In this document: one piece after another, positions 1 to 58,653 of the stretch
Position numbering within the stretch: the stretch's first letter is position 1
How the letters are laid out: each line of letters starts with the position of its first letter
Assembly (NCBI GenBank): GCA_013538855.1
Contig: JABXJS010000227.1
Span: 1-58,653, forward strand
From: Herpetosiphonaceae bacterium
GTDB lineage: Bacteria > Chloroflexota > Chloroflexia > Chloroflexales > Herpetosiphonaceae
Reading direction: 5' to 3'
Length of the DNA stretch: 58,653 nucleotides
The notes under the pieces: generated by a model
Seen by the model: the letters and a program-made list of their open reading frames with translations, nothing else
What the model was told of the DNA's origin: nothing
Databases searched by the model: none
Made by a program: the position numbers and the translations under genes

Positions 1-84
1 CGGTTCCTTTCTTGGTTGGCACCACAAAGGATACCGCACGATTCGGCCGCCACACCGTTTACCCTGGCCCCAGGGAGTCCTGTG

Positions 85-205
85 ATCTACTGATACTAAC
101 GTAATTCTAAGGCAGTAGCGTAAAAATGGATCAATTTTACTAATTATAGATGTTGATATAAATGTTTGCAATTTAATTCGTAAATTTATAGAACAACACA
201 AGTTC
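85..205. other. AT-rich patch at left edge
   Basis: About 120 bases are markedly richer in A and T than the GC-rich surroundings. No open frame with protein-like composition, tRNA or rRNA was recognised here. It may be a promoter region or acquired DNA; the upstream neighbour lies outside the window. Bases 1-84 also show nothing recognisable. Confidence 0.4.
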
Positions 206-260
206 AACCGGTGCGCGCTGCCGTTGGGAGCGGCTGGCCCTGGGCTGCGCCTGGAGCCGT

Positions 261-360
261 TGGTCGCCGCTACGAGCGGGCTGGCAACGACGCTGCCCGC
301 CAGGGCATGGCGTACCGCCGCACCTGCCGCGCTCGACCACCGACGATTCTTTTTCAAAAA
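261..360 (+). repeat. Dispersed repeat A, copy 1
   Basis: This 100-base segment matches 11065-11164 in the same orientation with four mismatches (positions 271, 314, 335 and 340). It ends in the core CGACGATTCTTTTTCAAA, which recurs at 57576-57593. It is followed about 110 bases later by repeat B, the same order as at the second locus, so A and B look like parts of one composite element. No transposase or protein product is recognised. Short frames running through it are probably fortuitous. Confidence 0.85.
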
Positions 361-471
361 TGCGCTGCGCGCCTAGCCCCACCATGCCTGGGCTGCGCAA
401 CCTATTTCCTAACACCATAATTCAGCATACCACAGACACGGGCAGCTTTCCAAGCAGCGCGAGCTTATTGC

Positions 472-600
472 TGAATCAGCCACCGCGTGCAGCGACCGTG
501 GTTCAGCGGACAGAGTCAGCGCTGGTGCCACGTCGCAGGCTCGTTTTGATTGGCAGCCCCGGGTACCCGTCAGGGTCGTCGCGGTCGGACCAGCTCTCAG
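472..600 (+). repeat. Dispersed repeat B, copy 1
   Basis: This segment begins TGAATCAGCCACCGCG and is an imperfect copy of 11401-11512, with another shorter copy at 11286-11357. Its right end, GCGGTCGGACCAGCTCTC, is identical to 11495-11512. It lies just past the downstream end of the frameshifted gene at 670-1028. Confidence 0.8.
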
Positions 601-669
601 AGACGCCGCGTGGCGACAGCTAGGCTGCGGCGGCGGGCGAACAACCTGCGCGCTCCAAGGCGAAACACG

Positions 670-1028
670 CTAGCTACACAGTTCAATGCCTGCTGCACCC
701 ACAACAAGAGGCCCAGCTTCAGCACCAGGCAGGAGGAGCCGCCAGTACTCATCATCAGACGCATTGGGGAATAGGTCAAGGATATAGGCTTGGCTTAGGT
801 AGAGGCTGATACCGCCAAGATCATCAGCCGCAATCCGTTCAATGCGCAGGTGATCAGAAAGCAGACTACTGTCGCGCTTAAGATGCTGATCATCAGACCC
901 GGTAATAATACGCTCTGCGTACAAATACGCCATGCACACGAGCCATGCAGGCTGTATGCGCCCAACGCGACCGCGTTTCCCAAGCGGTTGATCACGGTTC
1001 GGGCGGGGCCGATATCGAACATGCACAT
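670..1028 (-). pseudogene. Frameshifted small protein gene
   Basis: Two adjacent minus-strand frames each carry half of one protein. The N-terminal half begins at ATG 1028 (MCMFDIGPARTV) and reaches a LHGSCAWRI motif. The C-terminal half, in another frame, carries IITGSDD, then LYLSQAYILDLFPNAS, EYWRLLLPG and a terminal VVGAAGIEL. From memory this order (FDIGPxR, LHxQCxWRI, GSxD, LEVFPxxS, EYWRLFxPG, VVTGxGIE) is that of a common small family of unknown function in actinobacteria and chloroflexi. The frame changes at about 912-923, just after WRI, and the segment normally between GSxD and the C-terminal half looks shortened. A sequencing error is the alternative to true decay. Confidence 0.55.
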
Positions 1029-1183
1029 GGAGGCGGCGCTGCTCGAGCCCACACAGCAAGACCAAGCAGTGGTTGGCGTAGCGCTTCTATGTGATGCTTC
1101 ATCATCCATCCTTCATCCTTAGATATAGCGTGTAGAGCGGCCCGGTCGGCAGCATGGGCGGGCCGGGCGTTGGCATGTCGGCC

Positions 1184-3730
1184 TCACTGGTCGGCGGCGC
1201 TGGCCGCCTCCAGCGCGTACTCGATGGCGCGCTCCAGGCCAAGGGCGTGGCCGCGCGCCCAGGCAGCGGCCCAGGTGGACGGGTCAAGGGCGGACTGGGC
1301 CTGGATGATCTGGCGCTCGACGGTGGCCCGCCGCGAGGGCGGCAGGCGCGACCCGAGCGCTTTGCGCAGGGCCGTCGCCGCGCCGTACAGGCTGGCCGAC
1401 CGCTCCAGATTGCCGCTGGCCAGCGCGCAAGCCGCCAGCCCCTCCAGGCACTCGCTGACATCGGGACGGGTGCCCATATCGCGATACAGCAGCAGGCTCT
1501 GAAGGTAGTGCTGGGCCGCCTGGACAGGATCGCCCTGGGCATGGGCCACGTTGCCAAGGTTGGTCAGCAGCAGGGCGATGCCCCAGGTTTCGCCAAGCTG
1601 CTGAAACAGCTCCAGGCTTTCCTGAAACAGGTCGTGCGCCCTGGCATAGTCGCCGCAGTCATACGCAACATCGCCGAGATTGTTGAGGGCCAGCGCAATC
1701 GAGCGCGTATTGCCAAGCTGGCGCTTGATATCGAGGCTGCGCTGATACAGCACCGTGGCTTGCAGATCGTCGCCCTGCTCACGAGCGACGAGGCCGAGGT
1801 TGTTCAGCGCCGCCGCAATCGGGTAGGGATCACCTAGCTCCATACGCAGGTCCAGGCACTGGCTGAACCACGCAGTGGCCTGAGCGTAGCTGCCGCGGCG
1901 CAGGGCGACGCTGCCCAGCAGGGTCAGGGCGGCCGCGCTGCCCGCCTTGTCGCCAAGCTGGCGGTAAAGAGCAAGGCTGCGCTCGGAGCAGCACTGGGCC
2001 TGATCGAAATCGCCCTGCTCGACGGCCAGAATGCCCAGCGCACTCAGCGCCCTGGCGCGCAAATCCGGCGGCAGATCGCCGGCCTGATCGGCCTGGGCAA
2101 GCAGCGGCTCCAAGAAGCCGCGCGCCGCACTAAGCGCACCGCGCACAAACCAGAAGCGCCACAGCGCAGTGGCCAGGCGCAGGGCTGGCTCGACCGCTCC
2201 GCGAGCTTGCAGCCAGACCAGGGCCGCGCGCAAGTTGCCGTGCTCCCGGCCCAGCCGGTCGAACCAGAGCGCCTGCTCGGCACCGGTCAGGGCCGGCTCG
2301 GCGGCGCTGGCGAGGGCCAGAAAGTGCTCGGCGTGGCGCTGGGCGATCAGATCGTGCTCGCCGCTGGCTAGCAGCCGGTCGTGGGCGTAGGCGCGGATGG
2401 TGTCGAGCATGAAGAAGCGCGGCTCGTCGGCCCCAGAGTTCGGGTCAAGCTGGAGCAAGCTATTGTCGAGCAGCGTGGCCAGCCGAGGCAGGATCGGCGG
2501 CGCGCCAGGATCGGCCAGGGCCTGGGCGGCCGTCTCGGTCCAGCCATCCACAAACACAGATAGGCGGGCGAACAGCACCTGATCGTCTGGATCGAGCAGA
2601 TCGTGGCTCCAGTCAATCGCTCGCTGGAGGGTTTGCTGACGGGGCGGCAGGTCGCGGGCACCGTCGGTCAGCAGATGGAAGCGGTGGACGAGGCGCGTCA
2701 GCAGCGACTGCGGGCTAAGCAGCTTCATGCGCGCCGCCGCCAGCTCAATCGCCAGCGGCAGACCGTCGAGCTGGACGCAGATCGCCGCGATTGGCAGGGC
2801 GCTAGCCGTGGACAGGGCGACCTGCGGGTTCACCGCCTGGGCGCGGGCCAGAAACAGCGCAATCACCGGCAGCCGCCTTAGCTCGGCCAACGGCGGCAGC
2901 GCGGCCAGCGCAGGCAGCTCCAGCGGCGCGACCTGGTACTGGTGCTCGCCGGAGATGCGCAGCACCGAGCGGCTGGTCACCAGCAGCAGCAGGCCGGGAG
3001 CGGCGGCCAGCAGGTCGGCCACCAGCGGTGCGGCGGCCAAAATATGCTCGAAAGTATCCAGCACCAGCAGCACGCGACGGTTGTGCAGCGCCGTCGCCAG
3101 CTGGGCCAGCAGGGCCTGATCGCCGCCGACCTGCACAGCGAACGACTGAGCGAGCGTCGGCAGCAGCAGGGCCGGATCGGCCAGCGCGGCCAGCGAGATA
3201 ACGGTGATCTCATCGAACGCCGACGTCAGCCGCCGCGCAACATGCAGGGCCAGACGGGTTTTGCCCACACCAGGCGGGCCGACCAGCGTGACCAGGCGGA
3301 TGTCAGCGCGCAGCAAGCAGGCGCAGACAGCGGCGATATCGGCCTCGCGGCCAAATAGTCCGGTGGCTGGCACGGCGAGGGTTGGTGCGGCGTCGCTCAC
3401 GTCCTCCAGCACCTCGACGCGCCGCTCGGTGTGGCTCAAGCTAACGCTGCGCCCGGCCAGCGTTTCGCCGCGGGCGGCGGCCGCTAGCTCCAGCAGGCGC
3501 GCCACCAGCTCCGGCTCATGCTCAAGCGCCAGGGCTGGCACAAACAGCGCGGCCAGCACGGTGAGGTCGGGCAGGCGCTGATTGTGCTCAAGCCGCGAGA
3601 CCTGGCCGGTGCTGTAGCCAACCGCGATGGCTAGCTCGGTCTGGCTCAGCTGCGCGCGCTTGCGCAGATATTTCAAAAAGGCACCAAAGCTGGTAAAGGC
3701 ATCAGGGGATATGGCGCTTGATCGGACCAT
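1184..3730 (-). CDS. XRE-HTH / NB-ARC / TPR STAND regulator
   Basis: Predicted cytoplasmic STAND-type transcription regulator of 848 residues. Residues about 14-70 form a Cro/C1-type helix-turn-helix with the usual LSQTELA and GYSTGQVSRLE pattern. An NB-ARC-like ATPase follows, with Walker A GPPGVGKT at 151-158 and Walker B LLVLDTFEH near 221-229. The C-terminal third (about 590-820) consists of tetratricopeptide repeats. The ATPase probably switches between closed ADP and open ATP states on ligand sensing through the TPRs, as known for this class. The start is supported by GGAG at 3742-3739, 8 bases upstream. It is divergent from the large secreted protein at 3930 with a 200-base shared promoter region, so that gene is a plausible target; the ligand is unknown. 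Confidence 0.9.
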   Translation of the reverse strand: MVRSSAISPDAFTSFGAFLKYLRKRAQLSQTELAIAVGYSTGQVSRLEHNQRLPDLTVLAALFVPALALEHEPELVARLLELAAAARGETLAGRSVSLSHTERRVEVLEDVSDAAPTLAVPATGLFGREADIAAVCACLLRADIRLVTLVGPPGVGKTRLALHVARRLTSAFDEITVISLAALADPALLLPTLAQSFAVQVGGDQALLAQLATALHNRRVLLVLDTFEHILAAAPLVADLLAAAPGLLLLVTSRSVLRISGEHQYQVAPLELPALAALPPLAELRRLPVIALFLARAQAVNPQVALSTASALPIAAICVQLDGLPLAIELAAARMKLLSPQSLLTRLVHRFHLLTDGARDLPPRQQTLQRAIDWSHDLLDPDDQVLFARLSVFVDGWTETAAQALADPGAPPILPRLATLLDNSLLQLDPNSGADEPRFFMLDTIRAYAHDRLLASGEHDLIAQRHAEHFLALASAAEPALTGAEQALWFDRLGREHGNLRAALVWLQARGAVEPALRLATALWRFWFVRGALSAARGFLEPLLAQADQAGDLPPDLRARALSALGILAVEQGDFDQAQCCSERSLALYRQLGDKAGSAAALTLLGSVALRRGSYAQATAWFSQCLDLRMELGDPYPIAAALNNLGLVAREQGDDLQATVLYQRSLDIKRQLGNTRSIALALNNLGDVAYDCGDYARAHDLFQESLELFQQLGETWGIALLLTNLGNVAHAQGDPVQAAQHYLQSLLLYRDMGTRPDVSECLEGLAACALASGNLERSASLYGAATALRKALGSRLPPSRRATVERQIIQAQSALDPSTWAAAWARGHALGLERAIEYALEAASAADQ

Positions 3731-3757
3731 TGCTGCTTCTCCACGATCAGTGGGGCG

Positions 3758-3786
3758 ATTCTAGCCCAGCCGCTGGCTTTTGGCAA
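3758..3786 (-). promoter_or_regulatory. Sigma-70-type promoter of STAND regulator
   Basis: On the minus strand TTGCCA (3786-3781) and TAGAAT (3763-3758) are separated by 17 bases. This places transcription start about 20 bases before the start codon of the XRE/NB-ARC gene. Confidence 0.55.
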
Positions 3787-3929
3787 AAAATGGCATGCAT
3801 TGCGCGCCCAGATGGCGGATGCTAGTGACGAGGAGCGCATCCTCAAAGCAACGATACGATGGCGATCCTATCTGCGCCGCACCCCGCCACCGATCACACC
3901 AACACTCTTCTTGTTCTAGGGAGGCAGCT

Positions 3930-6900
3930 ATGCGCCGTGTATGGACTCGGTTGGTTTTAATACTTGTTCTGGTTGTGCCAGGTGTGCTCAGCGCCGCGCC
4001 TGCCAGCATCCGCCCGGCGGCCCCGCAGCAAGCCGCAGCGCTAGGCAGCGCTAGCTCGGATGCCGGGCCGTCGCTGTACCTCAATGGCGCTAGCTACATC
4101 GCAGTGCCGCACGCCGCTGTGCCGACACTCGGCGAGGACTGGACCATCGAGGCTTGGATCTACCCGACCAACCTGAGCGGCTGCCGGGCAGTGGTCGGCA
4201 AAGATTACCTAAGCGGCTTCTGGTTCGGCCTATGCAACGGCTACGTTCGCTTCTATCGCGGCGGCCCCAGCTCCATCCAGAGCACCATGGCCATCCCGCT
4301 CAATCAGTGGTCGCACATCGCCGTATCGACCTTCTACGACCCATGGGAAAATAGCTACCTGGCAGAGATCATCATCAATGGCGACTCGACTGGCTACTAC
4401 AGCATCGCCGGGTCGGGCGTGGTGGGCGGCACCAGCGAGCTGCACATCGGCAACGACCGGAGCATCGAATACTTTGTAGGCGACATCGCAGAGGTGCGCC
4501 TGTGGGGCTACGCCCGCAGCAGCATCGAGACCCGCCGCGACGCCTACAGCACCCTCGACCAGCACCCGGCTGGCCTGCTTGCCAACTGGCACCTGACCGC
4601 CGACTATCGCGATGCCCTCAGCGGCGTTGCTGGCACGCCTGTCGGCACGCCAGCGCTAGTTGGCTACGTCTCGCCAGCCCAGCCAGCGACCACGCCGGTT
4701 GATGAGTTTTTCAACACCCTGCCTGAGCCGCTCTACGGCGCGGGAACAGCCTACGTGCCGCGGCTTGATCGGGCGCTGCTGGTCGGCGGCTACCGATCTG
4801 GCGCGGCCAGCGCAGCGATCAGCGTGGTCGATGCCGGATCGGGCAGCAGCATCGTGCTGGGCACCCTGCCAGCGCCGCTCGCGCTGTCCGCCGCCGCCTA
4901 CGCTGAATCGAACGACACCGTGTATGTCTTTGGCGGCAGCCCCAGCAGCAGCAGCAGCATGGTCGCTACGATCTACGCCATCAACCCCACCGACGGGACG
5001 GTGCGCACGCTGGCCGCAACGCTGCCACAGCCGCTGCACAGCGCCAGCGCAGTCTATCAGCCTGAGCTGAACACAATTGTCGTGCTTGGCGGCTACAGCC
5101 AAGCCGCAGGCCCGCTGGACAGCGTCTATCTGTTCGATGTGGCCAGCGAAAGCATCAGCACGGCACCCTTCGCGCTGCCCCAGGCCATGGATGCGCAGTC
5201 AGCGGTGTACTCCAGCGTCGACGCGGCGATCTATGTGTTTGGGGGCAAGAGCGTGACCAGCATGTTCGACACGGTGCTGCGGCTGACGCTGCGGGCCGAC
5301 GGCGGCGAGGTCGCGGTGCTGCCCGCCACCCTGCCACAGCCAGAATCGCGCGCGGTGGCCTTCGCGGACCCGACGACCGGACTGATCTACATCGCAGGCG
5401 GCACAGCGACCACTCGCCTGCTGGCCTTTGACCCGCAGACCGGCGAGCTGTGGCGCACGCCGCTCGAGCTGCCTGTGCAGCCAGTCAGCACCGCCGAGCC
5501 ATACGCTACGCCGCCTGCCTCCAAGATCAAGCAATACTCCAGTGCGGTCTACTCGCCGCGCAACCGCCATGCCTTGATCATGGGCGGCGGCGTCGGCGGC
5601 GTGGGCAGCACCGGCGTCTGGCGCATCCCGCTGGGCGATGGGCCGCTGGTGCAGCTCGGCAAGTGGGACTTCTTCCCGTTCGCCAGCCAGAGCGTCACCG
5701 CGCTCGACGGCGATGAGCGGGCGCTGGTGATCGGCACCAACGCTGGCGCTTGGCTCTTCTACACCTACGGCAGCGACGCGCTGCCCACCCAGACCTTCTA
5801 CAATCTAGGCGGCTCGGCGACAGCGGTCAGCTGGGATCGCGAGGGCGCACGGCCATACTTCGCGGCCAACAAGCAGGTCTACCTCGGCTGGCCTAGCGGC
5901 GCGACCAGCCTGGTCCATGCTGATCAGTGGGATGTGCAGGCGATCGAGCCGACCGGGGCCAACCGGCCGCCGACATTCGGCGTCAATACAGTCAATGCCG
6001 GGTTCACCAGAGTTCCCTCCTGGTACGCCGCCACCGGCTCGCTCAGCGCCTACAGCTACGCCACCTACGGCCCCGCTTGCTCGACAACCTCGTCGATCAA
6101 GTATGGACCTGGCCCGCTGCTGCTCAATCAGTACTACTGGGGCGTCAATCAGGTGCGGACATCCTGCGCGGGGACACGGCCGACGCTGCAAGCACCGACC
6201 GTCGATCCGCCAGCGCACGTGTTCCGCCTGCGCCGTTCGCCAACCACCGGCGCGTGGAGCAGCACCGATCTAGGGACCCTCTGTGCGACAAATCCGTTTG
6301 TCGGTCAGAAGATCGCCTTTGGCCGCAATCGCGACCTGTGGGTTGCCGGCCTTGGCGGCGTGTGCCGCTACCCGGCCGCCAGCCTGCCCGACAGCGCCGC
6401 GCCGCAGTACAGCGTCTACAGCCTGCCCTACGCCACAAACTCCAACAACGTCAGCGTCGATGGCGATGGCCGCGTCTGGTTCAGCACCAGCGGTGGCCTG
6501 AGCGCCTTCGAGGCGCGTCGCGACGGCAACGCCAGCCTAGCCACGCTGCGGGCCAGCGATTTCACCCGCCTCAACGCGCCCATCGGGGCCGCCAACGGCG
6601 CTAGCGCCCTCAGCGCGCTGGCGGCGGTCGGCGAGAAGGTTTTCGCTGCCCGCGGCGACATGATCTACAGCCTGAGCCAGCGCTGGAATCAGCTTGACCC
6701 AGGCGGACCCATCCAGAAAATCTGGACTGTGCGCGGCCGCCTGTTCGCCGCCAGCGCCGACACCCTGCACACGCTCCAGCCCGATGGCCTGACCTGGCTG
6801 CACCAGCCAGCCGCCGTCTCCGCCGTGCTAGGCGACCGCAGCGGCAACATCTGGATCGGCCACGCTGGCGGCGTGCAGTGGTGGACGCCTGCTGGCGACT

Positions 6901-9900
6901 GGCAGACCATTCCCGGCCTCGACCTCAACGAGCCGGTGCACGCCCTGGCCGAGGACGCCCAGGGCCGCATCTGGCTGGGCCTCGACGACGGCGTCGCGCT
7001 CTACGACCGCAGCCGCTTGGTCGCCCGCATCACGCCGCCCACGGGCAACGCGCCAGTGACAAGCCTGCTGGCCGACCGTGGCGGCAATCTCTGGGCTGGA
7101 TCAAGCGCTGGCTTGGCCCGCTTCAACGCCGCCGACGCCTCCTGGACGCTGTTCAGCCGCGAAAACGGCGGCCTCCCCGCTCCCGCCACCAATAGCATTA
7201 CCGACCTGACCGAGCGCGGCGACGGCGCGCTGTTCGCCAGCACCTCCGGCGGCGTGGTGCGCCTGGACTTGGCGGCGACGGCCTTTAGCGCGCTCGCTGG
7301 CAGCGTCGGCCCAGCCCCGCTGACAACCGACGAGCTAGCGCGGGTCTGGGCTGGCAACAGCGTCGAGACCGCCAATGACACTTGGCGCTGGTTCTACTGG
7401 AACAACAGCGGCATCCGCGCCGCGCAGGTCAGCGACATCGCCGCCGACCGCGCCGACCGCGTCTGGTTCGCCCACCCCGACGGCGGCATCAGCGTGCGTG
7501 GCTCGTTCCTGCCGCCGCTCGCCGAGGAGGTGCCAACGATCACCGGCATCACGCCGACCAGCGGCAGCGCCGGCCAGACCATCACCATCAATGGCTCGGG
7601 CTTCGGCTCCGATGTCGGCGCGGTGTCAGTCGAGGTCGGCGGGGCAGCCGCCGACGTGGTGCGCGCCAACGGCACATACATCACGGTCCGACTGCGCCCA
7701 GAGAACATCTCCGGCGCAGTCAGCGTGCGCCGCGGCAAGCGCACGACCAGCTTCAACAACACCACTGGAACCGCGTTCTGCGCCGTGCCACGTATCTTCA
7801 GCGTGTCGCCGAGCGGCACCAACATCGGCGGCCAGGTCGAGATCAGAGGCAGCAATATCGATCCACAGGCGACCGTCACGATTGGCAGCGGCCCAGCCCG
7901 GCCAGCCTTCGCCACGCCAAGCTTGGCCCGCCTGACCCTAGAGGCCAGCGACACATCGGGCAACCTGGTGGTCAACAACGCCTGCGCCGGGGCCGCTGCC
8001 ACCTTCGCTGACTTCCGCAAGCTCAACCTGAGCATCGCCCGCGGCCAGCTCAATCAGGGCTACGTCGGCATGCCGCTGTCGGCCGGCAACGCCACCGTGG
8101 CCTCGGCCTGGGTCAGCGTCGATCAGCCGCTGCGGGCGACCGACCAAGTGCAGCTCGACTACTTCCAGGTGCAGATCGGCCAGTACACGATCGGCCAGCC
8201 GCTGCGCGCCGCTATCCCGCTCACCGTTGGCCCGCCGCCAACCGGGGTCTTGCGCGACATGACTCAAGCCGTCAATATCTCCAATATCATCTACACTGGC
8301 TCTGGCGACCAGAGCATCACCATGCAGCTGCATGCCAACGGGCGCACCGCCGCCGCCACCAGCTTCCCGGCGACCTTCGCCGCCGGGGCGTGGCCGCGGG
8401 TGCTGCTTATCGCGATCGTGCCCGACACCTTCAGCGGCGCGCAGATCAACGCCTTCAAACGCAGCATCAGCGGCAGTCTGGCCGACTACCGCACCCGTAT
8501 CTTTCCCGGCGGCCTGGAGCCAGTCTGGAGCGCCGAGGTCATCCGCAAGAGTCAGATCACCGGCAACGCCCAGGTCGCCATCGATCAGCAAGATCAGTGG
8601 TTGCAGGCCGGCCTGCTCTTCCAGCAGATCCGCCAGCGCTATAACAGCACCACAACAGGCAAAGCCGGCATTGCGTTCGGCGTAGTCGAGCCGAGCATCG
8701 CCGGCACAAGCAAGGCTGCCGGCCTGGGATCGTTCGGTACGCTGAGCCGCTGGAACAGCTATCAGGAGTGCATCGACAATTTGGTCAGCGATGTGCTCGA
8801 CTACATTGATATCGACATCTGCGGGCCGGAGTATCCCCAATACCTTGGCTGGGCCGTCGGCGATGGCAATGCCAGCCGCTATTTCGCCCACGAGCTGGCC
8901 CACATGATGGGCCTGGTCCCCAATACTGCCATCAACTACGCCAGCTATCCCTCGGCTGGAGCAAGCGGCGACCACCACTCCGGCGCCTCCGAACTCAATG
9001 ACTCGATGGGCAACGCGGCAGCCTGTGGCGACGCCGGGGCGACCTTCACCATGGGGCGCTCGCTCTACCTGCGCGTCGGCGTGCAGGAGCCGATCGTCAA
9101 CCCGATCTCAGGCGCTCAGCTGCTGCCACAGAACAGCGGCGGCCCAGATACCAACCGCGGCAAGGCCATCATGAGCTACGCCTGTGGCCGCTCTGGCACC
9201 AATACGTTTCTGGAGCCGTCGGATATCAACTTCTTGCTGGCCGAGCGCTTTAGCTCGCTGCGCCCGATCTACCAGCCTGGCCAGCGCACCCAGCGCCCGC
9301 CTGCGCAGACAGACCTGCGTGATCGGCTAAGCATCGCCGGTCGCATCAACCATGACGATGTCGCCGTGACCGGCAGCATCGACCTCGTCGAGCTAAAGCC
9401 AAGCAGCGTGCCGCTCAGCGCCGACTACATCGCGGGCTACGCGCTGGTCGAGTACGATGCCGCCGGCAGCGAGCTGCTGCGCCAGGGCGTCTTCCCGGTC
9501 GGCGATCACCACACCACGCCCCACGATGCGCATGACCCCGGCCCGCCGGAAAGCGCTGCGTCCCTGTTCTTCGCCAATCTGCCCAAGGCCCCTGGCGTCG
9601 TCAGGATCGATCTGGTTCACGCCGATACAGTGCTGGCGAGCTGGAGCGGCGGTGCGGCCGCGCCCAGCGTCAGCATCACCAGCCCATCCGGCGGCGAGAG
9701 CGTGACCGATGCGCTGGTGGCGAGCTGGACGGCCAGCGATCCAGACGGCGACTCGCTGGCCGTGTCGGTCCAGTTCAGCCGCGATGATGGCGCAACGTGG
9801 ACTCCGCTGGCCGCTGCCGCCGGATCGGGCAGCACCACGCTGCCAGCGACCCTGCTGGCTGGCAGCAACTCAGCACGGGTGCGCGTCTGGGTCAGCGATG

Positions 9901-10958
9901 GTCTCAACGCGGCCAGCGCCACCAGCGCCGCCTTCAGCGTGGCCGCCCAGCCGCCAGAAGTGTTTATCGCCGCTCCGGCTGCGGACGCGAGCTTCCTAGA
10001 GGGCCAGCCAGTCACCATGCGCGGCCAGGCCAGCGATCCGCAGGAGGACCCGCTCGCTGGCGAGCAGCTGGTCTGGAGCAGCGACCGCGACGGCGTGCTA
10101 GGCAGCGGCGACACGCTCAACACAACGCTCAGCGCTGGCCAGCATACGCTGACCTTGCGCGCCACCAACGCCGCCGGCCTGAGCAGCAGCGCCAGCCTCA
10201 CGCTAACAGTCGCAGCCGACTACGACGGCGATGGCCTGCTCGACAGCGAGGAGTCAACGCTCGGCCTGAACCTGCTGAACGCCGCCGATGCCCTCAGCGA
10301 CAGCGACGGCGATGGCCTGCTCTGGCGCACCGAGCACGCCCGCGGCACCGACCCCACCCAGGCCGACAGCGACGGCGACGGCCGCTCCGACAGCGCCGAG
10401 CTAGCCGACGGTAGCGATCCACTGGTCAGCGACGCGCCTGCGCCCGACCTGCTCCAGGTCGCGCCGCTGAGCATGACCTTCGATGTCGATCTGGCGCAAG
10501 GCGGCCAGCTGCCGCAGCAGGTCATGGAAGCCTTCAGCCGCTCCGGCGCTGCGGTGACGCTGAGCAGCGCTGCACCCTGGCTGGACTTCAGCGCCGCCGC
10601 TGGTTCAACACCGTTTGTCAGCACAATCGTGCTCAACCCGATCCTGCTGACAGACGGGACGCAGACCGCCACCATCACGGTCTCCTCCAGCCTGGGCAGC
10701 GTGGCGGTGCCGGTCACGGTCAACGTCAGCAACAAGGCCGCCTTCTGCGACGTCGATGGCTCTGGCTCTGGCGATGCCGCCGACCTAGCCGCCGTGCAGG
10801 CCCGCATCGGCAGCAGCCTAGGCGATCAGAGCTACGCCATCCGCTTCGACGTTGATCGCGACGGCATGATCACAACCGCCGATGTCCAACTGCTCGCCGG
10901 CTGCGTTGGTGTCGCCGTACCCGGCTGGCGCGTCTACATGCCATGGATCGCCCGCTAG
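3930..10958 (+). CDS. Giant secreted multidomain protein with HExxH motif
   Basis: Predicted exported protein of 2,342 residues. The start at 3930 is chosen because AGGGAGG (3918-3924) precedes it and it opens directly into a signal peptide (MRRVWTRLVLILVL). Rough domain order: LamG/concanavalin-like fold at 46-225; kelch-type beta-propeller at 255-510; a second propeller with repeated IWIGHAGG, IWLGLDDG and LWAGSSAG blades at about 780-1200; two IPT/TIG folds at 1200-1350; a region containing HELAHMMGL with H1654, E1655 and H1658, suggesting a zinc peptidase; two Ig/FN3-like domains at 1910-2095; thrombospondin-type-3 calcium repeats (DxDGDG) at about 2097-2165; and a dockerin-like pair (DVDGSGSGD, DVDRDGMIT) near the end. 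The last residues VYMPWIAR resemble the tail of the lipase at 16353. The metzincin third histidine is not in its usual place, so peptidase activity is uncertain. Likely a surface or matrix-binding protein. Confidence 0.85.
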   Translation: MRRVWTRLVLILVLVVPGVLSAAPASIRPAAPQQAAALGSASSDAGPSLYLNGASYIAVPHAAVPTLGEDWTIEAWIYPTNLSGCRAVVGKDYLSGFWFGLCNGYVRFYRGGPSSIQSTMAIPLNQWSHIAVSTFYDPWENSYLAEIIINGDSTGYYSIAGSGVVGGTSELHIGNDRSIEYFVGDIAEVRLWGYARSSIETRRDAYSTLDQHPAGLLANWHLTADYRDALSGVAGTPVGTPALVGYVSPAQPATTPVDEFFNTLPEPLYGAGTAYVPRLDRALLVGGYRSGAASAAISVVDAGSGSSIVLGTLPAPLALSAAAYAESNDTVYVFGGSPSSSSSMVATIYAINPTDGTVRTLAATLPQPLHSASAVYQPELNTIVVLGGYSQAAGPLDSVYLFDVASESISTAPFALPQAMDAQSAVYSSVDAAIYVFGGKSVTSMFDTVLRLTLRADGGEVAVLPATLPQPESRAVAFADPTTGLIYIAGGTATTRLLAFDPQTGELWRTPLELPVQPVSTAEPYATPPASKIKQYSSAVYSPRNRHALIMGGGVGGVGSTGVWRIPLGDGPLVQLGKWDFFPFASQSVTALDGDERALVIGTNAGAWLFYTYGSDALPTQTFYNLGGSATAVSWDREGARPYFAANKQVYLGWPSGATSLVHADQWDVQAIEPTGANRPPTFGVNTVNAGFTRVPSWYAATGSLSAYSYATYGPACSTTSSIKYGPGPLLLNQYYWGVNQVRTSCAGTRPTLQAPTVDPPAHVFRLRRSPTTGAWSSTDLGTLCATNPFVGQKIAFGRNRDLWVAGLGGVCRYPAASLPDSAAPQYSVYSLPYATNSNNVSVDGDGRVWFSTSGGLSAFEARRDGNASLATLRASDFTRLNAPIGAANGASALSALAAVGEKVFAARGDMIYSLSQRWNQLDPGGPIQKIWTVRGRLFAASADTLHTLQPDGLTWLHQPAAVSAVLGDRSGNIWIGHAGGVQWWTPAGDWQTIPGLDLNEPVHALAEDAQGRIWLGLDDGVALYDRSRLVARITPPTGNAPVTSLLADRGGNLWAGSSAGLARFNAADASWTLFSRENGGLPAPATNSITDLTERGDGALFASTSGGVVRLDLAATAFSALAGSVGPAPLTTDELARVWAGNSVETANDTWRWFYWNNSGIRAAQVSDIAADRADRVWFAHPDGGISVRGSFLPPLAEEVPTITGITPTSGSAGQTITINGSGFGSDVGAVSVEVGGAAADVVRANGTYITVRLRPENISGAVSVRRGKRTTSFNNTTGTAFCAVPRIFSVSPSGTNIGGQVEIRGSNIDPQATVTIGSGPARPAFATPSLARLTLEASDTSGNLVVNNACAGAAATFADFRKLNLSIARGQLNQGYVGMPLSAGNATVASAWVSVDQPLRATDQVQLDYFQVQIGQYTIGQPLRAAIPLTVGPPPTGVLRDMTQAVNISNIIYTGSGDQSITMQLHANGRTAAATSFPATFAAGAWPRVLLIAIVPDTFSGAQINAFKRSISGSLADYRTRIFPGGLEPVWSAEVIRKSQITGNAQVAIDQQDQWLQAGLLFQQIRQRYNSTTTGKAGIAFGVVEPSIAGTSKAAGLGSFGTLSRWNSYQECIDNLVSDVLDYIDIDICGPEYPQYLGWAVGDGNASRYFAHELAHMMGLVPNTAINYASYPSAGASGDHHSGASELNDSMGNAAACGDAGATFTMGRSLYLRVGVQEPIVNPISGAQLLPQNSGGPDTNRGKAIMSYACGRSGTNTFLEPSDINFLLAERFSSLRPIYQPGQRTQRPPAQTDLRDRLSIAGRINHDDVAVTGSIDLVELKPSSVPLSADYIAGYALVEYDAAGSELLRQGVFPVGDHHTTPHDAHDPGPPESAASLFFANLPKAPGVVRIDLVHADTVLASWSGGAAAPSVSITSPSGGESVTDALVASWTASDPDGDSLAVSVQFSRDDGATWTPLAAAAGSGSTTLPATLLAGSNSARVRVWVSDGLNAASATSAAFSVAAQPPEVFIAAPAADASFLEGQPVTMRGQASDPQEDPLAGEQLVWSSDRDGVLGSGDTLNTTLSAGQHTLTLRATNAAGLSSSASLTLTVAADYDGDGLLDSEESTLGLNLLNAADALSDSDGDGLLWRTEHARGTDPTQADSDGDGRSDSAELADGSDPLVSDAPAPDLLQVAPLSMTFDVDLAQGGQLPQQVMEAFSRSGAAVTLSSAAPWLDFSAAAGSTPFVSTIVLNPILLTDGTQTATITVSSSLGSVAVPVTVNVSNKAAFCDVDGSGSGDAADLAAVQARIGSSLGDQSYAIRFDVDRDGMITTADVQLLAGCVGVAVPGWRVYMPWIAR

Positions 10959-10979
10959 CCCCGCGAACGCCCGCCGCAC

Positions 10980-11012
10980 CCGCCGCTCGGAACATCCCAT
11001 TCCGGGCGGCGG
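10980..11012 (+). terminator. Intrinsic terminator after giant secreted protein
   Basis: A 13-base-pair stem with one G-U pair (10980-10992 with 11000-11012) and a 7-base loop lies 21 bases past the stop codon. Only a short T run follows, so termination may be weak. Confidence 0.6.
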
Positions 11013-11064
11013 TTTGTGCCTAGCTCGGTGGGCGCTAGAGAATGTAGGCAGCGCCGATAGTGGC

Positions 11065-11164
11065 TGGTCGCCGCGACGAGCGGGCTGGCAACGACGCTGC
11101 CCGCCAGGGCATGGCGTGCCGCCGCACCTGCCGCGCTCAACCAGCGACGATTCTTTTTCAAAAA
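11065..11164 (+). repeat. Dispersed repeat A, copy 2
   Basis: Same orientation as copy 1 at 261-360 and 96 of 100 positions identical. The core CGACGATTCTTTTTCAAA is at 11145-11162. It lies between the terminator of the giant gene and repeat B, again in the order A then B. Bases 11167-11285 between A and B show nothing recognisable. Confidence 0.85.
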
Positions 11165-11285
11165 AACAGCCTGCCCACGCAGCCCCACCGCGCCGCTGTT
11201 GCGCCAGCATATGCATAGCGGCCGCGTCGCTCGCTCCTAGCATAAGGCTGTTGCACGCGCCCACACCCGCCTCGCCTTGGTTTGA

Positions 11286-11357
11286 TAATCAGCCACCGCG
11301 TTTAGCGACCGAGGTGCGGCAGATAGAGTCGGCGCTGGTGCTCGGGCGCAGGCTCGT
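11286..11357 (+). repeat. Dispersed repeat B, copy 2 (short)
   Basis: A shortened copy of repeat B beginning AATCAGCCACCGCG and ending in GGCGCAGGCTCGTTT. Copy 3 follows about 45 bases later in tandem, so this locus holds a local duplication of B absent from the left-edge locus. Confidence 0.75.
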
Positions 11358-11400
11358 TTGAGCGGCAGCCCATGGTCAATCAGCAGGATAGGATGGTTGA

Positions 11401-11512
11401 TGAATCAGCCACCGCGGTTAGCGACCGTGGTGTGGCAGACAGAGTCGGCGCTGGTGCTCGGGCGCAGGCTCGTTTTGATCGGCGGCTCCGCGGCGCGGTC
11501 GGACCAGCTCTC
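11401..11512 (+). repeat. Dispersed repeat B, copy 3
   Basis: Full-length copy of B, beginning TGAATCAGCCACCGCG and ending GCGGTCGGACCAGCTCTC like copy 1. It lies downstream of the CPBP protease gene, which ends at 11621. Bases 11513-11620 show no further recognisable feature. Confidence 0.8.
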
Positions 11513-11620
11513 TGGGCGAGCAGATCGCGGCCTCGCCGCCAAGCCGTCGGCACCTACGCAGCGCTGGCGGGCGCACATCACGAACCAGGCAGGCCATCGG
11601 CCCGAAACATCGCGGCGGCG

Positions 11621-12541
11621 CTAGCGCTGCTGCGCGGGAGCGCTGCCAGTGGAGGGCACGGGCTTCTGCGGTCGCTGGTGCGGGGCCAGATTCTCTTTGC
11701 CGTAAATGCGCAGCAGCAGCGCCGCGATGGCCCAGGGCAGCACGCCATACAGCGACTGGGCAACATAGCTCTGCGATGACAGCACAAGGTAGGACTGCAC
11801 CGTATTGCCCCAGCCATGCAGCAGGATGATCAGCCACACGCTCGCAGTGCAGTTATAGAGCCAGTTGTTGACGATCGTCCAGCCGACGATGCCCAGCGTC
11901 AGCCCCACGAGCGAGCCAATCAGCGGGCCGACGCCCTGGTCGAGGTTGTAGTAGATAATAAACGGATAGTGCCACACCCCCCAGAGCAGGCCGAGAATCC
12001 AGCTAGATTGTTCGGCGCTGTAGCGGCTCTGTAGGCGCGGCAGGGCGAACCCGCGCCAGCCTGGCTCCTCGGCGATGCCGGTGAACACGATCATATACAG
12101 GAGAAACGGCAGGAACTGCGTCAGCGGCAGCTTGAACTGGTAGTCGAGCTTGCCGTCGGCCAGCCAGCCGAGGCCCGCGCTGACCAGGCTGAGCAGCAGC
12201 GGGATGCCCAGCGCCGCCGCGTACCAGCGCGGTGCGAGCCGCCACTTCGTCGAGCGCCGCCAGAGATCGCGCAGCCCGGCGCGGCCCTCATCGGCGGCGG
12301 TAACGACGATAGCAGCGATCAGCGGCCCGGCACCGAGGGCGAACAGCAGATACACAAGCAGCCGCTCGGAGGGCAGCCGCAGCAGCAGCAGGTCCACAAA
12401 CGCCGTAAAGTTCGTCTCGTTGCTCAGCGTCATAGCGCGGTCAGCGGCGAGCGCAATCGCCGCCAGCTGCAAGGACCAGGTAATGAGGAACGCCAAGGCG
12501 AAGAAGGATGGTAGCGGGTAGCGCTTAATCAGCTTCATCAT
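11621..12541 (-). CDS. CPBP-family intramembrane metalloprotease
   Basis: Predicted multipass membrane protein of 306 residues in the CPBP (CAAX protease and bacteriocin-processing) family. It carries the three family motifs: EExxxR as E158-E159-P-G-W-R163, a second-motif histidine in LWGVWHYPF (H191), and HxxxN as H242-GWG-N246. These are expected to bind zinc within the membrane, and the family includes prenyl-protein proteases and immunity proteins. The start is set by GGAGGTG at 12550-12544. Either of two adjacent ATGs (12541 or 12538) could initiate, the second having better spacing. It is divergent from the BTAD/NB-ARC regulator with a shared region of about 185 bases, so regulation by that protein is plausible. 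The substrate is unknown. Confidence 0.9.
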   Translation of the reverse strand: MMKLIKRYPLPSFFALAFLITWSLQLAAIALAADRAMTLSNETNFTAFVDLLLLRLPSERLLVYLLFALGAGPLIAAIVVTAADEGRAGLRDLWRRSTKWRLAPRWYAAALGIPLLLSLVSAGLGWLADGKLDYQFKLPLTQFLPFLLYMIVFTGIAEEPGWRGFALPRLQSRYSAEQSSWILGLLWGVWHYPFIIYYNLDQGVGPLIGSLVGLTLGIVGWTIVNNWLYNCTASVWLIILLHGWGNTVQSYLVLSSQSYVAQSLYGVLPWAIAALLLRIYGKENLAPHQRPQKPVPSTGSAPAQQR

Positions 12542-12689
12542 TGCACCTCCAAAAAACCAGCGTATCCAGCGATCTGCATAGAGTCTGCGCCTACACAAGC
12601 ACGTGTAGACGGTGGCAGTGGGCGAAGCTCCGGCGGTAGCGCCATCATAGCATGGCCCCAGCGCCAGCGGAAGAGCGAGCGAGGCGGTG

Positions 12690-12695
12690 TATAAT
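12690..12695 (+). promoter_or_regulatory. -10 element of BTAD regulator gene
   Basis: A perfect TATAAT lies here, so transcription should begin near 12702. This excludes the upstream in-frame GTG at 12687 as the start and leaves ATG 12726 or, less likely, ATG 12708. No good -35 is visible. Confidence 0.55.
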
Positions 12696-12725
12696 TTAGT
12701 CGTTCATATGTTTCAATGGTGCGCC

Positions 12726-15700
12726 ATGCCCGGTCTGCTACAGATCCATCTGCTGGGACAGTACAGCGTTCGCTACAACAATCGCCCTCTCACCACGCTC
12801 GATGCAGATCGAATCCGGTCGCTGCTGACATGGCTGCTGCTGCTGCGCGGAGCGCCAGTGCGGCGCCAAGAGCTGGCGTTTCGGCTATGGCCCGACACCT
12901 CAGAGCAGCAAGCGCGCACCAACCTACGCAACCTGCTCTATCAACTGCGCGCCGCGCTGCCGGAGCCAGACCGCTATCTAGAGACCACCCGCCACACCAT
13001 TGCTTGGCGCAAGGCCGGGCCATACACGCTCGATGTTGCTGAGTTTGAGCACGCCCTGCACGCTGCACAGCAGCTGCTGGCGGCTGGTGCGCCCAGCCGC
13101 CAGCAGGCGCTTGAGCGCGCAGTCCAGCTCTACAGCGGCGAGCTGCTTCCGGATGGCTATGATGAGTGGCTGGAGCCGCATCGCGAGCGGCTGCGCAGCG
13201 CCTATGCCCAAGCGCTACAGTCGCTTGTCGTGATCGCCGAGGAGGCCGGGGCCTGGCAGACGGCGCTGTGCTGGGCCGAGCAGCTACGTGGCCATGATCC
13301 GCTCAACGAGGCCACCTATAGCCAGCTGATGCGCCTGCATGCCTACAGCGGCAATCAGCAGGCCATTGAGCAGACGTATCAGCGCTGTGCACAGCTGCTG
13401 CAGGACGAGCTAAAGGTTGGGCCAAGCGCGGCCACCAGAACGAGCTATCAGCACTGGCGCGACCATGCAGCCAAAGCAGCGCTACAGCAGCCCAAACTCG
13501 AGCGGCAAGTCGCCTCAGCGCAGCGCTCGCGCCTCCCGGCCCTGCCTAGCGCGCTGATTGGGCGCAGCGCCGAGCTAGAGCAGCTTAACTCCATGGTGGC
13601 CGACCAGGCAGTGCGGCTCGTAACCATCACCGGGCCTGGCGGCGTTGGCAAGACCAGCCTAGCGCTAACGCTAGCCCAGCAGCTCATCGACAGCGGGCAC
13701 GTGCTAAGCTTTATTGCACTGACACCGCTCGAGTCTGTGGATCAGCTGCTTGCCGCCATTGCGACGGCACTCGGTGGCATCCCTGATCAGCAGCGTGTGC
13801 TGCTGGCGCAGGTTGCCAATCTGCTTCAGGCGCAGCCGCATATCCTGGTGCTAGACAATGCCGAGCACCTGCTTGACAGCGCAGCCGTGATCGCCGAGCT
13901 ACTGGAGCAGGCACCAGCAACAACCATACTTGTGACATCGCGGCGGCGGCTCCAGCTCCGTGATGAGTGGGTTTTCCGCCTCACCGGGCTACCAACACCT
14001 GCCCATACCGCCTCCGACGATCCGGCGGCATACAGCGCCATCCAGCTCTTTGTGCAGAGCGCACAACGGGCGACGCGCCAGTTTCAGCTCACAGCGCACA
14101 ATCAAACGGCGGTCGTGCAGATCTGTCAACTGGTTGCTGGGCTGCCGCTAGGGTTAGAGCTAGCGGCAGCCTGGACGCACATGCTTGAGCCAGCCGCGAT
14201 TGTGCAAGAGATCATCAGCAACCTCGATTTCCTCGCCTCAACTGCCCGCGATCTACCTACGCGTCACCGCAGCCTACGTGCAGTCTTTGAGCACTCCTGG
14301 CAGCTGCTAGCGGATCAAGAGCGCCTTTGTTTGGCGCGCCTAACCGTCTTTCGCGGCGCATTTACGCGCCAGTCGGCCGCAGCGGTTGCTGCTGCTTCGC
14401 TGCAGCTGCTGAGCCTGCTGGTCGATGCCTCGCTGGTGCATCGCACGGCGCATAGCCGCTACGACCTGCACCCGCTCATCCGCCAGTACGCGGCCCAGCA
14501 GCTGCAAGCACTGGCGCACGAGCAGGATACAACGCAGGCGCGCTTCATCGAACACTACACCGAGATGCTGGCAGAGTGGGAACAGCCGCTGTGCCAGCAC
14601 CATGACCGCCAGGCGCTGGCGGCCATCCGTGACGAGATTGACAACCTGCGCCAGTGGATCGACTGGGCGCTGGCCCTGCGGCGCTACAGCGACATCCAGC
14701 GGGGAGCGGAAACGCTGGCGCACTTTTATGAGGCCGTCGGCTGGATTCCCGAGGGTCAGCAGCGCTTCAGTGCAGCCGTGCAGCAGCTGGAGCTGCTGGA
14801 GCATAGCTCCGAATGGAGCGAGCTTGACGATCAACAACACCAGCAGATACAGCACACGCGCTGTCTGCTGCTTGCCAAGCAGGCCACCTTTGAGCAGCTG
14901 ATCGGCGATATCGCCCAGCTGCGCGCAACTCTCACAGCGCTGAGCACACTAGCGGAGCGCTGCGCTGCACCACAGTGGCAAAGCGATGTGCTGCGCATCT
15001 GGGGCACTGCGCTGCGCTACCTCGGCAAAGATGCGCAGGAGTGTGAGCAGGTGCTGGAGCAAGCAATCGCCGGCTACACAGCGACAGGCGATGTCCTGAA
15101 CACAATTCGCAGCATGTTTATGCTGGCAGATCTGCACACGCACCATGCGCGCACTGCGGCTGCGCTACACTACCTTGAGCGTGGCCTGGCGCTCAACCGC
15201 CAGCTTGGCAGCAGCTATATGCAGGCGCTGCTGCTCAGCGGCATGGGCGTTGCCTGTGTGCACCAGCAGCACACACAGCAGCAGGCCGCGCACTACTTCA
15301 AAGAAGCGCTGGAGCGCTTCCGTAGCATTGATGACGCACTCGGCATCCTGCGCACCGCCAATAATCTCGGCATGCTGTACTGCTGGATGGGCTACCCACA
15401 CGACGGCCTGGTCTACCTGCAGGAGGCGCGCAGCTACGCGCAGCGCTGTCAAAGCTTTATGGAGCACACCGGCGTGCTCGACAGCTTAGCCTCAACCTAC
15501 TTTGTGCTTGAGCGCTATAGCGAAGCGCACACAGCCTGGGTCGAGGCACTGAGCAGCGCCGAGCGACAAGGCTGGCTGCTTGGGCAGGGCTGGGCCTGCA
15601 ACGGCCTTGGCCGCATTGCGCTAGCACTTGGCGACTACGCCGTAGCTCAGCGCTACCTAGCCCAGGCTGTTGAGCATATGCAGGCGTCGGGCGAGCCACG

Positions 15701-16208
15701 CGAGATCGCCCGCTGCTGCGGCGATCTGGGCCGGCTGTATGCCCGCACGGATCAACCGGAGCAAGCGCTCGCGCTCTACGCGCAGGCCATACCGCAGCTC
15801 ACCGCGCTGAATGTGCTGCATCAAGCGGCACCGCTGCTCATCGAGCAAGCGCGCCTGCTTCAGCAGCAAGGTCGCAGCGACGAGGCGCTTGCCGCCGCCC
15901 ACACTGCTGTACAGCTAGCCAAGCAGATCGGTCAGCTCACCACCGTCTGGGAGGCCAGCCTTGTCCAGGCACATCTGACCTACCTTTATGTCAGCCATGA
16001 CCGCGGCTGGCAGCAGCTCCTGACACTGCTGGAGCAGGCAACCTCTCTACGCGAACGAGCGGCCGCACTCTACACGCTGTGGACGATTACCGCGAGCGAA
16101 CAGCTGCGCCGCTCGGCGCATGCGCTCTACACCACGCTCTACGCCACCACACCGCTAGCGCGCTACCGTGATCGGCTAGCACAGCTTGATGCGCATAGCG
16201 TGCCATAA
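12726..16208 (+). CDS. BTAD/SARP-like NB-ARC TPR transcriptional regulator
   Basis: Predicted large regulator of 1,160 residues, built like AfsR-type SARP proteins. The N-terminal 95 residues form a winged-helix/OmpR-like DNA-binding fold (HLLGQYSVRYNNRPL, then RLWPD and LRNLLYQLRAALP). A bacterial transcriptional activation domain of helical repeats follows to about residue 240. The NB-ARC ATPase has Walker A GPGGVGKTS near residue 301 and Walker B ILVLDNAEHLL near 374. The rest, from about 560, is TPR-rich (NNLGMLYCWMGY, GLGRIALALGDY). It probably activates nearby promoters in response to ATP and an unknown partner. It stands between a CPBP protease and a secreted lipase, which are candidate targets. 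ATG 12708 is the alternative start. Confidence 0.9.
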   Translation: MPGLLQIHLLGQYSVRYNNRPLTTLDADRIRSLLTWLLLLRGAPVRRQELAFRLWPDTSEQQARTNLRNLLYQLRAALPEPDRYLETTRHTIAWRKAGPYTLDVAEFEHALHAAQQLLAAGAPSRQQALERAVQLYSGELLPDGYDEWLEPHRERLRSAYAQALQSLVVIAEEAGAWQTALCWAEQLRGHDPLNEATYSQLMRLHAYSGNQQAIEQTYQRCAQLLQDELKVGPSAATRTSYQHWRDHAAKAALQQPKLERQVASAQRSRLPALPSALIGRSAELEQLNSMVADQAVRLVTITGPGGVGKTSLALTLAQQLIDSGHVLSFIALTPLESVDQLLAAIATALGGIPDQQRVLLAQVANLLQAQPHILVLDNAEHLLDSAAVIAELLEQAPATTILVTSRRRLQLRDEWVFRLTGLPTPAHTASDDPAAYSAIQLFVQSAQRATRQFQLTAHNQTAVVQICQLVAGLPLGLELAAAWTHMLEPAAIVQEIISNLDFLASTARDLPTRHRSLRAVFEHSWQLLADQERLCLARLTVFRGAFTRQSAAAVAAASLQLLSLLVDASLVHRTAHSRYDLHPLIRQYAAQQLQALAHEQDTTQARFIEHYTEMLAEWEQPLCQHHDRQALAAIRDEIDNLRQWIDWALALRRYSDIQRGAETLAHFYEAVGWIPEGQQRFSAAVQQLELLEHSSEWSELDDQQHQQIQHTRCLLLAKQATFEQLIGDIAQLRATLTALSTLAERCAAPQWQSDVLRIWGTALRYLGKDAQECEQVLEQAIAGYTATGDVLNTIRSMFMLADLHTHHARTAAALHYLERGLALNRQLGSSYMQALLLSGMGVACVHQQHTQQQAAHYFKEALERFRSIDDALGILRTANNLGMLYCWMGYPHDGLVYLQEARSYAQRCQSFMEHTGVLDSLASTYFVLERYSEAHTAWVEALSSAERQGWLLGQGWACNGLGRIALALGDYAVAQRYLAQAVEHMQASGEPREIARCCGDLGRLYARTDQPEQALALYAQAIPQLTALNVLHQAAPLLIEQARLLQQQGRSDEALAAAHTAVQLAKQIGQLTTVWEASLVQAHLTYLYVSHDRGWQQLLTLLEQATSLRERAAALYTLWTITASEQLRRSAHALYTTLYATTPLARYRDRLAQLDAHSVP

Positions 16209-16352
16209 CAATCGCCCATCCGCTGACGAACTCAAACGGTTTTCAAACGATGCGCCTGCTATGCTCTACCAACAAGCGCTACAGCTGGGCCACGATATGC
16301 GCTCGGCGCGCTTGCAGAGTCATCACAATTCTGTAGTACGCTGAGGTAAACA

Positions 16353-18878
16353 ATGCACGCTCGGACCACCCAACAGCGCCTTGTGCTTACGCTAGCGCTG
16401 CTTATGCTCATCACCTGGCTGCCGCGAGTGAGCAGCCAGCCTGTAGCCGCCCAAGCGCGCCAGGCTGCGGGCACCTGTGCTAACGCAATCACCCGTGAGA
16501 CCTGGAAGATGGTCATCACCTACGATCTCCAAGACTCCGTCGCCGAAGGTGCGATCACAGCCGATGTAGAGCACCACGCCGCTGTGCAGGTTGTTTTTGA
16601 CACGCGCCAAGACTTTGTCGACAGCATCGAGTGGGAGCTGACCAGCATGACCGGCGACCTAAGCCTCAACGACCATGCTGAGCTGCACGACGAGTTTCCA
16701 TGGTGGACAGAGACCGTCGGGCAGGGCGAGCCGTCATACTTCGCTGGACGCCTAACGCTTGACCCTGTCGCCTGCACCTATGGAATGTGGGTCTACGGTG
16801 AAGTGATGGGCAACACAAACAACGATAACGGCACGGCAGAATGGCCCCAGCTAACCGTTTTGGACTTCACCATCTACAACCATCCTGTTGGCGAGGCCCC
16901 CGAGTTCTTCGAGGCGGAGGCGATTCCGCTATTTCTGGAGACGCCCGGCGGCGACCAGGACTTTACGCTGCCCTTCGACAACCACTCGACCAACGAAACC
17001 TACGGCTGGTACCACTACATCAAGGAAAATATCGGCGATCCGATCATGGCCTATGCGCAGGTAAGCTGGACTGTCGGCGGCATCAGTCAGCCGCCCACAG
17101 TCAGCGATGTAGTCTTTGAGCAGCAGTCAGTCAGCAATCCCAACCAGTGGATCAGCGTGCCGTCCGCAGGCACGTATGATGGCAACCTAGTGCAGATCAA
17201 GGCCACGCTGCACAATCCGCTAAGCAGCAACATCGCCGTGGAAGCGCGCTTCCTAGACAGCGCCACCGATCAACTGCTGCCAGATGGATCGCAGCAGCTG
17301 ATCTTACCGCCGCAGTCCACAACCACCACCACGCTGCTATGGGACACAAGCGATAAAGCGTGGCAGCCCGGCGGCAGCCCCAGTGCCCCAGCACCACACG
17401 CGCCCTACCGCATCAAGGTTCAGCTGCGCGCAGGCAACACCATCTATAGCCAGCAAACACGCCAGCTGAGCGTGCAGCCACGGCCGGTCATCCTCGTCCA
17501 TGGCCTCAACAGTAATCCAGAAACCTGGGCCAGCTATCCAAGCTTTCTCGCGGGCCTAAGCGCGCAGTGGAAGTCGTTCGCCATCGATACGCTGCGCACC
17601 GGCAACAGCCCCTGGCCACAGCAGTACAGCTACACGCTCAAAGAAAACGCCTATCTGCTCTTTAAGTACATCGAGCAGGTGCGCAAGCAAGAGAACGCTT
17701 GGCAAGTTGATATTGTGGCCCACTCGATGGGCGGTCTGATCTCGCGGCAGTACATCCACACCTTGATGCCGCTGGCGCGCATGGATAGCGAGACGCCTGT
17801 AGTGCGCAACCTGGTTATGCTTGGCACGCCCAACCAAGGCTCGGCCTGCGCCACAGCGCTGTACCTGCACAACTACCTTGAGGATATTCCGAACCTCAAC
17901 GCGCCGCGCGACTTAATGCCCAGCTCGGTCGCCACCTTCAACCAGCGCGTGACCAACGCGCGCGGCGTACACTTCTCGGTGAATTACGGTAACCTGATTC
18001 CATTTCCCTGCTCACCGCTGCCAAGTCAGCTGAGCGACGGCGTGGTCACAACCCAGAGCGCCCGCCACAGCTACACCGATGTGCAGAGCACCAGCAGCCA
18101 TCACCTGGCGATGACCAGCTCCGACAGCGACTTTAGCAGCTGGGTCGTTCCACACCTAACTGCGCCAGTCGCCACGCAAAAGCCGCAGCCGCAGGCCCTA
18201 AGCGCCCCAGCGGTAAGCGCAGCACTATCCGACACGATCCAGATCAGCCAGCTGCTAACCGATACCATCGCAGGTAACAGCAGTACAACCTTCAGCTTTA
18301 GCCTTGATGGCGTAGCCGGTGCCAGCCTGCAGCTGGTCGCGCCGCCGCAGGTGGCAGCAAGCTTGCTCGCACCAAGCGGCGAACAGGTCAGCACCCAAGA
18401 TGCCTATAGCCTGGACGCCCAACTTCCAGTGCGCGCCTTTGCTGTCAGCGCGCCCGAAGCAGGTATCTGGACACTCCAGCTCGAAAACATCGACGCTGAA
18501 GCTACGCCAGTCAGCCTGCTGATTGTCACCGCTGGCGACGCGCTGCTCGTTCAGCCGATCATCGGCACCCCTGAGCAGTCGCGCCCGCTTAGTGTTGTTG
18601 TTCAGCTGGCCGACAGCGGCACCCCCGTGCTCGGAGCCACTGTCATAGGCGAGCTGGTGCAGCCAAACGGCCAGAAAACGTCGCTTGAATTTCACGATGA
18701 CGGCACCGCAGGCGACAGCGTGGCGAACGATGGCAGCTACAGCGTGCTCATTGCGCCAACACTGGCGACCGGCGGCACAATCGTCGCGCACATCCAGACC
18801 AGCCAGGCGCAGCGGCTGCTCGTGGTCAGTCTGCCCGATATCAACTTCTCTGTTCAGTTGCCGTTTATCCGACGCTAG
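16353..18878 (+). CDS. Secreted lipase-like alpha/beta hydrolase
   Basis: Predicted exported hydrolase of 841 residues. A signal peptide (about residues 1-33) is followed by a long beta-rich N-terminal region. The alpha/beta-hydrolase core has an oxyanion-hole sequence ILVHGLNSNPETW near 380-390 and the nucleophile elbow AHSMGG with Ser458, as in triacylglycerol lipases and PGAP1-type enzymes. A histidine in SSHHLAM (about 582) is a candidate catalytic base. The C-terminal 200 residues contain a beta-sandwich with EFHDDGTAGDSVANDGSY, typical of a choice-of-anchor/VWA-associated fold. The last residues VQLPFIRR resemble the tail of the giant protein at 3930. GAGG at 16343-16346 supports the start. 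It probably acts on extracellular esters; substrate unknown. Confidence 0.85.
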   Translation: MHARTTQQRLVLTLALLMLITWLPRVSSQPVAAQARQAAGTCANAITRETWKMVITYDLQDSVAEGAITADVEHHAAVQVVFDTRQDFVDSIEWELTSMTGDLSLNDHAELHDEFPWWTETVGQGEPSYFAGRLTLDPVACTYGMWVYGEVMGNTNNDNGTAEWPQLTVLDFTIYNHPVGEAPEFFEAEAIPLFLETPGGDQDFTLPFDNHSTNETYGWYHYIKENIGDPIMAYAQVSWTVGGISQPPTVSDVVFEQQSVSNPNQWISVPSAGTYDGNLVQIKATLHNPLSSNIAVEARFLDSATDQLLPDGSQQLILPPQSTTTTTLLWDTSDKAWQPGGSPSAPAPHAPYRIKVQLRAGNTIYSQQTRQLSVQPRPVILVHGLNSNPETWASYPSFLAGLSAQWKSFAIDTLRTGNSPWPQQYSYTLKENAYLLFKYIEQVRKQENAWQVDIVAHSMGGLISRQYIHTLMPLARMDSETPVVRNLVMLGTPNQGSACATALYLHNYLEDIPNLNAPRDLMPSSVATFNQRVTNARGVHFSVNYGNLIPFPCSPLPSQLSDGVVTTQSARHSYTDVQSTSSHHLAMTSSDSDFSSWVVPHLTAPVATQKPQPQALSAPAVSAALSDTIQISQLLTDTIAGNSSTTFSFSLDGVAGASLQLVAPPQVAASLLAPSGEQVSTQDAYSLDAQLPVRAFAVSAPEAGIWTLQLENIDAEATPVSLLIVTAGDALLVQPIIGTPEQSRPLSVVVQLADSGTPVLGATVIGELVQPNGQKTSLEFHDDGTAGDSVANDGSYSVLIAPTLATGGTIVAHIQTSQAQRLLVVSLPDINFSVQLPFIRR

Positions 18879-18931
18879 CAGCAGCAACGCGCAGAAAGCA
18901 ACAGCTGCAGCGGAAGCTCGAGCCGATGGCT

Positions 18932-18973
18932 AAAAAACAGCGCCGCCGCCTTGTTGAGAACAAGGCGGCGGCG
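18932..18973 (-). terminator. Intrinsic terminator between convergent genes
   Basis: A perfect 15-base-pair stem (18941-18955 with 18959-18973) has a GAG loop. Read on the minus strand it is followed by CTG and six Ts (18937-18932), ideal for ending the amine oxidase operon. It may also stop transcripts from the lipase on the plus strand. Confidence 0.9.
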
Positions 18974-18989
18974 TGCGCGCAGCTACACG

Positions 18990-20195
18990 CTAGCGCTGCT
19001 GGGCGGCGAAGGCATCGCGGGGAACGAGCAGATAGCTGTTCCAGTGCGACGACATATACGGGTCGTCCTCGTCGCGGGTGAGGTGATGGAACGAGAGGCC
19101 ATACCAGAGCACCGGGTCGGTGATGGTCTGATCATTGACAAAATCCGACACATCATCGCCACAGCCGCCACTGGTGGGGTTGTGGGTGGCCCATAGCTCG
19201 CAGGGGTTGTACTGCGTCACATACAGGTCGTTCTGTGTCCATGGCTCATTGGTGTTGCGGAAGTTGTGGTAGTTATCAGGAATAAGCTCGTAGGAGCGCT
19301 GATGGCCATCGCTGTTGAGGGCCGCCGTATTCTTGACGCGCCAGGAGCGGAAGGTGGTCGGCGAGACCTGCACTTTCTGCTCGCTCAGCATCGTGGACTG
19401 CACAAGCTGGCGCTGCTCGGTCTGATTGCCGCTGAACTCGATCTGCTCGACAACGTTGTTGCTGATGCCGTTGATATCGAAGTCTAGCCGCCAGTAGTAG
19501 TTATGCATATGCGACGTGCCATAGGGCTGGCCAGAGCTAAGCGTGCAGCGCTGCTGGCCGTCGATGCGCCAGCCGTGCTGCGGGTTGCTGGTGCACATCT
19601 GGAGCTGGCCGGTAGCGCCCACCGCTGGCTCGATGGTGCCATCGTCGTAGAAGAGCCAGTGGTTGATATAGTTGTAGGCCCCGATATGCGAGACGCTGAA
19701 CACCTGCAGGGCGCTGGCCTGCTTTTGGGTATCGTAGTACTTGTAGCCATAGCCAACGGGCACAATCGTCTTACAGATGATATTGCGGCCGTTGTTCTGC
19801 AGCAGCACGCCGCCAGGGCAGTCGGCAGGCGTCATATTGTTGAGATGCGAGTCGCCCAGGCCATAGTCCGACAGGTCGTGGAAGCGCGGAGTGCCAGGAT
19901 CGTAGGGCACGAAGATCTGGGCCAGATTGGCCTGGCTCAGCACAAAGACGGCCTCGCCAGCAGGCGACGTGTACTTGATCGAGCGCAGCACCACGCCCTC
20001 GCGGAAGCGCTCCTCCCAGCACATCGTCCAGCGTGCGCCGTTGGGCAGGCGCTCGTTGATGGTGAAGGCGGCGCTGGCGCAGGGCAGGCGATCAGTGGCA
20101 GCAGCAGGCGTGGCCATGGTGCGGCTGATCAAGGCGACGGCGACGAGGCCCAGCGCCACAAGCAAGCCAGGCATGAGCATTCGAAGTTTGCGCAT
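18990..20195 (-). CDS. Short copper amine oxidase-like catalytic-domain protein
   Basis: Predicted exported protein of 401 residues matching the C-terminal catalytic domain of copper amine oxidases, which oxidise primary amines to aldehydes, ammonia and peroxide using copper and a self-made topaquinone. Visible landmarks are a catalytic-base region HDLSDYG with D107; HMHNYYWRLD, matching the HxH copper pair, as H229 and H231; and FHHLTRDEDDPYM, matching the third copper histidine, as H371. The topaquinone site reads HIGAYNY: Tyr174 is present, but the consensus T-x-x-N-Y-D/E has H and A in place of T and N, and N after the Tyr. Length is well below the usual 600-700 because the N2/N3 domains are absent; a likely counterpart is encoded directly upstream, 9 bases away. 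An N-terminal hydrophobic segment suggests export. Confidence 0.8.
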   Translation of the reverse strand: MRKLRMLMPGLLVALGLVAVALISRTMATPAAATDRLPCASAAFTINERLPNGARWTMCWEERFREGVVLRSIKYTSPAGEAVFVLSQANLAQIFVPYDPGTPRFHDLSDYGLGDSHLNNMTPADCPGGVLLQNNGRNIICKTIVPVGYGYKYYDTQKQASALQVFSVSHIGAYNYINHWLFYDDGTIEPAVGATGQLQMCTSNPQHGWRIDGQQRCTLSSGQPYGTSHMHNYYWRLDFDINGISNNVVEQIEFSGNQTEQRQLVQSTMLSEQKVQVSPTTFRSWRVKNTAALNSDGHQRSYELIPDNYHNFRNTNEPWTQNDLYVTQYNPCELWATHNPTSGGCGDDVSDFVNDQTITDPVLWYGLSFHHLTRDEDDPYMSSHWNSYLLVPRDAFAAQQR

Positions 20196-20204
20196 AGCGG
20201 TACC

Positions 20205-20978
20205 TCAGTTATTCAGGCTGACAAACAGACCAGTTGACAGATCGACGATGGGCGTGATCGAGACCATCTCGCCGCTCGGCGTGGAGAAGAGCAGCTGGGC
20301 GCAGCGGTGGCTGCCGCAGCTCGCTGCGCGCACAAGCGGGCTGGAGCTCGGGTCGGTCAGCTGAATAAAGCCAGCGACCTCCACCTGGCTCGCATCTTTG
20401 AGATTGGTGCCAGTCAGCCGCGCAAACTCCTGGCTCAGCGTCTTGCCTGCCTGGGGATGCGTCATGACGATCTGCACCGCACGGTCGATCTCGTTCTGGG
20501 TCAGCGGGGGCTGCGCGCCGCGGGCGAAGTCGCTGCTATCGATCTTGCCGGTGGCCAGGTTGACCACATTCAAGATGACGCCATCGCGGCGGTAGTCGTA
20601 GAGGTACACATCGGCGCGGCGCTCCCACGCGCCGCGGGCGTAGGTGGCCTTGGACTCCTCGTGGCGCTCGGCAAACAGCAGCTCGAGCTGCTGATCGGCG
20701 GGCACGGCGGGATTATCCTTGGCGCTAACGCGCTGGCTGCCCAGGTACTTAAGGGCGATGCTAGCGGCCGTCTTCTGTTCATCGGTCGAGAGCGGCTCGG
20801 TGCCAGTGCGTCCCTTCGCGGGAGCAGCGACCACACCAACCGCCTGTTCGGGCATAAGGAGCTCCTGCTGAGCCTGCGCCGAGCGATCCGTCGGCAGCCA
20901 GCGCATAATTGCAAATGCAGCCAGCATGCCCAGCGCCACCAGCGCCACGTTCTTCAGCACAACCTGCGTTGAACGCAT
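20205..20978 (-). CDS. Exported protein, probable amine oxidase N-domain
   Basis: Predicted exported or membrane-anchored protein of 257 residues with one N-terminal hydrophobic segment. The start at 20978 is set by an upstream GGAGG. The middle (DVYLYDYRRDGVILNVVNLATGKI, shown here in short form: a strand-rich stretch ending NLATGKID) and the following PLTQNEIDRAVQIVMTHPQA resemble the small alpha/beta N2/N3 domains that precede the copper amine oxidase catalytic domain. The gene ends 9 bases before the catalytic-domain gene on the same strand. I infer that the two products work together as a split enzyme; a free PepSY-like inhibitor or chaperone is the alternative. No catalytic residues are recognised in this protein itself. 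Confidence 0.6.
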   Translation of the reverse strand: MRSTQVVLKNVALVALGMLAAFAIMRWLPTDRSAQAQQELLMPEQAVGVVAAPAKGRTGTEPLSTDEQKTAASIALKYLGSQRVSAKDNPAVPADQQLELLFAERHEESKATYARGAWERRADVYLYDYRRDGVILNVVNLATGKIDSSDFARGAQPPLTQNEIDRAVQIVMTHPQAGKTLSQEFARLTGTNLKDASQVEVAGFIQLTDPSSSPLVRAASCGSHRCAQLLFSTPSGEMVSITPIVDLSTGLFVSLNN

Positions 20979-21003
20979 ACCGCCTCCTTCCACAGAGCGT
21001 GAA

Positions 21004-21768
21004 CTAAGATGATGAAGCCAACACCGCCAGATGCTCGCCGGGCTGCAGCAGATGCACGCGCTCTGCGAGGCCGCGCTGGGCGGCAGCGTGCAGCAAGCGC
21101 TGCGGCGGCTCGTCCATTGGCTCGCGCGAGAGCCGAAACACGCCCCAGTGAATGGGGATCATGCAGCGTGCCTGCAGCTGCTCAAGCGCTACAAGCGCAT
21201 CCTCGGGGCTAAGGTGGTTAACCCGGAAGGCATCAGGGTTGTAGGCTCCAATCGGGATTAGGGCCAGATCGATCTGCCAGCGCGTGCCAACCTGTGGGTA
21301 CTCACGGCACGCGCCTGTATCGCCAGCAAAAAAGACCGTTGCCTCCGCCGTCTCCAGCATATAGCCAGCGTAGCCAGTGCGGCGGCTCCACGGCAAGCGC
21401 CCCGGCCAGTGTGCGGCGGGGGTGGCGGTGATCGTGACACCGTTGAGCGCCAGCGACTGCCACCAGTCCAGTGTATGAATGGTTTCAAAGCCCAGACGAC
21501 GGACAAATGGCACCGTGTAGGGCTGCACCACGACCGGCGTGCGGAGATCAAGCTGCCGCAGGCTGGCCGTATCCAGGTGGTCGTAGTGGGCGTGTGATAG
21601 CAAGATCGCGCTGAGCGGCCGTAGCGTAGCAGGCGTAGCTGGGAACGGTCGATAGCGCCGACCGAGCACGCCGAGGATGCGCCCAAAGATCGGGTCGGTC
21701 AAAAAGCGCTGCCCACCTAGCTCGATCAAATTCGTCGCATGGCCTAAGTACGTGACCCGGTTAGGCAT
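21004..21768 (-). CDS. Metallo-beta-lactamase-fold hydrolase
   Basis: Predicted cytoplasmic hydrolase of 254 residues in the metallo-beta-lactamase superfamily, closest by eye to the NAPE-PLD/UlaG-like group. The zinc motif HxHxDH is complete (H59, H61, D63, H64), followed by FFAGDTG and a late IPIHWGVF histidine. The start ATG 21768 is preferred because it lies inside the end of the aminopeptidase gene with an 8-base overlap, implying translational coupling. The next gene downstream begins 25 bases later. The substrate cannot be read from the sequence; phosphodiesters or lactones are typical for relatives. Confidence 0.85.
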   Translation of the reverse strand: MPNRVTYLGHATNLIELGGQRFLTDPIFGRILGVLGRRYRPFPATPATLRPLSAILLSHAHYDHLDTASLRQLDLRTPVVVQPYTVPFVRRLGFETIHTLDWWQSLALNGVTITATPAAHWPGRLPWSRRTGYAGYMLETAEATVFFAGDTGACREYPQVGTRWQIDLALIPIGAYNPDAFRVNHLSPEDALVALEQLQARCMIPIHWGVFRLSREPMDEPPQRLLHAAAQRGLAERVHLLQPGEHLAVLASSS

Positions 21769-22867
21769 TGACGAAGACGCCGTCTTTGGCAAACAGCTCG
21801 CCATCGACGTAGACCTCGCCGCCCTGGCGCAGATCGCAGACCATATCCCAGTGCAGGGCGGACTTGTTCAGACCGCCGGTCTCTGGGTAGGATGCGCCAA
21901 GCGCCATGTGCACCGTGCCGCCCATCTTCTCATCGAACAGAATATTCTTGGTGTAGTTGCGCACGTTGGGATTGTTGCCAAAAGCAAACTCGCCGAGACG
22001 CCGTGCGCCATCGTCGAGATTGAGCATCTGGTCGAGATACTCCTGGCCGGAGGCGGCGGTGGCCTGCACAACCACGCCATCTTCAAATGTCAGGCGCACA
22101 TCCTCAACCTGGCGGCCGTTCATCACCGCTGGGAAGGAGAAACGCACCGTGCCGTTGACCTTCGTCTCTTCTGGCCCCGTGAAGAACTCACCATCAGGGA
22201 AGTTGGAGTCGCCGGCGCAGTTGATGAAGGTGCGCCCAGCGATGCCCAGCGTCAGGTCAGTGCCATCGCCAAGCAGGCGAATCTCGCGCTTGCCGACCAG
22301 ATAGTCCACGAGGCGCTGCTGCTGCTGGGACAGCTTCTGCCACTCGGCAACCGGGTCCGCAGCGTCGAGGAAGCAGGCCCCATACACAAAGTCGCTGAAG
22401 TCCTCCAGGCTCATGTTCGCATCCTGGGCAAAGGCGTTGGTGGGGAAGAGCGTCACGCACCAGCGCATATCGCCGCGTGCCGAGCGATCCAGCATTGTGG
22501 ACAGCAGCTCGCGGCGGGCGCGCTTCGCGATCGCCTGGCGGGCTGGATCAATGCCGGATAGCTCACGTGTGTTGGTGGCTGCATCGATCGAGATGCGCAC
22601 GTCGGCCTGCTCCATCACCAGGCGATCCAACGGCGAGACCCAGCTCAGCTGCTCATCGGAGCCGTAGCGCATGCGCGTGCGGTCCACGCCTGGCAGCGTA
22701 ATGCTGGAAACAGGATGCGCACCGGCCTGCAGAATGGCGCGATACAGCTCCACAACCAGCGGCGTCGCCGCCGGCTGCGTCGTAATCGCCACAAATTCGC
22801 CTGGCTTAATCTTGAGCGAGTAGTTCACCAGGGTGTCAGCCAACTTTGCAACACGCGGATCGGACAT
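21761..22867 (-). CDS. M29-family (thermophilic type) aminopeptidase
   Basis: Predicted cytoplasmic metallo-aminopeptidase of 368 residues, the usual length for family M29 (AmpS, aminopeptidase T). It has the family's start (KLADTLVNYSLKIKPGE), an internal NFPDGEFFTGPEE segment carrying metal-ligand glutamates, and a terminal SALHWDMVCDLR with metal-binding His and Asp. It should remove N-terminal residues from peptides. GGAG precedes the ATG. It is the first gene of a compact minus-strand set that continues with the MBL hydrolase and the amine oxidase pair. It may be transcribed separately from pepF, whose terminator lies between them. Confidence 0.9.
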   Translation of the reverse strand: MSDPRVAKLADTLVNYSLKIKPGEFVAITTQPAATPLVVELYRAILQAGAHPVSSITLPGVDRTRMRYGSDEQLSWVSPLDRLVMEQADVRISIDAATNTRELSGIDPARQAIAKRARRELLSTMLDRSARGDMRWCVTLFPTNAFAQDANMSLEDFSDFVYGACFLDAADPVAEWQKLSQQQQRLVDYLVGKREIRLLGDGTDLTLGIAGRTFINCAGDSNFPDGEFFTGPEETKVNGTVRFSFPAVMNGRQVEDVRLTFEDGVVVQATAASGQEYLDQMLNLDDGARRLGEFAFGNNPNVRNYTKNILFDEKMGGTVHMALGASYPETGGLNKSALHWDMVCDLRQGGEVYVDGELFAKDGVFVNA

Positions 22868-22899
22868 GGCAACTCCTTAAAATGACACTGAGTAGATGC

Positions 22900-22933
22900 A
22901 AAAAAGACCAGCGGCTCGCACGGGAGCCGCTGG
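22900..22933 (-). terminator. Intrinsic terminator of pepF
   Basis: A perfect 10-base-pair stem (22908-22917 with 22924-22933) and 6-base loop, followed on the minus strand by TC and six Ts (22905-22900). It lies 8 bases past the pepF stop codon. Confidence 0.9.
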
Positions 22934-22940
22934 CACAGGA

Positions 22941-24749
22941 CTAGTCCATCATTGATTCCAGCTCGTCGAGCCAGTGGGCAAACATATCCATGGCTCGCTG
23001 CACTGGCTGCGGCGTGGTCATATCGACGCCAGCGCCCTGCAGCAGCTCAATCGACGACTTCGACGAGCCGCTGCGCAGGAACTGCACATAGTCGGCGGCC
23101 GCCCCCTCGCCCTCGCGCTTGATGCGATCGGTCAGCGCCAGCGCGGCGGAGATGCCGGTGGCGTACTGGTACACATAGAAGGCGCGGTAGAAGTGCGGGA
23201 TGCGCGCCCACTCGATGTCTAGGTCGCGATCGATCACCAGCTCTGGTCCGTAGTAGGCCTTGACCAGGCTAAGATACAGCTCGCTCAGGCTGTCGGCGGT
23301 GAGCGCCTGACCAGCCTCAACGCGGCGGTGGGCCTCCAGCTCGAACTCGGCAAACAATGTCTGGCGGAACAAGGTTGTGCGAATATCGTTCAGCTGCTGT
23401 GTGACAATCTGGAAGCGCAGGGCCGGGTTATCGGAGGTTTTGAGCAGGTGCTCGGCGAGCAGCGCCTCGTTGAGCGTCGAGGCGACCTCGGCTACAAACA
23501 GCGTGTAGTGGCCGTAGGCGTAGGGCTGCGTCGTGCGCGTAAAGTGCGAGTGCATGGCATGGCCCAGCTCGTGGGCCAGCGTGAACATGCTGTCGAGCGA
23601 GTCCTGGTAGTTCAGCAGGACAAACGGCGGCGAGGTATAGGCACCGCCCGAGTAGGCCCCAGAGCGCTTGCCCTGGTTCTCGTACTTGTCGATCCAGCGC
23701 GACTCCAGGCCGTTGCCCAGCATGTGCCCGTACTCTGCGCCAAGCGGCGCGACGCTCTCCAGCACCAGCGAGGCCGCATCGTCGAAGGCGAAGCGCAGCG
23801 GCGGCTGGTTGGTCAGCGGCGTATACAGATCGTAGGTGTGCAGCTCATCGAGGTTGAGCAGGCGCTTGCGCAGCCGCAGGTAGCGATGCATCTTATCGGC
23901 GTTCGCGCGCACGGTGGCGACCAAGTTCTCGTACACCGACAGCGGAATCTCGTTGGGCTTGAGCGCTGCCTCGAGCGCCGACTCATAGTTGTGCACACGG
24001 GCAGAGAAGATATCGCCGCGCACGCTTGCCGCATAGGTCGCCGCCAGCGTATTGCGGTACTGCTTATAGGTCGAGTGCAGGTTTTCGAACGCCTGCTTGC
24101 GCACGCTGCGGTCAGCGCTCTCCAGCAAGCTCGAGTAGCGCGCCTGCGTCAGATCGATCTGCTGGCCGCTGGCATCAACAACGCTTGGAAACTTCAGATC
24201 GGCGTCGTTGAAGGTGTTGAAGATGGAGCTTGCGCCACGGCGCACGTCCGCAGTCTGCGCCAGCACCGCCTCGACCTCGGCCGAGCGAATGTGTGGGCGC
24301 ATGCGAATCAGGTCATCGATCACCCGATGATAGACCTGGAGCTGTGCATCCTCGGCCAGATAGCCCTTGAGCTGCTCGTCGGTGAGCGTCAGCAGCTCTG
24401 GATCGATCCAGGCTGTCGCGGCCCCAACCTTGGCGCTGAGCGAGCTAGCGCGCTCCTCAAGCGCCTGATAGTGGGTGTTGGTCGTATCTTCGTCGCCGCG
24501 CAGATAGCCATATACCATCACCTGCTCGGTGAGCATCCAGATGCGATCTTGCAGCTGAAGCACCTTGAGCAGCGCCTGCGGGCCGGTGCTCAGCGTCCCC
24601 TGCAGAGCCTGGATCTCTGGCAGCAGCTGGGTGATCTGCGCGAAGTCGGCCTCCCACGCTGCTTCATCAGCATAGAGCACCGATAGATCCCAGGTATCTT
24701 CCACGGCTATCGAGTCACGGCTAGCCAGTGGCTTGGTTAAAGTTGTCAT
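22941..24749 (-). CDS. pepF: Oligoendopeptidase F (M3 family)
   Basis: Predicted cytoplasmic zinc oligopeptidase of 602 residues, normal for PepF. The active site HELGHAMH places zinc ligands at H393 and H397 with catalytic E394. A downstream EVASTLNEALL supplies the third ligand glutamate, and a YQYATGISAA segment near the C-terminus matches the family. It should degrade short peptides, a role that fits the aminopeptidase downstream. The start at 24749 is chosen over an upstream in-frame start because GGAG precedes it at six bases and the protein then begins like other PepF proteins. An extended -10 promoter lies at 24785-24793. Confidence 0.95.
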   Translation of the reverse strand: MTTLTKPLASRDSIAVEDTWDLSVLYADEAAWEADFAQITQLLPEIQALQGTLSTGPQALLKVLQLQDRIWMLTEQVMVYGYLRGDEDTTNTHYQALEERASSLSAKVGAATAWIDPELLTLTDEQLKGYLAEDAQLQVYHRVIDDLIRMRPHIRSAEVEAVLAQTADVRRGASSIFNTFNDADLKFPSVVDASGQQIDLTQARYSSLLESADRSVRKQAFENLHSTYKQYRNTLAATYAASVRGDIFSARVHNYESALEAALKPNEIPLSVYENLVATVRANADKMHRYLRLRKRLLNLDELHTYDLYTPLTNQPPLRFAFDDAASLVLESVAPLGAEYGHMLGNGLESRWIDKYENQGKRSGAYSGGAYTSPPFVLLNYQDSLDSMFTLAHELGHAMHSHFTRTTQPYAYGHYTLFVAEVASTLNEALLAEHLLKTSDNPALRFQIVTQQLNDIRTTLFRQTLFAEFELEAHRRVEAGQALTADSLSELYLSLVKAYYGPELVIDRDLDIEWARIPHFYRAFYVYQYATGISAALALTDRIKREGEGAAADYVQFLRSGSSKSSIELLQGAGVDMTTPQPVQRAMDMFAHWLDELESMMD

Positions 24750-24784
24750 CAGTTTCTCCGCTGGTGTGGAATGATCGTTTTTCA

Positions 24785-24793
24785 ATTGTAGCA
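24785..24793 (-). promoter_or_regulatory. Extended -10 promoter of pepF
   Basis: On the minus strand the bases read TGC-TACAAT (24793-24785), matching the extended -10 pattern seen before other operons in this window. No clear -35 is present. Confidence 0.45.
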
Positions 24794-24867
24794 TATATCA
24801 ATATAGATATGGACCAGCCGCTGCAAAACTGCTAGAGAACTGCTAATCGACGGCGCGCAATCCGGCG

Positions 24868-24873
24868 TATACT
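24868..24873 (+). promoter_or_regulatory. -10 element of ABC operon
   Basis: TATACT lies 52 bases before the ATP-binding protein start. The -35 is not convincing. The pepF promoter points the other way in the same 175-base gap. Confidence 0.35.
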
Positions 24874-24924
24874 AGATAGAAACCACCAAACCGCATCCAC
24901 CATCAACCATCTGAGGAACCCGGC

Positions 24925-25917
24925 ATGATTGTTGCACACGCGCTCCACAAACAATTTGGCGATTTTCAGGCCGTCAAAGGCATATCGCTCGACGTTCAGC
25001 CCGGTGAAGTGGTCGCCCTGCTCGGGCCGAACGGAGCCGGCAAGACCACGACCATCCGTATGCTGGCGGCTATTCTCAAGCCCACCAGTGGCACAGCCAC
25101 CATCGGCGGCTTCGATGTGCTGACCCAGGCCCGCGAGGTCCGGCACGCCGTCGGCCTGCTGACCGAGTTTCCCGGCCTCTATCACCGCATGAAGTCGCTG
25201 GAGTACTTGCTGTTCTTCGGCCGCCTCCAGGGCATGCGCGACCGCGCATGTATCGAGCGCGCCACGCAGCTGCTCAAGCAGTTTGGCCTGTGGGAGGCGC
25301 GCGAAAAGCGCATCGACGGCTACTCCAAAGGCATGAAGCAGAAGCTCGCCCTCATCCGCGCCATGATCCACGATCCGAACATCCTCTACCTCGACGAGCC
25401 AACCACCGCCATGGACCCGCACAGCGCCCGCACGGTGCGCGATGCAATCGCCGGCCTGCGCAACGAGCGCCGCGCGATTATCCTCTGCACCCACAACCTC
25501 CCAGAGGCCGAGACGCTAGCTGATCGCATTGCGATTGTTCACGATGGCACGATTGTGGCCAGCGGCTCGATTACCGAGCTGAGCGCGCAGCTCATGGGCG
25601 CGCCAATCTGGGAGCTGCGTGTTACCCAGCCGTTGCCCGATCTGGCCGAGCGCTGCGCCGACCTCATCAATGTGGAGGCCAGCGGCCCCGGCTGGGTGCA
25701 GTATCGCACTAGCAGCCCCGCCAAGCTCAACCCCTACCTGCTTGCGCGCCTGGAGCAGATCGGCGCGGACCTGCTGGCGCTCAGCGCAGTGCCACGCTCG
25801 CTCGAAGATGTGTACCTGACCATCGTTGGCCAAACCCATCGTGAGCGCAGCGGCGGCCTGACAGGCGGCAACGGCCACAGCGCTGAGCTGGTGGATGAGT
25901 GGGAGGTGGTGCAATGA
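24925..25917 (+). CDS. ABC transporter ATP-binding protein
   Basis: Predicted cytoplasmic ATPase of 330 residues for the ABC-2-type permease encoded next. Walker A is GPNGAGKT at 34-41, the signature is YSKGMKQKL near 133-141, and Walker B is ILYLDEPT near 153-160, followed by the H-loop ILCTHN. The C-terminal 100 residues after the core form the extra domain common in CcmA/NatA-like ATPases. GAGGAA precedes the ATG. The stop codon overlaps the permease start as ATGA, so the two are translationally coupled. The substrate is not evident. Confidence 0.95.
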   Translation: MIVAHALHKQFGDFQAVKGISLDVQPGEVVALLGPNGAGKTTTIRMLAAILKPTSGTATIGGFDVLTQAREVRHAVGLLTEFPGLYHRMKSLEYLLFFGRLQGMRDRACIERATQLLKQFGLWEAREKRIDGYSKGMKQKLALIRAMIHDPNILYLDEPTTAMDPHSARTVRDAIAGLRNERRAIILCTHNLPEAETLADRIAIVHDGTIVASGSITELSAQLMGAPIWELRVTQPLPDLAERCADLINVEASGPGWVQYRTSSPAKLNPYLLARLEQIGADLLALSAVPRSLEDVYLTIVGQTHRERSGGLTGGNGHSAELVDEWEVVQ

Positions 25918-28121
25918 TCGCACCAGTGGTCACTATCTCGCGCCGTGACATTCGCGACTCCTTTAGCGACTGGCGCACCCTCATTCCTGTGTTTGTGCTG
26001 GCCTTTTTTGTGCCGATCATTCTGCAGTTTGGCCTGCGCATCGCCGCAGACTTCTTGGCCGAGGCCGCGCTCACCAAGTCGATCGTGCCATTTGGCCTAC
26101 AGATCGCCGGCTTTCTCCCAGCGGCGTTCTCGCTCGTCGGGCCGTTGGAGGCGTTTGTTGGCGAGCGCGAGCGCAACACACTTGAGTCGCTGCTGTCGGC
26201 ACCGATCAGCAATCTCCAGCTGTATCTCGGCAAGTACATTGCCGCCTGCACGCCGCCGCTGATTGCCAGCACCATCGCCATGGTTATCTACACCGTGAGC
26301 GTGCACAACTTGCGCAGCAGCGAGTTTGCTGCGGCGCTCACCTGGGGCTGGGTCGGCATCACGAGTGGGCTGGTGCTGCTGAAGCTCTTTACCATGGTCA
26401 CGACGGCGCTCTACATCTCATCGCACACCAACAGCGTGCGCTCGGCCAACCTGCTGGCCAGCCTGATTCTGCTGCCGATGGGCTTGGCGATTCAGGCCGA
26501 GGCGCTGCTGTTCGTGCAGCGCACCTTTAGCATCGTCGTGCTGCTCAACCTAGGCATTGGGCTGATCGGCCTCTACTTTTTGGTGCAGGGCGTCATCTCG
26601 TTTGATCGTGAGGCGATTCTCGCCCGCGAGCATCGCGTGGTGCGCAGCGCCAGCAGTGCCGCTGTGCGGGCCAGCGAGCACCAGTACGGCCCGATTATCA
26701 CGATTGTGCGCCGCGAGATTCGCGATATCGTGACCGACTGGCGGCTGCTCATCCCGCTGCTGGTGCTGATGGTGCTGGTGCCGAGCCTTGGCGCTGTTGG
26801 CACAGTCATCGCCCACAACACGCTCGACCAGCCTGGCGGCATCCGCCCGCTGATGCCCTTCTTGCTGCTGCTGATCGGCTTTCTGCCCGCCTCGTTTTCG
26901 CTGATCACCGCGCTGGAGATTTTCGTCGGCGAAAAAGAGCGCGGCTCGCTTGAGTCGCTCTTCTCGATGCCGATCTCGGACACCCAGCTGTATCTCGGCA
27001 AGTCGCTCGCAGCCCTGCTGCCGCCGCTGACATCGTCGCTGCTGGGCATGCTGATCTACTACATCGGGCTGCGCATCGATGGCGCGGCGGACCTGATCGA
27101 GCCGCTCACGTTTGGCCGTATCGGCGGCATGACCGCGCTCAGCATTACCCAGGCGCTGGCGATGGTCGCGGGAGCCGTGATTATCTCATCGCACACCAGC
27201 ACGGTGCGGCTGGCCAACCTGCTCGCCAGCTTCGTGCTGCTGCCAATTACCGTGGTGATTCAAATTGAGGCGGTGCTGATCATCGGCCAGCGCTTCGATG
27301 TGATGGTCTGGATCGGCTTGGCCCTGCTGGTCGTCGCAGGGCTGCTGACCGGCAGCGGCATGCGCTCGTTCAACCGCGAGTCGATCCTCTCGCGCGAGCA
27401 CCTTGCGCTCAACTGGGCGGCGATTGGCGCTGCGGCAGCGGCGTTCTTCCGCGAGATCAGGCCAGCCGGCGTCGATCCAGACACGCTGGCCAAAGATTTC
27501 TCGCTGCGGCGCTTCTATACCCATGAGCTGCGCGTGGTGTGGCGGGAGATTCGGCTGGCGCTGCTGGGCGTGGTGGTGGTTGTGCTGATCGCCAGCATCT
27601 ACGGCACGATCTTCCATCCAATTAACGAGCGCCAGACCCAGGTGATCAATGCGCTGGTGGCAACGGACAATATCGGCAGCATGGGGCGCATTCCATCGCC
27701 GCTGGCGATCTTCGCCCGCAACAGCCGCAACATCCTGTTCACCGGCCTGCTAGCGAGCCTCTCCTTCGGATTTTTCAGCGTCATGGTGCCCATGATCGCT
27801 TTCTTCAGCGTCGCCTATGGGGCCAAGTGGGCCGCCGATCATAGCATCGTTGGAGGTGCGTGGGGCTTCATCGCGGCCTACGCGCTGCCCCATGGCATCG
27901 TCGAGCTGAGCGCCGCGATCATCGCCGCCGCCATCGGGCTGCGTGTCGGCGCTGCCGTAGTCTACGTGCCCAGCACCTACTCCGTCGGCCGTCACCTGCT
28001 GTGGGGGCTGGCGCTGTTCGTCAAGGTCTGGCTGCTGCTGCTCGTCCCGCTGCTGTTCATTGCCGCGCTGATCGAGACCAGCATCACGCCGCAGGTGTTT
28101 CAGCTGATCTACGGCGGTTGA
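25914..28121 (+). CDS. Tandem ABC-2 permease fused to SpoIIM-like domain
   Basis: Predicted membrane protein of 735 residues. Two homologous halves (about 1-255 and 262-510) each start with an amphipathic RR(D/E)IRD segment and contain the same pattern: LIPLLVL, FLPASFSL, FVGE(R/K)ER, LESL, S(N/D)xQLYLGK and an SSHT helix. This looks like an internal duplication of an ABC-2/NatB-type permease. Residues about 535-735 resemble SpoIIM: a large first loop, then LPHGIVELSAAIIAAAIGLRVG and a final hydrophobic helix. The start at 25914 gives a 4-base overlap with the ATPase gene. Sporulation genes are not seen nearby, so the SpoIIM-like part probably serves membrane remodelling or a transport role; this is inference. 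Confidence 0.85.
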   Translation: MIAPVVTISRRDIRDSFSDWRTLIPVFVLAFFVPIILQFGLRIAADFLAEAALTKSIVPFGLQIAGFLPAAFSLVGPLEAFVGERERNTLESLLSAPISNLQLYLGKYIAACTPPLIASTIAMVIYTVSVHNLRSSEFAAALTWGWVGITSGLVLLKLFTMVTTALYISSHTNSVRSANLLASLILLPMGLAIQAEALLFVQRTFSIVVLLNLGIGLIGLYFLVQGVISFDREAILAREHRVVRSASSAAVRASEHQYGPIITIVRREIRDIVTDWRLLIPLLVLMVLVPSLGAVGTVIAHNTLDQPGGIRPLMPFLLLLIGFLPASFSLITALEIFVGEKERGSLESLFSMPISDTQLYLGKSLAALLPPLTSSLLGMLIYYIGLRIDGAADLIEPLTFGRIGGMTALSITQALAMVAGAVIISSHTSTVRLANLLASFVLLPITVVIQIEAVLIIGQRFDVMVWIGLALLVVAGLLTGSGMRSFNRESILSREHLALNWAAIGAAAAAFFREIRPAGVDPDTLAKDFSLRRFYTHELRVVWREIRLALLGVVVVVLIASIYGTIFHPINERQTQVINALVATDNIGSMGRIPSPLAIFARNSRNILFTGLLASLSFGFFSVMVPMIAFFSVAYGAKWAADHSIVGGAWGFIAAYALPHGIVELSAAIIAAAIGLRVGAAVVYVPSTYSVGRHLLWGLALFVKVWLLLLVPLLFIAALIETSITPQVFQLIYGG

Positions 28122-28496
28122 GCTAGGCGCGCTGCTCTCTGGCAGGGCGGGGCTGGTGGTCGAGCCGCTGACTAAATAGCCAGCGAGCACAATCAGCCCC
28201 GCCGCCACCACCTCGCGCCACGAGATTGTGACCCGCAGCGTCCAGTGAAACAGGCTTGCCGAGACCACCAGCCCCAGCGCCAGATACGGCAGCTCAACAA
28301 TCCACCACGCACGCTGATAGCGAAAAAATGCATACGAGCTAAATGCAAACAGTGGCACCGAGAGCATATGCGTCAGCACCCACAACAGGGCCGCGCGCCG
28401 CTGCCCAAGCTCCATCGCTCGCAGCATGGCCACATCAGCATAGTGCCAGATCAAGGTTGCCAGCACTAAACTACACACACCTCGTACAAGACTCAT
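27750..28496 (-). CDS. Small four-helix membrane protein with antisense tail
   Basis: Residues 1-110 form four hydrophobic segments (near 5-25, 36-58, 64-84 and 95-110), and the last resembles the closing helix of drug/metabolite-transporter proteins. After about residue 115 the frame continues without a stop for some 130 residues antisense to the end of the SpoIIM-fusion permease. That stretch is hydrophilic and rich in Q, D and G, which looks like an antisense artefact rather than a domain. Either the natural stop has been lost, the gene ends through a frameshift near 28130, or the tail is really translated. No convincing ribosome site precedes the ATG at 28496, so the gene itself is moderately supported. 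Confidence 0.45.
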   Translation of the reverse strand: MSLVRGVCSLVLATLIWHYADVAMLRAMELGQRRAALLWVLTHMLSVPLFAFSSYAFFRYQRAWWIVELPYLALGLVVSASLFHWTLRVTISWREVVAAGLIVLAGYLVSGSTTSPALPESSAPSSTAVDQLKHLRRDAGLDQRGNEQQRDEQQQPDLDEQRQPPQQVTADGVGAGHVDYGSADTQPDGGGDDRGAQLDDAMGQRVGRDEAPRTSNDAMIGGPLGPIGDAEESDHGHHDAEKSEGEAR

Positions 28497-28573
28497 AGCA
28501 CATCTGCGGCACCCAATCCCGCCATCCTGACTACAGCCGGCAGCGCCGCCCTCCTTTCTAAATCACACATGCA

Positions 28574-29098
28574 TCACACAAGCGGCTGTTGGTGGGCAGA
28601 CAGCGCTGCAATGCGCCGCTGCAGATAGGGCGAAAAGTAGCCAGCGTAGCGCTGCTGAAGCGCAGGCAGCCGCCAGTCGTCGCCGGTTATGGTCTTGCGA
28701 CAGCCTGGTGTGCCACAGGCGCACGTAAAGTCATCGTACAGCGAGCCTTCGCTCATGGCATAGTCATAGCAGACCTCCTCATCAGGCAGGATGGGCCGCA
28801 GCGCAACCAGCGTGATCTGCCCACGCAGGCCCGCATTTGGCTCACACGAGTGGTTGACCCAGTCGCCAGGGCCTTCGTGCGTTGTCCAGATATAGAGATC
28901 TTCTTCAACTTGCAGCACAAGCCGGTGCTGCAACGTCGGCAGGGCCAGCAGCTGTGTGCGGGTAATAATCTCACCGCCCCAGACCACTAGCACCTCGCCA
29001 GCAGTGATCGGCGTGCGCGCAAACACGCCGCGACCATCCTTTAATGATGCACGCCCTTCCAGCTTCGGAGAAAGGTAGCATGTGGGAGAGTCGAGCAC
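28574..29098 (-). CDS. SET-domain protein (putative lysine methyltransferase)
   Basis: Predicted cytoplasmic protein of 174 residues that is almost entirely a SET domain. It has the early GRGVFA (residues 22-27), the pseudoknot motif WVNHSCEPN with N82-H83-S84-C85, the catalytic-site Y111-D112-Y113, and a post-SET-like CxCGxxxC (C126, C128, C133) that would bind zinc. Such enzymes transfer methyl from S-adenosylmethionine to lysine; a bacterial substrate cannot be named. The start is GTG 29098 with AAGGAT upstream. It stands alone between a small membrane protein and the EamA transporter. Confidence 0.85.
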   Translation of the reverse strand: MLDSPTCYLSPKLEGRASLKDGRGVFARTPITAGEVLVVWGGEIITRTQLLALPTLQHRLVLQVEEDLYIWTTHEGPGDWVNHSCEPNAGLRGQITLVALRPILPDEEVCYDYAMSEGSLYDDFTCACGTPGCRKTITGDDWRLPALQQRYAGYFSPYLQRRIAALSAHQQPLV

Positions 29099-29193
29099 AC
29101 AACATCCTTTCGCATTGGGTTATTGGTTTGGCTTTCTTACCTACTATGGTTCTGCATAATCATACCTGCAACTGCGGCCGGAGGCAATCCGCC

Positions 29194-30018
29194 CTAGAGC
29201 AAGATCGGCAGAATCAGCGCCAGCGAGGCCAAGCCCAGCGCCGCAAGCTTAGTGCTGGTCAACTGCTCCTTGAAGATAGGAATCGAGAGCAGCGCCGTGG
29301 CTGGTGTCTTCAGGCTGAGCGCCAGCAGCACCAGCGTGAGGTTTTCCGGCGAGCTGTTGGCCTGCGCCAGCAGCAGCGTCCAAAAGCCCACAAACATCGA
29401 CACGCCCACGCCAAGGCCCCACAGCAGCTCTGGCCGCTTGAGACCACGGCCCAGGTGCAGCGTCGGCAGCATGCCTGCCGCATGGTCGATAAACAGGAAA
29501 AACAGCAGCGCGTTGGGCAGCATGCGCGCATACGTGACCGAGACCAGCGCCGAGGCGATCAGCAGGAGCAAGCACAGATATGTCAGCGGCGAAAGCTGCT
29601 CGTTGCTGCTGCGCAGCTGGCTGCCTAGCAGCACCGCCAGCGCCGCCAGCACACAGCCGATGATCTTGCCTGGCGTCGGAGCGTTGTTGAACCAGGGGAT
29701 GGCCATAGTGAATGCGCCTGCCAGCACCAGATCAAGGTTGGTGATGGCAAACACCAGCGAGGTGGGCGAGGTCGCCACCGCTCGCGCCCGCAGCACCGAG
29801 CCAACATAGAACGTCACGCCTGCGGCCAGGCCCAGCAGCACGCCAATCAGCGGCACGCCCTCGGCGCTCAGCAGCCATACGATCAGGCCCAGCAGCGTCG
29901 CCACGACCGTTGCGACCCACACCATGCGATCAGCGCGCACAGAGGGCGCTGCGGCTTTGTACAGCAGCGCCATCACAGAATAGGCGACCACAGAGGCCGC
30001 CGTCAGCAAAACCAGCAT
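29194..30018 (-). CDS. EamA-family (DMT) transporter
   Basis: Predicted inner-membrane transporter of 274 residues with about ten hydrophobic helices arranged as two EamA halves. Features are the N-terminal helix MLVLLTAASVVAYSVMAL, a mid-protein PTPGKIIGCVLAALAVLLGS that closes the first half, and a final PIFKEQLTSTKLAALGLA that closes the second. It follows livF by 21 bases on the same strand, so it may be the last gene of the liv operon. Substrates in the family are amino acids or nucleotide-sugar-like metabolites. Export or uptake of an amino acid would suit its neighbours but is unproven. Confidence 0.85.
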   Translation of the reverse strand: MLVLLTAASVVAYSVMALLYKAAAPSVRADRMVWVATVVATLLGLIVWLLSAEGVPLIGVLLGLAAGVTFYVGSVLRARAVATSPTSLVFAITNLDLVLAGAFTMAIPWFNNAPTPGKIIGCVLAALAVLLGSQLRSSNEQLSPLTYLCLLLLIASALVSVTYARMLPNALLFFLFIDHAAGMLPTLHLGRGLKRPELLWGLGVGVSMFVGFWTLLLAQANSSPENLTLVLLALSLKTPATALLSIPIFKEQLTSTKLAALGLASLALILPILL

Positions 30019-30039
30019 ACGTTGTTTCTACCTAGCACA

Positions 30040-30750
30040 CTATTCAATGCCGAGATAGGCCTTCTGGACCATCTCGTTGTCGCGCAGCGCCGCCGCCGAG
30101 TCGGCCAGCACGATCTCGCCGGTCTGCAGCACATAGCCGCGGTGGGCGATCGACAGCGCCATCAGCGCGTTCTGCTCAACAAGCAAAATCGTGGTGCCCT
30201 GCTCGTTGATGTTTTGAACAATCTCGAAAATTTGATCGACCAGCACCGGAGCCAGGCCCATCGACGGCTCATCGAGCAGCAGCATGCGCGGCCGCGCCAT
30301 CAGCGCCCGCCCAATCGCCAGCATCTGCTGCTCGCCGCCAGAGAGGGTGCCGCCACGCTGGCTGGAGCGCTCGCGCAGGCGCGGGAAGAGGTTGAAGGCG
30401 CGCTCCATGTCCTCCTCGATGCCCTGCTTATCGTTGCGCGTAAATGCGCCCATCTCCAGATTCTCGCGCACGGTGAGGTTGGGGAAGATATGCCGCCCCT
30501 CCGGCGACTGCGAGATGCCCAGCTTGACGATATTGTGGGCAGGGATGCCGTTGATCTCCTGATCCTCGAACAGCACCCGGCCGCGGCGCGGCGGCGTAAT
30601 GCCCGAGATCGTGCGCAGGGTGGTGCTCTTGCCAGCGCCGTTGGCCCCGATCAGCGTTACAATCTCGCCCTGGTCGATGTGCAGCGAGATGCCCTTGAGC
30701 GCGTGAATATTGCCATAGTAGGTGTGAATGTCATTCAGTTGAAGCATCAT
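30040..30750 (-). CDS. livF: Branched-chain amino acid ABC ATPase LivF
   Basis: Predicted cytoplasmic ATPase of 236 residues, the normal LivF length. Walker A is GANGAGKST, the signature is LSGGEQQMLAIGRALM, Walker B is LLLDEPSMGL, and the H-loop is LLVEQNA, which is typical of LivF. ATG 30750 is chosen since AGGA lies six bases upstream; a TTG three bases earlier and an ATG at 30747 are alternatives. It pairs with LivG to drive uptake of leucine, isoleucine and valine through LivHM. Confidence 0.95.
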   Translation of the reverse strand: MMLQLNDIHTYYGNIHALKGISLHIDQGEIVTLIGANGAGKSTTLRTISGITPPRRGRVLFEDQEINGIPAHNIVKLGISQSPEGRHIFPNLTVRENLEMGAFTRNDKQGIEEDMERAFNLFPRLRERSSQRGGTLSGGEQQMLAIGRALMARPRMLLLDEPSMGLAPVLVDQIFEIVQNINEQGTTILLVEQNALMALSIAHRGYVLQTGEIVLADSAAALRDNEMVQKAYLGIE

Positions 30751-30812
30751 CAATTATCCTTCATCGGAATCGGCCACGAGCCGCTGGTGCAACCGCGACT
30801 CGCGGCGCTGCA

Positions 30813-31658
30813 CTACGCCGACGGCGGGCTGGCCTGCTGGGCGTTGGGATCGTTGATGATCAGCGGGCCGCCGCCCTTGCCCTTGGCCGCGTGGCCCGTG
30901 CCCAGGTAGGCCTCGACCACCGCCGGGTTCGTCTGCACCTCGTGCGGGGTGCCCTCGGCGATCTTCACACCGCGGTCCAGCACGGTCACGCGCTCGGAGA
31001 TGCCCATCACCACCTTCATGTCGTGCTCGATCAGCAGCACGGTTAGGCCCAGCTCATCGCGCACACGGCGGATCAGCGCCGTCAGCAGCGCGGTCTCATT
31101 CGGGTTCATGCCGGCGGTTGGCTCGTCGAGCAGCAGCAGCTTGGGCTGTGTGGCCAGCGCGCGCGCCACCTCCAGCCGCCGCTGATCGCCATAGGGCAGA
31201 TTTTTGGCGGTGACGTTGGCGTACTGCCGACCAAGGCCCACGTAGTCCAGCAGCTCCAGCGCGCGCTCTTTGGCCGCCGCCTCCTCGCGGCGCATGGATG
31301 GCGTGCGCAGCAGCGTGCCCAGCAGCGTGGTGTGCAGGCGGCAGTGCATGCCAATCAGCACATTCTCCAGCGCCGACAGGTTGGCGAACAGCCGAATATT
31401 CTGAAAGGTGCGGCCGATGCCCAGCTTGGTGACATCGCTGGGCTTCGAGCCGTTGACGACCTCGCCATCGAAGATCATCTGGCCCTCGGTGGGAGTGTAG
31501 AGGCCGGTGATCATATTGAAGAACGTGGTTTTACCTGCGCCGTTTGGCCCAATCAGGCCAACGATCGAGCCGCGCTCGATCTGGAAGTCAACTGCGCTCA
31601 CCGCCGTAAGGCCGCCGAAGCGCTTTGTGATGCCGCGAGCATCAAGCAAGAGAGACAT
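30813..31658 (-). CDS. livG: Branched-chain amino acid ABC ATPase LivG
   Basis: Predicted ATPase of 281 residues. Walker A is GPNGAGKTT with the LivG-typical FFNMITG that follows. The signature region is [16 protein letters not shown], Walker B is [12 protein letters not shown], and the H-loop is [16 protein letters not shown] precedes the ATG. It lies 9 bases after livM and 62 bases before livF. A short Gly/Pro/Gln-rich tail after residue 255 is longer than in many LivG proteins. Confidence 0.95.
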
Positions 31659-31667
31659 ATGGACCTC

Positions 31668-33422
31668 CTAGTGTCCGGCGAGCTGCGGGTCGCGCTCGGC
31701 ATCAAACAGCGTCGCATTTTCCTGCTCAGCGGTGTCCTCATCAGGATGCAGCTCGGCGCGGCGGCGAGCGTTGGGCAGCAGGCCCTCGGGTCGCACCAGC
31801 ATCATCAGCACCAGCACCATGCCAAACAGCAGCAAGCGCCACTGGGTGATATCGCGGTAGGTCGGCAGATCAAGCGTGTTCTGCTGATGCTGCACCACCT
31901 TGCGAATCAGGTTGGAGGTCTGCGGCAGAATCAGGCGATCAGCGCCCATGATTAGCAGACCGCCGACGATCACGCCGGCCATGTTGCCCAGACCGCCGAG
32001 GATCACCATACACAGCACGATGATCGACACGCTAAAGTCAAACGAGGTGGGGAAGATCGCGCTCACGTATGCGCCGTAGAACGCGCCGGCAAAGCCAGAG
32101 AAGGTTGCGCCCATGGCGAAGGCCAGCAGCTTCGTGCGCACTGTGTTGATGCCCATCGCATCGGCGGCCAGCTCATCCTCGCGCAGCGCTGTCCAGGCGC
32201 GGCCTTGGCGCGAGCCGCGCAGACGGTTGATCAAGAACAGCGTCAGCATCATGATGGCGACCAGCAGATAAAACCAGGGCACTTGATTCTGCGGCCCGAA
32301 CACGATGCCTGGCAGCTTAGGCGGATCGATCGGGTTAATGCCGGCGACACCGCCAGTCAGGTTGACTTGATCCATCACCGTAAAGCCAGCGATATCCGCC
32401 GTGCCCAGCTGGCCGCCGAAGAGCTTCAGCGTCAGCGAGCCATTCGGGCCACCGCCGCCGAGGTTACGAAACAGAATCGGCACGATCTCGCCAAATCCCA
32501 GCGTCACAATCGCCAGGTAGTCGCCACGCAGCGGTAGCGTCGGCGCGCCGAGGATCACGCCAGCGCAGGCTGCCACCGCCGCCGCGATCCAGATCACCAG
32601 CCAGAAGTTCCAGTGCGTGTCGTGCAGCGGCGAGGAGAGCATGCCCGTGGTGTAGGCCCCGATGGCGAAGAAGGCCGCATAGCCTAGATCGAGCAGACCG
32701 GCGTAGCCGACCACGATGTTCAAGCCCAGCGCCAGCAAGATAAATACAAACACTGGAATAAAGGCATTCAGCAGCTGTAGCTCGGTCTGGCGATCCAGAA
32801 TGGGGATGAGCAGCACCACCAAGCCCAGGATCGCGTAGGACAGCAGATTGCCCCTGACGCCCTCGACGGTGCGCGCCATGCCCATCAGCGCCCCTAGCAG
32901 CATCGAGATCAGCAGCGTCAGCGCGCTCAGCCAGCCGATAATCGCGACATCTGAGCCAAGGCTCGCGCCAAGCGGGATCGTCTCGGAGAGCAGCTTAGCA
33001 TAGGCGATGTTGGTCACGCCGGCCGCAGGCACGATGTACAGCCAGACCAAGAACAGCGCGATGGCCGTCAGCGCACCGCCGACCGCGCCAGCGAGCGCGC
33101 CCTGGATGGCCCCAGCGCGCAGGTCGGTCTTGTGCTGGCGGTAGGAGGCCATCAGCGCCGCCGACACGCCGGTGATCATCGCACCCAGCAGCGCGATTGC
33201 TGGACGCTCGACCGCATAGGCGATCACAAACACCAGACCGATAATCCCGGTCAGCAGACCAGACTTGACGACATCCGGCAGCGGCAGCGCCAGCAAAACA
33301 CCAAAGATGGCGATCAGCAGCGCACCAATTGCAGCCACGAGCACACTCTGAAAGCCATAGAACATCAGAAACAAGAAGCTGCCGATGAACGTCCAAATTC
33401 CAACTTTTAATGATTTCGGCAT
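31668..33422 (-). CDS. livM: Branched-chain amino acid permease LivM with long N-terminal extension
   Basis: Predicted inner-membrane permease of 584 residues, far longer than the usual 320-420. The LivM core begins near residue 190-215 and has [29 protein letters not shown], the cytoplasmic [23 protein letters not shown] coupling loop, and [17 protein letters not shown]. The first 190 residues add about six hydrophobic helices of no recognised family, including a glycine/alanine-rich stretch near 103-117. It lies 10 bases after livH and 9 before livG. A hydrophilic C-terminal tail carries acidic residues. Transport through the LivHM pore is expected; the extension may be a fused small membrane protein. 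Confidence 0.9.
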
Positions 33423-33432
33423 AGCTCCCCCT

Positions 33433-34593
33433 TTAGGCTTTCTGTCCGCCTTCTTCGCCCAACAAGCCGGTCGGGCGGAACACCAGAATCAGCACCAGGA
33501 TGGCGAAGATCACCGCATTGGACCAGCGCGATCCAAGATACTGGTCGCTCAAGGCCAGCAGCAGGCCGATCAGCAGACCGCCCAGCGCCGAGCCGAGAAT
33601 ATTGCCAATGCCGCCGAGCACCGCCGCCGTAAAGGCCAGCAGGCCAGCGGTAAAGCCCATGTTGAACACCGCCGTGCCAGTGTAGAGGCCCACCAGCATA
33701 CCCGCCGCACCGCCGAGCGCACCACCGATCAAAAATGTCAAAGAGATGGTGAGATCGACGTTGATGCCCATCAGGCGCGAGGCATCGCGATCTTGGGCGG
33801 TGGCGCGCATAGCCTTGCCCAGCTTGGTAAAGCGCACAAACGCATACAGCGCACCAAGCAGGCTCAGGCTGACCACGACCACCAGCAGCGACTTCCAGGT
33901 AAAGGTAAACCAGCTATCAGGAATAAACGGCACCTGCCGGTTTGGCAGCAGCGACGGAAAGCTCTTTGGTGCCACCATGTTGCTGCCCATCGCATCGCCG
34001 ATGCGCGTGAGCCGATCAATGCCCGTCCAGTCGGCCAGGTTATCCCACAGATTATGGTCGCCCCAGAGGATGCCGACGTTCTGCAGCATAAACGAGACAC
34101 CGATGGCCGAGATCAGCGGGGCCAGGCGCGGGGCGTTGCGCAGCGGGCGGTAGGCAAAACGCTCGATGCTGGCGTTCAGCACCGCCGTAAAGGTCATCGT
34201 GCAGATCATAATGCCAACCAGCCCGAAGGTCAGCGCCAGCGCGGACGATTCCCCTGATAGCCCAAACAAGCCGATCAACGACAGCGAAAAGAATGCGCCC
34301 ATCATATACACCTCGCCGTGGGCAAAGTTGATCAGCTCGATGATGCCATACACCAAGGTGTAGCCAAGCGCGATGATGGCGAGATAGGTACCTTTGGTTA
34401 GACCAGTCACGACCTGTTGTAAAAACAGGCTCGGCGTCTCGACCATCTTGTACCCAACGTTGAGCAGTGGAATGCCAAAAAGCGCGAGAAACACTATCGT
34501 GCTAACGATAATGATCACGCGGCGCGTAGTCAGCCAGGGGCGCTGGTGGACTTCGACTGGATCACCGCTCTGAGAGACGCTCCGTGTTGCCAT
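33433..34593 (-). CDS. livH: Branched-chain amino acid permease LivH
   Basis: Predicted inner-membrane permease of 386 residues, the partner of LivM. Visible hallmarks are GLTKGTYLAIIALGYTLVYG, the ELINFAHGEVYMMGAF segment near the N-terminal third, the coupling loop TKLGKAMRATAQDRDASRLMGIN, and a late GFTAGLLAFTAAVLGGIGN. A region of about 50 residues in the middle periplasmic loop (DRLTRIGDAMGSNM and following) is larger than in many LivH proteins. It lies downstream of livK after a stem-loop at 34642-34672. Confidence 0.95.
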   Translation of the reverse strand: MATRSVSQSGDPVEVHQRPWLTTRRVIIIVSTIVFLALFGIPLLNVGYKMVETPSLFLQQVVTGLTKGTYLAIIALGYTLVYGIIELINFAHGEVYMMGAFFSLSLIGLFGLSGESSALALTFGLVGIMICTMTFTAVLNASIERFAYRPLRNAPRLAPLISAIGVSFMLQNVGILWGDHNLWDNLADWTGIDRLTRIGDAMGSNMVAPKSFPSLLPNRQVPFIPDSWFTFTWKSLLVVVVSLSLLGALYAFVRFTKLGKAMRATAQDRDASRLMGINVDLTISLTFLIGGALGGAAGMLVGLYTGTAVFNMGFTAGLLAFTAAVLGGIGNILGSALGGLLIGLLLALSDQYLGSRWSNAVIFAILVLILVFRPTGLLGEEGGQKA

Positions 34594-34641
34594 AGTGCGT
34601 ATCCAATCTCTGAATTGTCAGTTGTGTTGAAAAGAAGAGGT

Positions 34642-34672
34642 CAAGGACGACACAGGCTATGTGTCGTCCTTG
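34642..34672 (-). terminator. Stem-loop between livK and livH
   Basis: A perfect 12-base-pair stem (34642-34653 with 34661-34672) and 7-base loop sits 14 bases past the livK stop. On the minus strand a T/C-rich but imperfect tract follows. It probably lowers permease expression relative to the abundant binding protein or protects the livK messenger end. Confidence 0.75.
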
Positions 34673-34686
34673 CGCGGGCAATCGGC

Positions 34687-35973
34687 CTACTTGATGTTCT
34701 GGACGTACTGGAACTCGCCGTTGGTGACCTGCTGACCGCTCAGCTCGGTCAAGGTGGTGTCGCCGTTCTGGTCGAAGCTCCAGGTGCCCAGCACGCCTTC
34801 GAAGTCCTTGGTGTTGAAGACGTTGTTGAGGACCGTCTCACGGGTTAGGCTGTCGCAAGACTGGTTGAGGGCGTTCAGGGCCACCGAGGCGGCCTCGTAG
34901 CCGTAGGCGGCGTAGGCCTCTGGCTCGGAGCCAAACTTGGCTTTGTAGTTCGCATACCACTCAGCACCCTTACCGGTCAGCTTGGCCGGCGGAACGCCAC
35001 CGAAGGTGATGTAGGAACCCTCGGCTGCATCTTTGCCGGCAGCCTCGATGAAGGCTTCCTCATAGATGCCGTCCGGCCCCATGAACTTCACATCGGCGTT
35101 GGTCATGCCAACCGAGCGCATATCCTTGACCAGCTGGCCAGCGTTGTTCTGGGTGATACCACCGAAATAGATCAAATCGGGGTTCGTGGCTTTGATCTTG
35201 TTCATCAAGGCCTGGTAGTCCGACGCCTTGGGGTCGATGCTGTCGTGGCCCAGCACGGTCAGGCCGTTGGCCTTGGCCTGCTTCTCAAACACGTTGGACA
35301 AGCCCTTGCCGTACAGCTCGTTGTCGTCGAGGATGTACACGCTCTCGACGCCCAGCTCTTTGGCCCAGTTCGCGCCAGCGGCACCCTGCAGGTCATCGGA
35401 GGGGATCACGCGGGTGTAGGTGCGCTTGCCGGAGGGATAGTAGACATCCGGCTCGCCTGGATCGAACGGCTTGGTCAGACCAACCGCCGTGTTGGAGGGG
35501 CTGATCATCACCAGGCCAGCCTGGTTCAGGATCGGGATCGAGATCTTGGCCGCGCCAGAGTTGAAGGGGCCAATGTAGACCAGCACGTTCTGGTCCTGGG
35601 CCGCGTTCTGGGCGTTCTCGGCCTCTTTGGCCTCGTCCCAGGCACCCTTGGCCGCGGTGGCGTCGTCCATATCCTCGTAGTTGACCTTGACCTTGCCTTC
35701 GCAGATCGTATTGTCGGCCTCTTCGAGGCGCATGCGAATGGCGTTCACAATCGTGTCGGTCTGGCCTTTCGATGAGCCAGTGCGCGGCAAGCTGCTCACA
35801 ATCGTGATCGACTCGGGGGTGCCGGCGGTGTTGCCGGCAGGCTGGGTGGCGTTATCTGTAGTTGAGCCGCTCGCAGACGTGGCTGGAGCCTCGGTCGGGG
35901 TTTCAGTGCCACAGGCGAGCAGTGTGCTCAGCAGCAGCACCATGGTGACCATCAACGAGATCCATCGTTTCAT
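34687..35973 (-). CDS. livK: Branched-chain amino acid-binding lipoprotein LivK
   Basis: Predicted extracytoplasmic substrate-binding lipoprotein of 428 residues. A signal peptide ends in a lipobox LLAC, with the lipidated cysteine about residue 21. A Thr/Ser/Ala-rich linker then leads to a periplasmic-binding fold of the Leu/Ile/Val type (IVSSLPRTGSSKGQT, YIGPFNSGAAKISIPILNQAGLVMISPSNTA). It captures branched-chain amino acids for LivHMGF. Two starts, 35982 and 35973, are possible. The second has better spacing to GGAG and gives a standard signal peptide. The transcript begins far upstream at the promoter near 36155-36183, leaving a leader of about 175 bases. Confidence 0.93.
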   Translation of the reverse strand: MKRWISLMVTMVLLLSTLLACGTETPTEAPATSASGSTTDNATQPAGNTAGTPESITIVSSLPRTGSSKGQTDTIVNAIRMRLEEADNTICEGKVKVNYEDMDDATAAKGAWDEAKEAENAQNAAQDQNVLVYIGPFNSGAAKISIPILNQAGLVMISPSNTAVGLTKPFDPGEPDVYYPSGKRTYTRVIPSDDLQGAAGANWAKELGVESVYILDDNELYGKGLSNVFEKQAKANGLTVLGHDSIDPKASDYQALMNKIKATNPDLIYFGGITQNNAGQLVKDMRSVGMTNADVKFMGPDGIYEEAFIEAAGKDAAEGSYITFGGVPPAKLTGKGAEWYANYKAKFGSEPEAYAAYGYEAASVALNALNQSCDSLTRETVLNNVFNTKDFEGVLGTWSFDQNGDTTLTELSGQQVTNGEFQYVQNIK

Positions 35974-35991
35974 AACGGTCATCGCTCCTTT

Positions 35992-36033
35992 TTAAGCTGA
36001 CAGTACAGAGTGAATCAGATAAGGAAGGGACAT
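35992..36033 (-). CDS. Candidate leader peptide upstream of livK
   Basis: A 13-codon frame (MSLPYLIHSVLSA) lies within the liv leader and ends 18 bases before the livK start. Five of its 13 residues are Leu, Ile or Val. This would suit translation-coupled sensing of branched-chain amino acids. However, no close ribosome site is visible (GGAGG lies about 19 bases upstream), so it may be chance. Confidence 0.25.
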   Translation of the reverse strand: MSLPYLIHSVLSA

Positions 36034-36154
36034 TTAGGTTGCTTGCGGATGCACCTCCTACATGATCGCAAACAGAACCTTACAGGGCCATGGGCACGGC
36101 ACCTGCGCCGAAATTGCTACGGGTTTGGTGAGAGGAATCTTGAAATGCGTCGCA

Positions 36155-36183
36155 AGTGTACACAAGCGAGAGTCATTTGTCAA
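36155..36183 (-). promoter_or_regulatory. Strong sigma-70 promoter of liv operon
   Basis: On the minus strand a perfect TTGACA (36183-36178) and TACACT (36160-36155) are separated by exactly 17 bases. Transcription should start near 36148 and run into livK. This is the best match to consensus in the window and fits the high demand for a binding protein. Confidence 0.85.
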
Positions 36184-36356
36184 ACCTTTTGTCACTCCAT
36201 AACGCACCTAGGTCAAAAGTCATGCATGGCGGGTTCTGTGCTTGAGCCAAGCCGTTTATAGCTGCTCCATCGGCGCGCACTCAAATGCTTGACGCCTGCG
36301 CCCGCCATCGGCATGCTTAACGGGGCACCTACACGGCAGCTACCTAGCTGTATCTA

Positions 36357-36365
36357 TGCTATACT
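36357..36365 (+). promoter_or_regulatory. Extended -10 promoter of bkd operon
   Basis: The bases read TGC-TATACT, about 113 bases upstream of the E1 alpha start. No good -35 is visible. It is divergent from the liv promoter. Confidence 0.5.
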
Positions 36366-36429
36366 TGGGGCCAGAAGCAGGATGCGTCAATGAGGACAGC
36401 ACCCGCATACAGGCATCGTCACGTCTGTT

Positions 36430-36456
36430 GCCCCGGTGTTGGCCGAGGCTTTTTTT
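36430..36456 (+). terminator. Terminator-like hairpin in bkd leader
   Basis: A 20-base hairpin (36430-36449) with one mismatch is followed at once by seven Ts (36450-36456). The ribosome site AGGAGG (36467-36472) and start codon follow within 30 bases. Its place between promoter and first gene suggests conditional termination (attenuation) rather than an ordinary gene end. Confidence 0.6.
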
Positions 36457-36477
36457 ATGTCCAATTAGGAGGCGTTG

Positions 36478-37452
36478 ATGAAACAAGAACGCGATCAAAC
36501 GCACTTACTTGAGATGTATCGCTTAATGCGCTTAGCCCGCTCGCTCGATGAGCGGATGTGGCAGCTCAACCGCCAGGGCAAAGCGCCGTTTGTGATCTCG
36601 TGTCAGGGCCACGAGGCCGCCCAGGTCGGTGCCGCTCTCGCTCTGCGCGCTGGCCACGACTGGGTTGTGCCCTACTATCGCGACCTGGGTGTGGTGCTGA
36701 CCATGGGTATGACGCCGCGCGAGGTGATGCTGGCGCTGATGGCGAAGGCCGAGGATCCCAACAGCGGCGGCCGCCAGATGCCGGCCCACTACAGCCACCG
36801 CAAGCTCAACATCGTCTCGCACTCCAGCCCCACCGGCACCCAGGTGCCCCACGCTGTCGGCATCGGCCTCGCAGCTCAGATGCGCGGCGATGACATCGTG
36901 GTCTGGACGGCCTATGGCGAGGGCACGTCGTCACAGGGCGATGTCCACGAAGCGATGAACCTGGCCGGCGTGATGAAGCTGCCAGTGATCTTCTTCTGTG
37001 AAAACAATGGCTATGCGATCTCGGTGCCGCAGCGCAAGCAGATGGGCGTCGAGAATGTCGCCGATCGCGCGGCAGGCTATGGCTTCCCCGGCGTGGTCGT
37101 CGATGGCACCAACGTGCTTGAGGTGCACGAGGCCACCATGGCCGCCGTCGAGCGCGCCCGCCGTGGCGATGGCCCCACCTTGATCGAGGCCAAATGCGTG
37201 CGGCTCACCGCCCACTCCTCCGACGACAACGACCGCACCTACCGCACAGCCGAAGACCTCAAGGCCATGAAGGCCCAGGACCCGGTGGTCAAGTTCGAGA
37301 CCTACCTCACCAGCGAGGGCATCCTCGACGACGCCACCAAGACCAAGATTCTGAACGAGATTAAAGAGGCGGTCAACGACGCCACCAAGTACGCCGAGGC
37401 CGCTCCGCTGCCCGATCCAGCCACGGTGAAGCGCTACGTGTTTGCCGAGTAG
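36478..37452 (+). CDS. bkdA: 2-oxoacid dehydrogenase E1 alpha, branched-chain type
   Basis: Predicted thiamine-diphosphate-dependent E1 alpha subunit of 324 residues. The GxG...NN thiamine-diphosphate motif is GEGTSSQGDVHEAMN followed by CENNGYAIS. The phosphorylation-loop region reads AHSSDDNDRTYR, the Ser-Asp-Asp pattern of branched-chain rather than pyruvate enzymes. Together with E1 beta and E2 downstream it should decarboxylate branched-chain 2-oxoacids to acyl-CoA. Opposite the liv promoter, it links import of Leu/Ile/Val to their oxidation. The ATG at 36478 has AGGAGG five bases upstream. The gene symbol is assigned by type and context only. Confidence 0.88.
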   Translation: MKQERDQTHLLEMYRLMRLARSLDERMWQLNRQGKAPFVISCQGHEAAQVGAALALRAGHDWVVPYYRDLGVVLTMGMTPREVMLALMAKAEDPNSGGRQMPAHYSHRKLNIVSHSSPTGTQVPHAVGIGLAAQMRGDDIVVWTAYGEGTSSQGDVHEAMNLAGVMKLPVIFFCENNGYAISVPQRKQMGVENVADRAAGYGFPGVVVDGTNVLEVHEATMAAVERARRGDGPTLIEAKCVRLTAHSSDDNDRTYRTAEDLKAMKAQDPVVKFETYLTSEGILDDATKTKILNEIKEAVNDATKYAEAAPLPDPATVKRYVFAE

Positions 37453-37517
37453 ACGCTGCCCGCAGGTTCTAGGCGCGTAATCCTGAGCTTAAAAACCAGT
37501 ACATCAAGGAGGATTCA

Positions 37518-38501
37518 TTGGCTGAGCTGAATCTGTTGGAAGCCATCAACCAGGCGATCGATGAGGCGATGGCCGCCGACGAACGGGTCTATATCATCGG
37601 CGAAGATGTTGGCTACCGCGGCGGCGTGTTTCGCGTCACCGATGGCTTGATCAATAAGTACGGTGAAAAACGGGTTATCGACTCCCCGCTGGCTGAGTCG
37701 ATTATTGTTGGCTCCTCCATTGGTGCCGCGCTCTATGGTATGCGGCCCATCGCTGAAATGCAGTTCGCCGACTTTATCTTTCCGGCGTTCAATCAAATTT
37801 TGAGCGAGGCCGCCCGCATGCGCTATCGCTCAAACAACGAGTGGAATGTGCCCATGGTCATCCGCGCCCCCTACGGCGGCGGCATCCACGGCGCACTGTA
37901 TCACTCACAGAGTATTGAGGCTTTCTTCACCCACATTCCCGGCCTGAAGGTCGTTGCGCCATCGACACCCTACGATGCGAAGGCGCTGCTGCTGGCCTCC
38001 ATCGCCGATCCTGATCCGGTGCTCTTCCTCGAGCACAAAAAATGCTACCGCCTGATCAAAGGCTATGTGCCTGATGCGCCGTACACGGTGCGCATCGGCG
38101 AGGCCGATGTGGTCCGCGAGGGTGATGACATCAGCGTGATCGCGTATGGCTTGATGCGCCACTATGCGGTCGAGGCCGCCGAGACGCTCGCCAGCGAGGG
38201 CATCAGCGTCGAGGTCGTTGACCTGCGCACCCTCACCCCGCTCGATAAGACCACTGTGCTCAACTCGGTGAAGAAAACTGGCAAGGCGCTAATTGTGTAC
38301 GAAGATAATGAGTTCTGTGGCTACGGCGCTGAGATCGCGGCCCTGATCGCACAGGAGGCCTTTGAGTACCTCGATGGCCCAGTCCAGCGCCTCGGCGGCC
38401 TCGATATTCCCGCCATGCCCTATAGCGCTCCGCTTGAAAATGAGTTTATGCCCACGCCGCAGAAGATCGCCGACCGCCTGCGCGATCTCGCGGCGTTCTA
38501 G
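37518..38501 (+). CDS. bkdB: 2-oxoacid dehydrogenase E1 beta, branched-chain type
   Basis: Predicted E1 beta subunit of 327 residues, the usual length. Features are NLLEAINQAIDEAM, GEDVGYRGGVFRVT, DSPLAESIIVGSSIGAAL, RAPYGGGIHGALYHSQ and the C-terminal SAPLENEFMP, which follows the branched-chain beta pattern. The start is TTG 37518 with AGGAGG five bases upstream; no better ATG exists nearby. It lies 65 bases after E1 alpha and 44 bases before E2, consistent with one operon. It forms the alpha2-beta2 E1 with the preceding product. Confidence 0.92.
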   Translation: MAELNLLEAINQAIDEAMAADERVYIIGEDVGYRGGVFRVTDGLINKYGEKRVIDSPLAESIIVGSSIGAALYGMRPIAEMQFADFIFPAFNQILSEAARMRYRSNNEWNVPMVIRAPYGGGIHGALYHSQSIEAFFTHIPGLKVVAPSTPYDAKALLLASIADPDPVLFLEHKKCYRLIKGYVPDAPYTVRIGEADVVREGDDISVIAYGLMRHYAVEAAETLASEGISVEVVDLRTLTPLDKTTVLNSVKKTGKALIVYEDNEFCGYGAEIAALIAQEAFEYLDGPVQRLGGLDIPAMPYSAPLENEFMPTPQKIADRLRDLAAF

Positions 38502-38545
38502 TTCAGGGAACAGCACGCAAGCTCGCTTGCTCAGAAAGGGTTTGT

Positions 38546-39910
38546 ATGACAATCGAGTTCAAAATGCCAAAGCTGGGTGAAAGCGTCACCGAGGGTACCG
38601 TCGGACGCTGGCTCAAGCAACCCGGCGATGCACTTGAACACTATGAGCCAATGCTGGAGGTGACCACCGATAAGGTCGATACCGAGGTGCCGTCGCCAGT
38701 TGATGGAACGCTCGTCGAAATTCTGGTGCAGGAGGGCGATACGGTCCCCGTCGGCACGCCAATCGCCATCCTGGCCGCCGCCGATGAGTCAACGGCTCCG
38801 ACGGCAGCTGCGCCAGCCTCGGCGGCCCAGCGCGAGGACGCTGCACGCCCCGCCGCAGCCCCAGCCGCCAGCGTCGCGGCCACAGCCAACGGCGGCAGCG
38901 CCAGCCTCGGCTTTGTCTCGCCGGCTGTGGCGCGCATCGCCGGTGAGCACAACGTCGACCTGAGCCAGGTCAGCGGCACTGGCCGCAATGGCCGCATCAC
39001 CAAGCAAGATGTGCAGCGCTTCGTTGCTGAGCGCGATCTGGCCCAGCGCCAGCAGGCCGCTCCCGCCGCACAGGTGCAGACGGTCGCGGCCAGCCAGCCA
39101 GCGCCCATGCCCACCGTCGGCCCGAGCAGCCAGCCTGCGGCCATGCCCACCACGCAGCCGCCAGCCAATCTGCGGCCTGTCAGCACGCAGCCGGTACCCA
39201 CGCCAGCCCCGCTCGGCATGGGCGACGAGCTAGTGCCGCTGTCGTCGATGCGCCGCGCCATCGCTGAGCACATGGTGCGCTCGAAGCAGACTGCGCCCCA
39301 CGTCACCACGGTGATGGAGGTCGATCTCAGCGCCGTTGTGGCCCACCGCGCCCGCAACAAGGCCGAGTTCGAGCGCCAGGGCGTCAAGCTGACCTTCACG
39401 CCCTACTTTGTGCAGGCGGTCGTGGCTGGACTGCGCGCCGTGCCAATCGTCAACGCCACCTACACCGACGAGGGCGTGCTGATGCACGCAGCAGTGAATG
39501 TCGGCATGGCCACAGCCATCAACGATGGCCTGATCGTGCCCGTCATCCGCGACGCCGACGAGAAGAGCCTGCTCGGCCTCGCTCGCACGGTCAACGATCT
39601 CGCCGAGCGCGCACGCACGCGCCGCCTGCAGGCCGATGAGGTCACCGGCGGCACGTTCACCATCACCAACCACGGCGTCAGCGGCTCGCTGTTTGCGATG
39701 CCGATCATCAACCAGCCGCAGTCGGGCATCCTCGGCGTGGGAGCCATCCAGAAGCGCCCCGTCGTCGTAACCCAGCATGGAATGGACGCTATCGCAATTC
39801 GCCCGATGTGCTATCTCAGCCTCACCTTCGATCACCGCCTGATCGACGGAGTCACCGCCGACCAGTTCCTGGCCACGGTGGTGCAGAGCCTGGAGCAGTA
39901 CCAGGGCTAA
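38546..39910 (+). CDS. bkdC: 2-oxoacid dehydrogenase E2 (dihydrolipoyl acyltransferase)
   Basis: Predicted E2 core of 454 residues. One lipoyl domain (residues 3-77) carries the lipoylation site TTDKV at K43. A peripheral-subunit-binding domain (FVSPAVARIAGEHNVDLSQVSGTG) is at about 128-165, and the catalytic acyltransferase domain ends in FDHRLIDG with H430 and D434. The two linkers are rich in Ala, Pro and Gln, and the first contains an AQREDAA motif that also appears in the second E2 of this window. No E3 (lipoamide dehydrogenase) gene is present, so E3 must be encoded elsewhere. Confidence 0.93.
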   Translation: MTIEFKMPKLGESVTEGTVGRWLKQPGDALEHYEPMLEVTTDKVDTEVPSPVDGTLVEILVQEGDTVPVGTPIAILAAADESTAPTAAAPASAAQREDAARPAAAPAASVAATANGGSASLGFVSPAVARIAGEHNVDLSQVSGTGRNGRITKQDVQRFVAERDLAQRQQAAPAAQVQTVAASQPAPMPTVGPSSQPAAMPTTQPPANLRPVSTQPVPTPAPLGMGDELVPLSSMRRAIAEHMVRSKQTAPHVTTVMEVDLSAVVAHRARNKAEFERQGVKLTFTPYFVQAVVAGLRAVPIVNATYTDEGVLMHAAVNVGMATAINDGLIVPVIRDADEKSLLGLARTVNDLAERARTRRLQADEVTGGTFTITNHGVSGSLFAMPIINQPQSGILGVGAIQKRPVVVTQHGMDAIAIRPMCYLSLTFDHRLIDGVTADQFLATVVQSLEQYQG

Positions 39911-39923
39911 GGTCGGAGGAGCC

Positions 39924-40418
39924 ATGCTGCGAGTTGGGGTGCTCTCAGACACCCATGGACACTACGATGAGCGCATCGAGCAGCTGTTCATGGGTGCCAG
40001 CCACATTGTTCACGCTGGCGATATTGGCAAGGCGGTGCCAGCGATCATCGGGCGCTTGGAGCTGATCGCGCCGGTGACCGCCGTAACTGGCAATATCGAC
40101 TGGAACACCCCGCTCGATGCGCTCTATCCGCTCAACACAACCCTGACCGTCGGCGGCGCGCGCATCTTTGTTCAGCACATCGGCGATCTGCCGACGCGCT
40201 TCTTCCCACAGCTGCCGCGCCCGCTGCCGCAGGTGGCGATCTGTGGCCATAGCCATATCCCGCTTGTGCAGACGTACAACGGTGTGCTGTTCATCAACCC
40301 CGGCTCCACCAGCCGTCCACGCCACGCGCAGGAGCCAACGGTCGCTTTTCTGGACATCGACGATTCGGGCGCTGCTCACGCTGAGATCGTGCCCTTGGTT
40401 ATGACAAGGTGGCTCTGA
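39924..40418 (+). CDS. YfcE/MJ0936-type metallophosphoesterase
   Basis: Predicted cytoplasmic phosphodiesterase of 164 residues. The metal-binding motifs are complete and in order: DTHG near residue 9, GDI near 37, GNID near 59, GHSH near 110, and the terminal NPGS. Relatives cleave phosphodiesters with manganese. GGAGGAG precedes the start. It lies 13 bases after E2 and its stop overlaps the next start (TGATG). The physiological substrate is unknown, and a link to the dehydrogenase is not obvious. Confidence 0.9.
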   Translation: MLRVGVLSDTHGHYDERIEQLFMGASHIVHAGDIGKAVPAIIGRLELIAPVTAVTGNIDWNTPLDALYPLNTTLTVGGARIFVQHIGDLPTRFFPQLPRPLPQVAICGHSHIPLVQTYNGVLFINPGSTSRPRHAQEPTVAFLDIDDSGAAHAEIVPLVMTRWL

Positions 40419-41593
40419 TGGCGCGCGTAGCGATTGTCCTCAGCCTGCTGATCGCCCTGCTTGTGGGCACAGCGGCGCTGCTACAGTGGGTTCCGGCGCT
40501 CAACTTTCAGCTGTTTACGCTCGCGCTCGGCGGCACCGAGTGGTCGCCATGGCTGATCATCGCGTCGCTCGTGGGCATCGGGGTGGGCTGGCTCGGCTGG
40601 CGCGGCGGCACGTGGCGCGGGCTGGCCGGATTAAGCTTAATCATTAATCTGCTCGCCCTGCTGGTGCTGAGCCAGCGGCTGTGGGCCAGCATCAGCACGC
40701 CGCCGCTGGTGCGCTCAACCATGCCTGATGTGACCAGCGCTGGCCCTGGCACATTCTCGCTGGCGGCTTTTTTTGCGTCCGAGCCGTCCGCTGGAGTCAC
40801 CATCCAGCCCAATGTGCGCTATGCCACTGTCGATGGCGTCGAGCTGCTACTCGATGTCTATCATCCAACACCAGCGCCAAGCAGCGCGCCAGCGATCATG
40901 GTCGTGCACGGCGGCTCCTGGCGCGGCGGCGAGAAGAGCGAGATCGCAGAGACCAACCTGCACTGGGTCAATCAGGGCTATGTCGTCTTTGATGTGGCCT
41001 ATCGCCTCAGCCCACAGCAGCGCTTTCCTGCGGCTGTCAGTGACGTAAAGTGCGCGCTTGGCTATGTTACGTCAAATGCTGCCAGCTATGGGATCGATCC
41101 GGAGCGCATCGCGCTGGTTGGCCGCTCGGCCGGGGCGCAGCTGGCGCTGCTGGCCGCCTACACGCCAGACGCGCCCGAGCTTGCGCCGAGCTGCGCAGCC
41201 AGCGCTGTCAGCGTGCGCAGCGTGATCGGCTTCTACTCGCCCACGCGCCTCGCCTACTACGACCGCATCAAGCCCTCGCTTACCGACGGCGCGCTCGACG
41301 ACTATCTCGGCGGCCCGCCGGAAGAGTTCCCGCAGCGCTACGAGCAGGCGCGGCCCAAAACCTGGGTTGACGCCGCAACTCCGCCAACGCTGCTGCTCCA
41401 CGGCGACCGCGACCAGTTTGTGCGCCCGCTCGATACCCGCGAGCTAGCCGACGCGCTGGCCGCCGCCGCTGTGCCCTTTGTGGCGATCGAGCTGCCCTAC
41501 GCCAATCACGGCTTTGACTTCAACCCGCACGGCCCGTCGAACCAGCTCGTGCAGCCCTATGTTGATCGCTTCTTGGCGCAAACGCTGAGGTAG
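40418..41593 (+). CDS. Membrane-anchored alpha/beta hydrolase (esterase)
   Basis: Predicted 391-residue protein with three N-terminal hydrophobic helices (about 1-100) and an extracytoplasmic alpha/beta-hydrolase domain. The oxyanion motif VVHGGSWRGGEKSE, the nucleophile elbow GRSAGAQLALLAAY, an acid in LLHGDRDQFV and the base in PYANHGFD are all visible, as in carboxylesterases/BD-FAE-like enzymes. The start at 40418 shares one base with the upstream stop, so coupling is likely; an upstream GTG is less suitable. The histidine kinase gene starts two bases after its stop. The substrate is unknown. Confidence 0.88.
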   Translation: MARVAIVLSLLIALLVGTAALLQWVPALNFQLFTLALGGTEWSPWLIIASLVGIGVGWLGWRGGTWRGLAGLSLIINLLALLVLSQRLWASISTPPLVRSTMPDVTSAGPGTFSLAAFFASEPSAGVTIQPNVRYATVDGVELLLDVYHPTPAPSSAPAIMVVHGGSWRGGEKSEIAETNLHWVNQGYVVFDVAYRLSPQQRFPAAVSDVKCALGYVTSNAASYGIDPERIALVGRSAGAQLALLAAYTPDAPELAPSCAASAVSVRSVIGFYSPTRLAYYDRIKPSLTDGALDDYLGGPPEEFPQRYEQARPKTWVDAATPPTLLLHGDRDQFVRPLDTRELADALAAAAVPFVAIELPYANHGFDFNPHGPSNQLVQPYVDRFLAQTLR

Positions 41594-41595
41594 CT

Positions 41596-43062
41596 GTGCA
41601 CACATCGCTTGAGACGCTGCGCCCACGCGGCCTAGAGCGGGTCTTTCTGCAGCATCCGCTGGCCCGCTACGGCGGCGCGATGCTGATCATCGCCACCAGC
41701 ACGCTGCTGGCGGTTGGGCTGGAGCCGGTGCTGCAAACCGAGAGCATTCAGCTCTTCTATGTGCTCGGCGTGCTGCTGGCGGCGATCACCTCGGGCTTTA
41801 TTCCGGCCACCTTGGCCGCGCTGCTCAGCTTTATCAGCATCAATTTCTTCTTCACCGACCCACGCTATACGCTGTTTATCGCCCGGCCCGAGGATATCCC
41901 TCGGCTGATTGAGTTTGTAATCGTAGCCATCCTGGCTGGCGCGCTGGCCTCGTATGCCCGGCATCAGGCGGGGCAGGCCCAGCGGCGTGGCGCGCAGGCC
42001 GTGGCGCTGTATGCGCTGAGCCAGGCCATGTCATCAGCAACCAACCAACAGGCGCGGCTGCAGCAGTTCGTCAACACCACCGCGCGGCTGCTTGATCTGC
42101 CGTTTTGCAGCGTTCAGCTCAATGCCGAGGGGCAGCAGGCCCACGCCGAACGCAAGCCGCGCGATGGCACCATCCAGCGGCTTGATCTGCCGCTGGAGTA
42201 CGCCAACACGACGATTGGGGCGCTGACCGTGGGCTGGCCGCTCGACCGGCGCTTTCTGGCCTCCGATGATCTCTACTTGCTGCGGCTGCTGGCCGCGCAG
42301 CTGGGCCAGGCGCTCGAAAACGCCCGGCTGGCCGAGGCCGCCGCCCAGATCGAGCACATGCGCGAGTCCGACAAGCTGAAAACGGCGCTGCTCTCCTCGA
42401 TCTCGCACGATCTGCGCACGCCGCTGGCGGCGATCAAGGGGGCCGCCAGCGAGCTACAGGCCACCGACGTGCACTGGAGTCCCGAGCTACAGCAGCAGCT
42501 GCTGGCCACCATCACCGATCAGACGGCGCGGCTCAACCACCTGGTCGCGAACTTGCTCGATCTGTCGCGCATCCAGGCTGGCGCGGTCAAGCCCAACAAA
42601 GACTGGTACAGCATTGACGAGGTGATTTATCATACGCTTGATAGCCTTGCACCACTCATCGACGACCACACCATCGATGTTGAGATCGCGCCTGATCTGC
42701 CGCTCATTCAGCTTGATTTTGTGCTCACCGAGCAGGTGCTGAGCAACCTGCTGATCAACGCGCTGCGCTACAGCAGCGCCGACCAGCCAATCAGCGTCAG
42801 CGCCAGCGCCACGCCACAGGAGCTGATTGTGGCGGTGCGCGATCACGGGCCGGGCATCGCCGCCAGCGATCGCGAACATGTCTTTGAGCCGTTCTACCGT
42901 GCACGTCAGTCGGCCGACCGCGTGCCGGGCAGCGGCGTGGGCCTGGCCATCTGTCGAGGATTTATTGAGGTGCAGGGCGGGCGGATCTGGCTTGACGCGA
43001 GCTATACAGCCGGAGCGCTGATCGGCTTTGCTCTGCCACGACCGGAGGAACAGCAGCTATGA
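41596..43062 (+). CDS. KdpD-like sensor histidine kinase (DUF4118 type)
   Basis: Predicted membrane kinase of 488 residues. Residues 1-120 form the four-helix KdpD transmembrane module (DUF4118), a GAF-like domain lies at about 140-240, and HisKA has the phospho-acceptor in SISHDLRTPLAA at H271. The ATPase domain has its N-box (LINALRYSSA), the G1 motif DHGPGIA and a GSGVGLAI G2. It lacks the KdpD N-terminal Usp-like sensor part, so it is a short form. The start is GTG 41596. Its stop overlaps the response-regulator start by 4 bases. The kdpFABC genes are not present, but a KimA-like transporter follows. Confidence 0.88.
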   Translation: MHTSLETLRPRGLERVFLQHPLARYGGAMLIIATSTLLAVGLEPVLQTESIQLFYVLGVLLAAITSGFIPATLAALLSFISINFFFTDPRYTLFIARPEDIPRLIEFVIVAILAGALASYARHQAGQAQRRGAQAVALYALSQAMSSATNQQARLQQFVNTTARLLDLPFCSVQLNAEGQQAHAERKPRDGTIQRLDLPLEYANTTIGALTVGWPLDRRFLASDDLYLLRLLAAQLGQALENARLAEAAAQIEHMRESDKLKTALLSSISHDLRTPLAAIKGAASELQATDVHWSPELQQQLLATITDQTARLNHLVANLLDLSRIQAGAVKPNKDWYSIDEVIYHTLDSLAPLIDDHTIDVEIAPDLPLIQLDFVLTEQVLSNLLINALRYSSADQPISVSASATPQELIVAVRDHGPGIAASDREHVFEPFYRARQSADRVPGSGVGLAICRGFIEVQGGRIWLDASYTAGALIGFALPRPEEQQL

Positions 43063-43748
43063 GCGCCGCAACCATGATTGCCGTTATCGACGATGAATAT
43101 GCGCTGCGCAACTTGTTGGAGACCAGCCTCAGCGCCCGTGGCTACACCGTGCTCACCGCCGCAACGGCCAAGCTCGGCCTGGAGCAGATCGCCGCCCGCC
43201 AGCCACAGATCATCGTGCTCGATCTGGGACTGCCGGACCAAGACGGCCTCGAGGTTATTCGCAGCGTGCGCGAGTGGGCCACGACGCCGATCATCATTCT
43301 CTCGGCGCGCCACGAGGAGGCCGCCAAGATCGCCGCGCTCGACCTCGGGGCCGATGACTACCTGACCAAGCCGTTCAGCACCGATGAGCTGCTGGCACGC
43401 ATCCGCGTGGCCGAGCGCCATCTGCAGCAGCGCCCAGCCAACGAGCCGCTCATCGACGTTGGCGACCTACGCATTGATCTCGCCAACCGCAGCGTCAAGC
43501 GCGGCGCAGAGGAGATCCACCTCACACCGACGGAGTACCAGCTGCTGCGGCTGTTTATGCTCAACCGCGGCCGGGTGCTGACCCACGCCACGCTGCTGCG
43601 CGAGGTCTGGGGGCCAGGCTACCAGCAGGACACGCAGCTGCTGCGCGGCTTTATCGCTCAGCTGCGGCAGAAGATCGAGCCTCAGCCAAACCGCCCACGC
43701 TTTATCAGCACCGAGCCTGGCATCGGCTACCGCATGGCCGACGAGTAG
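43059..43748 (+). CDS. KdpE-like OmpR-family response regulator
   Basis: Predicted DNA-binding regulator of 229 residues. The receiver domain has acidic D11/D12, phospho-acceptor D55 in VLDLGLPDQDG and the conserved lysine in LTKPF. The C-terminal winged helix (EIHLTPTEYQLLRLFMLNRGRVLTHATLLREVWG) is OmpR/PhoB-type and matches KdpE. It is translationally coupled to the kinase. The KimA-like gene begins 147 bases downstream with its own leader, so it may be a regulated target. Confidence 0.92.
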   Translation: MSAATMIAVIDDEYALRNLLETSLSARGYTVLTAATAKLGLEQIAARQPQIIVLDLGLPDQDGLEVIRSVREWATTPIIILSARHEEAAKIAALDLGADDYLTKPFSTDELLARIRVAERHLQQRPANEPLIDVGDLRIDLANRSVKRGAEEIHLTPTEYQLLRLFMLNRGRVLTHATLLREVWGPGYQQDTQLLRGFIAQLRQKIEPQPNRPRFISTEPGIGYRMADE

Positions 43749-43783
43749 GCCAAATCCCCACACTTTCCATATGCGCTTTACGC

Positions 43784-43859
43784 TATCCTACCAGTAGAGA
43801 TTAACGCTCATGGGCACGCCGACGTGCGCTGGAAGCCAAGCCAGCGCCTTTTTGTGCCC
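43784..43859 (+). promoter_or_regulatory. Promoter and structured leader of kimA-like gene
   Basis: TATCCT (43784-43789) is a plausible -10. In the leader, GCACG/CGTGC (43814-43827, loop CCGA) overlaps by two bases with a terminator-like hairpin (43826-43832 with 43841-43847) followed by five Ts (43849-43853). GGGCAC (43812-43817) can also pair with GTGCCC (43854-43859). These alternative pairings suggest an attenuator or riboswitch-like control, but no known aptamer was recognised. Confidence 0.5.
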
Positions 43860-43894
43860 GCTCGTTCACGTTCAACGGTAGGAGACGCTTCATC

Positions 43895-45829
43895 ATGATT
43901 GATATTCGCCGCACCCTCTTCGGGCGACCTTTCCCAAGCAGCCAAGCGCACCACGAGCGCCTCGACAATATACGTGGTCTGGCGGTGTTCGCCTCGGACC
44001 CGATCAGCTCCAACGCCTACGCCACCGAGGCGATCATGACCACGATTGTGGCGCTTGGCGCGGGCGCGCTCAGCCTGACGCTGCCGATCGCCATCACCAT
44101 CGCGCTGCTGGTGCTGCTGGTCATCCTCAGCTACAACCAGACGATCACGCACTACCCGATGGGTGGCGGGGCCTACAAGGTCGCCAAAGATAACCTGGGC
44201 ACGGTGCCCTCGCTGATCGCCGCAGCTGCGCTGCTTGGCGACTATGTGCTGACCGTGTCGGTGTCGGTGGCCGCTGGCATCAAGGCGCTGGCCTCGGCCT
44301 TCCCCGAGGTGCCCTTCTTCGAGCAGCACCGCATCTACCTGGGCATCGCCTGCATTGTAATTTTGACCTGGATCAACCTGCGTGGCGTGCGCGAAAGCGG
44401 CACGATCTTCGCCATCCCCACCTATGCCTTTGTGGCTGGCGTGCTGCTGGTGATCGCCATCGGCCTTGTGCGCTCGCTGGGCCTGTTCGGCGTCACGCCG
44501 CTGCCGCCTAAGCAGGCCGTCAGCGCCAGCGTGCCGCTGAGCCTGAACACGCTGACGATCTGGTGGGTGCTGCGCTCATTCGCGGCTGGCTGCACGGCGC
44601 TGACCGGCATTGAGGCGATCAGCAACGGCGTGCAGGCGTTCAGGCTGCCTGCGCCGCGCAACGCTGTGCGCACCATGCGCGTGATGGGCGGCCTAGCGAT
44701 GACGCTGTTCATCGGCATCAGCTACCTGGCCACCCACATCAACATCAATCTCCAGGTGCACGAGAGCGTGCTCTCACAGCTGACGCGCACCATCGTCGGC
44801 ACTGGCCCGATCTACTACTGGGTGCAGAGCTTCACGCTGCTAATTCTGGTGCTGGCAGCCAACACCGCCTATCAAGATTTCCCGCGCCTGTCGGCGATCA
44901 TCGCCAGCGATGGCTTTCTGCCGCGCTGGATGACGCGCGTTGGCAGCCGCCTGGTCTACAGCACCGGCATCGGCGTGCTGGCGCTGCTCTCGAGCCTGGT
45001 GCTGGCGGCGTTCGGCGGCGATGAACTGCGGCTGCTGCCGCTGTACGCCATCGGCGTGTTCACCAGCTTCACGCTCTCGCAGGCGGGCATGGTGCGGCTG
45101 TGGAACAAGGTCGCAAAGCTCCAGCCCGGCGAGACCTACGACACCGGCGAGACGGTGCTGCACTTCGAGCAGGGCTGGCGCTGGAAGCGCATCCCCAGCC
45201 TCATCGGCTGTGGCCTGACCGCCGTGGTGTTTGTGATCTTGTCGGTCACCAAGTTCCGCGATGGTGCGTGGATGATCCTGCTGGCGATGCCGATCATGGT
45301 GCTGGGCTTCATGGCGATCAAGCGCCACTACAGCAGCGTGGCCGCCAACCTGCGCCTGACCGGCCTCCAGCCTAGCGATCTGCGCGACCCGGCCGATGTG
45401 GCGATTGTGCCGATCGGCGGCGTGCACCGCGCCTCGCTGCGCGCGATCAAGTACGCGCTCAAGTTCTCCGATGATGTGCGCGTGGTACAGGTCGTCGGCA
45501 GCCAGGAGGAGGAGGACCTCTCGCGCGAGCGCTGGGAGGGCTGGCAGGCGGTTGTGCCCAATGCCAAGCTGGTGTTTCTCTACACCGATTACCGCGATTT
45601 CCTGCGCCCGCTCGTCGAGTATATCTACTCGGTCAACCACGACGAGTACCCCGGCCAGCTGATCACCGTCGTCGTGCCCGAGTTTGTGCCCGACTCGAAG
45701 GTCGCCAACCTGCTGCACAATCAGACGGCGACCATGCTGCGGCTGATGCTGCGCGGCTATGAGGATGTCGTCGTCATCGACGTGCCCTACCACCTGCGCA
45801 AGCCCGCGCAGCTGGAGCAGAGCGCCTAG
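43895..45829 (+). CDS. KimA-like potassium/amino-acid permease
   Basis: Predicted 644-residue membrane transporter of the APC superfamily. The first helix region ASDPISSNAYATEAI, then YPMGGGAYKVAKDNLG and LLGDYVLTVSVSVAAGIKAL, match the KimA (YdaO) high-affinity potassium importer. About twelve hydrophobic helices are followed by a 190-residue cytoplasmic domain, as in KimA, where it binds cyclic di-AMP. AGGAG lies ten bases before ATG 43895. It follows a KdpDE-like pair, supporting a potassium role. A general amino acid permease is the alternative. Confidence 0.85.
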   Translation: MIDIRRTLFGRPFPSSQAHHERLDNIRGLAVFASDPISSNAYATEAIMTTIVALGAGALSLTLPIAITIALLVLLVILSYNQTITHYPMGGGAYKVAKDNLGTVPSLIAAAALLGDYVLTVSVSVAAGIKALASAFPEVPFFEQHRIYLGIACIVILTWINLRGVRESGTIFAIPTYAFVAGVLLVIAIGLVRSLGLFGVTPLPPKQAVSASVPLSLNTLTIWWVLRSFAAGCTALTGIEAISNGVQAFRLPAPRNAVRTMRVMGGLAMTLFIGISYLATHININLQVHESVLSQLTRTIVGTGPIYYWVQSFTLLILVLAANTAYQDFPRLSAIIASDGFLPRWMTRVGSRLVYSTGIGVLALLSSLVLAAFGGDELRLLPLYAIGVFTSFTLSQAGMVRLWNKVAKLQPGETYDTGETVLHFEQGWRWKRIPSLIGCGLTAVVFVILSVTKFRDGAWMILLAMPIMVLGFMAIKRHYSSVAANLRLTGLQPSDLRDPADVAIVPIGGVHRASLRAIKYALKFSDDVRVVQVVGSQEEEDLSRERWEGWQAVVPNAKLVFLYTDYRDFLRPLVEYIYSVNHDEYPGQLITVVVPEFVPDSKVANLLHNQTATMLRLMLRGYEDVVVIDVPYHLRKPAQLEQSA

Positions 45830-45869
45830 GCTGAGCGTGCGAACATCCTAAAAAAATACGCTAAAACAA

Positions 45870-45904
45870 CCGGCGGGGCTGATCGCGATGATCAGCCCCG
45901 CCGG
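45870..45904. terminator. Bidirectional terminator kimA-like / pdhC
   Basis: A perfect 15-base-pair stem (45870-45884 with 45890-45904) and 5-base loop lie between two convergent genes. The minus-strand side is followed by T-rich sequence (45848-45869), favouring termination of the pdh operon. It may also stop the plus-strand transcript. Confidence 0.85.
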
Positions 45905-45924
45905 TGTGTGTCCGCGCTGCGCCG

Positions 45925-47280
45925 CTACAGCAGCAGGCGGAACGGGTGCTCCATCAGGGTGCGCACGGCCTGCAGGAACTGCGCGGCGGTCGCGCCATCG
46001 GAGACGCGATGGTCAACCGAGATGGTCACGTTCATCAGGTTGCGCACGACGATCTCGCCATCGCGCACGACCGGCGTGGGGATGGTGCTGCCGACGGCCA
46101 GGATCGCTGACTGCGGCGGCGTGATGATCGCCACAAAGTGGGTCACATCGAACATGCCCAGGTTGCTCACGGTGAACGTGCCGCCCTGCAGATCGTCGAG
46201 CGACGCTTTGCCATCGCGGGTGCGCTTGATCACCTCGCGCATGCGGTTGGACAGCGCGCCGAGGCTCAGCTTATCACAGTCGCGCACCACCGGGGCCAGC
46301 AGGCCCATGTCGGTGGCCACGGCTACGCTGATGTGCACGTCCTGATGCACCAGCAGCTTGTCGCCGGCGAAGGTGGCGTTCAGCTCGGGATACTGCTTGA
46401 GGCCAATTGCGCAGGCCTTCAGCAGCAGCTCGGTCACGGAGAGCTTGCCGCCGTGCGCCTCCTGCAGGCGCGGCAGCAGCTCCATGGCGGCGTCCATCTC
46501 GATCGTCGAGGTGACGAAGAACGGCGGCACCTGCTGCTGGCTGGCGACCATGCGCTGGGCGATGGTCTGGCGCAGACGTGACAGCGGCTGCTCGACCGCG
46601 CCCTCGGTGGCGATAACCGGGGCGGGCGCTGGCGGCGGGGCCACTGGCGCTGGCGTGGACGGCTGCGGCGCGCGCGCGGTGTCCTCGCGCTGAGCGGCCG
46701 GGGCGGGCTGCGCCGTCGGCTGCGCGGCGGGACGGCCAGGCTGTGCGCCCTCGACATCGGCGCGCACAATCCGCCCGCCGGGGCCGCTGCCCTGCACAGC
46801 GTGCAGATCAACCCCGCGATCCGCAGCGATGCGGCGCGCGGCCGGGGTGGCGATCACGCGACCGCCGCCGTTGGCGCTGGGCGCAGGCTGCGGCGCACGC
46901 GCATCCTCGCGCTGCTGCGCTGGCACCTGGTCGGGCACCTTGGCCGCAGCGTCGGACGATGGCGCTGCGGCGCCGCCCTCGCCGATCTGCGTCTCCGGGG
47001 CCTCAGCCGGAGCCGACTCGCTGACCTCTTCGTCGTCGTCGGAGCCATCGTCGATGATCGCGATTGGTGCGCCGACGGGCACGGTGGTGCCCTCATCGAC
47101 CAGATGTTTTTTGAGCACGCCGCTGTCGAACGACTCGACCTCAATCGTGACCTTGTCGGTCTCGATCTCGGCGATTGGCTCGCCGCGAGCCACCGAGTCG
47201 CCGGGCTGCTTGAGCCACTTGGCGAGCGTGCCCTCCTCCATGTCGTAGCCCATCTTGGGCATTGTTACTTCTTTCGCCAT
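45925..47280 (-). CDS. pdhC: Pyruvate dehydrogenase-type E2
   Basis: Predicted dihydrolipoyl acetyltransferase of 451 residues. One lipoyl domain (residues 3-77) begins TMPKMGYDMEEGT and carries the lipoylation lysine in IETDKVTIE at K43. An acidic linker (DDGSDDDEEVSES) is unusual. A subunit-binding domain (VIATPAARRIAADRGVDL) and a second Ala/Pro linker precede the catalytic domain, which ends near SVDHRVSDG. The linkers contain QREDARAPQ and QREDTARAPQ, like the AQREDAA of the other E2. It is the last gene of the second operon; no E3 is seen. Confidence 0.92.
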   Translation of the reverse strand: MAKEVTMPKMGYDMEEGTLAKWLKQPGDSVARGEPIAEIETDKVTIEVESFDSGVLKKHLVDEGTTVPVGAPIAIIDDGSDDDEEVSESAPAEAPETQIGEGGAAAPSSDAAAKVPDQVPAQQREDARAPQPAPSANGGGRVIATPAARRIAADRGVDLHAVQGSGPGGRIVRADVEGAQPGRPAAQPTAQPAPAAQREDTARAPQPSTPAPVAPPPAPAPVIATEGAVEQPLSRLRQTIAQRMVASQQQVPPFFVTSTIEMDAAMELLPRLQEAHGGKLSVTELLLKACAIGLKQYPELNATFAGDKLLVHQDVHISVAVATDMGLLAPVVRDCDKLSLGALSNRMREVIKRTRDGKASLDDLQGGTFTVSNLGMFDVTHFVAIITPPQSAILAVGSTIPTPVVRDGEIVVRNLMNVTISVDHRVSDGATAAQFLQAVRTLMEHPFRLLL

Positions 47281-47292
47281 CGAACCCCCTAG

Positions 47293-47350
47293 CGCACCAC
47301 GGCTGCTGGCGAGCGCGTCCTGTCATGGGCGCGCCCACAAGCGTGGTGCG
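47293..47350 (-). repeat. Inverted repeat between pdhB and pdhC
   Basis: CGCACCACG (47293-47301) and CGTGGTGCG (47342-47350) are perfect 9-base inverted arms around a GC-rich loop containing the palindrome GGGCGCGCCC. It may shape intercistronic messenger stability; no T tract follows. Confidence 0.4.
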
Positions 47351-47366
47351 ACTGCTTGCACAACAA

Positions 47367-48365
47367 CTACTGCTGGCGAATGCGCTGCGTCTTACCGGCC
47401 AGCACCTGCTTCACAGCGTCGATCACCGACTCCGGATGCGGCACGACTGCGGTCTCCAGGTTCTTCGCATACGGCATGGGCACCTCGTCGAAGCCAACGC
47501 GCCAGATCGGGGCGTCGATGTAGTCGAAGCCCTCGGTGTAGAGGCGCGCCGCAATCTCCGCGCCAACGCCAACGGAGGTCCACTCCTCGGTGGCGATCAC
47601 GGCGCGGTTAGTCTTGCGGAAGCTTTCGATCACTGGCTCCATATCGAGCGGGCGCAGCGTGCGCAGGTCCACAATGGCGGCGTCGATGCCCTCCTCGGCC
47701 AGCTTCTCGGCGGCCTGCTGGACCATCGGCGTCATGCGGCCGTAGCAGACGATCGTCACATCCTTGCCGTCGCGCAGCAGGTTGGACTTGCCAATCGGCA
47801 CGGTGTAGCTTTCCTCGGGCACCTCGCCCTTGACGCTATAGATGCCGGTGTGCTCAATGAAGATCACCGGGTCGGGATCTTCGATGGCGGCGCGCATCAT
47901 GCCCTTGGCATCGTAGGGCGTGCCCGGAGCCACGACCTTGAGGCCAGGAATGTAGGCGTAGTAGTTATCGAACGCCTGCGAGTGGGTCGCGCTGAGCTGG
48001 CCGTAGCCGTTGGGCAGGCGAAAGACGATCGGCACGGTGAACTGGCCGCCGAACATGTAGTGAATTTTGGCGGCGTGGTTGACGATCATGTCCAGCGCCA
48101 GCAGCGCGAAGTTGGTGGTCATCATCTCGACGACCGGGCGCAGGCCGTTCATGGCCGCGCCGATGCCCAGGCCGGCGTAGCCCGCCTCGGCGATGGGCAT
48201 GTCGCGGATGCGCTTGTCGCCAAACTCTTTGACAAAGCCCTTGGTCACACCGTAGGCGCTGTCGTAGTGCACAACATCTTCACCGATAATGAACACGCGC
48301 TCGTCGGCGTGCATCGCGTCACGAAGCGCCTGTCGCAGCGCCTCCATAAACGTAATTACAGGCAT
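47367..48365 (-). CDS. pdhB: Pyruvate dehydrogenase-type E1 beta
   Basis: Predicted E1 beta subunit of 332 residues. It has ITFMEALRQALRDAM, GEDVVHYDSAYGVTKG, RDMPIAEAGYAGLGIGAAM, RLPNGYGQLSATHSQ and a C-terminal VPMPYAKNLE, the acetyl-transferring beta pattern. It follows E1 alpha by 17 bases and precedes pdhC by 86 bases. It forms the thiamine-dependent E1 with the upstream subunit. The sequence differs clearly from the plus-strand branched-chain beta subunit. Confidence 0.93.
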   Translation of the reverse strand: MPVITFMEALRQALRDAMHADERVFIIGEDVVHYDSAYGVTKGFVKEFGDKRIRDMPIAEAGYAGLGIGAAMNGLRPVVEMMTTNFALLALDMIVNHAAKIHYMFGGQFTVPIVFRLPNGYGQLSATHSQAFDNYYAYIPGLKVVAPGTPYDAKGMMRAAIEDPDPVIFIEHTGIYSVKGEVPEESYTVPIGKSNLLRDGKDVTIVCYGRMTPMVQQAAEKLAEEGIDAAIVDLRTLRPLDMEPVIESFRKTNRAVIATEEWTSVGVGAEIAARLYTEGFDYIDAPIWRVGFDEVPMPYAKNLETAVVPHPESVIDAVKQVLAGKTQRIRQQ

Positions 48366-48382
48366 GTATACTCCTTCGATCC

Positions 48383-49360
48383 TTAGAGCGGCTGCGCGTA
48401 GATATCGTCCCAGGCTTCGCTAAGCTCGGGAGCCGGGCTTTCCTCCGCAAACTTAACGGCGGCCTCGACTTCTTTCTCGACCTCGCTCTCGATCTTCTTG
48501 GCCTTCTTGTTGTCGAGCAGGCCCTCGTCGAGCAGCTTCTGCTTGAGTAGCTCGATCGGATCGTTGGAGCGGCGAGCGGCGATATCCTCGCGGGTGCGGT
48601 ACATCTGCGGATCGGCGGCGGAGTGGCCGCGCAGGCGGTAGGTCATGGCCTCGATGAAGTAGGGGCCTTGGCCTGAGCGCGCGTGCTCGATGGCGGCGCT
48701 GGCCTTCTCGCGCACCTCGACAACATCGTTGCCGTTGATGCGCTCGCCAGGCATAAACGGCGATGCCTTCTTGTGAATCTCGGTGACAGCGGTGTGCACC
48801 GACAGCGGCGTGCCCATGGCGAACTCGTTGTTCTCGCAGAGAAACACGATCGGCAGCTTGTAGAGCGCCGCGAGGCTGATGGCCTCGTAGAACTCGCCGC
48901 CGTTGGTCGCGCCGTCGCCGAAGAAGCACATCACCACGCCGTCGTCGTCCTGGCCTAGCACCTCGCGCTTGTACTGGATGCCATAGGCGATGCCCACGGC
49001 CAGCAGCAGGTGCGCGCCAACGATGGCGTAGCCGCCCCAGAAGTGCTTGGCGTCGTCGGCAAAGTGCATCGAGCCGCCCTTGCCCTTCGACGTGCCGGTC
49101 TGGCGGCCAAATAGCTCAGCCATCAGCGGCTGCGGGTCCAGCCCGCGCGCCAGCGCATGGCCGTGATCACGGTAGTGCGTTACCAGGTGATCCTGCGGTT
49201 TCAGCGCCCCAATTGCGCCCACGGCCACGGCCTCCTGGCCAACGTACAGGTGCAGAAAGCCGCCGATGCGGGCGCGGGTATATTGCTGCTGACAGTGCTC
49301 TTCAAATGAACGTATCAGCAGCATTGTGCGATAATCAGCAAGCAGGTCCTGTTTGTCCAT
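48383..49360 (-). CDS. pdhA: Pyruvate dehydrogenase-type E1 alpha
   Basis: Predicted E1 alpha of 325 residues. The thiamine-diphosphate motif is FGDGATNGGEFYEAIS followed by CENNEFAMGT. The N-terminal YVGQEAVAVGAIGAL and the phosphorylation-loop TYRLRGHSAADP are of pyruvate dehydrogenase type. The C-terminal 60 residues are rich in Glu and Lys. GGAG precedes the ATG. It is the first gene of an E1 alpha, E1 beta, E2 operon whose leader contains a hairpin (49404-49424) and an extended -10 promoter (49466-49474). Confidence 0.93.
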   Translation of the reverse strand: MDKQDLLADYRTMLLIRSFEEHCQQQYTRARIGGFLHLYVGQEAVAVGAIGALKPQDHLVTHYRDHGHALARGLDPQPLMAELFGRQTGTSKGKGGSMHFADDAKHFWGGYAIVGAHLLLAVGIAYGIQYKREVLGQDDDGVVMCFFGDGATNGGEFYEAISLAALYKLPIVFLCENNEFAMGTPLSVHTAVTEIHKKASPFMPGERINGNDVVEVREKASAAIEHARSGQGPYFIEAMTYRLRGHSAADPQMYRTREDIAARRSNDPIELLKQKLLDEGLLDNKKAKKIESEVEKEVEAAVKFAEESPAPELSEAWDDIYAQPL

Positions 49361-49403
49361 TCAAGCTCCTTATTGGGATTTCAGCGGGAAGAACAAAGTT
49401 GTA

Positions 49404-49424
49404 GGACAGCGCAGCACGCTGCCC
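49404..49424 (-). terminator. Hairpin in pdh leader
   Basis: An 8-base-pair stem with one G-U pair (49404-49411 with 49417-49424) lies between the pdh promoter and pdhA. A loosely T-rich sequence follows on the minus strand, so it is a weaker terminator-like element than that of the bkd leader. Confidence 0.4.
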
Positions 49425-49465
49425 TGCCACACATCGTCGGCACTGACAGACGTGATACCGCAGGC

Positions 49466-49474
49466 ATTATAGCA
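49466..49474 (-). promoter_or_regulatory. Extended -10 promoter of pdh operon
   Basis: The minus strand reads TGC-TATAAT (49474-49466), a perfect extended -10. Transcription should begin near 49459, leaving a leader of about 100 bases. Confidence 0.65.
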
Positions 49475-49548
49475 TATCAGATCGGCCCACGTCGGGAGGC
49501 AACCCGCTTGCCGTAGGCTTGTGTAGATATGACACAATGTGTCGTAAC

Positions 49549-49797
49549 TTATGCCACGACGTGGATACCGTAGTGCTGCAGGATGTGCTCGACGCGCCCG
49601 CGCGCGTTGACCGGGTCGATCAGCAGCGCCACCGGCACCTCGATGCGAAAGTGCCGCCCATCATGAAAGCGCTCGTCGGGATGCCAGTACACCCGCGCGA
49701 TCGGTAGCTCACGGCGCAGGGCGCGCAGGGCCACCCACAGGTCGGGCATGGTTGTCTCACACGCCACCGTCAGAAATGCAGTTGCGTCCGCTGCCAT
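49549..49797 (-). CDS. Small protein of unknown function
   Basis: An 82-residue predicted protein starting at ATG 49797, with GGAG nine bases upstream. The composition is protein-like: an N-terminal strand AFLTVACETT, a helix LWVALRALRREL, a strand RVYWHPDERF and a closing HFRIEVPVALL-GRVEHILQHYGI. The strand-helix-strand layout suggests a ferredoxin-like or ACT-like fold, but this is weak inference. No family is recognised. It lies alone, 75 bases upstream of the pdh promoter and on the same strand. Confidence 0.6.
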   Translation of the reverse strand: MAADATAFLTVACETTMPDLWVALRALRRELPIARVYWHPDERFHDGRHFRIEVPVALLIDPVNARGRVEHILQHYGIHVVA

Positions 49798-49803
49798 AGC
49801 CAA

Positions 49804-50329
49804 ACTCTCCTTCTATTCACGACTAGCGGTAGTAGGGTTAAATGCGCTCAGTCTAGCACGGATGAGCGTCTGATTCAATCCTGCGTGCTAGGTCTTTTGG
49901 GTTATTGCGTACTAGGCTGGCTACGGTGCGCAGGCCGCTGTGTGGCTCAACGCCCGCTTAGTCAGCAACTCACGTGCCGCAAAACCTGCTCGCCCCCCGC
50001 CGCTCAAGCACGGCATGAAGCGATCAAGCCCGGCCGCGCCACCAGCAGCGCCCAACGCTGCGCCACTGGCCGCCACCGCGCCATGCCGGGAACTGGTCCG
50101 ACCGCGATTCAGAGTCGCCATAAAATAAACGTGCGGGCATGCAACGCCTGGCCCTGTCGGCTGAGCCGCAGCGACCATGCACAACGCGGCTTTTTTCAAA
50201 ACACTCGCGCCAGCCTCGCTGTTGATCTTTTGTTGATCTTTTAAAGATAGAGCGCGGCTGCGCTAGCGTCAGTGCACGCAGCATCCTTCTAATGGCGCAC
50301 GCCGCTGCACGCACACAGCGGCGGCCGAG
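49804..50329. other. Gene-free gap with degenerate repeat fragments
   Basis: No credible gene is seen in this stretch of more than 500 bases. CTGGTCCGACCGCGA (50093-50107) is the reverse complement of the end of repeat B (579-593). GCGGCTTTTTTCAAAACA near 50183-50200 resembles the repeat A core. The region looks like decayed repeat material. Confidence 0.45.
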
Positions 50330-50335
50330 TATAAT
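50330..50335 (+). promoter_or_regulatory. -10 element of MDR oxidoreductase
   Basis: A perfect TATAAT lies 31 bases before ATG 50367, implying a very short leader. It also excludes in-frame starts further upstream. Confidence 0.6.
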
Positions 50336-50366
50336 GGCGGTTGTTTTGCTGAGGAAGGAGCCACTG

Positions 50367-51395
50367 ATGAGCGATGCGACGCCTGCCGGCGCGACGATGC
50401 AGGCGCTGGAGCTGCGCGACTACGCCGACACGCCCGAGAGCCTGCGGCTGGTCGAGCGCCCGCTGCCCAAGCCCGCCGCGGGCTATGTGCTGGTGCGCAT
50501 GGCCTACGCGGCGATCAACCCGTCGGACCTGCTGTTTCTGCGCGGCGAGTATGGCATCAAGAAAAAGTTGCCGGTGATCGCGGGCTTCGAGGGCAGCGGC
50601 ACCGTGGTGGCCGCCGGGCCGGGCTGGCGCGGCAGGCTGCTCGTCGGGCGGCGCGTGGCCTGTCTGGCTGGCGATGCGACCGACGGCACCTGGGCCGAGT
50701 ACGCCGTTATTCCCGCCGAGCGCTGCTTTCCGCTGAGCGATCAGCTGACGCTGGAGCAGGGCGCGCACCTGCTGGTCAACCCGCTGACGGCCTGGGGCCT
50801 GCTGCACACCGCCCGCTCCCAGGGCCACGCCGCCGCCATCCAGACCGCCGCCGCCTCGCAGCTCGGGCGCATGCTCGTGCGGCTGAGCGAGCGCTTTAGC
50901 TACCCGCTGATCAACATCGTGCGGCGACAGGCGCAGGTCGAGCTGCTGCGCGCGCAGGGCGCGGCCTACGTGCTCAACTCCAGCACGCCCAGCTTTGCCA
51001 GCGACCTGCGCGAGCTGGCCCAGGAGCTGCGCGCCACCGTCGCCTTCGACGCCGTGGCCGGGGCAATGACCGGCCAGCTGCTGACGGCCATGCCCAACCA
51101 CAGCCGCGTGATCGTCTACGGCGCGCTTGATGCCGCGCCCATCCAGCTCGACGCCCAGCGCCTGGTCTTCGAGGACAAGACGCTGAGCGGCTTCTGGCTG
51201 GCCGAGTGGGCCACCAGCCTGCGCCTGCCGGAGCTGCTGCGCATCGGCAGCACTGTGCAGCACCTGGCCCAGTTCGAGCTAGCCACCAGCGTGCAGGCGC
51301 ACATCCCGCTCAGCGCAGGCTACCAGGGCGTGCAGCAGTACCGCGCCAGCATGACGGCGGGCAAGGTCGTGTGGGCGATGCACGGGGCGGAGTAG
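50367..51395 (+). CDS. MDR-family zinc-less oxidoreductase
   Basis: Predicted cytoplasmic NAD(P)H-dependent oxidoreductase of 342 residues in the medium-chain dehydrogenase/reductase family. The N-terminal catalytic fold shows VLVRMAYAAINPSDLLFLRGEY and PVIAGFEGSGTVVAAG. The nucleotide-binding fold has TAAASQLGRMLVRL in place of the classic glycine-rich loop. Zinc-ligand cysteines and histidines of alcohol dehydrogenases are absent, so it belongs with the quinone oxidoreductase or enoyl reductase groups. AAGGAG precedes the start. It is a single-gene unit; substrate unknown. Confidence 0.9.
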   Translation: MSDATPAGATMQALELRDYADTPESLRLVERPLPKPAAGYVLVRMAYAAINPSDLLFLRGEYGIKKKLPVIAGFEGSGTVVAAGPGWRGRLLVGRRVACLAGDATDGTWAEYAVIPAERCFPLSDQLTLEQGAHLLVNPLTAWGLLHTARSQGHAAAIQTAAASQLGRMLVRLSERFSYPLINIVRRQAQVELLRAQGAAYVLNSSTPSFASDLRELAQELRATVAFDAVAGAMTGQLLTAMPNHSRVIVYGALDAAPIQLDAQRLVFEDKTLSGFWLAEWATSLRLPELLRIGSTVQHLAQFELATSVQAHIPLSAGYQGVQQYRASMTAGKVVWAMHGAE

Positions 51396-51478
51396 GCCCG
51401 TTCAATATTGTAGAGGTTGCAGCACAGAAGCCGTAGCGTGCGGAGGAGTGCCTGGGTTCCTGCGGTGCACATCAAGCG

Positions 51479-51507
51479 TTGACAGCGCCAACGACCTTCG
51501 GCATACT
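51479..51507 (+). promoter_or_regulatory. Sigma-70 promoter of nucleotidyltransferase gene
   Basis: A perfect TTGACA (51479-51484) and CATACT (51502-51507) are separated by 17 bases, about 30 bases upstream of the start codon. Confidence 0.7.
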
Positions 51508-51537
51508 AAACCCATCACTTGGCCTTGGAGGTGACGC

Positions 51538-52137
51538 ATGAATCCACGGACACAATTCTTAAATCTCGCACTACGTCGAGCTGCACGTGGGCAAGGATCG
51601 ACACCACAATTCTTAAGCATGAGAACAGCTATACAGGAAATTCCAAATTTAAAGGTAGTGCTGAAAGACACCGGTTGGGTGCTGATCGGTGGCCTTGCCA
51701 CCCGCGCCTACATGCCTGAGCGTATGACGCACGATGTTGGTATTCTGATCCACGAGCGTGATGCAGCTGTGGTGCGCCAGCGGTTGCTCGCTGCGGGCTA
51801 TCAGCTCGTTGGCGCACTCAGCGTCGGCGGTTTTTCGCTGCAGCGAGCAAACGAGCCACCGCTTGATGTGCTAACCCGCAGCGACGCCTGGGTAGACACA
51901 GCGCTCGAGTCGCCAACGTATGATGCCGCCGGGCTGCCTGTGCTGCCGCTGGCCTACTTGATTGTGTTAAAGCTTGAGGCGGGCCGCATGCAAGACCTCA
52001 CCGACATCAGCCGCATGCTCGCAGCAACCAACCCCGCTGAGCGGGCAGCCATCCGCGCCGTCGTAGCCCAGGAGTGCCCGCTGTATCGCGACGACTTCGA
52101 GCAGCTCATCCTGCTCGCCGACTTGGGCATGGAGTAG
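51538..52137 (+). CDS. AbiEii-like nucleotidyltransferase-fold protein
   Basis: Predicted 199-residue protein of the nucleotidyltransferase superfamily. The glycine motif VLIGGLATRAY is followed by the T-x-D region MTHDVGILI. The second Asp of the usual DxD is Gly here. A later VLKLEAGRMQDLTDISRML matches the family's K...R.KD..D pattern. AbiEii toxins of this type modify tRNA or proteins, usually with a separate antitoxin; none is seen nearby. GGAGGTGA precedes ATG 51538. An alternative start at a later Met (MRTAIQEI) would remove a basic N-terminal stretch. The loss of one metal ligand makes activity doubtful. Confidence 0.7.
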   Translation: MNPRTQFLNLALRRAARGQGSTPQFLSMRTAIQEIPNLKVVLKDTGWVLIGGLATRAYMPERMTHDVGILIHERDAAVVRQRLLAAGYQLVGALSVGGFSLQRANEPPLDVLTRSDAWVDTALESPTYDAAGLPVLPLAYLIVLKLEAGRMQDLTDISRMLAATNPAERAAIRAVVAQECPLYRDDFEQLILLADLGME

Positions 52138-52147
52138 CTACGTAGCG

Positions 52148-52175
52148 CCAGCGCCGCACAGCTATGCGGCGCTGG
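52148..52175 (+). terminator. Stem-loop after nucleotidyltransferase gene
   Basis: A perfect 11-base-pair stem (52148-52158 with 52165-52175) and 6-base loop lie 11 bases past the stop. No T tract follows, so it may be a messenger-end structure rather than a strong terminator. Confidence 0.5.
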
Positions 52176-52275
52176 GCACCATACTCGGGCTGCGCGGCCA
52201 CGCTAGGCGACACCGCGCGCCAGCCCACGCTGATGTGCGCTAGCAGCTGTACGCAGCAATCAGCAAGAGCCGCCG

Positions 52276-54690
52276 CTACGATTGCGGGCTTTGGAGGGAG
52301 CGCGGGGCGAGGATACAGCGAAAGCCAGGGTCGATGTTGAACCCGCCATGGGGAATATAGTGAAGGCGTGCTGCACAGCGAATATGTGTTCGATTATAAA
52401 GATATGCGCCACCACGCACGGCTATGTCTGCACCTATCGGCACATCGGCTAGAAAAACAGCGCTGCTCCTAGGATAAGCACCCCATGATGAGCTTCCTAT
52501 CCACTCCCACACATTGCCCACCACATCCAGCGCACCACACGCTGCTCGTCCGGCTGAACATACGCCCACTGCCGCCGGATGCCCCAGGTTGCGCCCGTCA
52601 TCATCCTCATAGACCGCCAGCTCCGGCGTTGGCTCCTGCTCACCCCACGGGTAGGTGTGGCGCTGGGCACCGTCGTAGGCCGCCAGTACCTCCCACTCGG
52701 CCTCGGTCGGCAGGCGCAGGCAGTAGCCAGCGGGAATGGATGTGCGCAGCTGCTCGGTGAGCCACGTGCAGTAGGCGGCGGCCTCGTACCAGGTTACACC
52801 GATCACCGGCTGGTTAGGTTGCTTATATTTAGTAGCATCCCAGTGCCAGGGCTGCTCGCGCTTGTTTTTGAGCTTCCACGGCCAGCCCTGCTGCGGCCAC
52901 CACCACTCGGCCGCTGGCGCATAGCCTACCGCGACAAACGGCGCATACTGCGCCACCGTGATCGGGAAGCGCGCCACCCAGAACTGTGGCAGCGCCACAT
53001 CGACCGATGGCTGATCGGCCTCCCAGCCGCCAATTGTGTAGCTGCCTGCGGGCACATAGCGCCAGTAGTGGCGACCGGCGCGGGTGAAGGTCGTGCTCAG
53101 GCTGGCCAGCGTGGCCCGCCACTCGTCGAGCGTCACCGGGTAGCGCGGATCGCCCAGCGTGGCCAGACGGGCGGCGGCGCGCAGGCGCGCCGGGCGCTGC
53201 AGCGCCTCGTCCTCGATCTGGCTGATCAAGTCCTCCTCGACTGTCGGCGGCTTGGGCGGGGTGGCTGCGGCGCTCGGCGCTGAGAAGGCGACGTTGAGCG
53301 TAGGCGCGGCTCCCGGCGCTGCGGTGGTCGGCGGCGGTGTCACTGGACGAAACAGCTTTTCCAGCAGGGCGGCGTTGAGCACGCGGCGCACCCAGAGCAC
53401 AGTGGCGTTCTCGCGCTCGCTGGCGTCCGGCCACCAAGCCAGCAGCAGCGAGACGCAGGAGTCGGCGAGCTGGCGATTGTCGGCGGGCAGGCTGCCGCTC
53501 TGGAACAGCAAGAGCGCCAGCGCCGTCAGCAGCAGCGGGCTGCCGGCGAGCTGCAGCACCTCGGAGCGCTCGACGAGCGCGCTGGTGAAGCGCTGGCGCT
53601 CCTGCTCGGCCTCGGCGCTGGTCTGCAGATGCAAACGCACGAGCGCGGCGCTCCACTGCGCCACAAACGCCTGCATGTGCTTGCGCGCCAGCGGCCGCAG
53701 CTCGTCGATGGCCCAGCGCTCGTCGTGGAGCTGGCGCGCGGCGTAGACATCGCTGCGGCAGGCGACCACAACATGCCCCAGGCCAGCGGTGATGAGCATG
53801 GCGAGGTGGGCGCGGATGCGCGGCAGCAGCGCCAGCGGCACCGCGTGCAGGCCATCGAGCAGCAGCAGCGTCTGGCGCGCAAAGGTGCGGTGCTGGAGAT
53901 CGGCGACGAGCGCGGATGGATAGCACGTGGCCAGGTAGTCCCACAGCAGGTCGTGCTCGTGGCTGGCGCTGGTAGCGAGCCAGGCGGCCCACTCGTCGAG
54001 CTGGACATAGATCGGCACCGGCAGCTGGTCGGTGCGCCAGCCCTGCGCCTGCAGGACAGTGGCGGCGCTGGCGTCGCCGAGCGTCTGGTCGGCCTGGTGC
54101 AGCCGGGCCTGGGCGAGCAGCAAGGCCGTGTAGCGCAGCGCGGTCGTCTTGCCGCTGCCGGGCGCGCCAAGCAGGATGAGGCGCGGCGTTGCGGCGATGG
54201 CGGCGAGGACGGCGCACGGCGCGCCGGTGGCGGCACCGACCTCAAGTGGCACAAACAGCTCCGGCAGGCGCAGGCCCGCGAAGGAGCCGCTGGCGGCGGG
54301 CGGCGCAGGCACCGGCAGCGCGCCCAGCGCGGTGATAAGCTGCGCATAGTATTGGCGCTGCTGCTGCTCCAGCGGCAGGCCAGCGGCGGCGGGGCTGCCA
54401 ATTGAGATATTGTTCGTGATAGAGCCGTTGTTAACGCCAGTTTGCGCCCCGTAGAGGCGCGCGTTAGCGCCGAGCTGCGGCGCGCCGGTCTGCTGAGTCG
54501 TGTCGCCCTGGTTGCCGACGGCGATTGGGGAGCCGCTGAAGGTGTTGCCGCTGCCAAACACCACGCTGACGACGTGGGCGCGCTCGTCGGCGCTCAGGCT
54601 GGTATCGGCGGCCAGCGCGGCCTGCGCCGCCTGCGGGCTGCGGGCGTAGAGCTGCTTAAGCAAGGCGATCATGTCGTCGAGATGCTGCAT
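52276..54690 (-). CDS. NACHT-type NTPase with C-terminal FGE-sulfatase fold
   Basis: Predicted cytoplasmic protein of 804 residues. Residues about 1-50 form a small helical domain resembling the effector-associated domains at the heads of such proteins. A Gly/Asn-rich linker follows (NNGSITNNISIG, to about 110). The STAND/NACHT ATPase has Walker A LLGAPGSGKTT near 172-180 and Walker B TLLLLDGLH near 273. The last 260 residues are a formylglycine-generating-enzyme (SUMF1) fold: VPAGSYTIGG near 544, PVIGVTWYEAAAYC, LRLPTEAEWE, YPWGE, VWEW and RGGAYLYNRTHIRCAAR ending in DPGFRC. Only one of the two active-site cysteines of true FGE enzymes is suggested, so it may bind rather than modify. GGAG lies nine bases before the ATG. 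It is divergent from the MoxR/VWA operon. A stress or phage sensor is the favoured role. Confidence 0.85.
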   Translation of the reverse strand: MQHLDDMIALLKQLYARSPQAAQAALAADTSLSADERAHVVSVVFGSGNTFSGSPIAVGNQGDTTQQTGAPQLGANARLYGAQTGVNNGSITNNISIGSPAAAGLPLEQQQRQYYAQLITALGALPVPAPPAASGSFAGLRLPELFVPLEVGAATGAPCAVLAAIAATPRLILLGAPGSGKTTALRYTALLLAQARLHQADQTLGDASAATVLQAQGWRTDQLPVPIYVQLDEWAAWLATSASHEHDLLWDYLATCYPSALVADLQHRTFARQTLLLLDGLHAVPLALLPRIRAHLAMLITAGLGHVVVACRSDVYAARQLHDERWAIDELRPLARKHMQAFVAQWSAALVRLHLQTSAEAEQERQRFTSALVERSEVLQLAGSPLLLTALALLLFQSGSLPADNRQLADSCVSLLLAWWPDASERENATVLWVRRVLNAALLEKLFRPVTPPPTTAAPGAAPTLNVAFSAPSAAATPPKPPTVEEDLISQIEDEALQRPARLRAAARLATLGDPRYPVTLDEWRATLASLSTTFTRAGRHYWRYVPAGSYTIGGWEADQPSVDVALPQFWVARFPITVAQYAPFVAVGYAPAAEWWWPQQGWPWKLKNKREQPWHWDATKYKQPNQPVIGVTWYEAAAYCTWLTEQLRTSIPAGYCLRLPTEAEWEVLAAYDGAQRHTYPWGEQEPTPELAVYEDDDGRNLGHPAAVGVCSAGRAACGALDVVGNVWEWIGSSSWGAYPRSSAVFLADVPIGADIAVRGGAYLYNRTHIRCAARLHYIPHGGFNIDPGFRCILAPRSLQSPQS

Positions 54691-54830
54691 CGGTGGCGTC
54701 TCCTATCGGGCTAGCGTGGTATGCGCATTATACGCCAGCCACAGCCCGCGCGCCAAGCATCAACAGCAGCACCTGTGCGCCAGCAGTAGTGCTGATTCGC
54801 GCCCGGCTGACCCCGCTGCGCGTAGGCTGA

Positions 54831-54910
54831 AGGCGCATGGTGCACCAGTGCCAACGGCTGCAGCGGCGTTTGCCCGCTCCCGCCCCGTGATGGCCTGCGC
54901 CGCGTGCTGT
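54831..54910 (+). repeat. Repeat C, copy 1
   Basis: About 80 bases, repeated in the same orientation at 55001-55080. The shared segment includes GTTTGCCCGCTCCCGCCCC, TGATGGCCTGCGCCGCGTGC and a GACCAGTGCC-like stretch. It lies in the 512-base gap between the NACHT/FGE gene and the MoxR gene. Confidence 0.75.
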
Positions 54911-55000
54911 ACGGTTTCCCAACCGCCATGCCTGCTCGCCTGTGCGCCGTGCGTTTTTGTTGATGCTGCGCGCACCGCCGCCCCGCCGCACATGCGCTAA

Positions 55001-55080
55001 AGGCCCATGCGCGACCAGTGCCGACGGCAGCACTCACGTTTGCCCGCTCCCGCCCCATGATGGCCTGCGCCGCGTGCTGC
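55001..55080 (+). repeat. Repeat C, copy 2
   Basis: Direct repeat of 54831-54910 with a period of about 170 bases. It ends 20 bases before the extended -10 promoter of the MoxR/VWA operon, so it could serve as an operator. The intervening 90 bases hold no gene. Confidence 0.75.
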
Positions 55081-55100
55081 TGTTCTAGAGCGGTGAGATC

Positions 55101-55109
55101 TGCTACACT
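55101..55109 (+). promoter_or_regulatory. Extended -10 promoter of MoxR/VWA operon
   Basis: The bases read TGC-TACACT. A leader of about 85 bases separates it from the MoxR start. Confidence 0.5.
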
Positions 55110-55117
55110 AGCGCGAA

Positions 55118-55170
55118 CGAGCAGCCTCTGCTCGGTCGAGAGCTGGTCGCTTCACTGAGCGGCCGGTGTT
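55118..55170 (+). other. Two hairpins in MoxR leader
   Basis: Hairpin 1 is perfect (55118-55124 with 55128-55134, loop CCT). Hairpin 2 (55145-55151 with 55158-55164, one G-U pair) is followed by GGTG and four Ts (55169-55172). The second resembles a weak terminator placed before the first gene. Confidence 0.45.
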
Positions 55171-55202
55171 TTCACGTCCACACAATTTAAGGAGAAGACG
55201 GC

Positions 55203-56201
55203 ATGAACCCAAGCGAGCTTCAGGCGTATCTGGATGTGCTCGTCGAGCGCGAGATCTTCCTCAGCACGATGATCTGGGGGCCGCCGGGCATCGGCAAGTC
55301 GAGCATCGTGGCGCAGACGGCGCAGCGCTTCCAGATCGGCTTCATCGACGTGCGGCTGTCGCAGCTAGCGCCCACCGACCTGCGCGGCCTGCCGGTGCCC
55401 GACGACGGCATCGCCCGCTGGTACCCGCCGGAGTTTCTGCCGCAGGACGGCACCGGCATCCTCTTTCTCGATGAGCTGAACATGGCCCCGCCGGCGATGC
55501 AGGGCGTAGCGCAGCAGCTGATCCTCGACCGCCGCGTCGGCAGCTATGCGGTGCCTGCGGGCTGGTTTGTGTGGGCGGCGGGCAACCGCAAGGAGGATCG
55601 CGCCGCCGTGTTCGATATGCCCGCGCCGCTGGCCAACCGCTTTGTGCACCTGGAGGTCGCGCCGGAGTTCGACAGCTTCAAGGCGTATGCGCTGGGAGCC
55701 AAGGTCGCCGAGCAGGTGATCGCCTTCCTGGCCTTCCGGCCGTCGCTGCTGCACAAGCTCAATCCGCAGCACCCGGCCTGGCCGTCGCCGCGCTCGTGGG
55801 AGATGGCCAGCCGACTGTTTCAGGCGGGCCTCGATATCGCGCCAGTCGTGGGCGCAGACGCCGCCGCCGAGTTCTACGCCTACACCGAGCTGTACGCCAC
55901 GCTGCCCGACTTCGACGGCATCTTCAGCGGCGACGGCGCGGACCAGGCGTTTCCCAGCGATCCCGGCGCGCGCTTCGCCAGCACCATTGGCCTGACCATG
56001 CGCGCCAGCAGCGCCGAGGCGGCCTACGCGGCGTTTCGCTGGCTGGCCGCGCAGGCCCCGAGCGAGTGGGTGCAGCTGTTTGTGGCCGACGTGGTGCGCC
56101 AGCTGCGGGCCAAGGGCCAGTTCGCCGCCTTCGCCGTCTACTTCAAGCAGGACGCCCAGCTTCAAGAGTTCGCCCAGCAGTTCCTGCGGATGCTGGCATG
56201 A
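55203..56201 (+). CDS. MoxR-like AAA+ ATPase
   Basis: Predicted cytoplasmic AAA+ ATPase of 332 residues. Walker A is GPPGIGKSS at residues 26-34, Walker B is ILFLDELN at 86-93, and sensor 1 is AAGNRKED near 130-136, followed by an arginine-finger-type LANRFVHLEV. This is the MoxR/YifB-like group that works with VWA proteins to remodel or load metal on client proteins. GGAG lies eight bases before the ATG. Its stop overlaps the VWA gene start as ATGA, so the pair is coupled. The client is unknown; the divergent NACHT/FGE protein is a candidate. Confidence 0.92.
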   Translation: MNPSELQAYLDVLVEREIFLSTMIWGPPGIGKSSIVAQTAQRFQIGFIDVRLSQLAPTDLRGLPVPDDGIARWYPPEFLPQDGTGILFLDELNMAPPAMQGVAQQLILDRRVGSYAVPAGWFVWAAGNRKEDRAAVFDMPAPLANRFVHLEVAPEFDSFKAYALGAKVAEQVIAFLAFRPSLLHKLNPQHPAWPSPRSWEMASRLFQAGLDIAPVVGADAAAEFYAYTELYATLPDFDGIFSGDGADQAFPSDPGARFASTIGLTMRASSAEAAYAAFRWLAAQAPSEWVQLFVADVVRQLRAKGQFAAFAVYFKQDAQLQEFAQQFLRMLA

Positions 56202-57358
56202 GCGACATCAACCTTGACAGCCTGATCAGCGCGTCGGTGCTGCGGCTGCGGGCGCGCTCGGCCTACTTCGCCACGCTGGCGCTGTTTGCGCCGATCAGCG
56301 CCGACACCCAGGTGGAGCACGCGGCCACCGACGGGCGGCGCGTGCTGATCAACCCCGAGTACTTCGCCACCCTCGACCGCGCCGGGCAGGATCGGCTGCT
56401 GCTGCATCAGGTGCTGCACGCCGCGCTGCTGCACGTGACCCGCCGCGGCAGCCGCGACCAGCGCATCTGGAACACCGCCTGCGACATCGTGATCAACGGC
56501 ATCGTCAGCGAGATCGCGGGCATCGGCGTGGAGCCAAGCGCCCAGCGCGACGCCGAGCTAGAGGCCCTGAGCGTCGAGGAGGTCTACGAGCTGCTTCAGC
56601 GCCACCCCGAGCGCTACCCGCTCACCGACGAGCTAGACCTGCTGGTTGTGGCGGCCGACCGCAGCGGCGCGCAGGGCCAGGGCGGCGCAGAGGCCACGAC
56701 GCGCGGCAGCGGGCGCAACGCCGTGCTGGAGGCCCACTGGCACAGCGCGCTCAGCAAAGCCGACCTTGTGGCGCTGATGGTCGCCCAGGGCGCGCTGCCC
56801 ACGGCGCTGCGCCGCGAGCTGCACATGCTCGACGCCGAAAAGCTCGACTGGCGCACCTACCTCTGGCGCTACCTCGTGCAGACGCCGACCGACTTTGTCG
56901 GCTACGACCGCCGCTTCATCGGGCGCGGCCTCTACCTCGACGCGCTGGCCGGCGAGACGCTGCACGTGTACATCGGCGTGGACACCAGCGGCTCCATCGA
57001 CGAGCACCACCTGCGCCTGTTCATGGAGGAGGTGCAGGGCATCCTGCGCGCCTACCCGCACATCAGCTGCGACCTGTACTACGTCGACGCCGCGGCCCAC
57101 GGCCCGCACGCAATCACGGCCAGCAGCCCAATCCCAGCGCCAGTCGGCGGCGGCGGCACCGACTTCCGCCCGTTCTTCAGCGCCATCGAGGCCGAGCTGC
57201 GCCCGCACGTGCCCGCGGTCGCTGTCTACCTGACCGACGGCTACGGCACATTCCCACCAGCGCCGCCCGCCTGCCCGGTGCTCTGGGTCATCGTGGCTGG
57301 CGGCCTCGCCGCCGAGTCCTTCCCCTTCGGCGAGACCGTGCGCCTCATCCTCGAGTAG
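56198..57358 (+). CDS. DUF2201/VWA-like metallopeptidase-fold protein
   Basis: Predicted 386-residue partner of the MoxR ATPase. The N-terminal half has the position of a zinc-peptidase helix but reads H70-Q-V-L-H74 instead of HExxH. A central flexible stretch at about 155-175 is Gly-rich. The C-terminal von Willebrand A domain has an intact metal-ion-dependent adhesion site: D262-T-S264-G-S266, T321 in GGGGTDF and D347 in LTDGYG. MoxR and VWA proteins commonly act together as a chaperone pair. The start ATG 56198 overlaps the MoxR stop; a longer upstream in-frame reading is only a shadow of the MoxR gene. Confidence 0.88.
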   Translation: MSDINLDSLISASVLRLRARSAYFATLALFAPISADTQVEHAATDGRRVLINPEYFATLDRAGQDRLLLHQVLHAALLHVTRRGSRDQRIWNTACDIVINGIVSEIAGIGVEPSAQRDAELEALSVEEVYELLQRHPERYPLTDELDLLVVAADRSGAQGQGGAEATTRGSGRNAVLEAHWHSALSKADLVALMVAQGALPTALRRELHMLDAEKLDWRTYLWRYLVQTPTDFVGYDRRFIGRGLYLDALAGETLHVYIGVDTSGSIDEHHLRLFMEEVQGILRAYPHISCDLYYVDAAAHGPHAITASSPIPAPVGGGGTDFRPFFSAIEAELRPHVPAVAVYLTDGYGTFPPAPPACPVLWVIVAGGLAAESFPFGETVRLILE

Positions 57359-57395
57359 CCAGCGGCGCGACCATGCGCCGCGCATCGCAGCAACC

Positions 57396-57430
57396 CCCCT
57401 AGGCCGCCTACAGCGCTAGGCGGCCTGGGG
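57396..57430 (+). terminator. Intrinsic terminator after VWA gene
   Basis: A 13-base-pair stem with one bulged T (57396-57409 with 57418-57430) and 8-base loop lie about 40 bases past the stop. The following T content is low. Confidence 0.65.
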
Positions 57431-57540
57431 CAACGTTTCGCCATAAAAACCCGCAGCGCTCGCAGTATAGCGGCTGTGCATACCAGCCAAATCGGTGCCC
57501 CACCTGTGAGCGTGCGCTGCAGCACCAGCGCTGGCCACCC

Positions 57541-57597
57541 AGTGGGTTCCCGACTGAGCCACCTGCACCATCCAGCGACGATTCTTTTTCAAACATA
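57541..57597 (+). repeat. Diverged copy of dispersed repeat A
   Basis: The segment ends in CCAGCGACGATTCTTTTTCAAA, whose 18-base core (57576-57593) is identical to repeats A1 and A2. The preceding GCCACCTGCACCATCCAG is only roughly similar to those copies. It lies between the VWA terminator and the convergent FN3-protein gene. Confidence 0.65.
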
Positions 57598-57675
57598 CTG
57601 CGCCGCAGCACCACGCGGGCTGACTGTGCGCTGACAGCCAGCCCGCGTGTGGCACGAGAAGCACACTACGTGCGC

Positions 57676-58653
57676 TTAGTTGAAGGGAATATGGATCAGC
57701 GACGGCTGCGTGTCGGCGCTGGTGCGCACGAGCGTCGGGCCATTGCCGATGGCGTTCCACAGCTCCAGGCGCACGGTGCCGCCGCTCAGGTTGGCGAACG
57801 TGCCCGTCGCCGAGCGCAGGCCGCGCGCCTGCGTGTACAGCTCCCAGCCAGGCACGGGATCGGTGGCAAAGTAGCTGTAGGTCTCCACGCGGTCCCACGT
57901 GCCGTCGCCGGTGAAGTCGTATGAGATGCGCGCCTGCGTGCCGCTGCCGACGCTTGTTGCCGCATCGATGTACAGCGCGAACTGCGTCTGCTGGCTGGCG
58001 TCGTAGGTGCCGCTGAGATTGTGGGCCGCGTACACCAGCGCGTTGGTGGGCACGCCATCGTGATTGGCACCGCCAGCGCTGGGCACGCTGTCGCTGGCCG
58101 CAGCATTGCCCGCCGCCGTGCCAAGCACGCCCACTGTGCCCTGCGCCGCGCCATCGAGCAGGTACAGCGTGCTAAAGACCTGCTGCTGCACCGCCGTCGT
58201 GCCACTGATCGGGCTGCTCGGCGGCGAGATGTTGCCAGTGGGATCGAACGCCCTGACGGTGACGGTGTAGGTGGTGCTGGCGCTCAGGCCAGTCAGCGTA
58301 CAGCTCAGCGCCGTCACCGCCGCGCAGCCTGCGGCGGGCGTGGCGCTGCCGTCGAGGTAGGCCGCATAGCCAACCACCGCCACATTGTCGGTGGACGCCG
58401 CCCAGCTCAGGCTCAGCGTCGACTCACTCACTGCATCGACGTGCACGCTCGTTGGCGCGGTGGGCGGCTCGGGATCAACAATGCCGGTCGTCACACTGAT
58501 TGGGCTGCTCGGCGGCGAGACGTTGCCGACGGGATCGACGGCGCGCACCGTGACGGTGTAGGTGGTGCTGGCGCTCAGACCAGTCAGCGTACAGCCCAGC
58601 GTCGTCACCGCCGCGCAGCCTGCGGCGGGCGTGGCGCTGCCGTCGAGGTAGGC
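57676..58653 (-). CDS. FN3-repeat secreted protein, truncated at window edge
   Basis: The frame is open to the right edge, so the N-terminus lies outside; 325 residues are visible. Two tandem fibronectin type III repeats of 97 residues (291 bases apart) share TYTVTVRA, SPPSSPIS, LDGSATPAAGC and TLTGLSAST, and are nearly identical in DNA. The C-terminal 170 residues (ISYDFTGDGTWDRVETYSYF, ATDPVPGWELYTQARGLR and following) resemble a beta-sandwich domain found at the ends of bacterial glucan-hydrolysing enzymes, as far as I recall. The last residues, SLIHIPFN, end in a hydrophobic-Pro tail like those of other exported proteins here. It is probably an extracellular carbohydrate-active enzyme. 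Confidence 0.8.
   Translation of the reverse strand, partial: AYLDGSATPAAGCAAVTTLGCTLTGLSASTTYTVTVRAVDPVGNVSPPSSPISVTTGIVDPEPPTAPTSVHVDAVSESTLSLSWAASTDNVAVVGYAAYLDGSATPAAGCAAVTALSCTLTGLSASTTYTVTVRAFDPTGNISPPSSPISGTTAVQQQVFSTLYLLDGAAQGTVGVLGTAAGNAAASDSVPSAGGANHDGVPTNALVYAAHNLSGTYDASQQTQFALYIDAATSVGSGTQARISYDFTGDGTWDRVETYSYFATDPVPGWELYTQARGLRSATGTFANLSGGTVRLELWNAIGNGPTLVRTSADTQPSLIHIPFN

Follow-up and report, generated by a model that had tools for sequence, protein, structure and literature searches.

We propose that two adjacent genes of a Herpetosiphonaceae bacterium encode a two-subunit, extracytoplasmic copper amine oxidase, in which the cofactor site has been rebuilt without its Asn and the quinone is most likely topaquinone. 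We put the probability of this reading at roughly 0.6. The genes were analyzed within a DNA stretch of 58,653 nucleotides (the window). One encodes the catalytic (D4) domain alone and the other the D2-D3 (N2-N3) module. In AGAO and ECAO, D2-D3-D4 form one chain, whereas the window has two genes, with D2-D3 in trans.

Locus Organization

The D4 gene occupies positions 18990..20195 on the minus strand and encodes a stand-alone protein of 401 residues with an N-terminal hydrophobic leader. The D2-D3 gene (20205..20978, minus strand) encodes a separate exported or anchored protein of 257 residues, and its stop codon lies 9 bases before the D4 start codon. We prefer the ATG at 20978 as the D2-D3 start because AAGGAGG precedes it, in agreement with the end coordinate given in the preliminary description; an alternative mechanical GTG start at 20993 would yield 262 residues. 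The D4 gene carries GAGG 7 bases before its ATG. Directly 3' of the D4 gene, a pattern scan detected a strong terminator-like hairpin with 15 pairs followed by a T-run (18941..18973, minus strand). Such sites are as numerous in the stretch as in shuffled sequence, yet the stem in question is long and its placement favorable.

Genes for an M3-type peptidase (assigned by reading), an M29 aminopeptidase, and an MBL-fold hydrolase lie upstream of the pair on the same strand (21004-24794). The MBL-fold gene (21004..21804, minus strand; PF12706, E = 2.1e-37) has no counterpart in the syntenic Herpetosiphon stretch. The aminopeptidase gene, which overlaps it (21761..22867, minus strand; PF02073, E = 1.7e-91), is syntenic in Herpetosiphon at 66-67% identity, as is the M3-type peptidase gene, and this synteny is confined to the window's family. 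A terminator-like hairpin at 22934-22907 parts the first peptidase from the remaining genes. Convergent with the pair is a gene for an exported alpha/beta hydrolase of 841 residues (16353-18878, plus strand; lipase/PGAP1-like) with a C-terminal 'choice-of-anchor X' domain. On the same strand, positions 12687-16208 encode a 1173-residue protein that reads as a SARP/BTAD-type regulator with an NTPase and TPR repeats.

Identity of the Two Proteins

The 401-residue ORF matched PF01179 with an E-value of 2.7e-41, aligning with positions 9-403 of the 407-position profile; the score of 142 bits compares with a cut-off of 27. It contains the hydrophobic leader and the enzyme domain only, with no other Pfam match, which bears out the earlier view that the catalytic domain is encoded alone. 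The genome has no other PF01179 gene. The AlphaFold2 model of D4 (pLDDT 89.8, pTM 0.87) superimposed on AGAO with Z = 37.5 and an rmsd of 2.1 Å over 343 residues, at 24% identity. The D4 fold of the Pichia pastoris lysyl oxidase (1n9e, 1rky, 1w7c), a one-chain enzyme, also matched (Z = 30).

Two features set the D4 of the split family apart from the fused enzymes. The Cys39/Cys59 pair is special to the split family and its decayed copies, and is absent from fused enzymes. The second dimer-arm stretch comprises 52-58 residues in 64 of 65 split-family D4 proteins versus 61-62 in fused enzymes, in which this region is about 8 residues longer; the first measures 32-41 residues versus 39-41.

Single-sequence searches with the partner were marginal (NF008559, E = 7.5e-6; Pfam AGAO-like_N2, E = 0.1). 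Among 57 partner sequences, the curated Pfam N3 profile matched none and N2 matched two at E <0.01. When the alignment of these 57 sequences was compared with solved structures, amine oxidases ranked first (ECAO, E = 0.0026). In hhalign, the partner family matched the N-terminal region of the fused enzymes with a probability of 98.2% (E = 2.8e-14, 183 columns). The partner model (pLDDT 83.8) superimposed on HPAO residues 19-208, spanning both D2 and D3, with Z = 10.8 and an rmsd of 3.3 Å over 177 residues, and the top 50 Foldseek matches were all amine oxidases. A YpmB/CD1622-like fold (Z = 7.4-7.6) covered one small domain and was set aside. Profile-profile and fold comparisons thus firmly identify the partner as the D2-D3 module of copper amine oxidases. 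The profile alignment to copper amine oxidase domains named in the preliminary description places both proteins, D4 through PF01179 and its partner at the profile-profile level, and the N2/N3-like protein that it had recognized directly upstream is confirmed.

Conservation of the Two-Gene Form

A scan of about 85,000 genomes yielded 75 loci distributed over Chloroflexota (Herpetosiphon and others), Actinomycetota (many Streptosporangiaceae, Streptomyces, and Actinomadura), Gammaproteobacteria (Thiotrichaceae, Methylococcaceae, and Granulosicoccaceae), and Myxococcota (one Corallococcus). In 67 of the 75 loci, a separate ORF for D2-D3 (E = 5e-31 or better) precedes the D4 gene in the same orientation, with a median inter-domain distance of 94 bp in the linked loci. 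The first partner profile was built from Chloroflexota alone, and it recovered the partners in the other phyla unaided. Both genes are present in six other genomes of the window's family (59-60% and 43-45% identity). Across the phyla, no conserved operon gene was found among the locus neighbors beyond the D2-D3/D4 pair.

Eight loci have no adjoining partner. We searched the genomes of six, and three of them carry the partner elsewhere (both Thiothrix and one Cocleimonas), where it adjoins further D4 copies. The D2-D3 gene was undetected by these genome searches in Corallococcus, in Isoptericola, and in the genome of locus L114. D4 may act alone in Corallococcus and Isoptericola, since no D2-D3 gene was detected there.

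A sequencing frameshift or a broken gene could in principle mimic such a split, and a frameshift does occur inside the D2-D3 gene of another genome (L008/L047), in a different place; nothing in the window points to one. Each gene has its own start codon, ribosome site, and leader, and two ORFs recur at the 67 loci across phyla, including the finished genome of Herpetosiphon aurantiacus DSM 785 (L044). An artefact is thus hardly conceivable. A chance ORF was likewise ruled out by homology and residue invariance. Both outcomes that the preliminary description had named as counting against it went the other way: linkage is retained among the homologues, and close relatives show no fused version. 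A quick tree placed the fused enzymes from the window's phylum in a single, fully supported clade; the placement of L107 was unsure owing to long branches. At the level of sequence, there is firm support for an old, conserved, and widespread division of copper amine oxidase into two genes.

The L008/L047 record is titled as a Rubrobacter sp. MAG, and its D4 is 50% identical to that of the window. The motif reads G-I-G-K-Y-N, with Lys ahead of the Tyr. This genome is also listed in the window's class, and the Rubrobacter name may be wrong.

Cofactor Site and Active-Site Residues

The motif of the window D4 is F-S-V-S-H-I-G-A-Y-N-Y, in which Tyr174 is the precursor Tyr. Against the topaquinone consensus T-x-x-N-Y-D/E, the segment H-I-G-A-Y-N keeps the Tyr alone of the four named positions; AGAO Asn381 and the consensus Thr are both replaced. 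The codons of Ala173-Tyr174-Asn175 (19671..19679, minus strand) correspond in the alignments to the canonical Asn-Tyr-Asp/Glu. Of 21 fused enzymes from the same phylum, 20 carry the consensus. The change, already noted for this protein, proved to be family-wide. Among 65 aligned D4 proteins, 63 lack the Asn preceding the precursor Tyr, and most have Trp (34) or Ala (24) there. The two that keep it (L114 and L115) are outlying proteins without an adjoining partner. The replacement is clade-specific, with Trp in all Actinomycetota and Ala in most others. The consensus Thr is lost in 64 of 65, and Gln, Glu, or His stands there in 51. The residue after the Tyr is Asp or Glu in 13 and another in 52.

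The remaining catalytic equipment is invariant (65/65): the copper ligands His229 and His231 (His229-Met230-His231 codons, 19503..19511) and His371 (19083..19085), the catalytic base Asp107 (AGAO Asp298; 19875..19877), the quinone-holding Tyr98 (AGAO Tyr284/HPAO Tyr305; 19902..19904), and Gly172, Tyr174, and Tyr176 (all codons on the minus strand). The retention of the copper His, the catalytic Asp, and the precursor Tyr, first read from this one protein, thus extends to the whole family. In known enzymes, the counterpart of Tyr98 holds the quinone via a short hydrogen bond. The window pair therefore resembles AGAO and ECAO in its D4 fold, copper ligands, catalytic Asp, quinone-holding Tyr, and precursor Tyr, and in the D2-D3 fold of the partner. 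It is not an ordinary copper amine oxidase, because the consensus and the single chain are missing, though the fold and catalytic equipment are present.

Mutants of known enzymes indicate what such a site can do. HPAO N404A contains 5-10% topaquinone, and biogenesis in HPAO E406Q is tenfold slower (PMC3382800). AGAO N381A (PDB 7wir, 7wis) has Ala exactly where the window has Ala173; it makes topaquinone at 1/180 of the rate and turns over with a kcat of 1/160 (PMC9491219). Asn-to-Ala mutants thus still form topaquinone, poorly, which implies that a site of this kind can make it. AGAO N381A is a crippled one-chain mutant, whereas the change in the window is natural and old, and the Thr and Asp/Glu positions are altered too. 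The long retention of the Asn-less site implies either some form of compensation or a change of chemistry within the family. We infer that the polar residue at the Thr position compensates for the lost Asn.

The cofactor might instead be something other than topaquinone, or copper with an unmodified or cross-linked Tyr, and the pair might then catalyze something different from ordinary primary-amine oxidation. The losses of Asn, Thr, and Asp/Glu counted above would fit this alternative, as would the clade-specific Trp/Ala position, whose pattern resembles that of a site under separate selection. The Asn of characterized enzymes guides the quinone to its productive position (PMC9491219), and topaquinone may not be the cofactor because the Asn mutants that provide the precedent are poor enzymes. 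However, the residues that equip an enzyme for topaquinone chemistry (the base, the Tyr that holds the quinone, and the copper ligands) are all invariant, and topaquinone is still produced when the Asn alone is mutated in known enzymes. We consider this alternative unlikely. The preliminary description had left a choice between a divergent cofactor chemistry and an inactive copper-binding relative. The former may hold and is not required, because the Asn-to-Ala mutants form topaquinone slowly (PMC3382800, PMC9491219); the latter is disfavored by the evidence that follows.

Decayed D4 Copies and Domain Fusions

In most Gammaproteobacteria of the set, the live D4 gene is separated from its D2-D3 partner gene by a D4 copy that has lost its active site (L048, L049 at 2716-3918, L052, L054, L055, L058, L063, L064, L082, L097-L102, L104, and L111). 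In the alignment of these 17 copies, the H-x-H motif is retained in none, the Asp in one, and the Tyr in two. They keep two cysteines common to fused enzymes. A decayed D4 could possibly serve as a dead subunit in an asymmetric complex. In the same class, the live D4 carries long tails with Ig-like, cadherin-like, or F5/8-type C domains (L054, 3947-8107; L058, 3956-8314; L064, 3983-6307; L055, 3866-6760; L049, 3974-7741). In Cocleimonas (L058, L063), a further D4 ORF directly follows the live D4.

These proteins bear on whether the split D4 could be a copper-binding relative without catalysis, acting as a scavenger, a sensor, or a structural matrix protein. The degenerate consensus, the sister copies plainly devoid of an active site, and the fusions, which suggest a matrix or adhesion setting, would all suit such a role. 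Against it, Asp107 and Tyr98, which are important to quinone chemistry but do not coordinate copper, are kept in 65 of 65 proteins, which argues that the split D4 is probably active. The decayed neighbors have lost nearly all of the residues needed for catalysis while the window's family has kept them, and this contrast further disfavors an inactive relative. A non-catalytic role is thus quite improbable. On sequence grounds, we regard the window D4 as having a naturally rebuilt cofactor site that is more likely active than dead.

Proposed Mechanism

In the two-subunit amine oxidase that we propose, H229, H231, and H371 of D4 would hold one Cu(II), which together with O2 would convert Tyr174 by oxidation into a quinone, most likely topaquinone. 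Made from the same message, the D2-D3 protein would likewise be exported, perhaps being kept as a membrane anchor. It may dock on D4 in trans, filling the place that D2-D3 takes in the one-chain enzymes, and could thereby tether the enzyme to the cell surface and shape the entrance to the substrate channel. The cofactor site would be rebuilt around a small or flat residue in place of Asn (Ala in the window, Trp in Actinomycetota), and the polar His, Gln, or Glu at the Thr position probably helps. The quinone would then be made and held differently, for another amine substrate or rate.

The Asn beside the precursor Tyr has been called strictly conserved, and mechanism papers treat it as the quinone-steering residue. 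A natural Asn-less family with Ala or Trp in dozens of species offers a ready test of what cofactor biogenesis needs, and the making or use of the cofactor has apparently been solved a second way in nature. The split also lets the role of D2-D3 in folding, substrate entry, or anchoring be probed by omission and add-back. The dead D4 beside a live one suggests asymmetric assemblies, whereas the structurally characterized members are all homodimers (PMC3382800). A broader and more tentative reading is that these proteins form an undescribed clade built from separate subunits (D2-D3 and D4, with a dead D4 too in Gammaproteobacteria), which would assemble asymmetrically and carry an Asn-free Tyr-derived cofactor made by rebuilt or new chemistry. 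Our literature searches, which covered few subscription papers, turned up no bacterial amine oxidase described as split or Asn-less, which is weak evidence of novelty. Plant CuAO clade I/CuAO-zeta comprises PF01179 proteins reported to lack T/S-x-x-N-Y-D (PMC12058724). We liken them by description; they are eukaryotic and one-chain, whereas the window proteins are bacterial and come from two genes.

Predicted Export and Genomic Setting

An N-terminal hydrophobic export or anchor segment, called by a simple scale, is present in 64 of 68 partners; counting the decayed copies, 88 of 95 D4 proteins have one as well. A lipobox occurs in only 4 of 68 partners, so anchoring as a lipoprotein is not the rule. 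Together with the Ig-, cadherin-, and F5/8-type fusions, the hydrophobic segments point to a role at the cell surface or in the matrix. A role outside the cytoplasm, acting on protein amines, would suit an exported enzyme such as that predicted for the window; the likeness to the Pichia lysyl oxidase is one of fold.

The glgB-side neighbor is common to 19 actinobacterial loci. In L059, L066, and other Streptosporangiaceae, the pair lies between a maltokinase gene and glgB (Pfam assignments), in what seems to be an alpha-glucan synthesis operon; this maltokinase/GlgB setting is confined to Streptosporangiaceae.
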